Origin: a virus
Virus record (IMG/VR): IMGVR_UViG_3300036830_000180
Coordinates: 1-36,801 of that record
DNA length: 36,801 nucleotides
Strand: one strand, 5' to 3'
Made by a program: the position numbers and the translations under genes. This document shows positions 1 to 36,801 of the stretch, one piece after another. The notes under the pieces were generated by a model that was not told the origin of the DNA, made no database searches, and worked only from the letters and a program-made list of their open reading frames with translations. Each line of letters begins with the position of its first letter. The first letter of the stretch is position 1.

Positions 1-127
1 GGCAACAGATCGATTATCTGTTTCCCGACGTCGAGGAAAAAACCTTCGCGCTATACACCGACTTCATGCCCGGCGTCCGCATCCACGACCCTACGCGCAT
101 GATCGCAGCCATTGGTGACCAATTCGC
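1..127. repeat. Terminal direct repeat (left copy), circular-closure overlap
   Basis: The first 127 bases are identical to bases 36675-36801. The repeat sits inside an open reading frame that continues in phase across the join. An overlap of exactly 127 bases matches a common maximum k-mer length in short-read assemblers, so it is most simply an assembly overlap of a circular or circularly permuted molecule, not a biological terminal repeat. The unique genome length is then 36,674 bp. Confidence 0.95.
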
Positions 128-179
128 CCTGGAGAACTCGGCTGGTCCCATAAGCCGCTTCGAAGAAAAAGAAATTTGA
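1..179 (+). CDS. 3' part of a gene spanning the circular join, unknown function
   Basis: This is the end of the gene that starts with ATG at 36353. Joined across the circle it encodes 166 residues, with the codon phase beginning at base 3 and a TGA stop at 177-179. The visible C-terminal part is rich in acidic and aromatic residues (VEEKTFALYTDF) and ends in FEEKEI. I see no catalytic motif, membrane segment or signal peptide. It is the last gene of the early operon before the sigma-like genes, with only 41 bases to the next start. Family unknown. Confidence 0.75.
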   Translation, partial: QQIDYLFPDVEEKTFALYTDFMPGVRIHDPTRMIAAIGDQFALENSAGPISRFEEKEI

Positions 180-220
180 CTTTCCCGCCGCTGAATTGGA
201 TGTGAAATCTAGGAGTACAC

Positions 221-535
221 ATGCCTGAGAATCAGCGCGTCGTTTTGGTCGATGATAGCGCAGACATTATCCCGCTGCAGCGGCTGGCCGCTACGGCCGT
301 GTCGATATCGCGCCGGGTGCCCAGGTGGCACCCTGACGACAGCGAGGACAGTTTTCAAACCGCGTATGTCGCCGGCCTCTCGGCCGTTCGCAGCGCGCAA
401 AGACGCAACGCCCGACCGACGCAACCAATGATCTTGCGCGCGATGCGCAGGGCGGTCGGACGCCAACTATGCCGCAAACGTGCTCGTCGCTTCGCTGATA
501 AGCTCGGACGATTCTACTCAGACCGGCAGCATTGA
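221..535 (+). CDS. Sigma-like protein, N-terminal half (possible frameshifted pair)
   Basis: A 104-residue reading frame starting at ATG 221 behind a clear AGGAG (211-215). Residues 44-95 (SFQTAYVAGLSAVRS, then an Arg-rich stretch with LRAMRRAVGRQL) resemble the helical, DNA-contacting part of sigma-factor region 2. The match is by pattern only. The frame ends in a weak tail (GRFYSDRQH) that reads like out-of-frame sequence. The next frame, open from 432 to 713, carries a region-4-like helix-turn-helix. The two frames overlap and differ by +1. The simplest reading is one sigma-like gene of about 160 residues split by a frameshift, either programmed, mutational or a sequencing error. Independent translation is possible but the second half lacks a good ribosome-binding site. 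Confidence 0.5.
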   Translation: MPENQRVVLVDDSADIIPLQRLAATAVSISRRVPRWHPDDSEDSFQTAYVAGLSAVRSAQRRNARPTQPMILRAMRRAVGRQLCRKRARRFADKLGRFYSDRQH

Positions 536-713
536 TCCTTCCGAACTGCCCGGTCTTATGAGCCGCTGCGCGCTCACCGGCAAACAGAAGCTGGCCATCT
601 TCGCATTGATCGAAGGTCGCCGCGACCAATTCTGCCAGGCCCAGGGCATCACCCGCCGCGCGTTCTACTACCGCATTGCCGGTGCGATAAAACGCCTCCG
701 GGCCGCGGCGTAG
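480..713 (+). CDS. Sigma region 4-like HTH protein, C-terminal half of the split gene
   Basis: A 77-residue frame from GTG 480, with an alternative ATG at 558. Neither start has a convincing Shine-Dalgarno sequence. The C-terminal 50 residues read LTGKQKLAIFALIEGRR, then ITRRAFYYRIAGAIKRLR. This has the layout of sigma-70 region 4: a helix after LT.kQ, a turn, then a recognition helix with basic residues. In standalone sigma factors this domain binds the -35 element. The frame is open upstream to 432, so a +1 shift anywhere in 432-535 would fuse it to the region-2-like frame above. It may alternatively be a short DNA-binding regulator made by translational coupling. Confidence 0.5.
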   Translation: MLVASLISSDDSTQTGSIDPSELPGLMSRCALTGKQKLAIFALIEGRRDQFCQAQGITRRAFYYRIAGAIKRLRAAA

Positions 714-740
714 GCAAAACCTTCACTCCATCCAGGCGCC

Positions 741-755
741 GGCTATTTAACTCCA
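741..755 (+). repeat. Repeated motif GGCTATTTAACTC, copy 1
   Basis: GGCTATTTAACTCCA lies in the 84-base gap between the sigma-like frame and the membrane-protein gene at 798. The same 15-mer is at 10056-10070, a 13-base copy is at 16528-16540, and a one-mismatch copy is at 8082-8094. Copies 1 and 4 also share the upstream bases ATCCAGGC. Function unknown; a promoter element is one possibility because the core TATTTA is -10-like. Confidence 0.7.
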
Positions 756-797
756 CATCACGAGCGGTGTTTTTCTGATCTCAATTGGGGGGAATCG

Positions 798-1334
798 ATG
801 CGAAGATTTTCGGGGCTTGCGTATTTGTCGCTTGGTTTAGTGGGGCTGACATACGCATTTTTCATGGCGCTGACGGGCTGCGCGTCTCGCCTGCCGGCGA
901 GCGCGAACTTGCCCGCCTCTAAAGTGGCAAGCGCAGCCAGCCACGTCATGAAGACGCCGGCCGAGTTCAAAGCCGTGGCGACGACGATGGACGTGTTTAT
1001 CGTATTTGGGGTGGCCATCGTCTCCGCGGGTTTCTTCGTTTTCTTCGCTGCTCCGGAAGCGCATCGGTTGTCATCTGGACTACTCGGTGGCGGCGGCGCG
1101 CTCGTGGCCACGGCGCTTGTGGTTCATCTCTCTCTCTGGGCGCTGCCGCTGCTGTTTTGGGGAACGATTGGAATCGTCGCCGCCGCGGCCGTCGTGCTGG
1201 TGATTGAATTCTATCTGAAGATCAAGGCACAAAATCCGCCGACGGTGTCGGCCGCGATCGCGGACATTCCCGAAGCCGCGGCTTCGATCGGAGCGTCCAT
1301 CGCAAAGATGTGGCAGCCGGTCAGTCCCAAATAA
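798..1334 (+). CDS. Multi-spanning membrane protein with lipobox-like N-terminus; holin-like candidate
   Basis: A 178-residue protein starting at ATG 798 after a strong GGGGGGAA. Residues 5-29 form a hydrophobic signal-like segment ending in ALTGCAS, which resembles a lipobox with Cys about residue 28. Three more hydrophobic stretches follow at about 63-88 (VFIVFGVAIVSAGFFVFFAA), 92-112 and 114-138, then a soluble tail. It acts in the inner membrane. Its position next to a small membrane/coiled-coil gene at 1373 fits a lysis or membrane-associated pair, but no endolysin is recognisable nearby, so the holin assignment is only inference. It could equally be a superinfection-exclusion or unknown membrane protein. 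Confidence 0.7.
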   Translation: MRRFSGLAYLSLGLVGLTYAFFMALTGCASRLPASANLPASKVASAASHVMKTPAEFKAVATTMDVFIVFGVAIVSAGFFVFFAAPEAHRLSSGLLGGGGALVATALVVHLSLWALPLLFWGTIGIVAAAAVVLVIEFYLKIKAQNPPTVSAAIADIPEAAASIGASIAKMWQPVSPK

Positions 1335-1372
1335 TGTCCCTTCCCCGCTGATGAATAGTTTGTGAGGGGAAC

Positions 1373-1591
1373 GTGAATGAAGCGGTTTCCAAATTAGTCG
1401 AGTTCGCAGTTTCGGCGCTGGTGTCGGTCGTCGCGGCCGTGTGGCACCTGCGAGGCAAGATTGACAAAGTGAATGAACGCGTGGCCGTCGTCGAGGCGCG
1501 CCACAATGACCTGGATGGAAAGCTCAGGGAGGACATCGCCGCCATCAGGCGCGATATCGCCCTGCTCACCAGGGAAATGTTGAAACGCTGA
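1373..1591 (+). CDS. Small membrane-anchored coiled-coil protein
   Basis: A 72-residue protein starting at GTG 1373 behind GAGGGGAAC. Residues 6-24 are hydrophobic (LVEFAVSALVSVVAAVW) and form a likely membrane anchor. Residues 27-72 are heptad-like and charged (KVNERVAVVEARHNDLDG, then EDIAAIRRDIALLTREM), predicting a coiled coil. Small N-anchored coiled-coil proteins of this kind occur in phage lysis cassettes (XhlA- or spanin-like) and in the DUF2730-like family, but I cannot choose between them. It follows the membrane protein at 798 by 38 bases and is probably co-transcribed. Confidence 0.65.
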   Translation: MNEAVSKLVEFAVSALVSVVAAVWHLRGKIDKVNERVAVVEARHNDLDGKLREDIAAIRRDIALLTREMLKR

Positions 1592-1626
1592 GAACCTTTT
1601 CCCCGGCAGCTTTAGGATGAAACAAA

Positions 1627-1836
1627 ATGGATCCCGCAAAACTGGTGGAACTGCGCGAGACGATCGCGGCGCTTCATGCCGCGGGGTTTGCAAATCTGCT
1701 GGATGCGCTTGTCGAAAAAAGCTCATACACACGATGCGGCCGGGTGGCGATCGCCAAGGTGGCCAGGAACATGCAAACGTCCCGCTGGATCGCGCGCGAG
1801 CAGCTCAAATCAGCCATGGCCATCGCGGCGTTGTAG
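1627..1836 (+). CDS. Small helical protein directly upstream of the gp55-like sigma frame
   Basis: A 69-residue protein from ATG 1627. The composition is protein-like and helical: LVELRETIAALHAAGFANLL, then VAIAKVARNMQTSRWIAREQL. The second half could be a DNA-binding helix-turn-helix, though the match is weak. It ends at TAG 1834-1836, exactly where the next frame (-1 relative) becomes convincingly protein-like. It may be the N-terminal part of that sigma-like protein separated by a frameshift, or a separate small gene translationally coupled to it. I prefer this frame over the overlapping ATG 1617 frame because that one is Arg/Gly/His-rich until about 1830. Confidence 0.5.
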   Translation: MDPAKLVELRETIAALHAAGFANLLDALVEKSSYTRCGRVAIAKVARNMQTSRWIAREQLKSAMAIAAL

Positions 1837-2171
1837 AGCGCCGGTTCTTTAATCAACTCTTCACCGACACAGCCACCAACCGCGAGCCCATCATCCTCGC
1901 CCTGGTCCAGATCACCCATCTGGCGAGCAAGCTTTTTATTTTCAGGGACGAGGCCCACCGGTTGGATGCCAGGTCGACCGCGTTGCTTCATCTCATCGCT
2001 CACAGCATGGGAAAATTCGACAGCGGCCGTGGCGATGCGTTTGCATTCTTCTACGGCGCCGCGCTCAACGCCATGCGCGATCATCTGCACGGCCAAAAGA
2101 CCGCGGAGAGATTTGCCGTTCCATTGAATGATGCGATGAGCGCCGTCAGTTACACGCGGGCGCAAAGGTAA
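1734..2171 (+). CDS. gp55-like sigma factor (region 2 type), start uncertain
   Basis: The reliable part is about 1837-2171. It contains ALVQITHLASKLFIFRDEAH, then a helix, then MGKFDSGRGDAFAFFYGAAL and NAMRDHL. The pattern KFD..RG.AF.yfy..alNamRdhl is the hallmark of sigma region 2 in T4 gp55-type and related phage sigma factors, which direct host RNA polymerase to late promoters. There is no region 4, as in gp55. The only ATG/GTG/TTG starts in this frame are 1734 and 1617, and the sequence encoded before 1837 looks non-native. The true product may therefore begin in the 1627 frame and shift -1 near 1836, or use an unusual start. It precedes a small gene and a methyltransferase in the same operon. 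Confidence 0.55.
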   Translation: MRPGGDRQGGQEHANVPLDRARAAQISHGHRGVVERRFFNQLFTDTATNREPIILALVQITHLASKLFIFRDEAHRLDARSTALLHLIAHSMGKFDSGRGDAFAFFYGAALNAMRDHLHGQKTAERFAVPLNDAMSAVSYTRAQR

Positions 2172-2176
2172 AAATT

Positions 2177-2431
2177 ATGTGGAGCAAAGAGGATTTAGAA
2201 CGTCGCGACGCGGTCAAGCGGAATGAGAAAAACGCTGCCACCCGTGCTGGCAAGGTCGAACTTACCGGACGTGAAAAGCCGTATCAGCTTTCGATCGTTC
2301 GTGGTTCAACACGGCGGAATCTCGACTATTTGCAGCGCAAGGGGCTGAGCGAGGTCCGCGTCATTTCCCAGGGAAATATAGGTTTTGTGCTTCCACCTGC
2401 CGGTGGGGGAGGGGGTAAGGGTGAAAAATGA
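2177..2431 (+). CDS. Small basic protein, unknown
   Basis: An 84-residue protein from ATG 2177, six bases after the sigma-like stop. It is rich in Lys, Arg and Glu in the N-terminal half (SKEDLERRDAVKRNEKNAAT). The C-terminal half is strand-rich (YQLSIVRGSTRRNLDYLQRK, then SEVRVISQGNIGFVLPP) and ends in a Gly/Lys tail. The stop overlaps the next ATG (ATGA at 2428), so it is translationally coupled to the methyltransferase. The charge suggests nucleic-acid binding, but I recognise no family. Confidence 0.65.
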   Translation: MWSKEDLERRDAVKRNEKNAATRAGKVELTGREKPYQLSIVRGSTRRNLDYLQRKGLSEVRVISQGNIGFVLPPAGGGGGKGEK

Positions 2432-3210
2432 ATTTATCACAAACTTGCGTGGGGGGGGGGGGGGCAACCCTTTCTCTACAGCGCTGCGATTGCTTTGAAT
2501 TTTTGCGCGCTCAGCGCGATGAGTCCATCGACGCGCTGATCACCGATCCGCCGTATGGAACCATGGACGCGGCGTGGGACGTTGGCGGCTTCGACATCGA
2601 TCGATGGTGGCAGCTGGTGAAACAGAAATTGAAGCCCGCCGGCGTGGTGGTCTGCTTTGCCGCAGGAAGATTTTTGTTTCAGCTGCAGGCGTCGAATCCG
2701 CGCTGGTACCGCTATGACCTGGTGTGGGAAAAATCCGTTGCTTGTGGATTTTTGAACGCGGCTATTCAGCCGCTTCGGGCGCACGAGCAGGTTTTGGTTT
2801 TCACACCGAAGCTGAAAGCGTCGACGTACAACGCGCAGAAGATCGCGACAGGAAGAAAGGCAAGTGGAGCGCATCGCCGGCCGGCCAATCGTCGATCGAC
2901 TTTGTATCGTGGCCACGCCCACGGTTTCACCTGGGTGGATGACGGAACGCGTCATCCGGTCAGCGTGCTGCGTTTCGCATCGGTCGGAAGAAAAGATCGG
3001 TTGCATCCAACACAAAAGCCGCTGGACCTGGTCCGCTGGCTCGTTCGAACTTACAGCAACGCCGGCGACGTCGTTTGTGACACGTTCGCAGGCAGCGCGA
3101 CAACGGCCGAGGCCTGCGCGATCGAGAATCGGAATTTTGTAGGGTGTGAACGGGATCCGGGATTCTTCGAAGCGGCGACGCGGAGATTGGCGCCATACCT
3201 GGGAGGGTAG
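2428..3210 (+). CDS. DNA adenine/cytosine-N4 methyltransferase (beta class)
   Basis: A 260-residue DNA methyltransferase that transfers a methyl group from S-adenosylmethionine to an amino group in DNA. The catalytic motif DPPY is at residues 40-43. The HPTQKP signature common in phage modification methylases is near 193-199, and the SAM-binding motif DTFAGSATT is at about 218-226. This order (catalytic before SAM-binding) marks the beta group. The target-recognition segment lies between. No restriction nuclease is adjacent, so a role in protection from host restriction, or in host reprogramming, is likely. Most unusual is a run of 14 G at 2451-2464, codons 8-13, where a change of one base would abolish the frame. 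It is coupled to the preceding gene by ATGA. Confidence 0.9.
   Translation: MNLSQTCVGGGGATLSLQRCDCFEFLRAQRDESIDALITDPPYGTMDAAWDVGGFDIDRWWQLVKQKLKPAGVVVCFAAGRFLFQLQASNPRWYRYDLVWEKSVACGFLNAAIQPLRAHEQVLVFTPKLKASTYNAQKIATGRKASGAHRRPANRRSTLYRGHAHGFTWVDDGTRHPVSVLRFASVGRKDRLHPTQKPLDLVRWLVRTYSNAGDVVCDTFAGSATTAEACAIENRNFVGCERDPGFFEAATRRLAPYLGG
2451..2464 (+). repeat. Poly(G)14 tract inside the methyltransferase 5' coding region
   Basis: Fourteen consecutive G bases begin 23 bases after the ATG and encode Val-Gly-Gly-Gly-Gly-Ala in the current phase. Tracts of this length are typical hot spots for slipped-strand length change. Upstream at 2402-2421 are further G runs. Confidence 0.9.
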
Positions 3211-3213
3211 GGG

Positions 3214-3588
3214 ATGGTTCAGGATTATGAGTATAGATACATCGTTGAGAACCGCATGGCTGAACGGGGCGGCTATGCGCTTCGTCTTGAGCAACATGCG
3301 CGCCATCAGATTGGCATCAAGCTGCAGGAAATGCTGCTGAACGATCGGATTTTCACCGTCCAAATCACACGCGAAACGCGACTCGTGCAGCCCCTCGTTT
3401 TTCCGGACGTGCCTTTTCATGAGTACGACACCGAAGTGACGTTTCGAGTCAGGATCGGATGGTCGCAACACATGGAACTTGTCGTCGGTTCGCTGCCGGA
3501 TTATTCCGCGTTCAAACCGGTCCCGCTTGCGGCTTCAGCGCTGGCGGAACTCGGCCGTCGGTTCAAAAAAGCATTGTCCTGGGGGTAA
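3214..3588 (+). CDS. Hypothetical protein between methyltransferase and integrase
   Basis: A 124-residue protein from ATG 3214, three bases after the methyltransferase stop and following GGGAGGGTAGGGG. It is a mixed alpha/beta protein: DYEYRYIVENRMAERGGYAL at the N-terminus, strand-like FTVQITRETRLVQPLVFPDV and TEVTFRVRIGW in the middle, and a C-terminal basic helix (LAELGRRFKKALSWG). No catalytic motif, membrane segment or cysteine pair is evident. Four bases separate it from the integrase start. Function unknown. Confidence 0.7.
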   Translation: MVQDYEYRYIVENRMAERGGYALRLEQHARHQIGIKLQEMLLNDRIFTVQITRETRLVQPLVFPDVPFHEYDTEVTFRVRIGWSQHMELVVGSLPDYSAFKPVPLAASALAELGRRFKKALSWG

Positions 3589-3591
3589 AGG

Positions 3592-4515
3592 GTGGCGGGG
3601 GAAATCGTTCATGTTCTCGATGCTCAGCCGCTGGTGATCACCAGCGCGTACGCCGATGAGCTCGCGCGGCAAACGTCGCAGGACGATGAGTTGATTTCAA
3701 TGTGGCTCGATGGAATGAGCCGGCACACGGTCCGCGGCTACAAGCGCGCGCTGAAACAATTCCGAGACTTCGTTAAAAAGCCGCTGCGAGCCGTCACCTA
3801 TCCTGATGTTCGCGCATTTTCTGTGTCGCCGGCGATCGCTGAACTGGTCGGCAATTCACGCAAGACGGTTCTCAGCGCGATCAAGAGCCTGTTTTCCTAC
3901 GGCGCCAGGTTGAATTATTTTCTAGCCGACGTCGCTCATCCGTTGAAATTGCCAAAGCGTGAAGATGCTTTGAATGAGCGCATCCTGGATGAAGCAGAAG
4001 TGCAAGCGCTGATCGATGCCGGCGGCAACGGCCGCGATCGGCTCATCCTGGAAGTTTTTTACGTCGCCGGCGTGCGGGTCGAGGAGCTCGTGACGTTGTG
4101 TTGGAAGAATTGCCGGCCGCGGCGGGAAGGCGGACAGATCACTGTCACCGGCAAAGGCCGCAAGACCAGGTCGGTTTTACTACCGGCCGAAACATGGGCG
4201 GCGCTGCTCAACCATCGCGCCGGCGCCGGCGACGGCGAGCCCGTTTTCAAAAGCCGGCTCGGCCGACGGCTCGATGAGTCATCGGTCCTGCGAATGGTGA
4301 AGGCCGCGGCACTTCGCGCGGGGATACAAAAGCCGGTGTCGCCTCACTGGCTTCGGCACTGTCATGGCTCACATGCCCTGGATGGTGGCGCAAAGATTCA
4401 CGTTGTCCAGGCGACAATGGGTCACACCAGTATTGCCACCACATCGCAGTACCTACACGCGCGGCCGGCCGAGAGCTCATCATCGTTTATCAAGTTCAAA
4501 CGTCCGAACGCATGA
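3592..4515 (+). CDS. int: Tyrosine recombinase, XerC/D-like integrase
   Basis: A 307-residue site-specific recombinase starting at GTG 3592. Residues about 28-120 form the SAM-like N-terminal core-binding domain (HTVRGYKRALKQFRDFV). The catalytic domain shows the expected residues: Arg162 (AGVRVEEL), Lys188 (TGKGRKTR), His252 and Arg255 (PHWLRH), His278 (MGHTS) and the nucleophile Tyr287 (SQYLH). It cuts and rejoins att sites to integrate the phage. It has no arm-binding domain of the lambda type, so its architecture is that of Xer-like recombinases. The stop codon lies inside a perfect 11-bp inverted repeat (4506-4537) that could be its own core site. No excisionase was recognised. Confidence 0.92.
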   Translation: MAGEIVHVLDAQPLVITSAYADELARQTSQDDELISMWLDGMSRHTVRGYKRALKQFRDFVKKPLRAVTYPDVRAFSVSPAIAELVGNSRKTVLSAIKSLFSYGARLNYFLADVAHPLKLPKREDALNERILDEAEVQALIDAGGNGRDRLILEVFYVAGVRVEELVTLCWKNCRPRREGGQITVTGKGRKTRSVLLPAETWAALLNHRAGAGDGEPVFKSRLGRRLDESSVLRMVKAAALRAGIQKPVSPHWLRHCHGSHALDGGAKIHVVQATMGHTSIATTSQYLHARPAESSSSFIKFKRPNA

Positions 4516-4537
4516 TTACGCTTCTTATCATGCGTTC
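4506..4537. other. Candidate recombinase core site (attP/dif-like inverted repeat)
   Basis: GAACGCATGAT (4506-4516) and ATCATGCGTTC (4527-4537) are perfect 11-bp inverted arms separated by 10 bases, overlapping the integrase stop codon. Xer and other tyrosine recombinase core sites consist of two about 11-bp arms around a short central region. The spacer here is longer than the usual 6-8 bp. There is no following T run, which argues against an intrinsic terminator. Confidence 0.5.
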
Positions 4538-4552
4538 AACACCGGAGGGGCT

Positions 4553-4921
4553 GTGGACCAAGAATATCGGATCAAGCGCGGCTTCGAATTGAGATGCAAC
4601 CTCTCGCCGTGGACGCGCGGTGTGGAATTCTGTTTGTTTGACGGTCACGCTTACGCCACCGCGATCGTGATGAAGGCCGACGATGAACATGGCCGCGAGA
4701 TCAAACCGTTATTCAACTTACAGCCTGACGCGGCTCAGCAGCTGATGGATGACCTTTGGCGTGCCGGCTTACGGCCAAGCGAGGGAAGTGGCAGCGCCGG
4801 TTCATTGAAAGCAACCGAACGCCACCTCGACGACATGCGCATGCTCGTGTTTGCACTCGCGCCGTCAAAGATGCAGGCAGCGCTATCGTCGACCAGGATC
4901 ACTCCCTTCCCGAAAATCTAG
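4553..4921 (+). CDS. Conserved phage hypothetical protein
   Basis: A 122-residue protein starting at GTG 4553, three bases after a strong GGAGGGG (4544-4550). I chose this start because the upstream extension overlaps the integrase in another frame and has no such site. The N-terminal half is strand-rich (VEFCLFDGHAYATAIVMKAD). The middle carries QQLMDDLWRAGLRPSEGSGS, followed by SLKATERHLDDMRML, a combination I recall from many small phage proteins of unknown role. The C-terminal tail after FALAPSK is less conserved-looking. Function unknown; probably cytoplasmic. Confidence 0.7.
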   Translation: MDQEYRIKRGFELRCNLSPWTRGVEFCLFDGHAYATAIVMKADDEHGREIKPLFNLQPDAAQQLMDDLWRAGLRPSEGSGSAGSLKATERHLDDMRMLVFALAPSKMQAALSSTRITPFPKI

Positions 4922-4956
4922 CAACGGAATCAGCGCCGTCGAACGTACATAGTAAC

Positions 4957-5193
4957 GTGGCCGACTATCACTTTCATATCGATTTCGATGGGATCGCGGC
5001 ATTGCTTCGGCAGTTAGAGAGCGCCGGAATTCCGGCGCCTGCAGCCGCAGCGACGTTGCCGATCGCGAGGTTTGTACGGGTGGGTGGCAAGCTGACGGCG
5101 GCTGCTGCAGGGGCGGCGCCGGCGTTCTCTGTATCAATCACCAAGGGCGGGGAGACACGTGCTTTTAGCGAACACAGACCTGTCGGCGGTTGA
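4957..5193 (+). CDS. Small Ala-rich hypothetical protein
   Basis: A 78-residue frame from GTG 4957. The N-terminal part, ADYHFHIDFDGIAALLRQLE, is convincingly protein-like (strand followed by helix). A long Ala/Pro-rich middle and a strand-like VSITKGGETRAF end follow. It overlaps the 5' end of the next gene by 35 bases in another frame. No good ribosome-binding site is visible, so initiation may depend on the preceding gene. The frame is open further upstream but inside the 4553 gene. Function unknown. Confidence 0.45.
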   Translation: MADYHFHIDFDGIAALLRQLESAGIPAPAAAATLPIARFVRVGGKLTAAAAGAAPAFSVSITKGGETRAFSEHRPVGG

Positions 5194-5488
5194 CGACGCA
5201 TTTGAAGCCGTCGACACGCGCGAGTTCATCACAACGCGAATGGCGCAGCTCACCACGAAGCAGCGGCTAGTGGTGACGCGCCTGCTGGCGGGTGACGCGC
5301 TTGGATCGATTGCTCATCGTGAAGGCGTGAGCAAGAAGGCAATCTGTCACAGGTTGCGTGCGGCATTGCAGCGGATGCGACAAGACGGCGGGGGTGAGGG
5401 GGCGGGGGTAGGTTCTTTGGCGGTTCGCGCACGCAACGGTTGCCCTAGCGATTTGCGCGCGCGATCTTCAACCCAAAAAATTAACTGA
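5159..5488 (+). CDS. Sigma region 4-like HTH regulator
   Basis: A 109-residue protein from GTG 5159 with GGGGAG just upstream. Residues 24-75 (RMAQLTTKQRLVVTRLLAGD, then IAHREGVSKKAICHRLRAAL, then QRMRQ) match the sigma-70 region 4 or LuxR-type helix-turn-helix layout, with a recognition helix at SKKAICHRL. There is no region 2. After residue 78 the sequence becomes Gly/Ala/Arg-rich and probably disordered. It sits immediately upstream of the packaging genes, as do late-gene activators of many temperate phages, so control of late transcription is a reasonable inference. It may work with the region-2-like protein encoded near 1.8-2.2 kb. Confidence 0.65.
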   Translation: MLLANTDLSAVDDAFEAVDTREFITTRMAQLTTKQRLVVTRLLAGDALGSIAHREGVSKKAICHRLRAALQRMRQDGGGEGAGVGSLAVRARNGCPSDLRARSSTQKIN

Positions 5489-5500
5489 CCATTCTTTCCT

Positions 5501-5713
5501 ATGCCTCCGGACCTGGCATTCCTGGCAATGTTTGGCGACTACATCGGTGATCTCACCTGTGCCGGCTGGGGGTTCTTTCTCGAATCTAACACCGGCGTCT
5601 TGTGGCAGCTGACCTGGTCACAGTTTCGGACCGCGCATCAGCGCATCGACCTGGCTCCGGAACGTTTTGAAGGCTGGCGATTGATCGCGCTGAGGCCACC
5701 AGACCATGCGTGA
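5501..5713 (+). CDS. Small hypothetical protein before the small terminase
   Basis: A 70-residue protein from ATG 5501. It is rich in aromatic residues (GDYIGDLTCAGWGFFLESNT, then LWQLTWSQFR) and ends with FEGWRLIALRPPDHA. The ribosome-binding site is weak (TTTCCT). The stop overlaps the start of the terminase small subunit by eight bases, consistent with coupling. It might be an HNH- or packaging-associated accessory, but no motif supports this. Function unknown. Confidence 0.5.
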   Translation: MPPDLAFLAMFGDYIGDLTCAGWGFFLESNTGVLWQLTWSQFRTAHQRIDLAPERFEGWRLIALRPPDHA

Positions 5714-6167
5714 CAAAACCACCGAAGAAACGTGCGAAGAGTTTGAGGTTGACGAATCCACCATCAAGCGCTGGATCGAACGCGGGTTGCCGTGCGATCG
5801 CGAAGGCCGCGGCGTGCCGCGGCTGTTTGATTTTGCGGAAGTGGCGGCATGGAAGATTCAGAACAATGTCACCGGCGAGGCTGGCCGGCCAGCAGAGACG
5901 GACGACGCGCTCAAGGCCGCTAAGACCCGCAAGGAATTGGCTCTTGCGGAGAAGCATGAAATTGAGCTCGCGCGGGTCAAGGGGTTGCTGGTCGACAAAG
6001 CGGTTGTCGAGTCGGCGAACATTCAAAAGTTCACCGTGATCCGCAACAAGTTCCTGGGCCTGGCGGCATCGATCGCGCCAATGCTCGAGGGCCAGGACCC
6101 GGCGTCGATCGAAGTGCTACTGGATCAGCGCATACGGGAAATTCTGGAGGAACTGAGCAGGACCTGA
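5706..6167 (+). CDS. terS: Terminase small subunit, Nu1-like
   Basis: A 153-residue protein from ATG 5706. Residues 4-50 form a MerR/Nu1-type winged helix (TCEEFEVDESTIKRWIERGL, then GVPRLFDFAEVAAW) that would bind the packaging site. Residues 65-105 are a long charged helix (KTRKELALAEKHEIELARVK), as in Nu1 proteins, where it mediates assembly and contact with the large subunit. It is followed one base later by the large terminase. Lambda-type terminases of this pair cut at cos sites, but no cos site could be identified by eye. Confidence 0.85.
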   Translation: MRDKTTEETCEEFEVDESTIKRWIERGLPCDREGRGVPRLFDFAEVAAWKIQNNVTGEAGRPAETDDALKAAKTRKELALAEKHEIELARVKGLLVDKAVVESANIQKFTVIRNKFLGLAASIAPMLEGQDPASIEVLLDQRIREILEELSRT

Positions 6168-6168
6168 A

Positions 6169-8076
6169 GTGGGGGCGGGGATGTGTCTTTTTACCGAACG
6201 TGAAGCCCGGGCGCTATGCGCGCCTGAGAAGCTGTCCCCCTCAGAGTGGGCCGAGGCATACCGTTACCTGGCGCCGACGATCGCCGCCGAGCCTGGCAAG
6301 TACCGCGGCGACAGGACCCCCTATATCGCGGGGCTCATTGATTCGATTCAAGAGCCAGGCGTCGAAGAAATCGTCTTTCTAAAAGCCGCGCAGGTCGGCT
6401 TCACAACCGCACTTCAACATCTGCTTGGCTGGATCATCGACCAGGAACCGGCGCCGACGCTCCTGGTCATGCCGTCGGACAAGGAATCGCGCAAGCTCGT
6501 CGACGAAAATTTGAAACCGCTGATCGAACAAACCGAGCAGCTGCAGGCCCACGTCCCACCCGAAGCCGACGCGATCACAAAAGAAACACTTCGTTTCGAT
6601 TCCTGCTCATTGTTCATGGCATCGGCTTGCTCGCCTCAGACGCTCGCGCGCCGCGCATGCCGCTTCGTGTTCATGGACGAGGTTGACAAGTATCCCAAAT
6701 TCAGCGGCAAGGACGCCGACCCGATTTCCCTCGCCCGCGCCCGGGCCAGGACTTACAAGCATCGCAAGCGCGTCATCATCGGTTCAACACCCACTACGCG
6801 CGAAGGCGCCGTGTGGCGTGCCTGGGAAGATTGCAGCGATCGGCGCCGCTACCACGTCCCATGCCCCCATTGCGGCGAGTTCCAAACTCTGAACTTCGGC
6901 CAGGTTCGTTTCGACTTCCCGGAAGTGAAAGCGATCGGCTCTAAGAGCCGGCGGGCCGACTACATCGAATCGCGGCAAGTTGCCCATTACGAATGTGTTC
7001 ATTGCAAAGAGGCTATACGCGACAGCCACAAACAAGCCATGCTCCTGCGCGGCGCGTGGCTCAGTGAAACACAAACCATCAGCCGTGCCGGCGAGATCTC
7101 CGGCGAGCGGCCCAGGGCCAAGCGTGTCGGCTTCCACCTGTCAGCGCTTTACTCGCCGTGGGTTTCATTCTCCGACATGGCCGCGGCGTTCACTCGCGCG
7201 CTGGGCGATGCGCCGAAAATGATGGAGTTCAAAAACCAGTGGCTCGCCGAGGTTTTTGAAGAGCTCATTAAGCAGATAAAGGCCGAGGACCTGCGCGACC
7301 AGCTGCTCAAGGGCGCCGCGGCCGCCGGCATCGTGCCGAAGTGGGCCCACGTTGTCGTCACCACTGTCGACGTGCAACAGCACACGTTTTATCTCGTGAC
7401 GCGCGCGTGGGGTGCCGGCAATCGAAGCCGGCTGATTTGGCTTGGAAACTTGCCCACGTTCGAAATGGTGAAGAAGCGCGGCCTCGACACGCCGTACCCA
7501 GTAGAGGGCGGCGGATCCACCACGCCTCAGCTTCTCGCGATCGACACCGGCTATCGAACGGACGAGGTTTACGACTTCGCGTCCACCGACGCGCGCATCC
7601 AATGCGTGAAGGGGAATCCAAACCCAAAGAAAACCATCCTGCGTTCGCAGGCATCCGTTGAACTTGGCATAGAGCTCGCGCTGCTCGACACGCAGTATTA
7701 CAAGGATCGTCTGATCACGCTGCGCAGTGAAAAGCGCTGGGAGGTGAATGTCAGCGCCACCGACGAGTACTTCCGGCACCTGGCCGCGGAGATGAAGGTT
7801 CGGGACCGCAAGAACGGGCGGTTCGTCTGGAAGCCTGTTTCAGAAGGCGCGGCCAATCACTTCCTGGACTGCGAGGTGTATCAAGTCGCCGCGGCCGACA
7901 TGCTGGAGATTGCGACGCTGCCTGATGAAGAGGAACAACCCGTAGTTCCGCCACCACCGCCGCCACAAGTCTCCAGCGTAGCGCCACCGCCGGCGACGAC
8001 CGTGCTTCACAAGGGGGATGGTCAATCGTCCTGGGTAACCGGCGGAAGTGGCGGCGACAGTTGGGTCGGCTCGTAG
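6169..8076 (+). CDS. terL: Terminase large subunit, GpA family
   Basis: A 635-residue DNA-packaging motor and nuclease. The ATPase domain has a Walker A-like segment (KAAQVGFTT, residues 72-80) and Walker B MDEVDKYP near 169-176. Two cysteine pairs, CPHC near 231 and CVHC near 276, form a zinc-binding element seen in GpA proteins. The C-terminal nuclease domain has VVTTVDVQQHTFYLVTRAWG near 395 and LAIDTGYRTDEVYDF near 456, with metal-binding acidic residues. The last 45 residues are Pro-rich and probably flexible. I took GTG 6169 (AGGA six bases upstream, one base after the small-subunit stop); ATG 6181 behind GGGGCGGGG is an alternative. Confidence 0.95.
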   Translation: MGAGMCLFTEREARALCAPEKLSPSEWAEAYRYLAPTIAAEPGKYRGDRTPYIAGLIDSIQEPGVEEIVFLKAAQVGFTTALQHLLGWIIDQEPAPTLLVMPSDKESRKLVDENLKPLIEQTEQLQAHVPPEADAITKETLRFDSCSLFMASACSPQTLARRACRFVFMDEVDKYPKFSGKDADPISLARARARTYKHRKRVIIGSTPTTREGAVWRAWEDCSDRRRYHVPCPHCGEFQTLNFGQVRFDFPEVKAIGSKSRRADYIESRQVAHYECVHCKEAIRDSHKQAMLLRGAWLSETQTISRAGEISGERPRAKRVGFHLSALYSPWVSFSDMAAAFTRALGDAPKMMEFKNQWLAEVFEELIKQIKAEDLRDQLLKGAAAAGIVPKWAHVVVTTVDVQQHTFYLVTRAWGAGNRSRLIWLGNLPTFEMVKKRGLDTPYPVEGGGSTTPQLLAIDTGYRTDEVYDFASTDARIQCVKGNPNPKKTILRSQASVELGIELALLDTQYYKDRLITLRSEKRWEVNVSATDEYFRHLAAEMKVRDRKNGRFVWKPVSEGAANHFLDCEVYQVAAADMLEIATLPDEEEQPVVPPPPPPQVSSVAPPPATTVLHKGDGQSSWVTGGSGGDSWVGS

Positions 8077-8081
8077 GCCGT

Positions 8082-8094
8082 GGCTATTTAGCTC
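8082..8094 (+). repeat. Repeated motif GGCTATTTARCTC, copy 2
   Basis: GGCTATTTAGCTC lies between the large-terminase stop and the gpW-like gene, and differs at one base from the copies at 741, 10056 and 16528. Confidence 0.6.
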
Positions 8095-8098
8095 TCAT

Positions 8099-8593
8099 GT
8101 GATCATCACGCTTAACTTCGAGGGGGACACGCCGACGGCGGTGTCGTTGACCGCGCTCGCCGATCGCGCCACCGGCCTCACTCCCACCGGCATCACATTG
8201 CCGGCAGCCATGACGGCCGGCAGCGCCAACGCCTGGCATTTCTTCTTTGAGGGATTTGGCGCGATCTACGACTACACGGCGCTAGTCACCTGGTCGGACA
8301 CTTCCACCGAAAGCTTTTTCGGGAGCGTGAACAACGCCGACTACGGCCTGAGCGATGAGCATCTGCTCCGGAAGTACAAAGAGGCCCTGGCCGCGATCGC
8401 CGGCAACCAGAGTTACGAAATCAACGGCCGGCATTACACCCGCGCCGAACTTCCACAGGTCCGGGACACGATCGCCTGGCTTGAACAGCGCATTGCGCTT
8501 TCCGACACATCCACCGACGAGGGCGGGACCGGAATCATCCTGGCTGATTTCTTCGGCGACGCCTACGCCCATTTTCCATTGAGGACGCAATGA
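8099..8593 (+). CDS. gpW-like head-tail connector with N-terminal extension
   Basis: A 164-residue protein. The C-terminal part, LRKYKEALAAIAGNQSYEIN, then RHYTRAELPQVRDTIAWLEQ, matches the gpW fold (two helices around a short hairpin) that plugs the head-tail junction. The N-terminal ~90 residues are strand-rich and Thr/Ala-rich (ITLNFEGDTPTAVSLTALAD), which is not part of lambda gpW and may be an immunoglobulin-like or decoration-like domain. I took GTG 8099 because the frame upstream overlaps the terminase tail; no strong ribosome-binding site is visible. The stop overlaps the portal start (ATGA). Confidence 0.7.
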   Translation: MIITLNFEGDTPTAVSLTALADRATGLTPTGITLPAAMTAGSANAWHFFFEGFGAIYDYTALVTWSDTSTESFFGSVNNADYGLSDEHLLRKYKEALAAIAGNQSYEINGRHYTRAELPQVRDTIAWLEQRIALSDTSTDEGGTGIILADFFGDAYAHFPLRTQ

Positions 8594-10065
8594 AAGCTGC
8601 CACTAAAGCGCGGCCGTCCCGCAAACGCGCCGTTGCGAAAGAGCGCGCGGCGACGCCGGCCACGCCGTCACAGCCTGCATTTCTCAATTTCAACTACGGC
8701 GGCTCCGTCGGTGATCGGCTCTCCACGCCGTGGCCGATGACCCAATACACGCCGGAGTACCGGTATCTCAGTTACCAGGAACTGATGCGGATGCGCGATC
8801 GCGCGCGTCACCTCGAGCGAAATAATTCCATTGCCGATGGGTTGCTCTCCCGGTCCGTCGAGAACGTTGTCGGCCCGGTGGGCTTCCAGCTGCAGGCGCG
8901 GACGCTCGATAAGAAATGGAACAAGCAGGCGCGCGAACTGTGGGACGAGGAATGCGACTCGCTCGACGTGACGGGCCTCACCTGGCTGGAACATCAACGC
9001 CTGGTCTTTAGATCTCATCTCCGCGACGGCGACGTTGCCAGCATCCTACTGAACACCGGCCAGATCCAACCCATCGAAGGCGATTTAATCTGCAATCCAA
9101 ACACCGGCCCCAAAGGCAAGAACAGCATGGTCGACGGGATTGAGATCAATCCCCAGGGAACCCCGGTTCGATTCAACATCGCCAGCTATGACGCGGCCGG
9201 CAAGCAACAGGCCAAGCCCTACGATGCGAAAGATATCGTGTTCTATCCGCGGCTGAAGCGCATCGGCCAGGTCCGCGGCGAACCTTGCTTCGCGCAGAAT
9301 TTTAAACTTTTCGACCAGATTGATAAATGGGTGGAGGCGGTCCTGGCCGTCTTGCGCATGGCCGCCTGCAGCGGCTACGCGGTTACTAAGAATCAGCCGG
9401 GAAAATTCGGCCGCGGCCTCAAGCAAACGACCAACAACGGCGGACAGAAGACGCGGCAACTTCCCATGCAGCCTGGCATGGTGCCGGTCCTGGAAGAGGG
9501 CGAGTCGATCGAAGTGATTAACGCCACGCAACCGGGTCCTGGCTTCCCCGCGATTCTCACCACGCTCCTTCGGTTGACGGGTTTGACCCTGGGCATGCCG
9601 CTCGAATTGGTACTGCTCGATTTCTCGCAAGGGTCGTATGCAACGGTTCGCGCAGCGCTGCTTCAGGCGTATCAGGCCTGGCGAACGATGCAGCGCATTT
9701 TCATCGGTCGCTACATCTCCCGCATTTACAAGTGGAAGGTATCGCGCTGGATGAACGACGGGCTCTTGGCGCAACGAGACGACGCCTGGAAGCATCGCTT
9801 CATGGGACAGCCCTGGCCATATCTTGACCCGCTGAAAGAACTGACGGCGATTCAGCTTGGAATTGATATCGGCATCGACAACCTGACCAGCGCCTTGCAG
9901 TCCCAGAATCACGACGTCGACACGATGCTCGACACGCGCCGCGATGAGCTCAAGAAAATGCGCAAGGGGAAAATCCCAATCGTTCACGCTCAACAGGTCA
10001 TGCCATACGAACCAGGAAATTTTGGTGGCGGCGACGGGGATGATGAGACGGACGAGGCTATTTAA
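8590..10065 (+). CDS. Portal protein, lambda gpB family
   Basis: A 491-residue protein that forms the ring at the packaging vertex. Family features include RYLSYQELMRMRDRARHLER, then IADGLLSRSVENVVGPVGFQ near residues 55-105, HLRDGDVAS near 140, and a long helical clip/stem region with GMPLELVLLDFSQGSYATVR (residues 335-354) and an AYQAWRTMQRIF helix. The tail after residue 455 is charged and Gly-rich. The order terminase-gpW-portal-protease is the lambda order. The final codons (Asp-Glu-Ala-Ile-stop) lie in the repeated GGCTATTTAACTC motif. Confidence 0.92.
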   Translation: MKAATKARPSRKRAVAKERAATPATPSQPAFLNFNYGGSVGDRLSTPWPMTQYTPEYRYLSYQELMRMRDRARHLERNNSIADGLLSRSVENVVGPVGFQLQARTLDKKWNKQARELWDEECDSLDVTGLTWLEHQRLVFRSHLRDGDVASILLNTGQIQPIEGDLICNPNTGPKGKNSMVDGIEINPQGTPVRFNIASYDAAGKQQAKPYDAKDIVFYPRLKRIGQVRGEPCFAQNFKLFDQIDKWVEAVLAVLRMAACSGYAVTKNQPGKFGRGLKQTTNNGGQKTRQLPMQPGMVPVLEEGESIEVINATQPGPGFPAILTTLLRLTGLTLGMPLELVLLDFSQGSYATVRAALLQAYQAWRTMQRIFIGRYISRIYKWKVSRWMNDGLLAQRDDAWKHRFMGQPWPYLDPLKELTAIQLGIDIGIDNLTSALQSQNHDVDTMLDTRRDELKKMRKGKIPIVHAQQVMPYEPGNFGGGDGDDETDEAI

Positions 10066-10070
10066 CTCCA
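10056..10070 (+). repeat. Repeated motif GGCTATTTAACTC, copy 3
   Basis: GGCTATTTAACTCCA is identical over 15 bases to copy 1. It encodes the last residues and stop of the portal gene and ends three bases before the protease ATG at 10073. Confidence 0.75.
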
Positions 10071-10072
10071 TC

Positions 10073-11200
10073 ATGCCAAAGGGCAAATCGTGGTATCGGT
10101 TCCAGGCCCGGGCGAATGCCGACGGAGGCGGGAACAGTGGAGGCGGAGGGGCGGACGTTTACGTCTACGACGTGATCGGCCTCTGGGGGATTACCGCGAA
10201 GGATTTTGTTACCGACCTGGCCAATGTGAGCGGACCGCTGAACGTTCACATTAATTCACCAGGCGGGGACGTTTTCGAAGCGATCGCGATCTACAACGCC
10301 CTGCAGAACCATGACGGGGAAGTCACCTGCACGATCGACGGCATCGCGGCATCTGCCGCAAGCGTGATCGCGATGGCCGGCAAAAAGATCAGCATGTCGG
10401 CCGGCGGCTACATGATGATCCACAACGTGTCCTGGTGTGTCGCCGGCGACGGCGATGACCTTCGAAAGGGCGCTGACGTCTGTGACAAGCTGACCAACAC
10501 GATCGTCGGCATCTATGCGAAACGGACCGGCAACGCTCCGGATGACATCGCAAAGATGATGGATGAAGAGACGTGGATGGACGCGCAGGAAACGGTCGAC
10601 GAGGGCTTTGCGGACGATTGCGTGGATGCGCCGGCACAGCCGATGAACGCCGCGCTTCAGGACGCCAGGCTGCAGCTGCTCAAGGCGCCGACGGCGGCGC
10701 TGAAGCTGATGAACATCACAACCAAGGGGGACGACGTGACGCTTGAACAGTTTTTAGCTTTTGCCAAGGCAAACCCGACCGCGCTGGATGAATTTACAAA
10801 GCCCGCGCGGCAGGAAGGCCACGCCGCCGGCGTGAAGGCCGAGAAGGATCGCATCGACGCAATCGTCAATGCTTGTCCCGATCGCCCGCAGATTGCGCTT
10901 GAATCGATCAAGGCGGGTCATGACACGGCCGTGGCCACCGCGGCTTATGCCAAGTCCCTGGTGAACGAGCTGACGGAACTGAAAAAGCAAAAGGGCAAGT
11001 CCGATGGCGCAGAGCCTGCGGACGTCGTTGCTCCTGGAAGCGCGACCGCGGGCGTCGACGCCGGCGACCTCAAGGCCAAGTTCACGGCCGAATGGAAATC
11101 GCTGGGCGCGGCAGACCGCGCGAAGTACGGCAAAGAGGCCAACTTCGTCGCGTACAAAATTTACGAGAACACTCCAAAGCGCGGGGGCGCGGAGAACTGA
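10073..11200 (+). CDS. Head maturation protease (ClpP-like S14) with C-terminal scaffold
   Basis: A 375-residue protein from ATG 10073. The N-terminal domain is a ClpP-type serine protease: HINSPGGDVFEAIAIYNAL near residue 57, nucleophile Ser94 in GIAASAAS, and His117 in YMMIHNVS. The likely acidic partner is in TWMDAQETVDEGFAD near 170. Residues ~215-375 are helical and charged (TLEQFLAFAKANPTALDEFT, then LVNELTELKKQKG), typical of a scaffold that is cut out during head maturation. It precedes the major capsid gene, as in lambda gpC/Nu3 and Mu gpI. Expected to act inside the procapsid. Confidence 0.9.
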   Translation: MPKGKSWYRFQARANADGGGNSGGGGADVYVYDVIGLWGITAKDFVTDLANVSGPLNVHINSPGGDVFEAIAIYNALQNHDGEVTCTIDGIAASAASVIAMAGKKISMSAGGYMMIHNVSWCVAGDGDDLRKGADVCDKLTNTIVGIYAKRTGNAPDDIAKMMDEETWMDAQETVDEGFADDCVDAPAQPMNAALQDARLQLLKAPTAALKLMNITTKGDDVTLEQFLAFAKANPTALDEFTKPARQEGHAAGVKAEKDRIDAIVNACPDRPQIALESIKAGHDTAVATAAYAKSLVNELTELKKQKGKSDGAEPADVVAPGSATAGVDAGDLKAKFTAEWKSLGAADRAKYGKEANFVAYKIYENTPKRGGAEN

Positions 11201-11255
11201 TCGCCGGCGTCGCCGGCGGTGAGGGGACCGAGGGGAAATCACAAGAGGGGGAATC

Positions 11256-12212
11256 ATGTCTCTGGACATGGCCAAATATATCGGCGCGTACATGGATGCA
11301 TACACGGGCTCTTACAGTGGGCTCTGGTATGAGGACATCGCGGATGTGCACCTTAATCTCGAAACGCTCACCACGCTGATTCCTGGTTTGCTGGCGGTGC
11401 CGAATCTTAAGGCATACACGGGAACGCGCCAGCTGGTGACGCCGAGCAACTTCTCGCTCTCACTGGTGAGCTCTCCCTACGAAAGCTCCGTCGTGTACCC
11501 GCTGGACAATTTCCGCGCGGATTATCTGGGCGTGTTTGAGAATAACGTCCGGGACCTGGCGCGAAAGGGCCGCTTCCATTTCAACAACGTGGCCGCGTCG
11601 GTGATCACCACCAACGCAACTTGCGCCGACGGCGTCGCGCTCTTTGCCACGACCCATCCGTATGTCGATCCCGTCAGCGGCGCGCTCACTCAAAAGAACA
11701 TCGTCACGTCGACGGACATTCCAAGCCTGAACGTCGCCGTCGTCGCCGCGCCTACCGATGTCGAGATGAGCAAGATCATTGTGGATCTATTCGCCTGGAT
11801 GATCAGTTTGAAGGACTCAGTGGGCGACACCGTCAACGGTGACATGCGCTCCGTGACACTCCTCACCGGCGATATCGCAAAGTTCAGCGCGATCATGAAG
11901 GCCATCCAGGCGAACAACTATGTGTTGTCCGACAAATCGGACAACCCGGTCGCAGGCCTTGCCGCGGCCGGCGTGGTCTTCAAATGCTCGTACGTTCCGC
12001 AACTTTCCGGAGCCAGCATCTACATGTTGCGCAACGACGGCTTTGTGAAGGGCATCATCCTGGGCGAGGTGATCACCGAGTTGATTGCCCTGGGCCCAGG
12101 TACGGAATACGCGAAGCAGAACCGCCAGGTCCTGTTTGGCATCGACGCCGTCCGTGGCGGCGTGCCAGGCCGCTTCCAGTCGTGTCTCAAAGCCACGATG
12201 GATCATCACTAG
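11256..12212 (+). CDS. Major capsid protein, Mu gpT-like
   Basis: A 318-residue protein from ATG 11256 behind AGAGGGGGAAT, the best ribosome-binding site of the late operon, as expected for the most abundant virion protein. The pattern DNFRADYLGVFENNVRDLAR, then NATCADGVALFATTHPYVDP, parallels Mu gpT (D.LGI....... then DG..FFD..HPV). The C-terminal part (YVPQLSGASIYMLRN, ELIALGPGTEYAKQNRQVLF) fits the same family. This pairs a Mu-type capsid with a lambda-type portal and terminase. An intrinsic terminator follows 36 bases after the stop. The assignment to HK97-fold capsid is strong; to gpT in particular, moderate. Confidence 0.85.
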   Translation: MSLDMAKYIGAYMDAYTGSYSGLWYEDIADVHLNLETLTTLIPGLLAVPNLKAYTGTRQLVTPSNFSLSLVSSPYESSVVYPLDNFRADYLGVFENNVRDLARKGRFHFNNVAASVITTNATCADGVALFATTHPYVDPVSGALTQKNIVTSTDIPSLNVAVVAAPTDVEMSKIIVDLFAWMISLKDSVGDTVNGDMRSVTLLTGDIAKFSAIMKAIQANNYVLSDKSDNPVAGLAAAGVVFKCSYVPQLSGASIYMLRNDGFVKGIILGEVITELIALGPGTEYAKQNRQVLFGIDAVRGGVPGRFQSCLKATMDHH

Positions 12213-12248
12213 TCAAAAACGACTCGCATTCACAGCTGCCGGGGAAGG

Positions 12249-12288
12249 CGGCGGCGTTCCATGTGTTCGCCGCCGTTCTTTTTTTATT
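12249..12288 (+). terminator. Intrinsic terminator after the capsid gene
   Basis: CGGCGGCG (12249-12256) pairs with CGCCGCCG (12268-12275) around an 11-base loop, followed by TTCTTTTTTTATT. This is a textbook stem plus U tract. It would end, or attenuate, head-gene transcription before the tail-fibre gene, which starts nine bases downstream. Confidence 0.8.
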
Positions 12289-12296
12289 GGGGGAAC

Positions 12297-14306
12297 ATGA
12301 TCATCCAACGGATTTACAAAAAGCTCGCGAGCCTGCTCGATGTGCGGGTCACGTCGCCCGCGGACGGTCAGGTGTTGAAATACAGCGCAGGGACCTGGGT
12401 GAATGGAGACCTATCCCAATATTTTTTGACCAGCTCTGCCGCCGCGCTTGAGGATCAAGTATCGACTTTGGGAGACGAGGTGGCGTCAGCCCTTCAGTCG
12501 GGCAACAACCTCTCAGATCTTGCATCGGCGCCGACGGCGCGAGGCAACCTGGGTCTGGGCAGCGCCGCGACTCAAGCATCGTCTGCATTTGATACATCGG
12601 GAGCCGCGGCCGCAGTCCAGGCAAACGTCACGACGCTGACGACGACGGTGAGCGGGAAGCTGACCGCTTCGAACAATCTCTCCGATGTCGCCAACGCTTC
12701 AACCGCGCTGACAAATCTCGGTGGCGTATCCACAAGCCGAACGATCAACGGTTTTACGCTCAGTGGCAACGTGACGATTTCCACGATCACCGGCAACGCG
12801 GGCACGGCAACGGCGCTTCAGACGGCTCGGACGATCAACGGGACAAGCTTTGACGGAACCGCGAATGTCACGATCACGGCGGCGGCTGGAAGCCTTACCG
12901 GGACAACACTCAATGCAACCGTTGTTGCGTCGTCGCTGACTTCGGTGGGCACACTTACAAATCTCAATATATTGGCGTCTGGAACTGGTCCATCTGCTAT
13001 CAACTCCTGGGCTGGACAAAATGTTCTCTTCATTTGCAACACCAGTACCGCTTCGGGCTATTCCGCGATCAATTTTGGCAACACCGCAAAAAAAGAAAGG
13101 TGTGCGTTTGGTTTTAGTGATGCAACTGCGGGATTTTTTTGGACTTCCTTCTGGGAAACTTCCGGGAATGACTCTAGCGGATTCCCCACTTTCTTTTCAA
13201 CGCAGAATCAAACTCTCGCGGCTCCTCCGAAGGAGATAAACGATACCGGAAGCTTTGACGGCGTGTTTGAATTCCGCAATCAAATGCACTTCTGGCCGAA
13301 TGGGCACATTTATTTTGGGAATACTGGCGGGGGATTGATCGCTCTCGCTACGCAAGACTCGTGGATTGAGGGTTGTCGATTCATCGATATCAATCGACGC
13401 AACTCCGACGTGCAATTTGGACGATACGACAGCGCGAGCCGCGTTAGAATCGAACCGAGAAACCAACGAATCTTGATCGGCGGTCAGCAGGTATTGCAGT
13501 CTCAGCAGGCCGCCATCGCTCACGCAACAGACGCGGCAAGCGTAATTACCCAATGCAATCTTGTAATTGACGCCATGCGCGCCCATGGATTGATCGCTGC
13601 GGATGTATCAGCAGCGGCCGGGACTGTTCAAACCGGATTCGTTAGCTACTGGAAGTTTGATGAGGATACCTGCGACCCAACAACAGACGGATTCTCCAAC
13701 TATGTCATCCGTTACGATTCTGTCGGCTCAAACCATGTTGGCGTGGGCCTTGCGAATCAGCCTTTCGGCGGCGTGGGATCTAAAGCTGGCTTCATTGACC
13801 GTGCCTGCCAATTCAACGGCGTCTACATGCAGATTGCCAGCAACAGCACGTTGCAGGCTGGAGCGACTTCTTTCGGCGGTTGTTTTTGGGCAAAAACGCT
13901 GGGGGCGCAAAGCGGATTCGCTCGCATCTTTTGCAAGGACGGGGAGTACGTCGCTGCATTCACGGGGCACAATCCTTATATCGATATTCGTTCAGGCGCG
14001 GCGGCTGTAAACCCAAGCGTAGAAGTAGCTGATGGAAATTGGCATTTCTGGCTTTGGCAATACGACAATAGCGCACACACCCTAAGCCTGTACATCGACA
14101 ACGTACTTGTAGGCACTCCCGCCTCTTACACCCATGACGGCACGGTCAATACGAACGCGCTTTCATTTGGAGCAAAAGCAGATGGAAGCCAGCCGGTCAA
14201 CGCGCTAGTCGATGAGGTTGGATGGTGGAAGGGTGTCGTTAAGTCATCGACGGAGCGCACGTTTCTCTACAACAGCGGCGTCGGTCGAACCTGGCCGATG
14301 AGGTAA
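12297..14306 (+). CDS. Tail fibre protein with LamG/ConA-like lectin end
   Basis: A 669-residue receptor-binding candidate from ATG 12297 with GGGGG upstream. After a short N-terminal attachment region, residues ~66-170 contain fibre repeats (NNLSDLASAPTARGNLGLGS, NNLSDVANASTALTNLGG, then TINGFTLSGNVTIS and TINGTSFDGTANVTI), typical of trimeric tail fibres. The centre (~230-400) is Phe/Asn-rich. Residues ~450-669 (FVSYWKFDED, AGFIDRACQFNGVYMQIASN, FWLWQYDNSAHTLSLYIDNV) match a LamG/concanavalin-like carbohydrate-binding domain. The 3' two-thirds has visibly lower GC than neighbouring genes, suggesting recent acquisition. Its place between capsid and connector genes is unusual for a fibre. Confidence 0.82.
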   Translation: MIIQRIYKKLASLLDVRVTSPADGQVLKYSAGTWVNGDLSQYFLTSSAAALEDQVSTLGDEVASALQSGNNLSDLASAPTARGNLGLGSAATQASSAFDTSGAAAAVQANVTTLTTTVSGKLTASNNLSDVANASTALTNLGGVSTSRTINGFTLSGNVTISTITGNAGTATALQTARTINGTSFDGTANVTITAAAGSLTGTTLNATVVASSLTSVGTLTNLNILASGTGPSAINSWAGQNVLFICNTSTASGYSAINFGNTAKKERCAFGFSDATAGFFWTSFWETSGNDSSGFPTFFSTQNQTLAAPPKEINDTGSFDGVFEFRNQMHFWPNGHIYFGNTGGGLIALATQDSWIEGCRFIDINRRNSDVQFGRYDSASRVRIEPRNQRILIGGQQVLQSQQAAIAHATDAASVITQCNLVIDAMRAHGLIAADVSAAAGTVQTGFVSYWKFDEDTCDPTTDGFSNYVIRYDSVGSNHVGVGLANQPFGGVGSKAGFIDRACQFNGVYMQIASNSTLQAGATSFGGCFWAKTLGAQSGFARIFCKDGEYVAAFTGHNPYIDIRSGAAAVNPSVEVADGNWHFWLWQYDNSAHTLSLYIDNVLVGTPASYTHDGTVNTNALSFGAKADGSQPVNALVDEVGWWKGVVKSSTERTFLYNSGVGRTWPMR

Positions 14307-14309
14307 GGA

Positions 14310-14429
14310 ATGAACGCCGTGTCGCCACAAATCAATTCTGTCGAAGCGGATCCGCGGATGGGTAATGAGTCGACACCGATCGGAATCTTTAATCCTGAGC
14401 AAACTGGTGAGGAAATTTTATGCCGCTGA
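14310..14429 (+). CDS. Possible 39-residue small protein
   Basis: ATG 14310 starts three bases after the fibre stop, with AGGTAAGGA just upstream. The frame encodes 39 residues (beginning MNAVSPQINSVEADP) and ends at TGA 14427-14429, overlapping the next ATG at 14420 by ten bases. It is acidic and hydrophilic with no recognisable motif. The close spacing and ribosome-binding site favour real translation, perhaps only to couple the fibre and the next gene. Confidence 0.4.
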   Translation: MNAVSPQINSVEADPRMGNESTPIGIFNPEQTGEEILCR

Positions 14430-14746
14430 TCAACGTAAAACGCAATCAATCCCGCGTGACGCCTCTTAAGGTGAAGTTGCCGCGGCACAAGTTCGGACTG
14501 CAGCAAATGTATGACCAGCTGGCCGGCGTGGTGGATTCGGAAAGCAGGTTCATCTTTCAAAACCCTGACCATACGCCCCAGGACGTCGTCGTCGCCTGGG
14601 AGAAGAGTGCGGCGGATTACATCCGATTCCTGGTTGCGGCTTGCGCGTTCCTGAACGACGTCAGCGGCGCCGGGCATACGTGGCTGCCGGCCGGCTACTC
14701 CTACACGATTAACGACGACGGAACGGTTGCGATCCATGTCGCGTGA
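14420..14746 (+). CDS. Hypothetical head or connector-region protein
   Basis: A 108-residue protein from ATG 14420 (GAGGAAATTTT upstream). It begins basic (MPLINVKRNQSRVTPLKVKL), then helix-rich (FGLQQMYDQLAGVVDSESRF, AWEKSAADYIRFLVAACAFL). No family recognised. It is coupled by an 11-base overlap to the next gene. Its place after the capsid/fibre block and before tail-completion genes suggests a minor head or connector role, by position only. Confidence 0.65.
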   Translation: MPLINVKRNQSRVTPLKVKLPRHKFGLQQMYDQLAGVVDSESRFIFQNPDHTPQDVVVAWEKSAADYIRFLVAACAFLNDVSGAGHTWLPAGYSYTINDDGTVAIHVA

Positions 14747-15389
14747 AGTAACATTTTCCGCGGCCGATTATGTCGGCGCCCGCCCGCTGTACTTCTTGAT
14801 CTTCAGCAACGACCAGCTGGGTTTTGCCGTCAACACCGTGACGCGCTCATTGGAGCCGTTCACAACGGGCAACTGGTCCAGCTATTCCATCGCCCTCAGT
14901 CTCGCCGGCGGCGTCTATGCCGGCGATTTTCCATTCATCCCAGACGGCCGCTACTTTGTGAAGGTTTACGAGAAGGTGGGGAGCTCGCCGGCACCGTCGG
15001 ACAACGACCTGGCCGCCAGCGGCTTTTTCAGCTATCGCGGCACCACGGCGCAGGAGAATTCAGAACAATTGGCGATCGATGCCCGCGCGCTCTTTGCCGA
15101 ATTTGGCGAGCCGGCCACGTACAACCAGGGCGGCGACGGTGGCACGCCGCTGTCAATCCAAATCATCGTCAACCGCAACCCCGCGACGGTTGTCACCGAG
15201 GACGGCAAGGTCCTCGCGGATGACCTGGAGATCAACATCCTGAACGACGCGGCCGCGGGCGTCACAAAAATTGTTCCCGATCGCGACACCATCGTTGTAT
15301 CGGGGCGCTTCGGCGGGATCCCGACGTCTCACCTGGTCACCCTGGTCGTCAGCGGAGATGCCGGCATGTGGACAGTGAGGGCCAAGTAA
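14736..15389 (+). CDS. Hypothetical strand-rich structural protein
   Basis: A 217-residue protein. I chose ATG 14736 over TTG 14727. The first ~105 residues are beta-rich (ARPLYFLIFSNDQLGFAVNT, GVYAGDFPFIPDGRYFVKVY), ending in FFSYRGTTAQENSEQLAIDA, a linker helix. The C-terminal ~75 residues are again strand-like (IQIIVNRNPATVVTEDGK, DTIVVSGRFGGIPTSHLVTL). This looks like a two-domain virion or connector protein. No catalytic motif. Its stop overlaps the next start (TAATG). Confidence 0.65.
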   Translation: MSREVTFSAADYVGARPLYFLIFSNDQLGFAVNTVTRSLEPFTTGNWSSYSIALSLAGGVYAGDFPFIPDGRYFVKVYEKVGSSPAPSDNDLAASGFFSYRGTTAQENSEQLAIDARALFAEFGEPATYNQGGDGGTPLSIQIIVNRNPATVVTEDGKVLADDLEINILNDAAAGVTKIVPDRDTIVVSGRFGGIPTSHLVTLVVSGDAGMWTVRAK

Positions 15390-16033
15390 TGCCCGACGTG
15401 GGAATCGACTTAACCGCAATCGAAGGTTTCGCCAAAGCGAGCAGGGCGGGGCGGCCCATACTGCTGCGCCACCTGGCTCGCGCCTACGGCCAGATCGGCA
15501 ACTATGACATCGACACCCTGCGCGCGGACCTGCCGGGCAAGATGAACATCCGGAGCAAAGGCCTGGCCAAGTCGTTCAAAGCGAAGGCGACCGATCCAGG
15601 GCGTGCCACCGGCTTCGAAAAACTGTTCGCGGATGAATACACGGGCTGGAAAGCGGCGGGGGTGTTTCAGACCGGCGGCACGATCACCGGCCGCGGCAAG
15701 TCGCTCACGATTCTGTTTTCCGAGGCGCGTAGCGGCGGCGGCCGGCGTAAATACACGCAGAGTGAACTGCGCCAAATGATCGCGGCCGGCTCCGTACGGC
15801 TGGTACCAACGCCGCGCGGGGTTCTCATCGTGCAGAGTAAGGGCGGAGTCACCAAAACCGGCAAGGGCCGTAAAAACTCGCGCGACGTCATCCTGGGGAT
15901 TCTGAAAAAGCAGGTTCACGAGCGCAAGCGGCTCGATTTTTTTGAGAACGCCGAACGCAACGGCTCGATGCACCAGGACATTTTGGAAACGGCCGTCGAG
16001 AACACGCTCGTCGAAATCGCGCAGCAGATTTAA
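15389..16033 (+). CDS. Tail completion/minor tail protein (DUF6441 or HK97 gp10-like)
   Basis: A 214-residue basic protein from ATG 15389 in a TAATG overlap. Features are an N-terminal helix, RSKGLAKSFKAKATDPGR, then a strand segment RGKSLTILFSEAR, and VRLVPTPRGVLIVQSKGGVT, followed by basic helices and LETAVENTLVEIAQQI. The middle pattern (aromatic/basic strand, then I.P.p.G..iv) is reminiscent of DUF6441/minor tail proteins encoded between the capsid and the tail tube. A connector or tail-completion role is inferred from order (next genes: tail terminator, tail tube). Confidence 0.6.
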   Translation: MPDVGIDLTAIEGFAKASRAGRPILLRHLARAYGQIGNYDIDTLRADLPGKMNIRSKGLAKSFKAKATDPGRATGFEKLFADEYTGWKAAGVFQTGGTITGRGKSLTILFSEARSGGGRRKYTQSELRQMIAAGSVRLVPTPRGVLIVQSKGGVTKTGKGRKNSRDVILGILKKQVHERKRLDFFENAERNGSMHQDILETAVENTLVEIAQQI

Positions 16034-16078
16034 CAGAGAGCCCAGCGGCTTCGCCGCGGGACCGGGACCGGGGGAAAC

Positions 16079-16537
16079 ATGGCTGACTATGTATTAGAAC
16101 GAATCGCGCAGAACGTGGCGACGTCGCTTGCCGGCATCACGGCCGGCGACACTTACAAAAACACGCTGAACATCACGCGGGCGAAAAAGAAGAATGAGCC
16201 GCGGCACCTGGCCGGCTTTATCTTTCAGCTTTCACCTGACGACGTGCAGAGCGGCGCCACCCAGGCGGATGAGTGGGTCCAGCCGTTCGCCGTCGTGTTG
16301 TACGTCATGCCCACCGACGACGACACCACGCCGGTCGACCAGTTCAATAACAATGTCTTCGGCGACATGTACAAAGCAATCATGGCCGACTACTCGCGCG
16401 GAGGCCTGGCGGTCAACACGGAAGTGAAACCGCCGCTGTTTTTGCCACCGGTGCAGGGGGAATTTGGGGGAATCACCTTCCAATTCGACGTCCGGTACCG
16501 CAACCGCATAGACGATCCAGGCACGCCGGCTATTTAA
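16079..16537 (+). CDS. Tail terminator-like protein
   Basis: A 152-residue protein from ATG 16079 behind CGGGGGAAAC. It begins with a helix (YVLERIAQNVATSLAGITAG), then N-I-T-R-basic residues, a strand (HLAGFIFQLSP), QPFAVVLYVMPTDDDTTPVD, a helix with MYKAIMAD, and a closing strand FGGITFQFDVRYRNRIDDP. This is the layout of gpU/tail-terminator-like proteins, which cap the tail tube and set its end. Directly followed by the tail tube gene. Its last codons and stop sit in the repeated GGCTATTTAACTC motif. Confidence 0.65.
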   Translation: MADYVLERIAQNVATSLAGITAGDTYKNTLNITRAKKKNEPRHLAGFIFQLSPDDVQSGATQADEWVQPFAVVLYVMPTDDDTTPVDQFNNNVFGDMYKAIMADYSRGGLAVNTEVKPPLFLPPVQGEFGGITFQFDVRYRNRIDDPGTPAI

Positions 16538-16540
16538 CTC
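16528..16540 (+). repeat. Repeated motif GGCTATTTAACTC, copy 4
   Basis: The 13-base motif encodes the end of the tail-terminator-like gene and lies 36 bases before the tail tube start. ATCCAGGC occurs just upstream, as in copy 1. Confidence 0.7.
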
Positions 16541-16575
16541 AGCAGGGAACGTCATCAGGGGAAGGCGGGGGGTTT

Positions 16576-17493
16576 ATGTCTTTGCTTTATCGACGGCGCG
16601 TGTTCGGGGCGATCCAGCAAAGCGCAGTCGGCACGCCCGGCACGCTGGACACCAGCCACACCTTCTTTTGCTTTGACCCGATCCCTCAGGCCCAGATCGC
16701 GATGCACGAGCGCGTCGCCACCGGGTCCCTGGGCGAGCTCAAATCCATCGCGGGCCCAACCGCGGGCAAGGTTTCATTTTCCCTCGAGCTCGCCGGCAGC
16801 GGCACTTCCGGAACACCGACGCCGGCATGGGCGACGGCGCTGTTGCCGTGTTGCGGATACGTGGCCAGCGGCAACATTTTTTCACCGACGAGCAATCCGG
16901 CCAACTTCAAAGTTGCCACGATCGGCGTGTACGAAAGCGGCGTTTTGAAATTGCTCACCGATGCGATGGGTACCTTCAGCGTCGAAGGCGAGAACGGCAA
17001 GCCCGGCATGGTGAAGTTCGATTTTTCGGGCATCTGGGTTGCGCCCACCGACGTCACCATGCTCGCGCTTCCCTCTTTCCCCATCACGCCGCCGCGCTTC
17101 GCCGCGGCGACGTTCACCGTTGGCGGCTTCACTCCCAAGATTTCCAAATTCAGCCTCGCCGCCGGCAACACGGTCAAATACATCGACGATCTCACCAAGG
17201 CCAGCGGTTACAGCCAGGCGATCGTCACCGAACGCAAGATCCGCGGCGGGCTGGATCCCATTCACGAGCTCGTCGGGACCTGGGACGCATTTGGCCAGTG
17301 GATTGGCAACACCACGCAGGCAATGAGCATGGCCATCGGTTCCGTCGCCGGCAACATCGTGACCATTGCCGCGCCGGCCTTCCAGATCGACGACAACCAG
17401 GAAGGCAATCGCGATGGCATTGTCACCCTGGACACAAAATTCAAATGCAACGATTCCGCCGGCGACGACTCGCTGACGATCACTTTTTCCTGA
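16576..17493 (+). CDS. Major tail tube protein
   Basis: A 305-residue protein from ATG 16576 after GGCGGGGGG. It starts with YRRRVFGAIQQSAVGTPGTL and continues with beta-rich, Gly/Thr-rich sequence (GKVSFSLELAGSGTSGTPTP, DAMGTFSVEGENGKPGMVKF, FSGIWVAPTDVTMLALPSFP). It ends with strands (GIVTLDTKFKCNDSAGDDSL). The arrangement of tandem strands with few helices fits tail tube proteins of long-tailed phages. Its location between the tail terminator and the frameshifted chaperone pair supports this. A separate tube/sheath pair, which a contractile phage would have, is absent. Confidence 0.75.
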   Translation: MSLLYRRRVFGAIQQSAVGTPGTLDTSHTFFCFDPIPQAQIAMHERVATGSLGELKSIAGPTAGKVSFSLELAGSGTSGTPTPAWATALLPCCGYVASGNIFSPTSNPANFKVATIGVYESGVLKLLTDAMGTFSVEGENGKPGMVKFDFSGIWVAPTDVTMLALPSFPITPPRFAAATFTVGGFTPKISKFSLAAGNTVKYIDDLTKASGYSQAIVTERKIRGGLDPIHELVGTWDAFGQWIGNTTQAMSMAIGSVAGNIVTIAAPAFQIDDNQEGNRDGIVTLDTKFKCNDSAGDDSLTITFS

Positions 17494-17879
17494 TGAGGTG
17501 TTTTGTGGGTTTGGGTTTGGAACCGAGTCAGACTTTCGGCTATGTGCCGGTTGAGGACCGCGGCAAAGCGAATCCGCGCTCTATCCTCTTTCGCTTTGTC
17601 GCCGAACGGGACCTGCGGCGCATCGAAGATTTTTTCGACCAGGCCAAGGCCGCGGCAACGCTTCGAACCATGGCGGACCTGACGCTTGAGGGGCTCAAAG
17701 TTGCCTATGCCGGCGAAGTCGCCCTCGACAGCCTTTTAACCCGGCCGACGATCGTTGAGCTGCGCGACAACCTCGTGCACGAGCTCACGATGAATGAGAT
17801 GGATAAAAAAAAATCCGCCTGGCAGTCGCTTGCTACTACGGATGCCTCTGCATCACCGACGGCGCCGGCAAGTGTGTAG
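17493..17879 (+). CDS. Tail assembly chaperone, short (G-like) product
   Basis: A 128-residue protein from ATG 17493, overlapping the tail tube stop (TGATG). It is helical and charged (ILFRFVAERDLRRIEDFFDQ, RDNLVHELTMNEMDKKK). In lambda the equivalent gpG coats the tape measure before tail assembly. The frame contains nine A at 17805-17813 (AAA AAA AAA); ribosomes that do not slip there stop at TAG 17877-17879 after an Ala/Ser/Thr-rich tail. The neighbours (tail tube before, tape measure after) are exactly those expected. Confidence 0.8.
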   Translation: MRCFVGLGLEPSQTFGYVPVEDRGKANPRSILFRFVAERDLRRIEDFFDQAKAAATLRTMADLTLEGLKVAYAGEVALDSLLTRPTIVELRDNLVHELTMNEMDKKKSAWQSLATTDASASPTAPASV

Positions 17880-18187
17880 CGGAATGCCCTTCGACGCGCA
17901 ACGCTGCCGAATACAACGCGCCAGTGTTCGATTGCGTCTCATGCAACGGCCGCGGCTGTAACAGTTGCAACGGTGGACGCTTCGAACTCACCACTTGCGC
18001 CAGAAAGATCATCACTCCGGACGTGTGGCGGGCGCTCAAGTGGTCTATCCGCGCCAGCAAGCAAAAGATTCTGCCGGCAGACGGCGGCGGGTTCTCACAA
18101 TCAGCCAGCTTTTTGTCCGCCTGGGATTTTATAGCGGCCGAATGCCAGGCATGGGACGCCAAGCTGGGAATCAAGGGCAATGGCTAA
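17493..18187 (+). CDS. Tail assembly chaperone, -1 frameshifted (G-T) fusion
   Basis: A -1 slip at A AAA AAA (17807-17813) joins the first 107 codons of the G-like frame to a frame open from 17813 to TAA 18185-18187, giving about 231 residues. The extension has no good start of its own and is fully open from the slip site. It is cysteine-rich: ACYYGCLC, KCVAEC, then CVSCNGRGCNSCNGG, which contains a CxxCxGxG unit followed by CxxCxGG, as in DnaJ-type zinc centres. The rest is helical (PDVWRALKWSIRASKQ, SAWDFIAAECQAW). In lambda the T part bridges the chaperone to the tube protein. Its stop overlaps the tape-measure start by eight bases. The join is written as one span; the reading frame changes at 17813. 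Confidence 0.8.
17807..17813 (+). other. Programmed -1 frameshift slippery site
   Basis: The heptamer A AAA AAA, in the correct phase for tandem tRNA slippage, is the end of a nine-A run. A small hairpin, GATGC-CTCT-GCATC (17841-17854), begins 27 bases downstream. Such sites between tail tube and tape measure are near-universal in long-tailed phages. Confidence 0.8.
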
Positions 18188-20075
18188 CAAAGTTTTAGAA
18201 CTCGTGTTTCGCGGCAAGGACGACGGCGTCGTCCAGGTGATGAAGCAGCAGGGGGCCGAAGCCGACGTTCTCAAGCGCAAGCTGCAGGAAGTCGAAGCGG
18301 CCAAGGCGGCGAAGAACGCCGCGCCGGGCAAAAGCACACTCCAATCACTCAAGCAGGGCCTGGGCGCTCGCAGCGAGCTCGGACAGTTGGGCAAAGTCGC
18401 CGTCGGCGCTGGCGCGGTTGCCGGCCTGACGATGGTTGCCCACGCCATCGGTGAGGCGGCGACGAAGGCGAAGGAACTGACGGCGGAATTCAAAGCCGGC
18501 AAAATCTCCGCCGGCGAGATGGGTGAGAAGCTGGCGGAAGGAATCCCGATCGTCGGCAGCTTCATCAGCGCCGGCCGCCAGGTGAAGGATTTGCTGGCAT
18601 CGTTCGACGGCCTGGCTCATTCCTGGTTCGGCCGGCTCACCGGCCTGAATGAGATGAACGATGCCGCAAAAATTGAAAAGGAAAACGCCGCGCGAAAAAT
18701 CGGCATGGATTACACCGAGGGATCGCTGCAGCGCCAGAAAAAGCTGACGCTGGAAATGGCCAGCGCTTCGGTCGCGCGGCAGGAACGAAAGATCGCGTCC
18801 GGACTGGATGGATACGAGAAGGAACAATTCGAACAAAAGGCCGCGGCCAACAACCGCCTGCAGCAGTTGGAGGACAAACGGCAGTCGGCGATCGAGACGA
18901 CCAACAAAGCGTTTTCCGAAAAGCTCGCCGAAGCCGACAAGCTGGACGACAACGAAAAGGCCACGGCCCGCGCCAACATTTCCAAGCGGCATCAAACCGA
19001 GCTGCAGGGCCTGAACAAAGAATTCGACCAGGCCGCGCGGGATGAACGCACGGCGTCGAGCGTCGAGGAGCACAATTTCTGGTACGAACATCACCAGGCG
19101 AATCAGCGCATCATTGAAAAAGCGCAGCGAGAGATTAACGACATCCAGGCGGGCAGCGGAATCGAGCGGCTCAAGGCACTCGGGAAAAGCCTGGACGCGG
19201 AACTCGCACTCATCGAAAAAAATGCCCAGGACAAAAAGGATGCGATCGATGCTGAACTCAAAGAGCAGTTGAAAGCAGCGCCGGCGAGCGAGGCGGACGG
19301 ACTGAATGAGGCGGCTAAGGGGAAAAAGGCTGCCATCGACCAGGCCGCGGCCGCTCAGAATCAAAACCTTGTTTACAAGGAATTGCAGGACGCTCAATTG
19401 AAGGTTCTGCAGGCGCAGGCCGACGCCGGCGATCGCAACGCTGCCGTCGAATTGCAGCGCGTTCAATCCGCGCGGGATCAGACCCAGGAAGCGGACAAGC
19501 TGCTGGCCATCATGAAAGACCAGGCGGCAACGGTCGAGCAGCGCAAGACGGCCGAGCAGGACCTGAAGGCGATTCAGGCGGCCCAGGGCTCTGCGATCGA
19601 CAAACAACTGCGCGACCAAAACCAGACCGTGCTCGAGCGACAGGCTGCGTACGGCGCCGCCGGCGATCGCGTCGCCGCCAAAAAGCAACTGGAACAACTG
19701 AAGCTCACCAAATCGTTTGAAGAGCAGCAGCAGCAGACGCAGGCGATTTTAAAAAATCCCGCGGCCACCGATGCGCAGAAAAAAGCCGCGGCGGAAAACC
19801 TGCGGCAATTCGCCGGCACGCTGGGCAAGCAATTCGATGAGGACATTTTTGGAAAGAACAGCCAGGCGAAAACTACCGCTGCGCTGGAAGACAAGGGGCT
19901 CCTGCTCAGTGGTGTCGCGGCCGCGGGCAAGGAAAAGCGCAACGATCCGAACACCGCGACGGCAAAGAACACGGCCGAGGCGAATAGTTTGCAGCGGCAG
20001 TTGCTGGCCAAGTTCGATCGATTGCTGGATCGACAACAAAAGCCCGCGGTGCTGATCAGCGGAGTGACGGAGTAA
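18180..20075 (+). CDS. Tape measure protein
   Basis: A 631-residue protein from ATG 18180. It opens with VLELVFRGKDDGVVQVMKQQ, then a very long, highly charged helical region with many Ala, Gln, Lys and Glu (residues ~190-560), predicting extended coiled coils. A hydrophobic patch lies near 80-105 (LGKVAVGAGAVAGLTMVAHA). Tape measures span the tail tube and set tail length. At the usual ~0.15 nm per residue this one predicts a tail of about 95 nm. No peptidase domain (M23, lysozyme or NlpC) is visible. Confidence 0.88.
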   Translation: MANKVLELVFRGKDDGVVQVMKQQGAEADVLKRKLQEVEAAKAAKNAAPGKSTLQSLKQGLGARSELGQLGKVAVGAGAVAGLTMVAHAIGEAATKAKELTAEFKAGKISAGEMGEKLAEGIPIVGSFISAGRQVKDLLASFDGLAHSWFGRLTGLNEMNDAAKIEKENAARKIGMDYTEGSLQRQKKLTLEMASASVARQERKIASGLDGYEKEQFEQKAAANNRLQQLEDKRQSAIETTNKAFSEKLAEADKLDDNEKATARANISKRHQTELQGLNKEFDQAARDERTASSVEEHNFWYEHHQANQRIIEKAQREINDIQAGSGIERLKALGKSLDAELALIEKNAQDKKDAIDAELKEQLKAAPASEADGLNEAAKGKKAAIDQAAAAQNQNLVYKELQDAQLKVLQAQADAGDRNAAVELQRVQSARDQTQEADKLLAIMKDQAATVEQRKTAEQDLKAIQAAQGSAIDKQLRDQNQTVLERQAAYGAAGDRVAAKKQLEQLKLTKSFEEQQQQTQAILKNPAATDAQKKAAAENLRQFAGTLGKQFDEDIFGKNSQAKTTAALEDKGLLLSGVAAAGKEKRNDPNTATAKNTAEANSLQRQLLAKFDRLLDRQQKPAVLISGVTE

Positions 20076-20091
20076 TAGCAGGGGGGAAGAG

Positions 20092-21090
20092 ATGCCAAGT
20101 GGCGTAACGGAAACATGGCGCGGCAAGGGCAAGCGGCGGGGCTCAAATCAGAGCGACACCGCAAAGCGAATTTTCACCGTCGTCGGCGCTCCGGATGAAG
20201 ACACCGCGATGGATGATGTGTTCACCTTCTTTGGCGTCGAAGTGAATAGCGCATACGATTCATCCGACCCAGACAATTTATTGTTCTGCAGCGAAGTGGA
20301 CGCGGATTACGAAAGCCCCAGCGTCTACAAAGTCACCGCCACCTTCCAGATTCCGCCCCTGGGATATTTCCAGGTGTCGGACGATCCGCTCGATTTGCCC
20401 TGGACGTTCGATTGGAAAACGGTCGTGGAGACGATGCCGTTCGATCGCGACATCGACGGCAATCCGGTTGTGAATTCCTCGCTCGATGCCTACACCGGCA
20501 ATCCCACGCGGACCATCACTTACAAAGTGCTCAAGATCGTTCGCAACGAATCGTTCTACGATTACGTCACCTACAAGCAATACGAAAATTGTGTCAACAG
20601 CGACAGCATCACGTTGGTGGAGCCCAACGGGGAAACCAATACGTTCGCCGCCGGCACGATCAAATGCGTGTCGATCGAACCGACCCGCGCCTACACCGCC
20701 AACGATACATTCGTCCCGATCTGCATCACCCTCGAGATCTACGACGCAACCCAGCTGACGACGACCCATCCATTCCAGTTGCACATTCTCGACCAGGGCT
20801 CGCGCGGTTACTGGGGCTCCGGAACGCCTAAGACCAGCGGCAACATCGTTCACCAGGACCCGGACTCCGGGCTTTACCAGGTGGTGGCGTGTGACGTTCG
20901 ACTGAACGGCCTGGGCAAGCCGCTGGATACGACACTGAAAATCGGGACCAGTGGGCAAACGCCGGTGGCGCTTTCCGCCTCGCCGGCGGGGGCGACGGTC
21001 GAGCCGTTTGGAACGGCGCCCTTCGACGCGGTCTATCTCATGTACAAGCGCTACAAAGCAATCGCGCTCTTGCCGTTGCTGGATCCATAG
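20092..21090 (+). CDS. Distal tail/tip protein, unassigned
   Basis: A 332-residue protein from ATG 20092 behind GGGGGGAAGAG. After a basic start it is strand-rich, with many aromatic and acidic residues (FTFFGVEVNSAYDSSDPDN, YKVTATFQIPPLGYFQVSDD, YYKVL-like segments, VDLEIYDATQLT-like strands). It ends YLMYKRYKAIALLPLLDP. Position directly after the tape measure is that of distal tail and baseplate-hub proteins. No specific family recognised. Confidence 0.65.
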   Translation: MPSGVTETWRGKGKRRGSNQSDTAKRIFTVVGAPDEDTAMDDVFTFFGVEVNSAYDSSDPDNLLFCSEVDADYESPSVYKVTATFQIPPLGYFQVSDDPLDLPWTFDWKTVVETMPFDRDIDGNPVVNSSLDAYTGNPTRTITYKVLKIVRNESFYDYVTYKQYENCVNSDSITLVEPNGETNTFAAGTIKCVSIEPTRAYTANDTFVPICITLEIYDATQLTTTHPFQLHILDQGSRGYWGSGTPKTSGNIVHQDPDSGLYQVVACDVRLNGLGKPLDTTLKIGTSGQTPVALSASPAGATVEPFGTAPFDAVYLMYKRYKAIALLPLLDP

Positions 21091-21093
21091 TAG

Positions 21094-21112
21094 CACCGGC
21101 GTCTCGCCGGTG
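21094..21112 (+). repeat. Short perfect hairpin CACCGGCG-TCT-CGCCGGTG
   Basis: Eight-base arms around a three-base loop, between the stop at 21090 and the ribosome-binding site of the gene at 21127. There is no U tract, so it is not a standard terminator. I recall very similar palindromes as dispersed repeats in Verrucomicrobiota genomes; that is memory and unverified. Confidence 0.6.
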
Positions 21113-21126
21113 ATCTGGAGGGAAAG

Positions 21127-21384
21127 ATGCCTGAATACATTTTCAACGAACGAGACAAAGCGGAGTTCAACCGCCTGCGGCGCAAGATCGATTCCCTGCG
21201 CGGTCCCAACGTCAAAAATACTCATGAAACGATTTCCATCGGTCCGGCTGCTGGCATGCGCCGCGTCGTGCAGTCGGTAGACGATGCCCAGGGCGAATTC
21301 ATCTATTCCGAGTGGGTCGTGGTTGCTCAGAACCGCATGGGCGCCCGAATGGACCGCGCCTGCCCACTCATACCTAACGCATGA
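21127..21384 (+). CDS. Small hypothetical tail-region protein
   Basis: An 85-residue protein from ATG 21127 with GGAGGGAAAG just upstream. It has a basic helical N-terminus (YIFNERDKAEFNRLRRKIDS) and a strand-rich second half (RRVVQSVDDAQGEFIYSEWV, VVAQNRMGARMDR). It is coupled to the large tail gene by an ATGA overlap at 21381. Function unknown; a structural or chaperone role for the large protein is plausible from coupling alone. Confidence 0.65.
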   Translation: MPEYIFNERDKAEFNRLRRKIDSLRGPNVKNTHETISIGPAAGMRRVVQSVDDAQGEFIYSEWVVVAQNRMGARMDRACPLIPNA

Positions 21385-24300
21385 GCGTCGATCCCTGCTA
21401 CATCCCGCCGTTGCCGGCGACCGCCTATACAAGCTTGGCGGCCGCGGGCTTTCCATTGTCCGAAGCCGCCGGCGCCAAGGTGCCGAAGGACATCGAATTC
21501 TTATACACGCTCGATCGCATGGTCCGTGAGATCAGCATGGCGCAGTCTGGTGGATCCACCTGGCCGCGTGCTAATTTTCCGATCTTCGTTGGCACCGTGA
21601 CGGCGATCACGTCGACGCTGCTGACCGATTCAGGCGCCGATTTTTCAACGCCGATGCGCTGCGGTTCATCTCAGACGATTTCCGGCTGCCGGCTGATCAT
21701 CTACGTGCATGATGACCCGCGCGGCAGGGCGATCGTGCAACTGACGGGCGCGCCGTCGACGACGACCTTGTCGTATGCGGCCGAGGATTGGATCGCGCGC
21801 GGCATCATCGCGAGCCTCAGCGACCTGGTTGGATGCAAATACGTCGTCGTCGCCGGCGGGGACCTGGATCAATATGACCGATGGTGGGAACCACCCAATT
21901 CCATCGAATACGTTTCAAGCGACAGCGGCAATACCACGCCCAACGGCCGCAAGATCTACCAGGCCGGCGCTTACGCCTACTTTCCTTCTTACAAGCTCAC
22001 CGTCACGACGCCGGCGGTGGGGACGTTCACCATCTCAGTTACCGCCAGCACAACCGACACCACGGCCGCGATCGACGTTGATGCAACGCCCGACACCATC
22101 CAGGCCGCGATCGAGGCCCTGGGCAATGTGGGTGCCGGCAATGCTTTCGCCTTCGGCTTCGGTGGATCGATCGGCCTGGCGTTTTCCAAAACCCTGGGAA
22201 CGGTGACGGCGACAATCACGCCTTCGCTCATGGCCGGCTCGATCGCGATCGCCGGCGTTTCCAATTTGCTGGTTGATGTGGATCCCATTTGGGCAACGAC
22301 CGATTGGACCCATGCCCAGCCGTCTTTCCCCAACAACCCTACGTCGTTTGACCTGGTCATCTCGGACGAGGGACCTGGCGGCGACGGCGCTGTGAGGCGC
22401 TTCGCGATTTCCTCATCGACCGACAACACGATCGGCGCTTCGTTCAGCAGCTATCACTTTTCTCAGCCGGCGTTTTATTCAGTCATCTCCCACAGCGGCT
22501 ACTGGAATCCCCACGCGGAGTCCGGACCGCGCAAGGCCGCGTACCGCGGGGCGATGTCCGATCGATTTGGCCTGAGTCACTTTCCCGACGATTCAATCAA
22601 TCCTTATGGCCAGCGCGTGGAAGTGGTCGGTTTCGATGACGGCAACACCGACGAGGGACTTGTCGATTGCCTGGGCGCGACCGATCACAACGCCGGCGAC
22701 ATCGATGTCTGGAACGACTGCTGCGAAAATGACTGCTGCTCAGAGCCGCAAAAATCCTATTCTCCGGACATCACCAAAACGATTCGGTTTTTTCAGCTAT
22801 CGCTGATGAAAACGTCTGCTCCCTGGGTGATTCCTGGCTACAGCGGGGGAGCGGCGCCGCATGATTGGAATTTTCCCGAAGCTGCGGCGATCGCGTCGGC
22901 CGCGGAAGTGGCGGCGGGGCGCGCCGGGATCAGCAGTTTTTCCATCGGCATCAGTTCGGTCGACACCGGCACGGGCAGGGCGTACCTGTCCGGAATCACG
23001 CTTCCGGCCGCATACACGACAGACAATCCTCCCGTGCTCTGGTACACGTTCCTGAAGTCGCAAATCGTCTGCGACAGCGCGGAGACATCGATCGACGTCA
23101 CGGGCTCGCAACAGCTCGGGCATGATGGAACGGGTTTCTACATCACCGGGTCCTGGAGCACCGACCAGGTTGGGGAATCGGGAACCGGCTCGTGGGGACC
23201 GGATCGATTTTTCGATTACGAATTCAAACACGACACGCCGACGTCCGTTTGGATTCCCAGCTTGTTCACGGCGGACGATGGATCGACCACGGCCGTGGAT
23301 CCTCCGGCGTTCATCAATGACGATCTTGGAGTTCCCCAGCCCTACCTGGGCAGCTGGCTGGTCCGGCCGGCATCGACGAATTACGTTCGCTTCGGTGACA
23401 CCGGCCATCCCGATGAAGTGGGGCCGGCGTTTGCCGCGGGCGACCTGGCCACGTTGCGCAAGGATAACGCATCCGATCCCACCCTGGGCGTGTTCGATGC
23501 AACTGTAACCAATCCGTTGCTGCAATATCGCGACAACCAGTTCACCGGTCGCTGCGGGAAGACGCCGCCCAATCCATCGTACATCTATCGCGAAACCGAT
23601 CGGCCGGCATCGGGCGGGGTGAGCGTTGCCGGCAACACGGCCAGCGTGACGACGCAGCTGCGTTTGCCGGGCAATGAATTTTTCGATTTCTGGCACGGCG
23701 GGAGTGGTCTTCTCATTCAGCTGCAGGGCGTCGTCGGTTCGACCGCGACCGGAACAACTTTCAACGGCACGATTTCCCACGACGGCGGATCCACGTTTGC
23801 TTCTATGACCGGCTCGCCATTTTTAGATTGGAATTCATTTGCCATGGGCCTGACGGTGTCTGTGTCGCGAACGGTCAGCGGGGTCACGACGGTCTATAAG
23901 TTGCTCACCACGGCCGCGGACAGAACAACGGGCGTGATCACCCTGCAGGGACTCGACGGCTTTACCTTCACCACCGGCGACGTGTGGAAGATCGATGTTC
24001 CAAGATATGAGTTGAATCGTTACCAGGGCCACCGCGCCGTCGTCTCCGTCGCCGCATACACGGGCCACGCCGCGCGGGAAGTGACGGTGAATGTTGTCGC
24101 GTGCGAACACGATACGGTCTTTATCGACCCTGCCGACGCGCTGTCCATTAGTTCCGACGACGTCGCCGCCGGCGTCAACGTCAGAATCATCTGCTTTGAA
24201 TCCGGTTCGGTTCTCAAACGCGATCCCACCAACAAATTTTGGACGATCCCCACGGGACAGGACAACCGGCCCGATCCGAACAACGACAACATCAAACCTT

Positions 24301-25223
24301 TCTTTCATCAGCGGCCGCAGAACAACTTGCCCTATTATTTTCACGCTTACGGGCCGCAGTGCATCGGCGACTACTGGCATCCGATCGTGTTCAACCAGCT
24401 GGCGGCGATCAACCGCACGATCACAGATACCCAGAAAACCGGCGACTTTGTTTCCTGTCAGGATGGATTGAGCCCGGAACCTTACATGTTCTCACTCGAC
24501 AGCGCATCGGCACACTTTGAAGTTGCCAACGCCGGAAGCTGGAACTCGGGTTATTGCCCGCGAACCACTCCTGGGGTTGACGTTTCCTTCAGCGATGGAT
24601 TGTCGGATTACAATGACGATGTTGCGGCGCAGGTTGCGGGCGGGACCTATTGCACGATTTCATTTTCGGGGCCCGTGTCCGGTTGCGTCACTTCGGTCCC
24701 GCAGAAGGTTTATAGTTCCGTCGTTGCCGAGGGCGATTTCCTGGACGGGAGCAGTAACGCCGGATACGTCGGCGCGTTGTACAGCTCCGGGGTAAGCGAG
24801 ACTGGATACGCGCGGGGGGCAAACATCTCGACTTGCCTCAGCTACACAATGGATGCTTACGTGCGGGCGCTGATCAGTGCTGACGATCCATGCCCAAGCG
24901 ACACTTCGGCTCCCGGCGGATTCGCCTACGATGATGATTTCACGCCGCATTCTGCATACACATCGGAGACAATTCGAACGGTCATCCAATTCGACGCTGC
25001 CGGATCGGGCCTGGCTTTTCACAGCTACGTGAAGATCTCATCCGACGCCGGCACAACCTCGACAATGATTTCCGCTACGAAACTGGGAGATCTCTCGACC
25101 AACATTCCGGCAATTACACGGTCGAGTCTGTCGACGGGCCAGGCGGAAGAAAAAGACATCCTGCACGGTTGGTACGCGCCGCCGCCGCTGCTGATTTTCA
25201 GATGGAATCGGACTTACGTATGA
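21381..25223 (+). CDS. Large tail-tip / host-contact protein (1280 residues)
   Basis: The largest gene of the genome, from ATG 21381. It is a Thr/Ser/Asp/Gly-rich, strand-rich protein, typical of virion tips or receptor-binding complexes. Segments such as YKLTVTTPAVGTFTISVTAS (near 210) and VSVSRTVSGVTTVYKLLTTA (near 835) look like immunoglobulin- or fibronectin-like strands. A double-cysteine cluster, NDCCENDCCSEPQ, lies near residue 445, with more cysteines in the C-terminal third (FVSCQDGLSPEP, ISTCLSYTMD). No catalytic triad or peptidoglycan hydrolase motif is obvious. In long-tailed phages the giant gene after the tape measure usually encodes the tip protein that contacts the host. Confidence 0.7.
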   Translation: MSVDPCYIPPLPATAYTSLAAAGFPLSEAAGAKVPKDIEFLYTLDRMVREISMAQSGGSTWPRANFPIFVGTVTAITSTLLTDSGADFSTPMRCGSSQTISGCRLIIYVHDDPRGRAIVQLTGAPSTTTLSYAAEDWIARGIIASLSDLVGCKYVVVAGGDLDQYDRWWEPPNSIEYVSSDSGNTTPNGRKIYQAGAYAYFPSYKLTVTTPAVGTFTISVTASTTDTTAAIDVDATPDTIQAAIEALGNVGAGNAFAFGFGGSIGLAFSKTLGTVTATITPSLMAGSIAIAGVSNLLVDVDPIWATTDWTHAQPSFPNNPTSFDLVISDEGPGGDGAVRRFAISSSTDNTIGASFSSYHFSQPAFYSVISHSGYWNPHAESGPRKAAYRGAMSDRFGLSHFPDDSINPYGQRVEVVGFDDGNTDEGLVDCLGATDHNAGDIDVWNDCCENDCCSEPQKSYSPDITKTIRFFQLSLMKTSAPWVIPGYSGGAAPHDWNFPEAAAIASAAEVAAGRAGISSFSIGISSVDTGTGRAYLSGITLPAAYTTDNPPVLWYTFLKSQIVCDSAETSIDVTGSQQLGHDGTGFYITGSWSTDQVGESGTGSWGPDRFFDYEFKHDTPTSVWIPSLFTADDGSTTAVDPPAFINDDLGVPQPYLGSWLVRPASTNYVRFGDTGHPDEVGPAFAAGDLATLRKDNASDPTLGVFDATVTNPLLQYRDNQFTGRCGKTPPNPSYIYRETDRPASGGVSVAGNTASVTTQLRLPGNEFFDFWHGGSGLLIQLQGVVGSTATGTTFNGTISHDGGSTFASMTGSPFLDWNSFAMGLTVSVSRTVSGVTTVYKLLTTAADRTTGVITLQGLDGFTFTTGDVWKIDVPRYELNRYQGHRAVVSVAAYTGHAAREVTVNVVACEHDTVFIDPADALSISSDDVAAGVNVRIICFESGSVLKRDPTNKFWTIPTGQDNRPDPNNDNIKPFFHQRPQNNLPYYFHAYGPQCIGDYWHPIVFNQLAAINRTITDTQKTGDFVSCQDGLSPEPYMFSLDSASAHFEVANAGSWNSGYCPRTTPGVDVSFSDGLSDYNDDVAAQVAGGTYCTISFSGPVSGCVTSVPQKVYSSVVAEGDFLDGSSNAGYVGALYSSGVSETGYARGANISTCLSYTMDAYVRALISADDPCPSDTSAPGGFAYDDDFTPHSAYTSETIRTVIQFDAAGSGLAFHSYVKISSDAGTTSTMISATKLGDLSTNIPAITRSSLSTGQAEEKDILHGWYAPPPLLIFRWNRTYV

Positions 25224-25615
25224 ACCCCTTCGCTGAAAGCTGGATATGCCGCGGGGGACAATTCTGCCATCGTTGCAGGTCCGACCGTGAATGGCGAAAG
25301 TCAATCGGCCATTTTTACCAGCTTCCCGTTGGCGCTCCCGATTTTGATTGTCCGGCCGGCAAGCCCTTGATCCTCGTTGAACCCACGATACCAATCGCCG
25401 CCGGAATCAAACCGACGCCGCGCGATAAATGGCCAGTCACCGCGCGCGTCCTGGCCAAGCGAGCGATCGCCGGCGATCGGGGCATCGGTGATGTGATCGA
25501 GCGGGACCTGGGCGGCGGCGGAATCTTGTTCAAACGCTTTTACAAAAAACTCACCGGCCGGGAATGTGGCTGTGCTAACCGACGCGATCGACTGAATGCG
25601 CTGTTCCCGTTGTGA
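25220..25615 (+). CDS. Cys-containing phage protein with C-terminal ECGC...LNALFP motif
   Basis: A 131-residue protein from ATG 25220 in an ATGA overlap with the tip gene. N-terminal cysteines (SWICRGGQFCHRC) suggest metal binding. Residues ~75-105 hold AKRAIAGDRGIGDVIERDLG. The C-terminal ECGCANRRDRLNALFPL matches a CGC..R...LN.lFP pattern that I recall from many phage and bacterial proteins of unknown role. Its coupling to the tip protein suggests a tail-tip-associated or accessory role. Confidence 0.65.
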   Translation: MNPFAESWICRGGQFCHRCRSDREWRKSIGHFYQLPVGAPDFDCPAGKPLILVEPTIPIAAGIKPTPRDKWPVTARVLAKRAIAGDRGIGDVIERDLGGGGILFKRFYKKLTGRECGCANRRDRLNALFPL

Positions 25616-25624
25616 GGAAAACAA

Positions 25625-25711
25625 ATGCTTGAAGGAATCACGGTCGCTTTTATCTACGCTCCGTTCATCACCGGCCTGGTGTTCTTCATCATCTGGCTCT
25701 GCCGGCGTTGA
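25625..25711 (+). CDS. 28-residue single-span membrane peptide
   Basis: ATG 25625, with GAGGAAAAC (25614-25622) as ribosome-binding site, opens a 28-residue frame that is almost entirely hydrophobic (VAFIYAPFITGLVFFIIWLC) and ends with CRR. It would form a single transmembrane helix with a positive C-terminal end. It lies between the last tail gene and the minus-strand moron and is too short for routine gene callers. A small holin-like or membrane-regulatory peptide is possible. Confidence rests on the site and composition only. Confidence 0.5.
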   Translation: MLEGITVAFIYAPFITGLVFFIIWLCRR

Positions 25712-25714
25712 GAT

Positions 25715-26293
25715 TCAATCCATGTTCAGCGACTTCACGCCGGCGTGAACGTTGCGCATCTCCAGATAAGAAACCTTTGTCGCCGCGGCCGTCGCCTTTT
25801 TTAATTTCTTCCGATGGCTGGCGATCATCGAGTCGGCGACGATGCCCCAAACGAAAAGCAGCACGCCGATGCCGGCAATCGAGGTTAATAGTCCGAGGAT
25901 GGCGATGGCCCAGGCCCATTTGCGCGAAGAGATGCCCAGCGCTTTGTACTCATCCTCGACAATCGGTGTGGCGATCACAGGCGTCGCCGGCGTTGCATAA
26001 CTGAGCGGCTCCGGCTTCAACTTTTTCAGACAATCCGAACAAACCTTGTGGCCGTCGTGATCGAAAAGCTTTTCAAGCTTTCCCATCGACCGATCACAGT
26101 TGGCGCAGGTCCTGGGCAACGCGACCGGCGCCGCTGGCGCCGTCGCGATCGGGCTGGCGTTCACCAGCCTAATGGTTTCAATGACGAACCCAGAGCGCTC
26201 AGCGCGGCGACGGGCTGAAGCTTCGTCGTCGGCGTCGATGCTAACGCGACGAGCCGCGCCGGTTTTGTCTTTGCCCTTCACTTCGAATTTCAC
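25715..26293 (-). CDS. Zinc-ribbon membrane protein (moron, minus strand)
   Basis: A 192-residue protein read leftward from GTG (26293-26291), with AGGGAGG just upstream on that strand. Residues 1-45 form a domain MKFEVKGKDKTGAARRVSID, then ASARRRAERSGFVIETIR. CANCDRSMGKLEKLFDHDGH with KVCSDC gives a CxxC...CxxC zinc ribbon near 62-88. Residues ~127-152 are a hydrophobic span (AIAILGLLTSIAGIGVLLFV), then a Lys-rich tail. Its domain mix resembles host membrane proteins. It stands alone against all neighbouring genes, so it is a likely lysogenic-conversion cargo gene. Confidence 0.75.
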   Translation of the reverse strand: MKFEVKGKDKTGAARRVSIDADDEASARRRAERSGFVIETIRLVNASPIATAPAAPVALPRTCANCDRSMGKLEKLFDHDGHKVCSDCLKKLKPEPLSYATPATPVIATPIVEDEYKALGISSRKWAWAIAILGLLTSIAGIGVLLFVWGIVADSMIASHRKKLKKATAAATKVSYLEMRNVHAGVKSLNMD

Positions 26294-26362
26294 ACGGCCT
26301 CCCTAAAAAGATTTGAATCGGACCGGTCTAGTGCCGATGGTTCAATCGGGAGAAAAATTTCC

Positions 26363-26402
26363 AGCGCCGGCGGGCTTTGGGTGGCCCGCTGGCGCTCTTT
26401 TT
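26363..26402 (+). terminator. Candidate intrinsic terminator
   Basis: AGCGCCGGCGGGC (26363-26375) pairs with GCCCGCTGGCGCT (26384-26396), 13 bp with one G-U pair, around an eight-base loop, followed by CTTTTTCCC. It would stop + strand transcription arriving from the late genes before the control region. Confidence 0.65.
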
Positions 26403-26733
26403 CCCGCGTGGCCCGACATCCAGGCCTTCGCGCATCCCGATCGATCCTGAGCCGTTTTAACCGCCCTTGCGCCGGTCTCAAAATTTATTTTTTTGAATCG
26501 ATTTTCTGGCCTCTTTGCGCGTCGAATTTGGGGTGCTACCCTAACAGAAAACCGTCGTTTTTTGGAAAATGGTATGTTTTGTATCTCTTTTATTAGCAAG
26601 TATTTATGACTGTATTGTGCTTAACATAATACTGACTCTCGCCCTTTATTCGGACCCACTTGTTAGGGTATATTTCTCAAGTGACGGACCCGTCCGACCC
26701 GAGAGGGCGGGGGGATTTGGGTCCGAAAAAATC

Positions 26734-26762
26734 TTGACGCTCCGGAATCGCCGTGGCAGCAT
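26734..26762 (+). promoter_or_regulatory. Candidate early promoter
   Basis: TTGACG (26734-26739), a 17-base spacer, then CAGCAT (26757-26762). The -35 is good; the -10 is weak. It follows a cluster of GGACCC dyads (26649-26727) that could be operators and lies about 220 bases before the first early gene. Confidence 0.45.
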
Positions 26763-26980
26763 TTGCCTTTGTCATCTGCGTCGACCAACGCGAGATGGCC
26801 TGGATGAACGACTCTTGGTCGGGTTGCTCATCCTGTTGCGAGTGGCACACTCACGGTTGGCGCTGATAACCCAACTGAAGTTGCCACGGCGATTCCTGAG
26901 CGATGAGGTTGAAGCATGATGCTTCTCCCCGCTCTTTGGATCGCAGTTATCAGCTCAAGCAATCAGAAGGTTGAGCCCGA

Positions 26981-27730
26981 GTGGCTCCCAAAAATTCTCG
27001 CGCGGCTGCGCCTCCCTTAAATTCCCCAACACAATCCAACACACGCGCCGTCATCACAACCTACGACTATGTCGCGCTCGTGCCCGACGAGCGAAATGAG
27101 CCGCTCGATTGGGACCAGCTGCCGCCCTGGGCGCAAAGCTACATCAACGATCTTGAGGATGTGGCGAAGGCGGCAGAAAAATCACCAACGCAATCCAATG
27201 CGTCCGCGCCGTCGGAAAATTCCACGACGGACAAGCTCGTCTTCCTGCAGGGTGTGTTGCTCGGCACGCTTACCGTCGTCGATGCAGAGATTCTGCGTCT
27301 CACGCATGAATCGATGCAACCGAATTCTCCGGGTTCGCTTCGCCGAAACCACATCCTCAGCGCGGTTCGAAACGCCCGTGAGGCGCGCAGCAACTTTACC
27401 GACGCGTTCGATTCATGCCGGACGCTGGGGTCGTGGCTTTCTAGTCTTCATGCCGCTGCCAAAGAATCCCCTCGCTCTCGCGCAACAGCGCCACCGCTTC
27501 AACAACCGCGTAGTCCAGAATCTGCGCCGGATATTCAATCGAAATCTTATCACCGGCCAGCAAAGTCGCGGCGGCAACAAGTGCCGCCGCGCGCATCTCA
27601 ACCGGCACATCCTCAAAATCAAAAGGCTCACTCATCGAAGGATCTCCATTCTGTTCGCCGCCGGAAAGGTTCCAACTCGTCCGGCGGCGAACCTATTTTA
27701 AAGCGCGGGAAGAAAGGGGGCCAGCGATGA
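26981..27730 (+). CDS. First early-operon protein, with doubtful C-terminal third
   Basis: A 249-residue frame from GTG 26981, with AGAAGG ten bases upstream. Residues ~27-155 are protein-like: ITTYDYVALVPDERNEPLDW, LPPWAQSYINDLEDVAKAAE, LVFLQGVLLGTLTVVDAEIL. After about residue 155 the sequence turns into a Ser/Arg/Gln/Pro/Lys mix with no clear structure, and the opposite strand (27635-27441) encodes a much more convincing small protein. The frame does end in an ATGA overlap with the next gene, which favours translation to the end. Function unknown; possibly a regulatory protein given its first position. Confidence 0.55.
   Translation: MAPKNSRAAAPPLNSPTQSNTRAVITTYDYVALVPDERNEPLDWDQLPPWAQSYINDLEDVAKAAEKSPTQSNASAPSENSTTDKLVFLQGVLLGTLTVVDAEILRLTHESMQPNSPGSLRRNHILSAVRNAREARSNFTDAFDSCRTLGSWLSSLHAAAKESPRSRATAPPLQQPRSPESAPDIQSKSYHRPAKSRRQQVPPRASQPAHPQNQKAHSSKDLHSVRRRKGSNSSGGEPILKRGKKGGQR
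27441..27635 (-). CDS. Small acidic protein antisense to the early gene
   Basis: A 64-residue frame on the minus strand, ATG at 27635-27633, with GGAG nine bases upstream. Its composition is balanced and helical (DFEDVPVEMRAAALVAAATL, ISIEYPAQILDYAVVEAVAL, LLRESEGILWQRHED), clearly better than the + strand reading of the same bases. No family is recognised. It lies wholly inside the 3' part of the + strand gene, so the two are either a true antisense pair or one of them is not expressed. Confidence 0.5.
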   Translation of the reverse strand: MSEPFDFEDVPVEMRAAALVAAATLLAGDKISIEYPAQILDYAVVEAVALLRESEGILWQRHED

Positions 27731-28113
27731 GGCACATTCCTTTCGACCCAGCCGTTTCTGAATTTTTACAATCACACCCAGGCGTGCAGTACGACACCCG
27801 TGCCACCGCGGCGATCCGCCTCGCCGCCGGCGAGGCCTTCGACACCGTCAAAGAACTCAGCTTCGAACCGCCGGAACTGATCACCGGCTTCGCGGACTAT
27901 TGGGCAACCGAGAAAGCCAGCCTCCGCAAAAAGTTTATCGAAGGCATCCATATGATCGCGATGCCCGGCCGTGATTTCACCGCGCCGATGATCATCGTGA
28001 TGGCTCAGGAGGTGCTCTTCAAATTCGTTGAGCACGAGGTGAAAAAATTCGCCCGCGCCGTCACGAACGTCCGCGTTGAATGTGACGTGCGACCGGATGG
28101 GGGTGGACAATGA
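27727..28113 (+). CDS. Early hypothetical protein
   Basis: A 128-residue protein from ATG 27727 (GAAAGGGGG upstream, ATGA overlap with the preceding frame). It is helix-rich: TRATAAIRLAAGEAFDTVKE, ITGFADYWATEKASLRKKFI, IVMAQEVLFKFVEHEVKKFA. It ends in a strand NVRVECDVRPDGGG. No motif is recognised. Its stop overlaps the initiator-like gene start (ATGA), so it is probably co-translated with replication functions. Confidence 0.65.
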   Translation: MRHIPFDPAVSEFLQSHPGVQYDTRATAAIRLAAGEAFDTVKELSFEPPELITGFADYWATEKASLRKKFIEGIHMIAMPGRDFTAPMIIVMAQEVLFKFVEHEVKKFARAVTNVRVECDVRPDGGGQ

Positions 28114-29306
28114 GCAACCAACCTCTCAACCACGCATACGTTCAAGCCGACCAGCCGTTCAATTTGCGCATCGACGCGATCGATCCTTGCGACGTTCGCG
28201 CGATTCGGATTCTCCGGCTGCATGCGGCGCTGGGAACATACGATCAGTTCAAAGGCGACGGCGCGAGCGCCAGAATGAAAGGCGCGCCGGGCCTGGTCGT
28301 TCAGTCGCTGGCGCTCAACGGTTTCGTCAAAGAGCATTGCAGCGGTCTTTACGTCACGGCCAGCATCGACGTGATCGCCGCGTCGGTGGGGCTGAGCCGC
28401 AATACTGCCTACTCAGCGCTGCGCTACCTGGTCGCCCTGGAGGGCATCGTCCGACGGGTCGTTACCAGCCCAAATCAGAAGGATGAATTCGAACTTTTGA
28501 TGCCCGAAGCCCCGGAATGGTTTATCGCTGAACAACAAACCGGTGCGTCCGCTACGACGCACCAAAACGGTAATTCGGGTGATGTTCAGGGGTTGGCGCG
28601 CGGCAGTGGACGCGCCGGTGTGGCGCTGAGCGATACACCACAAAATTCGGTGCGTCCGCTGGGACGCACCGAAATTTCGCAACCCGCGATTCTGAACGAA
28701 AAACGCGGATTTCAAGAAATTGGTGCGTCCACGACGGCGCACCAAACCTCTCCTACTACTGCAAGACTTACTACTGCAGCAGTGGATGGGCGCGGGGAAG
28801 AAGGGGAGGCAGAGTCTTTGAATGAAAAGATGGCGGTGGCGGGGGAACTGGAGGCCATCGGCATGGGAGTGAAACTCATCGAACAATATGCCGGCACACC
28901 GCTCCGCGTCGCGATCGCCGTACGCGAGGAAGTCCGCGCCTCGCGCATGCACAACAAGGTGGGCCTGGCCATCAAATGTTTGAAAGATCATGGCGAGATT
29001 AGTGCCGTCGCTTTTGCAAAGGCGGATGCGCAGCTACGCCGATCGACGGAGCCAGCGCCAGCGGCCAACCCACGCGTCGCCGATGAGCGCGATGAGGAAC
29101 GCCGGATCGATGACGCCATCGTGTCAATGGGACCCGATGACATCGACTCCATCCGCCGGCAAGCGATCGCACTAATGACCTCGCCGGCGGCGAAGGAACG
29201 CGCCGCCAAATGCGATCCAAAAACCAGCTACGCCTTCCGCTCGATCGTGCGAACAATTCTGAGCGGCAATGCGATTCCATCACACGCAACTACGGAGGCG
29301 CAATGA
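28110..29306 (+). CDS. Replication initiator-like protein (winged helix, lambda O-type layout)
   Basis: A 398-residue protein from ATG 28110. Residues ~20-140 form a helical DNA-binding domain containing a winged helix, VIAASVGLSRNTAYSALRYL, VALEGIVRRVV (88-118). Residues ~140-235 are a low-complexity linker whose DNA carries three palindromes. Residues ~235-398 form a second helical domain (AVAGELEAIGMGVKLIEQYA, VGLAIKCLKDHGEIS, DDIDSIRRQAIALM). A DNA-binding head, a linker that contains iterons and a partner-binding tail is the plan of lambda O. The helicase-loader role of the C-terminus is inference. Alternatively it is a transcriptional regulator. Confidence 0.6.
   Translation: MSNQPLNHAYVQADQPFNLRIDAIDPCDVRAIRILRLHAALGTYDQFKGDGASARMKGAPGLVVQSLALNGFVKEHCSGLYVTASIDVIAASVGLSRNTAYSALRYLVALEGIVRRVVTSPNQKDEFELLMPEAPEWFIAEQQTGASATTHQNGNSGDVQGLARGSGRAGVALSDTPQNSVRPLGRTEISQPAILNEKRGFQEIGASTTAHQTSPTTARLTTAAVDGRGEEGEAESLNEKMAVAGELEAIGMGVKLIEQYAGTPLRVAIAVREEVRASRMHNKVGLAIKCLKDHGEISAVAFAKADAQLRRSTEPAPAANPRVADERDEERRIDDAIVSMGPDDIDSIRRQAIALMTSPAAKERAAKCDPKTSYAFRSIVRTILSGNAIPSHATTEAQ
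28542..28563. repeat. Palindrome 1 (GGTGCGTC / GACGCACC) in initiator gene
   Basis: Eight-base arms with a six-base loop, in codons ~145-152 of the initiator-like gene. GGTGCGTCC recurs in palindromes 2 and 3. Confidence 0.75.
28646..28673. repeat. Palindrome 2 (12-bp arms) in initiator gene
   Basis: TTCGGTGCGTCC and GGACGCACCGAA are perfect 12-base arms around a GCTG loop, the strongest of the three. No T run follows. Confidence 0.8.
28720..28745. repeat. Palindrome 3 (TTGGTGCG / CGCACCAA) in initiator gene
   Basis: Eight-base arms, extendable with one G-U pair, in codons ~204-212. Shares GGTGCGTCC with copies 1 and 2. Confidence 0.7.
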
Positions 29307-29572
29307 TCGTTTCACTGGAAGAAGTACTGGGCAAATTCGGACATTTCCAGGCTAACGCCGACGAGAGGCGCAGGCGCATCCGAAACCGGCTGAGTCGTGT
29401 TGAGGATTCGCCGGCCGCGACGGCGTACCAAACGCTTCTAAAAATGTCCGATGAACTCGATCCCGATAACACTGCGCATCATCGGGCGTTCGAGGATCTG
29501 TATGGCGCGATGGAGAAGATCGTCGACGCCATCACTTCGCTTCCCAATGACCATCAATGGAAGACACGATGA
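29303..29572 (+). CDS. Small charged early protein
   Basis: An 89-residue protein from ATG 29303 (GGAGGCGCA upstream; ATGA overlap). It is highly charged and helical (GKFGHFQANADERRRRIRN, LSRVEDSPAATAYQTLLKMS, FEDLYGAMEKIVDAITSLPN). No family recognised. It ends the first block of the early operon before a 190-base repeat-containing gap. Confidence 0.6.
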   Translation: MIVSLEEVLGKFGHFQANADERRRRIRNRLSRVEDSPAATAYQTLLKMSDELDPDNTAHHRAFEDLYGAMEKIVDAITSLPNDHQWKTR

Positions 29573-29765
29573 AAGCAAACACTAACAAACTTTGGAGACC
29601 TGACCGTCTGCAGGTTTGAGCCGCGGGACATCATTCGACGGATCGGCGTTTGGGCCTTCGATCATTTCGGGTTCCCCTACAGTTGACGCTGATTTGCTCG
29701 CGGACCTCCATGAAGTGAACGCAGAACGATGAACGCAGAATGCAGAACGAAGAAAGGAAAGAACT
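29573..29765. other. Intergenic gap with repeat and weak promoter-like TTGACG
   Basis: About 190 bases without a convincing gene; a 16-codon frame at 29569-29619 is too short to call. TTGACG at about 29683 resembles a -35 box, but no good -10 follows. The right end (29716-29758) carries repeat copy 1 of the GAATGCAGAA family. Confidence 0.5.
29716..29758 (+). repeat. GAAYGCAGAAYG repeat, copy 1
   Basis: Tandem-like units GTGAACGCAGAACGATG, AACGCAGAATGCAGAACG, ending AAGAAAGG, which serves as the ribosome-binding site for the ATG at 29766. Similar copies are at 30003-30048 and 34309-34345. Confidence 0.8.
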
Positions 29766-30017
29766 ATGACACCATTTCAAACCAACATTCTCGTGGCATT
29801 CGGAAAGAACGGCGGGCTCCTGTTGCCCAAGGATCAATCCACGCGCAGGGCGTGCAACACGCTGGCTTCGAAAAAGATGTTGCGGCCGCAGACGGTATTC
29901 GAGACCAAAAGCCTCGCGCGGAAGAACGCCAAGATTCAAGTCGCGTATCAGATCACGCCCCAGGGTAGGCGGCGGCTGCAAGCCGCTGATGAACCACAAA
30001 CAGTAAATGCAGAATGA
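29766..30017 (+). CDS. Small winged-helix-like protein
   Basis: An 83-residue protein from ATG 29766 with AAAGGAAAG upstream provided by the repeat. The sequence TNILVAFGKNGGLLLPKDQS, ACNTLASKKMLRPQTVFETK and KIQVAYQITPQGRRRLQAAD has the helix-turn-helix-wing layout with a final ..I.T..G+..L motif common in small winged-helix proteins. Its last residues (TVNAE) and stop are encoded by the next repeat copy. A regulatory role is inferred. Confidence 0.65.
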   Translation: MTPFQTNILVAFGKNGGLLLPKDQSTRRACNTLASKKMLRPQTVFETKSLARKNAKIQVAYQITPQGRRRLQAADEPQTVNAE

Positions 30018-30048
30018 TGAATGCAGAATGCAGAACGGAGAAAGGAAA
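30003..30048 (+). repeat. GAAYGCAGAAYG repeat, copy 2
   Basis: Units AATGCAGAATGATG and AATGCAGAATGCAGAACGG, ending GAGAAAGGAAA. It supplies the stop of the gene before and the ribosome-binding site of the gene at 30053. Confidence 0.8.
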
Positions 30049-30052
30049 CTCG

Positions 30053-30322
30053 ATGCAACAAACAACCGTCAGCGACACCGATAAGCAGGTCGTGTTGTGT
30101 TTTTTCAGCCGGGAGAAGTTCGACACGCTCGACGCGATGGAGCGCGAGGGCGGCGGCTACGTAAAGGCTCTTGCCAACGCCGCGCGGCGCGCCGATGCGA
30201 ACAACTGGGAAAGACTCGCGCCCGCGCTGGCGGTTTACTGGGTTCAGTATGCACAGGTCGCAGCGGATCAAAATCGCCGGCCATCTGTGGCCAAACAGTT
30301 TTCCGGAGGCGAACGTGAATGA
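30053..30322 (+). CDS. Small early protein
   Basis: An 89-residue protein. I chose ATG 30053 over the upstream ATG at 30014-30017 because AAAGGAAACTC lies just before it and the upstream part is repeat sequence. Helical: SDTDKQVVLCFFSREKFDTL, GGYVKALANAARRADANNWE, LAPALAVYWVQYAQVAADQN. No family recognised. It overlaps the next gene by eight bases. Confidence 0.65.
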   Translation: MQQTTVSDTDKQVVLCFFSREKFDTLDAMEREGGGYVKALANAARRADANNWERLAPALAVYWVQYAQVAADQNRRPSVAKQFSGGERE

Positions 30323-30521
30323 GTCAAACAACGAATGCCCGCACGACACGGAATTAACGGGTGAGCAGCGCGATCGAATCATCCGCCAGGCGTATCTGCG
30401 CGGCGTCGAAAGCGATCGTAGCAAATGCACCTGGGGCGAAGTGGTCATCGCGGGCGCTCTGGTGGTTGCTTTGCTCGTGATGATCGCGGCCGGCATGGTC
30501 ATTTTGCGGATTGTGCGATGA
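30315..30521 (+). CDS. Small tail-anchored membrane protein
   Basis: A 68-residue protein from GTG 30315, five bases after CGGAGG. Residues 1-42 are soluble (ELTGEQRDRIIRQAYLRGVE). Residues 44-66 are a hydrophobic span (VVIAGALVVALLVMIAAGMV) ending ILRIVR, so it would sit in the inner membrane with a cytoplasmic N-terminus. Unknown function; exclusion or regulatory roles are possible. Confidence 0.65.
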   Translation: MNESNNECPHDTELTGEQRDRIIRQAYLRGVESDRSKCTWGEVVIAGALVVALLVMIAAGMVILRIVR

Positions 30522-30601
30522 ACAAAAAAAATCCGGCCGTCGCGGCGGGGATGCGGCGACGACCGGCTCTTCGAAAGTACATCCCCATCGTAACCCATTG
30601 A
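30518..30601 (+). CDS. Possible 27-residue basic peptide
   Basis: ATG 30518 overlaps the preceding stop (ATGA) and opens 27 codons (MNKKNPAVAAG, then MRRRPALRKY) ending TGA 30599-30601. The DNA forms an imperfect hairpin in 30533-30566. It could be a tiny coupled gene or simply a structured spacer. Weakly supported. Confidence 0.25.
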   Translation: MNKKNPAVAAGMRRRPALRKYIPIVTH

Positions 30602-30615
30602 AAGGATGGTTTGCA

Positions 30616-30729
30616 ATGACGGGAAAAATTCCGAACGACACGCCGCGCGAAAGCGCTGAGCGTGATTCCAACGAAGTGCTGGCCATCAAAGCGCCGGTCG
30701 ATCAGCAGATCGGAGCGCAGCAGCAATGA
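30616..30729 (+). CDS. Small acidic peptide (37 residues)
   Basis: ATG 30616 with GAAAGGATGG ten bases upstream encodes a 37-residue hydrophilic peptide (IPNDTPRESAERDSNEVLAI). It ends in an ATGA overlap with the next start. The site and coupling favour real translation. No homologous family recalled. Confidence 0.5.
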   Translation: MTGKIPNDTPRESAERDSNEVLAIKAPVDQQIGAQQQ

Positions 30730-31019
30730 GCAGTACTCAGCGGGAAATCATCATCCCTCCGTCGCCCGAGGTGAAATATCTGATCTGGTCGAATCGGCGT
30801 GAAGCATGGTGGAGGCCAGAGTCGAAAGGATACACGCGCGATCCGGCGGAAGCGGGGCGCTACACCGAAGCGGACGCGCTAACAATCTGCCTGGAGCACG
30901 GCGGCGGCATCTCGTTGGTGAGGCGATCGCTCACCTCTCGACGCAATGCGGAAGTGCCAGGGCAAGTGATGGTTCCGGAATTCGAGCTACAGGCTTTGCC
31001 GGAAGGAGCGCTGCCATGA
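30726..31019 (+). CDS. Conserved small phage protein (YLIWS...WWRP type)
   Basis: A 97-residue protein from ATG 30726. The N-terminal part, KYLIWSNRREAWWRPESKGY, then TRDPAEAGRYTEADALTIC, matches a pattern I recall from many small phage and mobile-element proteins: a strand with W..r...WW.p...GYT.....AG.y...ea..i. Function is unknown in those too. The C-terminus is EVMVPEFEL-like. Coupled to both neighbours by ATGA overlaps. Confidence 0.7.
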   Translation: MSSTQREIIIPPSPEVKYLIWSNRREAWWRPESKGYTRDPAEAGRYTEADALTICLEHGGGISLVRRSLTSRRNAEVPGQVMVPEFELQALPEGALP

Positions 31020-31285
31020 ACGCCACACGCGAATTACTACTAGGCGCGAAGACGACGACGCTCACGGGGACGGACCTGCAGGCGCTGCGTCACGCGGTAC
31101 AGGTCGGGCTCAGAACGTTTCAGGATGATGCGCGGATATGGAACGAACATGGCGAAAGCGAATTCGTTACCAGGCAAGGCGCTGAACGGATGCGCGAGTT
31201 GTTCGAAGGTTTCGCCGCGGCGACGGCGGCGCTCTGCGAAAAAATCGAGTACGCCCATGCCATCATCGTTGTGGAGGATGAATGA
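31016..31285 (+). CDS. Small helical early protein
   Basis: An 89-residue protein from ATG 31016 (GGAAGGAGC upstream). Helices: GTDLQALRHAVQVGLRTFQD, GAERMRELFEGFAAATAALC, EKIEYAHAIIVVEDE. No catalytic motif. Coupled to the next gene by an ATGA overlap at 31282. Confidence 0.6.
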   Translation: MNATRELLLGAKTTTLTGTDLQALRHAVQVGLRTFQDDARIWNEHGESEFVTRQGAERMRELFEGFAAATAALCEKIEYAHAIIVVEDE

Positions 31286-31485
31286 AAACCAAAATCACAC
31301 ATTGCGGACAGCCGACCCAAAGCTTGTCCGATCTCATCCAACACGCGCAGTTGTGCGGACTGTCTCCCGGCGATGCGTTCAGGTGGGCGGTGAAGGAACT
31401 GACGGCCAAACCCAATCCGCCAGCGCCCGAGCCCACGCTGCAACTCTTCCCGGCATTTGAGCGCGCGGCGCAGGAGGCGTTGTGA
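31282..31485 (+). CDS. Small early protein
   Basis: A 67-residue protein from ATG 31282. THCGQPTQSLSDLIQHAQLC, GLSPGDAFRWAVKELTAK form a short helical domain; a Pro-rich linker and a C-terminal helix (QLFPAFERAAQEAL) follow. Unknown. Its stop overlaps the next start (GTGA). Confidence 0.55.
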   Translation: MKTKITHCGQPTQSLSDLIQHAQLCGLSPGDAFRWAVKELTAKPNPPAPEPTLQLFPAFERAAQEAL

Positions 31486-31730
31486 GCGCAACACTCACTC
31501 CGGACATGCTCGATCGCATCATCCTTGAAGGGCTGACCACGTATCGCAAGCGCATGAACCTGAAGGGCGCGGTGCCGATCGTGTGCATCGGCGTTGCCCG
31601 CGGCGAACTTGTCATGTGTCTCACGGAGGAAGTGGGGCTCGATGCCACCGTGTCAATCCTGCGTCACACCCTGGCCGCGCTGGAAGCGCAGGCCGAATCA
31701 ACAACCATTTTGAAAGGAGTTGGATCTTGA
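31482..31730 (+). CDS. Small early protein preceding ParB-methyltransferase
   Basis: An 82-residue protein from GTG 31482. TPDMLDRIILEGLTTYRKRM and AVPIVCIGVARGELVMCLTE give helix and strands, then LDATVSILRHTLAALEAQAE. Unknown. Its stop overlaps the TTG start of the next gene (TTGA), giving coupling. Confidence 0.6.
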   Translation: MSATLTPDMLDRIILEGLTTYRKRMNLKGAVPIVCIGVARGELVMCLTEEVGLDATVSILRHTLAALEAQAESTTILKGVGS

Positions 31731-33205
31731 GCCTGAAGTTTATTCCCCACCCGCTCGCCCGCGCGCTGGTCAAGGACGACAGCTACAAGGAACTGCGGGA
31801 AAACATCAAGGAGCACGAGCAGCTGCTTCCGGTCCTGGGCGTCAAAGGACCGCACAATGGGGACGTTCTTGTGTTCGATGGCATCCGCCGCATGAACGCC
31901 TGCCTGGAGCTGCGGCTGCCGATCAAACACGTCGTCGTCGATTACAAAGCCGACGAACTGCCCGAGCGGATTGCGGCGCTGAATTGCCAGCGCTGGGACC
32001 AGACGCCGGCACAACGCGCGGCTTATTGCGTCGAATATGTGCTCCCGGCTATGATGGCCCTGGCGAAGGAACGGCAGCGGCTCAGCGCGGGCCGGCCGGG
32101 AGAGGAAGAAAAAGGTAGCGCACGTGTGCGCTACCCTGAGAAAGTGGGGGAAAAAACGGAGACCGCGGGGACGGCGGATAAAGGTAGCGCACACGTGCGC
32201 TACCTTAAAGACTTGGGAAAAGCGTGCGAGCGCGCGGCGAAAATCTGCCGCTGCGGCGTCCGGAATGTAGAGCATCTCTGGCGGCTGAAAAAATCCGAGC
32301 CCAAGCTTGTCGATCAAGTCGCCGCTGGGGATATCAATGCCCGCCAAGCCGTCCGCCGTTTCAAACTTCAGGAAGATGAAGCGACGCTGAAGCGCGAAGC
32401 CCGCGCGATGGAGGACGTTCCCGCCTCCGACCTTTGGCGAATCGTCACCGGCGACAACGCCAAGATTCTTCCCACACTCGCGCGCCGCCGCTTCCCTCTG
32501 ATCGTTTGCGATCCTCAGTACAACATCGGCTACGAATATGGCGATGGTAGTCCTAGCGACAAGATGCCGGCGAAGGATTATCTGGCGCTGGCCCAGGGAT
32601 GGATCGAAGAATCGATCGAGTTGCTCACCGCCACGGGATCAATGTGGATCATCATCAATGATGAATGGGCGGCGCAATTCAAACTGATGGCCGAAGCCGC
32701 AGGCCTGCACGTGCGATCGTGGGTGAAGTGGTACGAAACCTATGGCGCCAACTGCACGGAAAAATTCAACCGCACATCGCGGCACTGTTTTCATCTTGTG
32801 AGGGATCTGAAGCGCTTCACGTTCCACTACAAAGTTTTTGAGCGGCCCACCGATCGCAAGGCCATCTACAATGACAAACGCGCGGCCGCGCCGACCAAGC
32901 TGGCGGACGATGTTTGGATCATCTCTCGCGTCGTCACCGGTACGGAGCGCATGCCGAGTTTTCCGACGCAGCTACCTCTCACGCTCGTCTCGCGCATCGT
33001 CGAAGGATGCAGCAACCCCGGCGATGAAGTGGCGGATTTCTTTTCCGGCAGCGGCACCACCGGCGAAGCGGCGGTAAGATCGGGGCGGCGCTATTTTGGC
33101 ATCGAGATCAATCCTCGCTACGCCGAGTTGAGCCGCGCAAGGCTGAACCGCGTCCTGAAAAAACGCGAAGAGCGCCAGGCCCAGAAACAGGGAGTCAAAT
33201 CGTGA
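31727..33205 (+). CDS. ParB-domain / HTH / DNA methyltransferase fusion
   Basis: A 492-residue protein from TTG 31727 with AAGGAG nine bases upstream; the frame further upstream overlaps the preceding gene. Residues ~1-100 are a ParB/Sulfiredoxin-like domain (YKELRENIKEHEQLLPVLGV, VFDGIRRMNACLEL). Residues ~164-212 are a ParB-type HTH (CRCGVRNVEHLWRLKKSEPK, VAAGDINARQAVRRFK). Residues ~250-492 are a beta-class DNA methyltransferase, with DPQYN at 262-266 (instead of DPPY) and DFFSGSGTT at 437-445. The linker (130-160) is encoded by two 22-bp palindromes. It may bind a site and methylate it; ParB-methylase fusions occur in phages and plasmids. Confidence 0.88.
   Translation: MSLKFIPHPLARALVKDDSYKELRENIKEHEQLLPVLGVKGPHNGDVLVFDGIRRMNACLELRLPIKHVVVDYKADELPERIAALNCQRWDQTPAQRAAYCVEYVLPAMMALAKERQRLSAGRPGEEEKGSARVRYPEKVGEKTETAGTADKGSAHVRYLKDLGKACERAAKICRCGVRNVEHLWRLKKSEPKLVDQVAAGDINARQAVRRFKLQEDEATLKREARAMEDVPASDLWRIVTGDNAKILPTLARRRFPLIVCDPQYNIGYEYGDGSPSDKMPAKDYLALAQGWIEESIELLTATGSMWIIINDEWAAQFKLMAEAAGLHVRSWVKWYETYGANCTEKFNRTSRHCFHLVRDLKRFTFHYKVFERPTDRKAIYNDKRAAAPTKLADDVWIISRVVTGTERMPSFPTQLPLTLVSRIVEGCSNPGDEVADFFSGSGTTGEAAVRSGRRYFGIEINPRYAELSRARLNRVLKKREERQAQKQGVKS
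32114..32135. repeat. Palindrome GGTAGCGCAC-GT-GTGCGCTACC
   Basis: Perfect ten-base arms with a two-base centre, in frame in the ParB-methyltransferase gene (residues ~130-136, GSARVRY). The second copy is 69 bases downstream and is its reverse complement. Confidence 0.85.
32183..32204. repeat. Palindrome GGTAGCGCAC-AC-GTGCGCTACC
   Basis: Reverse complement of the copy at 32114, with arms extendable to 12 bases (32181-32206). It encodes GSAHVRY in the linker of the same protein. Confidence 0.85.
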
Positions 33206-33474
33206 AACAGCAATCCGCCGAACAGCAAGCCGCCGCAGCCGTCAGGGCCGAGCGCGAGGCCCTCATCGCGCATGGAAAACGATTCGGGATCAGCGCTCGA
33301 TACATCCTGGAAGCCAGGCGAATCTTCGAAGAGGCCCCGGACCTTTTTAAAGAAGTCGAAGCGGGCAAGCTGAGACTCTTCCAGGCAAAGCTGGCGCTCA
33401 GCAAGCGCAAGCGGGTCGCGGAACTAGAGCGTGACTATGGACCCATCCGGAAAAAGAAAAAGGGCAAACGATGA
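33202..33474 (+). CDS. Small basic helical protein
   Basis: A 90-residue protein from GTG 33202 in a GTGA overlap with the methyltransferase gene. HGKRFGISARYILEARRIFE, APDLFKEVEAGKLRLFQAKL resembles the ParB-HTH pattern (p.l...v..Gk..l..A), followed by a Lys-rich tail (RKKKKGKR). It could bind nucleic acid. The resemblance to the HTH of the preceding gene may reflect a shared functional pathway. Confidence 0.6.
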   Translation: MKQQSAEQQAAAAVRAEREALIAHGKRFGISARYILEARRIFEEAPDLFKEVEAGKLRLFQAKLALSKRKRVAELERDYGPIRKKKKGKR

Positions 33475-33863
33475 AATCTCTCGACGTCGTTTATCACGGC
33501 CTCAAGCTCGACGGCCCCTCGCGCGGCGAGGTGTTTCTCAATGATGCCGCATGCGTGCTCTATCGACTTCCCACCCGGCACACCTGGTTCGCCACAGATC
33601 CATCAGAATCGATTCGCACGCTTCCGTGGCAGAGCGCCGCTTTCGAACTGCAGCGCATCGCGCAGGCTCCGGTTTCCGAAACCGCGCTCACCGCTATGGC
33701 GATCCTGCTGGATTTCTTTGAGACGGAGGCGGTGACCGTCGAAGACGTACGCATGGTGGAACGCTACATCCGCGACGCGCATTGTCTCACGTACATGAAG
33801 TTCGAGGGCAAAGATATTTTTGGCGCGCTGCGGCCCGCGATGAAACCGGACCCACAATCATGA
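33471..33863 (+). CDS. Early hypothetical protein
   Basis: A 130-residue protein from ATG 33471 (ATGA overlap). Features: SLDVVYHGLKLDGPSRGEVF, LYRLPTRHTWFATDPSESIR, TALTAMAILLDFFETEAVTV, ERYIRDAHCLTYMKFEGKDI. No membrane segment or catalytic motif. Unknown. Confidence 0.6.
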   Translation: MKSLDVVYHGLKLDGPSRGEVFLNDAACVLYRLPTRHTWFATDPSESIRTLPWQSAAFELQRIAQAPVSETALTAMAILLDFFETEAVTVEDVRMVERYIRDAHCLTYMKFEGKDIFGALRPAMKPDPQS

Positions 33864-34300
33864 GCGCAAGCAATCCCCACCTTCGCATCGCGTCGACCGT
33901 CAACTTCGCCGGCGTTCTCAAGCGGCCGGCGACGGCGGATCTCGATGAGGTTCGGAACGTGCTGCTCGGATTGAAAAAAATGCGCGGCGAGTTGTTGTCT
34001 CAGCGCGAGCGGGATGCCGGCAACATTTCCGTCGCCGCATTCTATGAATCGGTCATCGCCAACTTTGAAACCGTGATCGGCGCCTGGGACACGCGCCGCA
34101 ACGAGCTGGAGAATCCGCCCAAAGTTGGCGACGACGAGCGCGCCTTTTTAATCGCCAGGCTCAAGGATCTCCGTGCCCGCGCCGTCGCCTATGGCAGCCA
34201 GGCCGCGACGCAAAGCTATTCCGATGCAATCACGATCATGGGACAAGAGGCCAAGTGCCTGGGAGATTTGCTGCGGTTGTTTGAGCCGGAGACGCCGTGA
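33860..34300 (+). CDS. Early helical protein, unknown
   Basis: A 146-residue protein from ATG 33860; I prefer it to the upstream extension, which overlaps the previous gene. Long helices: DLDEVRNVLLGLKKMRGELL, VAAFYESVIANFETVIGAWD, DERAFLIARLKDLRARAVAY, MGQEAKCLGDLLRLFEPETP. Coupled to the next gene by GTGA at 34297. Confidence 0.65.
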   Translation: MSASNPHLRIASTVNFAGVLKRPATADLDEVRNVLLGLKKMRGELLSQRERDAGNISVAAFYESVIANFETVIGAWDTRRNELENPPKVGDDERAFLIARLKDLRARAVAYGSQAATQSYSDAITIMGQEAKCLGDLLRLFEPETP

Positions 34301-34650
34301 AGAAAGTCGGAATGCAGAATGCAGAACGCAGAACGAAGAGAAAGGCGCTGCATGCGATCGCGGCGCAATGCGTGGATGGAAGCGAAGCGACGCGCGATCG
34401 GATTCTAGAACTGCTCGATGATGGAAAGGAACACATGCGTGTAATCGAAGCAATTTTTGCTTTTGTGGTGACCGATGATCACGGCGTTGAGGGCGTCGTT
34501 CGGCGCGCCACGGATGACGGCACGCAACCGGCGATCTCCGATTCATTGGAGCGTTTGGAGATGTTTCGGCCGGAAGCCGAGCGCGTCGCCGGCGAGATGA
34601 GAATGCCGCTGACAATCGCGCGGTTCGTCCGCGCGAAGGAGATTCAGTAA
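34297..34650 (+). CDS. Early protein with a repeat-encoded N-terminus
   Basis: A 117-residue frame from GTG 34297. Residues 5-15 (GMQNAERRTKR) are encoded by repeat copy 3, so the native start may be further downstream; no ATG with a good site follows nearby. Beyond residue 17: ALHAIAAQCVDGSEATRDRI, LELLDDGKEHMRVIEAIFAF, DGTQPAISDSLERLEMFRPE. The middle is helical. Function unknown. TAATG overlap with the J-domain gene. Confidence 0.6.
   Translation: MKKVGMQNAERRTKRKALHAIAAQCVDGSEATRDRILELLDDGKEHMRVIEAIFAFVVTDDHGVEGVVRRATDDGTQPAISDSLERLEMFRPEAERVAGEMRMPLTIARFVRAKEIQ
34309..34345 (+). repeat. GAAYGCAGAAYG repeat, copy 3
   Basis: GGAATGCAGAATGCAG followed by AACGCAGAACGAAGAG, ending AAAGG. 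It lies inside the 5' end of the 34297 reading frame and is translated there, unlike copies 1 and 2. Confidence 0.75.
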
Positions 34651-35318
34651 TGGCACGAATGCAGTTTCAGCATCTTCCCCTGGTCAAGTGGCCACGGCAG
34701 CCGACGGAGCCGCGCGTCAACGCGCTGTTCAAATCGGCAATGCCCAGGACGCTGCAGCGCCTCGCCTATGAGTTGAACTCGATCACGGCGCTCAATCCGA
34801 TCCTGGTTACCACCGATCATCAGCACGAAAAGGAAATCGGAATCGATGGATTACCGCTCAAGGAACTGAGACAGCCGAAAAATCCCGGCGTGATTCTGGA
34901 GTTTTACGCGTTGATCGAAGGCAAGGGCTCCCCGCGCGTGCGAATGCAATATGCGTGCGATCGCTACAAACACTGGCAACACAATCTGCATTCGATCGCG
35001 CTGACCCTTGAGTCGCTGCGGGCGGTTAATCGCTACGGCGCAACAGCGGCCGGCGAACAATATGCCGGCTTCAAGCAACTCCCCGCGCCAGCGGTTTCTG
35101 CAAACGCGATCGTCACCGTCGACGATGCGGCCAAAGCGCTCGCAGGCATGCCTGGCGTTGCATCCACGGCGCGCATGATCCTGGACAGCAAGGATATTTT
35201 CATTCGCGATTATCGCGCTGCAGCCAACAAGGCTCATCCCGATCGCGGCGGGACGGACGAGCAATGGTCCCGGCTGGACGACGCCAACAAGTTGTTGCGC
35301 ATTCATCACCGCATGTGA
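34650..35318 (+). CDS. Phage J-domain protein (DnaJ-like)
   Basis: A 222-residue protein from ATG 34650. The C-terminal ~60 residues form a J domain: helix II (SKDIFIRDYRAAANKAHPD), the HPD motif at residues 196-198, then RGGTDEQWSRLDDANKLLRI as helix III. J domains stimulate the ATPase of host DnaK. The N-terminal ~140 residues are a separate domain (FQHLPLVKWPRQPTEPRVNA, DGLPLKELRQPKNPGVILEF, ALIEGKGSPRVRMQYACDRY) that may recruit a client. There is no Gly/Phe or zinc-finger region here. Phage J-domain proteins usually act in replication complexes or assembly (as lambda P uses host DnaJ). Domain assignment is firm; role is inference. Confidence 0.8.
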   Translation: MARMQFQHLPLVKWPRQPTEPRVNALFKSAMPRTLQRLAYELNSITALNPILVTTDHQHEKEIGIDGLPLKELRQPKNPGVILEFYALIEGKGSPRVRMQYACDRYKHWQHNLHSIALTLESLRAVNRYGATAAGEQYAGFKQLPAPAVSANAIVTVDDAAKALAGMPGVASTARMILDSKDIFIRDYRAAANKAHPDRGGTDEQWSRLDDANKLLRIHHRM

Positions 35319-35326
35319 GGTTCACC

Positions 35327-35797
35327 ATGGCTTACCGCTTAAAACCAAAACGATCGGGCGTCGATGATTTCAATTTTGGCGCATTCTCCTGGATTCCGTT
35401 AATGGAAGCGTGCGGTCTTCTTTTTCCATGCATGCACGACGGCGGCCGCTGGTATTGTTCATTTGGCGCAGATCCGCGGATGCCGACTGGAGACGATTAC
35501 CCGCGCATCATCAGCAACGACGGCATGAAGATCACAGAGGACGAAGCGATGATCATGTCGCGCATCGCGCGCAACCTGGTCGCGGTTCAACGGTCGCTTC
35601 CGGAGGAAAATGCGGATCAAACTCCCGTCGGTCGAACGAGTGTAGATCGGCCGACTTTGGAAGGGATGATGCGCCAAGTGATGGCCGGCAAGCCGCTCAA
35701 TACAAAATGGCCGGTGAAGCTCCGGGCGGATTTCGTGGATAGGTATGAAACGTTCGCAGAATGGGCCACACGATCGGGCGGATTTTCCATCCACTGA
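35327..35797 (+). CDS. Early hypothetical protein
   Basis: A 156-residue protein from ATG 35327 with GAGG upstream. FGAFSWIPLMEACGLLFPCM, GGRWYCSFGADPRMPTGDDY, PRIISNDGMKITEDEAMIMS, then a helix ARNLVAVQRSLPEENADQ. The second half is helical with GMMRQVMAGKPL. No motif recognised. Confidence 0.6.
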   Translation: MAYRLKPKRSGVDDFNFGAFSWIPLMEACGLLFPCMHDGGRWYCSFGADPRMPTGDDYPRIISNDGMKITEDEAMIMSRIARNLVAVQRSLPEENADQTPVGRTSVDRPTLEGMMRQVMAGKPLNTKWPVKLRADFVDRYETFAEWATRSGGFSIH

Positions 35798-35817
35798 GGG
35801 ATGAGCGAAAGGGATTA

Positions 35818-36066
35818 ATGGCGCTGTCAGCTTACGAAGCCGCGGCGGTTCGAACCATAGTTGACTATCTCTCGGGCGCCGTCGGTGTCTCGCGCGTCAA
35901 CTGCGCGGGATTGAATCAGCGGATGCCGTCACAGGTCGACGCAAGCAATGCCCTGGCAGCGCTGGCCGCGGCCGCGAACAAGGTGCTGTTCGATTGTCCA
36001 GGCGCCCAGGACGCGCGTGAACTGTTGCCGCGCGTCGCCGCGGCTCTTCAGAAAGGAATGACGTGA
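35818..36066 (+). CDS. Small Ala-rich early protein
   Basis: An 82-residue protein from ATG 35818 (GAAAGGGAT upstream). LSAYEAAAVRTIVDYLSGAV, SQVDASNALAALAAAANKVL, ARELLPRVAAALQKGMT. Mostly helical and Ala-rich. Unknown. GTGA overlap with the next gene at 36063. Confidence 0.55.
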   Translation: MALSAYEAAAVRTIVDYLSGAVGVSRVNCAGLNQRMPSQVDASNALAALAAAANKVLFDCPGAQDARELLPRVAAALQKGMT

Positions 36067-36278
36067 AACGAAAAATGATCATCACCGTCGCCGGCGTCGA
36101 CAACAAAGATGCCGTCGATATTGGAATTGAGTTCAAGCCAGGCATCGGCAAGAAACTTCCGCCGTCCGGGTTCAACAAGGCCGTCGAGGCCTTCACCCGT
36201 ACCGTGGTTCGCATGGCCACGCCGCGGGACCTGGCTGCGATCAAACGCAAGACGAGCCCCGTTAAACGACCCAAATAG
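36063..36278 (+). CDS. Small basic early protein
   Basis: A 71-residue protein from GTG 36063. IITVAGVDNKDAVDIGIEFK, PGIGKKLPPSGFNKAVEAFT, VVRMATPRDLAAIKRKTSPV. The pattern of two strands and basic helices suggests a small nucleic-acid-binding protein, but no family is recalled. Confidence 0.55.
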   Translation: MKRKMIITVAGVDNKDAVDIGIEFKPGIGKKLPPSGFNKAVEAFTRTVVRMATPRDLAAIKRKTSPVKRPK

Positions 36279-36352
36279 AACACGCCGCAAATCGGCCTTT
36301 CCGGCCCGCCATCCGGCCAACACTTTTTGACCCCGCCGCCGTATATCCAGGC

Positions 36353-36801
36353 ATGGCGATCAAGATCCCGGCAGGCGAGGCGGCCCTCTACGAAACCCAG
36401 CTCAACCCGATTCGCGTCATCAAAACGCTTTGGGAAGATCACATCTCCAACAAGGGCGGGTTGATTGACCAGGTGAAGCAGCGCATGCGCGACCGCGGCC
36501 GCCGATTCGCGCAATCGTCTTTTGTCACCGCGCGCCTGCAGCCGCATGGCGGCGGAAGCCGGCCGATCAACGTCGGCCGCGTGCTTGAATTGCTCAGGGA
36601 GAATCGGATTGCGTTGACGGACCTTCTGCGCTGCGCCGCGTTCAGCCAGGAAAAACTGGGCGAACATCTCAGCGGGCAACAGATCGATTATCTGTTTCCC
36701 GACGTCGAGGAAAAAACCTTCGCGCTATACACCGACTTCATGCCCGGCGTCCGCATCCACGACCCTACGCGCATGATCGCAGCCATTGGTGACCAATTCG
36801 C
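36353..36801 (+). CDS. 5' part of the gene spanning the circular join
   Basis: ATG 36353 opens a frame that runs to the window end and continues, after removing the 127-base overlap, at the window start, ending at 179 (166 residues). The N-terminal part: MAIKIPAGEAALYETQLNPI, RVIKTLWEDHISNKGGLIDQ, VKQRMRDRGRRFAQSSFVTA. The middle, VGRVLELLRENRIALTDLLR, is helical. A weak ribosome-binding site (CCAGG). No family assigned. It is the end of the early operon before the sigma-like genes. Confidence 0.75.
   Translation, partial: MAIKIPAGEAALYETQLNPIRVIKTLWEDHISNKGGLIDQVKQRMRDRGRRFAQSSFVTARLQPHGGGSRPINVGRVLELLRENRIALTDLLRCAAFSQEKLGEHLSGQQIDYLFPDVEEKTFALYTDFMPGVRIHDPTRMIAAIGDQF
36675..36801. repeat. 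Terminal direct repeat (right copy)
   Basis: Identical to bases 1-127; marks the closure point of the circular assembly. Confidence 0.95.

Follow-up and report, generated by a model that had tools for sequence, protein, structure and literature searches.

A 14-guanine tract in the reading frame of an orphan phage DNA methyltransferase, a candidate phase-variable switch

A run of 14 guanines (G14) lies inside the reading frame of a stand-alone DNA methyltransferase gene of a tailed phage, and we propose that it is a working hypermutable repeat that makes this orphan enzyme phase-variable. Judged from the sequence, we put the probability of this reading at about two in three. The window, meaning the whole stretch of DNA that was analysed, comprises the 36,801 bases (GC 0.587) of an IMG/VR virus record. 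Genes for a gpA-type terminase, a lambda-type portal, a head maturation protease, a tail-fibre protein and a tyrosine recombinase were recognised in it, and the virus is therefore a tailed phage, probably a temperate one. The features that the argument relies on are the following.

2177–2431, + strand: upstream ORF of 84 aa without family match, with a stop codon that overlaps the start of the methyltransferase gene (ATGA)
2403–2427, + strand: G-rich leader with the Shine-Dalgarno-like GGAGGGGGTAAGGGTG ahead of ATG 2428 (from sequence)
2428–3210, + strand: beta-class N6/N4 DNA methyltransferase, 260 aa, intact at G14 (Pfam, motifs, model)
2428–2469, + strand: N-terminal extension MNLSQTCVGGGGAT, preceding the conserved strand/GDC motif and containing the tract
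2451–2464, + strand: G14 homopolymer, encoding Gly9–Gly12
2545–2556, + strand: catalytic motif IV, DPPY, residues 40–43, typical of N6-adenine enzymes
3004–3021, + strand: HPTQKP, motif X region, residues 193–198
3085–3105, + strand: FAGSATT, SAM-binding motif I, residues 220–226
3214–3588, + strand: 124-aa ORF without family match, 3 bases past the methyltransferase stop
3592–4515, + strand: tyrosine recombinase/integrase, ending an apparent close-packed gene run
31583–33205, + strand: second methyltransferase, ParB-like N-terminus plus N6_N4_Mtase, without homopolymer tract (internal contrast)

The preliminary description of this DNA had placed a run of 14 G at codons 8–13 of the gene, and the run is indeed there. 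Read from the ATG at 2428, the codons are ATG AAT TTA TCA CAA ACT TGC GTG GGG GGG GGG GGG GCA, and the tract therefore begins with the third base of codon 8, takes in codons 9–12 whole and closes with the first base of codon 13. Its length is that of one allele in one contig, the IMG/VR virus record carrying no attached reads. It is the sole G-run of more than six bases in the window, where five runs of six and none of 7–13 were counted; according to the window's own statistics, 2e-4 (first order) or 1e-5 (second order) runs of 14 or more would be expected. For comparison, the longest G/C run in 275 viral and bacterial loci picked by protein homology (2.48 Mb) was 9, with 41 runs of length 7, 11 of length 8 and 10 of length 9. 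All four of the glycine codons in the tract are GGG, a codon used for 16% of the glycines in the rest of the window (P ~6e-4), where GGC is the usual choice. A long repeat beyond chance, in or before a coding region, is one of the marks of a contingency locus, and G14 has it.

The assignment of the gene product to the beta-class DNA methyltransferases, made earlier on sight of the sequence, was supported by a match to Pfam N6_N4_Mtase (PF01555) over residues 34–251 (E 3e-29, 102.9 bits versus a curated cut-off of 26.7) and by the motif order IV (DPPY), X (HPTQKP) and I (FxGxGTT). In the last of these, an A replaces the G of the consensus, as it also does in L042. The nearest solved structure is M.MboIIA (1g60). 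Most relatives of the enzyme begin with only 1–8 residues before the conserved strand/GDC motif, and the extension in the window is longer. The AlphaFold2 model, with a mean pLDDT of 90.5 (73 for the first ten residues), placed strands at residues 4–8 and 14–18, with Gly9–12 forming a turn. These glycines lie within the N-terminal extension and outside the catalytic domain, and on this model the gain or loss of a whole codon, a change of three bases, should therefore be tolerated.

Changes of other sizes have a different effect on the frame. With a tract of 8, 11, 14 or 17, the frame stays open as far as the stop at 3210, from either ATG 2428 or GTG 2449, and the other lengths tested between 9 and 19 ran into a stop at 2498 or 2539, 21–38 aa from ATG 2428. 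The earlier expectation that a one-base change would switch the enzyme off thus holds as far as the frame is concerned, since both +1 and −1 truncate the product to such a short peptide. A native start downstream of the tract had been named as an observation that would speak against switching. No start (ATG, GTG or TTG) that keeps the conserved N-terminal strand is situated past the tract; downstream of it, the nearest canonical start in frame is TTG 2503, which lies beyond the conserved GDC-like motif and has no visible Shine-Dalgarno sequence, and such a native start is therefore not seen. A further mark of a contingency locus, which the gene displays, is that one repeat unit more or less shifts the frame and that no usable start follows the tract. 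As to the start itself, the GGAGGGGGTAAGGGTG leader is a putative ribosome-binding site of ATG 2428, and translation from this ATG is probably coupled to the upstream ORF, because the stop of that ORF overlaps it. Runs of six G were also observed immediately before start codons at 787–792, 16567–16572 and 20081–20086, and the phage seems to favour G-rich ribosome-binding sites.

The methyltransferase gene, the 124-aa ORF and the integrase gene follow each other in close-packed order, and one may speculate that the OFF state could lower translation of the genes that follow. No restriction endonuclease of a known family was found among the ORFs 2177–2431 and 3214–3588 (Pfam, PHROG and PADLOC), and ORF 1617–2171 had no Pfam or PADLOC match in the search for a restriction partner. 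An adjacent cognate endonuclease, the hallmark of a type II restriction-modification system, was thus not recognised among known nuclease families, and the enzyme is therefore best called an orphan. Elsewhere in the window, the ORF of the ParB-like methyltransferase contains two near-identical palindromes at 32110–32210 (GGTAGCGCACGTGTGCGCTACC and GGTAGCGCACACGTGCGCTACC), which resemble a mobile palindromic repeat. Heptad repeats (GAACGCA / AATGCAG) occur at 29717–29754, 30006–30035 and 34310–34339, near the ribosome-binding sites of small genes (TRF scores 39–48).

The nearest phages, L166 and L167, have terminases that are 57% and 51% identical, respectively, and L166 also carries the closest methyltransferase (48% identical), which lacks the tract. 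Among ~150 relatives of the enzyme, a G/C run of 9 close to the 5′ end occurs in only one. Phage orphan N6-adenine methyltransferases (PHROG 67 and similar), among which those of Vibrio, Pseudomonas and Flavobacterium phages are ~40% identical to the window's enzyme, share its family and fold class but differ in that no G/C run of 10 or more was present at the 5′ end of the relatives fetched. Positions 1–8000 of the window gave no nucleotide match to cultured phages, and a search of IMG/VR with the exact flanks of the tract and a free gap of 0–30 returned no second allele. With neither a second allele nor a close relative found, switching in this particular phage is a property that we infer.

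Under the proposed mechanism, the tract would gain or lose one G by slipped-strand mispairing at replication. Tracts whose length is 2 modulo 3 would give the full enzyme, and the other lengths would give the short peptide and no enzyme, so that the progeny would be a mix of methylating and non-methylating phages or lysogens. The predicted activity of the enzyme would then be of use, most likely, as a hedge, in which protection from host restriction is set against the cost of methylation or methylation-dependent defences.

The preliminary description had also suggested looking for the tract in related phages. The phage's own relatives lack it, as described above, but other phage methyltransferases do carry tracts, and these vary in length in nature. 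IMG/VR was scanned for runs of nine or more G (G9+) located 60–90 nt ahead of a DPPY codon string. This returned 30 stretches, mostly real methyltransferases, versus 26 with G9+ after DPPY; therefore, no positional preference is claimed at length 9, and an enrichment upstream of DPPY was dropped as a candidate result. The layout seen in the window, in which an ATG lies 19–28 nt before the G-run and the run just before the first methyltransferase strand, recurs in several unrelated stand-alone enzymes: in frame in L228 and L229, and out of frame in L227 and L234, with a Shine-Dalgarno-like site. In L212, the gene is out of frame from the upstream start, and an ATG directly follows the tract. 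The window's G14 is the longest tract found at its site.

Direct comparison of contigs revealed the length differences. L224, with G9 and an intact ORF, and L208, with G10 and a broken frame, align over 5,896 bp with 0 mismatches and one 1-base gap, which lies in the tract. Against L209 (G10), L224 aligns over 6,469 bp with 16 mismatches and a single gap, the same as that seen against L208. The gene concerned is a ParB-fused phage methyltransferase immediately upstream of a gpA-type terminase, and its tract is located at the hinge before the methyltransferase domain. In another case, a single contig of 28,059 bp has ends, L252 and L254, that overlap by ~157 bp, one reading G10 and the other G9 inside a methyltransferase gene, as if one sample contained both tract lengths.

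A family of C5-methyltransferases, the relatives of L402, has a tract at one fixed site with lengths of G11–G15 that cover all three reading phases. In tract-free C5 homologues, motif X shares the frame of the N-terminus in 43/47 informative cases, and the canonical C5 state is therefore 1 modulo 3. The 0 modulo 3 state had first been taken as ON because the query was itself such an allele; it was rejected on the evidence of the tract-free homologues. The canonical phase is found in the tract-bearing members L469, L475 and L476 (G13), seven members are in a second phase that connects to the overlapping WVEWLMGW frame, and L470, L472, L474 and L484 are in the third, truncated phase. Members were ranked by their similarity to a query in the second phase, and this biases the counts. 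Between L467 and L468, 3,394 bp of alignment contain two substitutions and a single 3-nt gap, which is placed at the tract by its flanks. C5 relatives in seven cultured phage records had no G-run of 8 or more. A second long ORF overlaps the C5 gene in another frame (MSWLF...WVEWLMGW), and a second independent tract site occurs in the PCQDIS loop of L372, L477 and L535. The phage of L372 has exactly two tracts of G10 or longer, namely G15 in the C5 enzyme and G10 in a ParB-fused enzyme.

At the level of sequence, these comparisons show that phage methyltransferase genes repeatedly contain poly-G tracts which set the frame and whose lengths differ between contigs. A base-call or assembly error could still lie behind any single contig pair. 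Recurrence and length differences elsewhere make it likely that the longer tract of the window behaves in the same way as these varying tracts.

The same observations bear on whether the tract may be real and mutable but incidental, that is, an expansion of glycine codons in a dispensable N-terminal tail with no selected role in switching. The extension lies outside the fold and is unique to this protein, and the leader and the end of the upstream gene are also G-rich (GGTGGGGGAGGGGGTAAGGG), in a phage that uses G-rich leaders, all of which would be in line with such an expansion. A mutable tract in which most slips destroy the gene carries a cost, however, if the OFF state is neither tolerated nor of any use; the codons are exclusively GGG although GGC dominates elsewhere, and similar tracts recur in unrelated phage methyltransferases. 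We consider an incidental repeat improbable on these grounds.

An artefact, in which the true run is shorter or absent and G14 stems from PCR stutter, two-colour poly-G calling or a false join, was weighed against a scan of IMG/VR for runs of 14 or more G (G14+). At least 120 stretches matched, of which 80 were examined as an arbitrary, not random, sample. Among the matches listed, 58 of 89 G14+ runs lay within 150 bases of the end of a stretch and 31 were internal; therefore, poly-G artefacts do exist in this collection. Homopolymers are also prone to PCR and assembly error, and the flank search of IMG/VR and the tract-free relatives provide no second contig with the tract. The tract of the window, on the other hand, is internal and has no N gap, both of its sides belong to one open frame and the start of that frame overlaps the upstream gene. 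A false join through 14 bases would presumably need spanning reads at the usual assembly k-mers, and other phages from separate metagenomes show a tract independently at the same site. An artefact is thus a rather improbable source of the run. Methyltransferase genes held five of the 31 internal G14+ tracts among the matches listed: L344, L355 and L402 belong to one C5 family and share the same tract site, L372 is of the same family with the other site (PCQDIS loop), and L404 has its tract in an N6 enzyme. Methyltransferase matches account for 0.3% of terminase-selected loci and for 0.9% of the loci of the G14+ scan. At the latter share, which counts just two methyltransferase models made in this analysis, five or more of 31 would be found with a binomial P of ~8e-6, or 0.002 when three independent families are counted. 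The G15 of L404 (13592–13606) breaks the frame of its N6 methyltransferase gene, and the name of the contig suggests an isolate genome.

A regulatory element, in which the G-rich leader and G14 would fold (as a hairpin or G-quadruplex) or recruit ribosomes and tune the methyltransferase and the downstream integrase, with length acting as a rheostat and not as a frame switch, could draw on the G-runs on either side of the start (2405–2424 and 2451–2464) and on a predicted RNA hairpin that pairs the tract with downstream pyrimidines, but we judge it highly improbable, as the predicted fold is not unusual (z −1.5), an Rfam search gave no match to a riboswitch or other known RNA, no start lies 5–12 nt past the tract, and changes in length act first on the frame because the tract is inside it.

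A phase-variable methyltransferase would resemble two known kinds of system. In Campylobacter phages, hypermutable polyG tracts switch a receptor-binding protein (Sorensen et al. 2021, cited in PMC11868660). As far as that citation describes them, they share with the window a poly-G in a phage gene, there with simple-sequence-repeat switching of a phage phenotype, and they differ in that the tract is in the receptor-binding protein gene, whereas in the window it is in a methyltransferase gene of an unclassified virus (58.7% GC) that carries an integrase, for which switching is presumed. Bacterial DNA methyltransferases (type III mod and others) are phase-variable by repeats, forming phasevarions (PMC13076061, PMC11868660). 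They too have a repeat tract in a methyltransferase frame, with ON and OFF set by the frame, but they are chromosomal restriction-modification genes, whereas the phage-borne enzyme stands alone, with no restriction partner found. The phasevarion label additionally requires changed host gene expression. The C5 family (L402/L461) and the ParB-methyltransferase of L224 are alike in having long coding G-tracts whose length sets the frame and which are seen in several lengths; they differ in methyltransferase family and tract site, and their tracts are not homologous to that of the window. Poly-G switching of phage-borne orphan methyltransferases appears to be unreported in the open-access literature searched, subscription papers and preprints being outside the scope of the search.

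More broadly, we regard it as an evenly balanced question whether phage methyltransferases of several unrelated families, the beta-class N6, ParB-fused N6 and C5 types, have repeatedly acquired coding poly-G tracts as widespread phage contingency loci, with environmental populations that mix differently methylated particles and with the window as one case. If so, some phages would hedge genetically instead of committing to one DNA modification state, which would bear on the way phages overcome the restriction barriers of their hosts and on mixed methylation in phage populations. Coding poly-G in an orphan methyltransferase would then be a sequence signature open to testing in viromes sequenced with long reads, from which tract length and base modification are readable on the same molecule.
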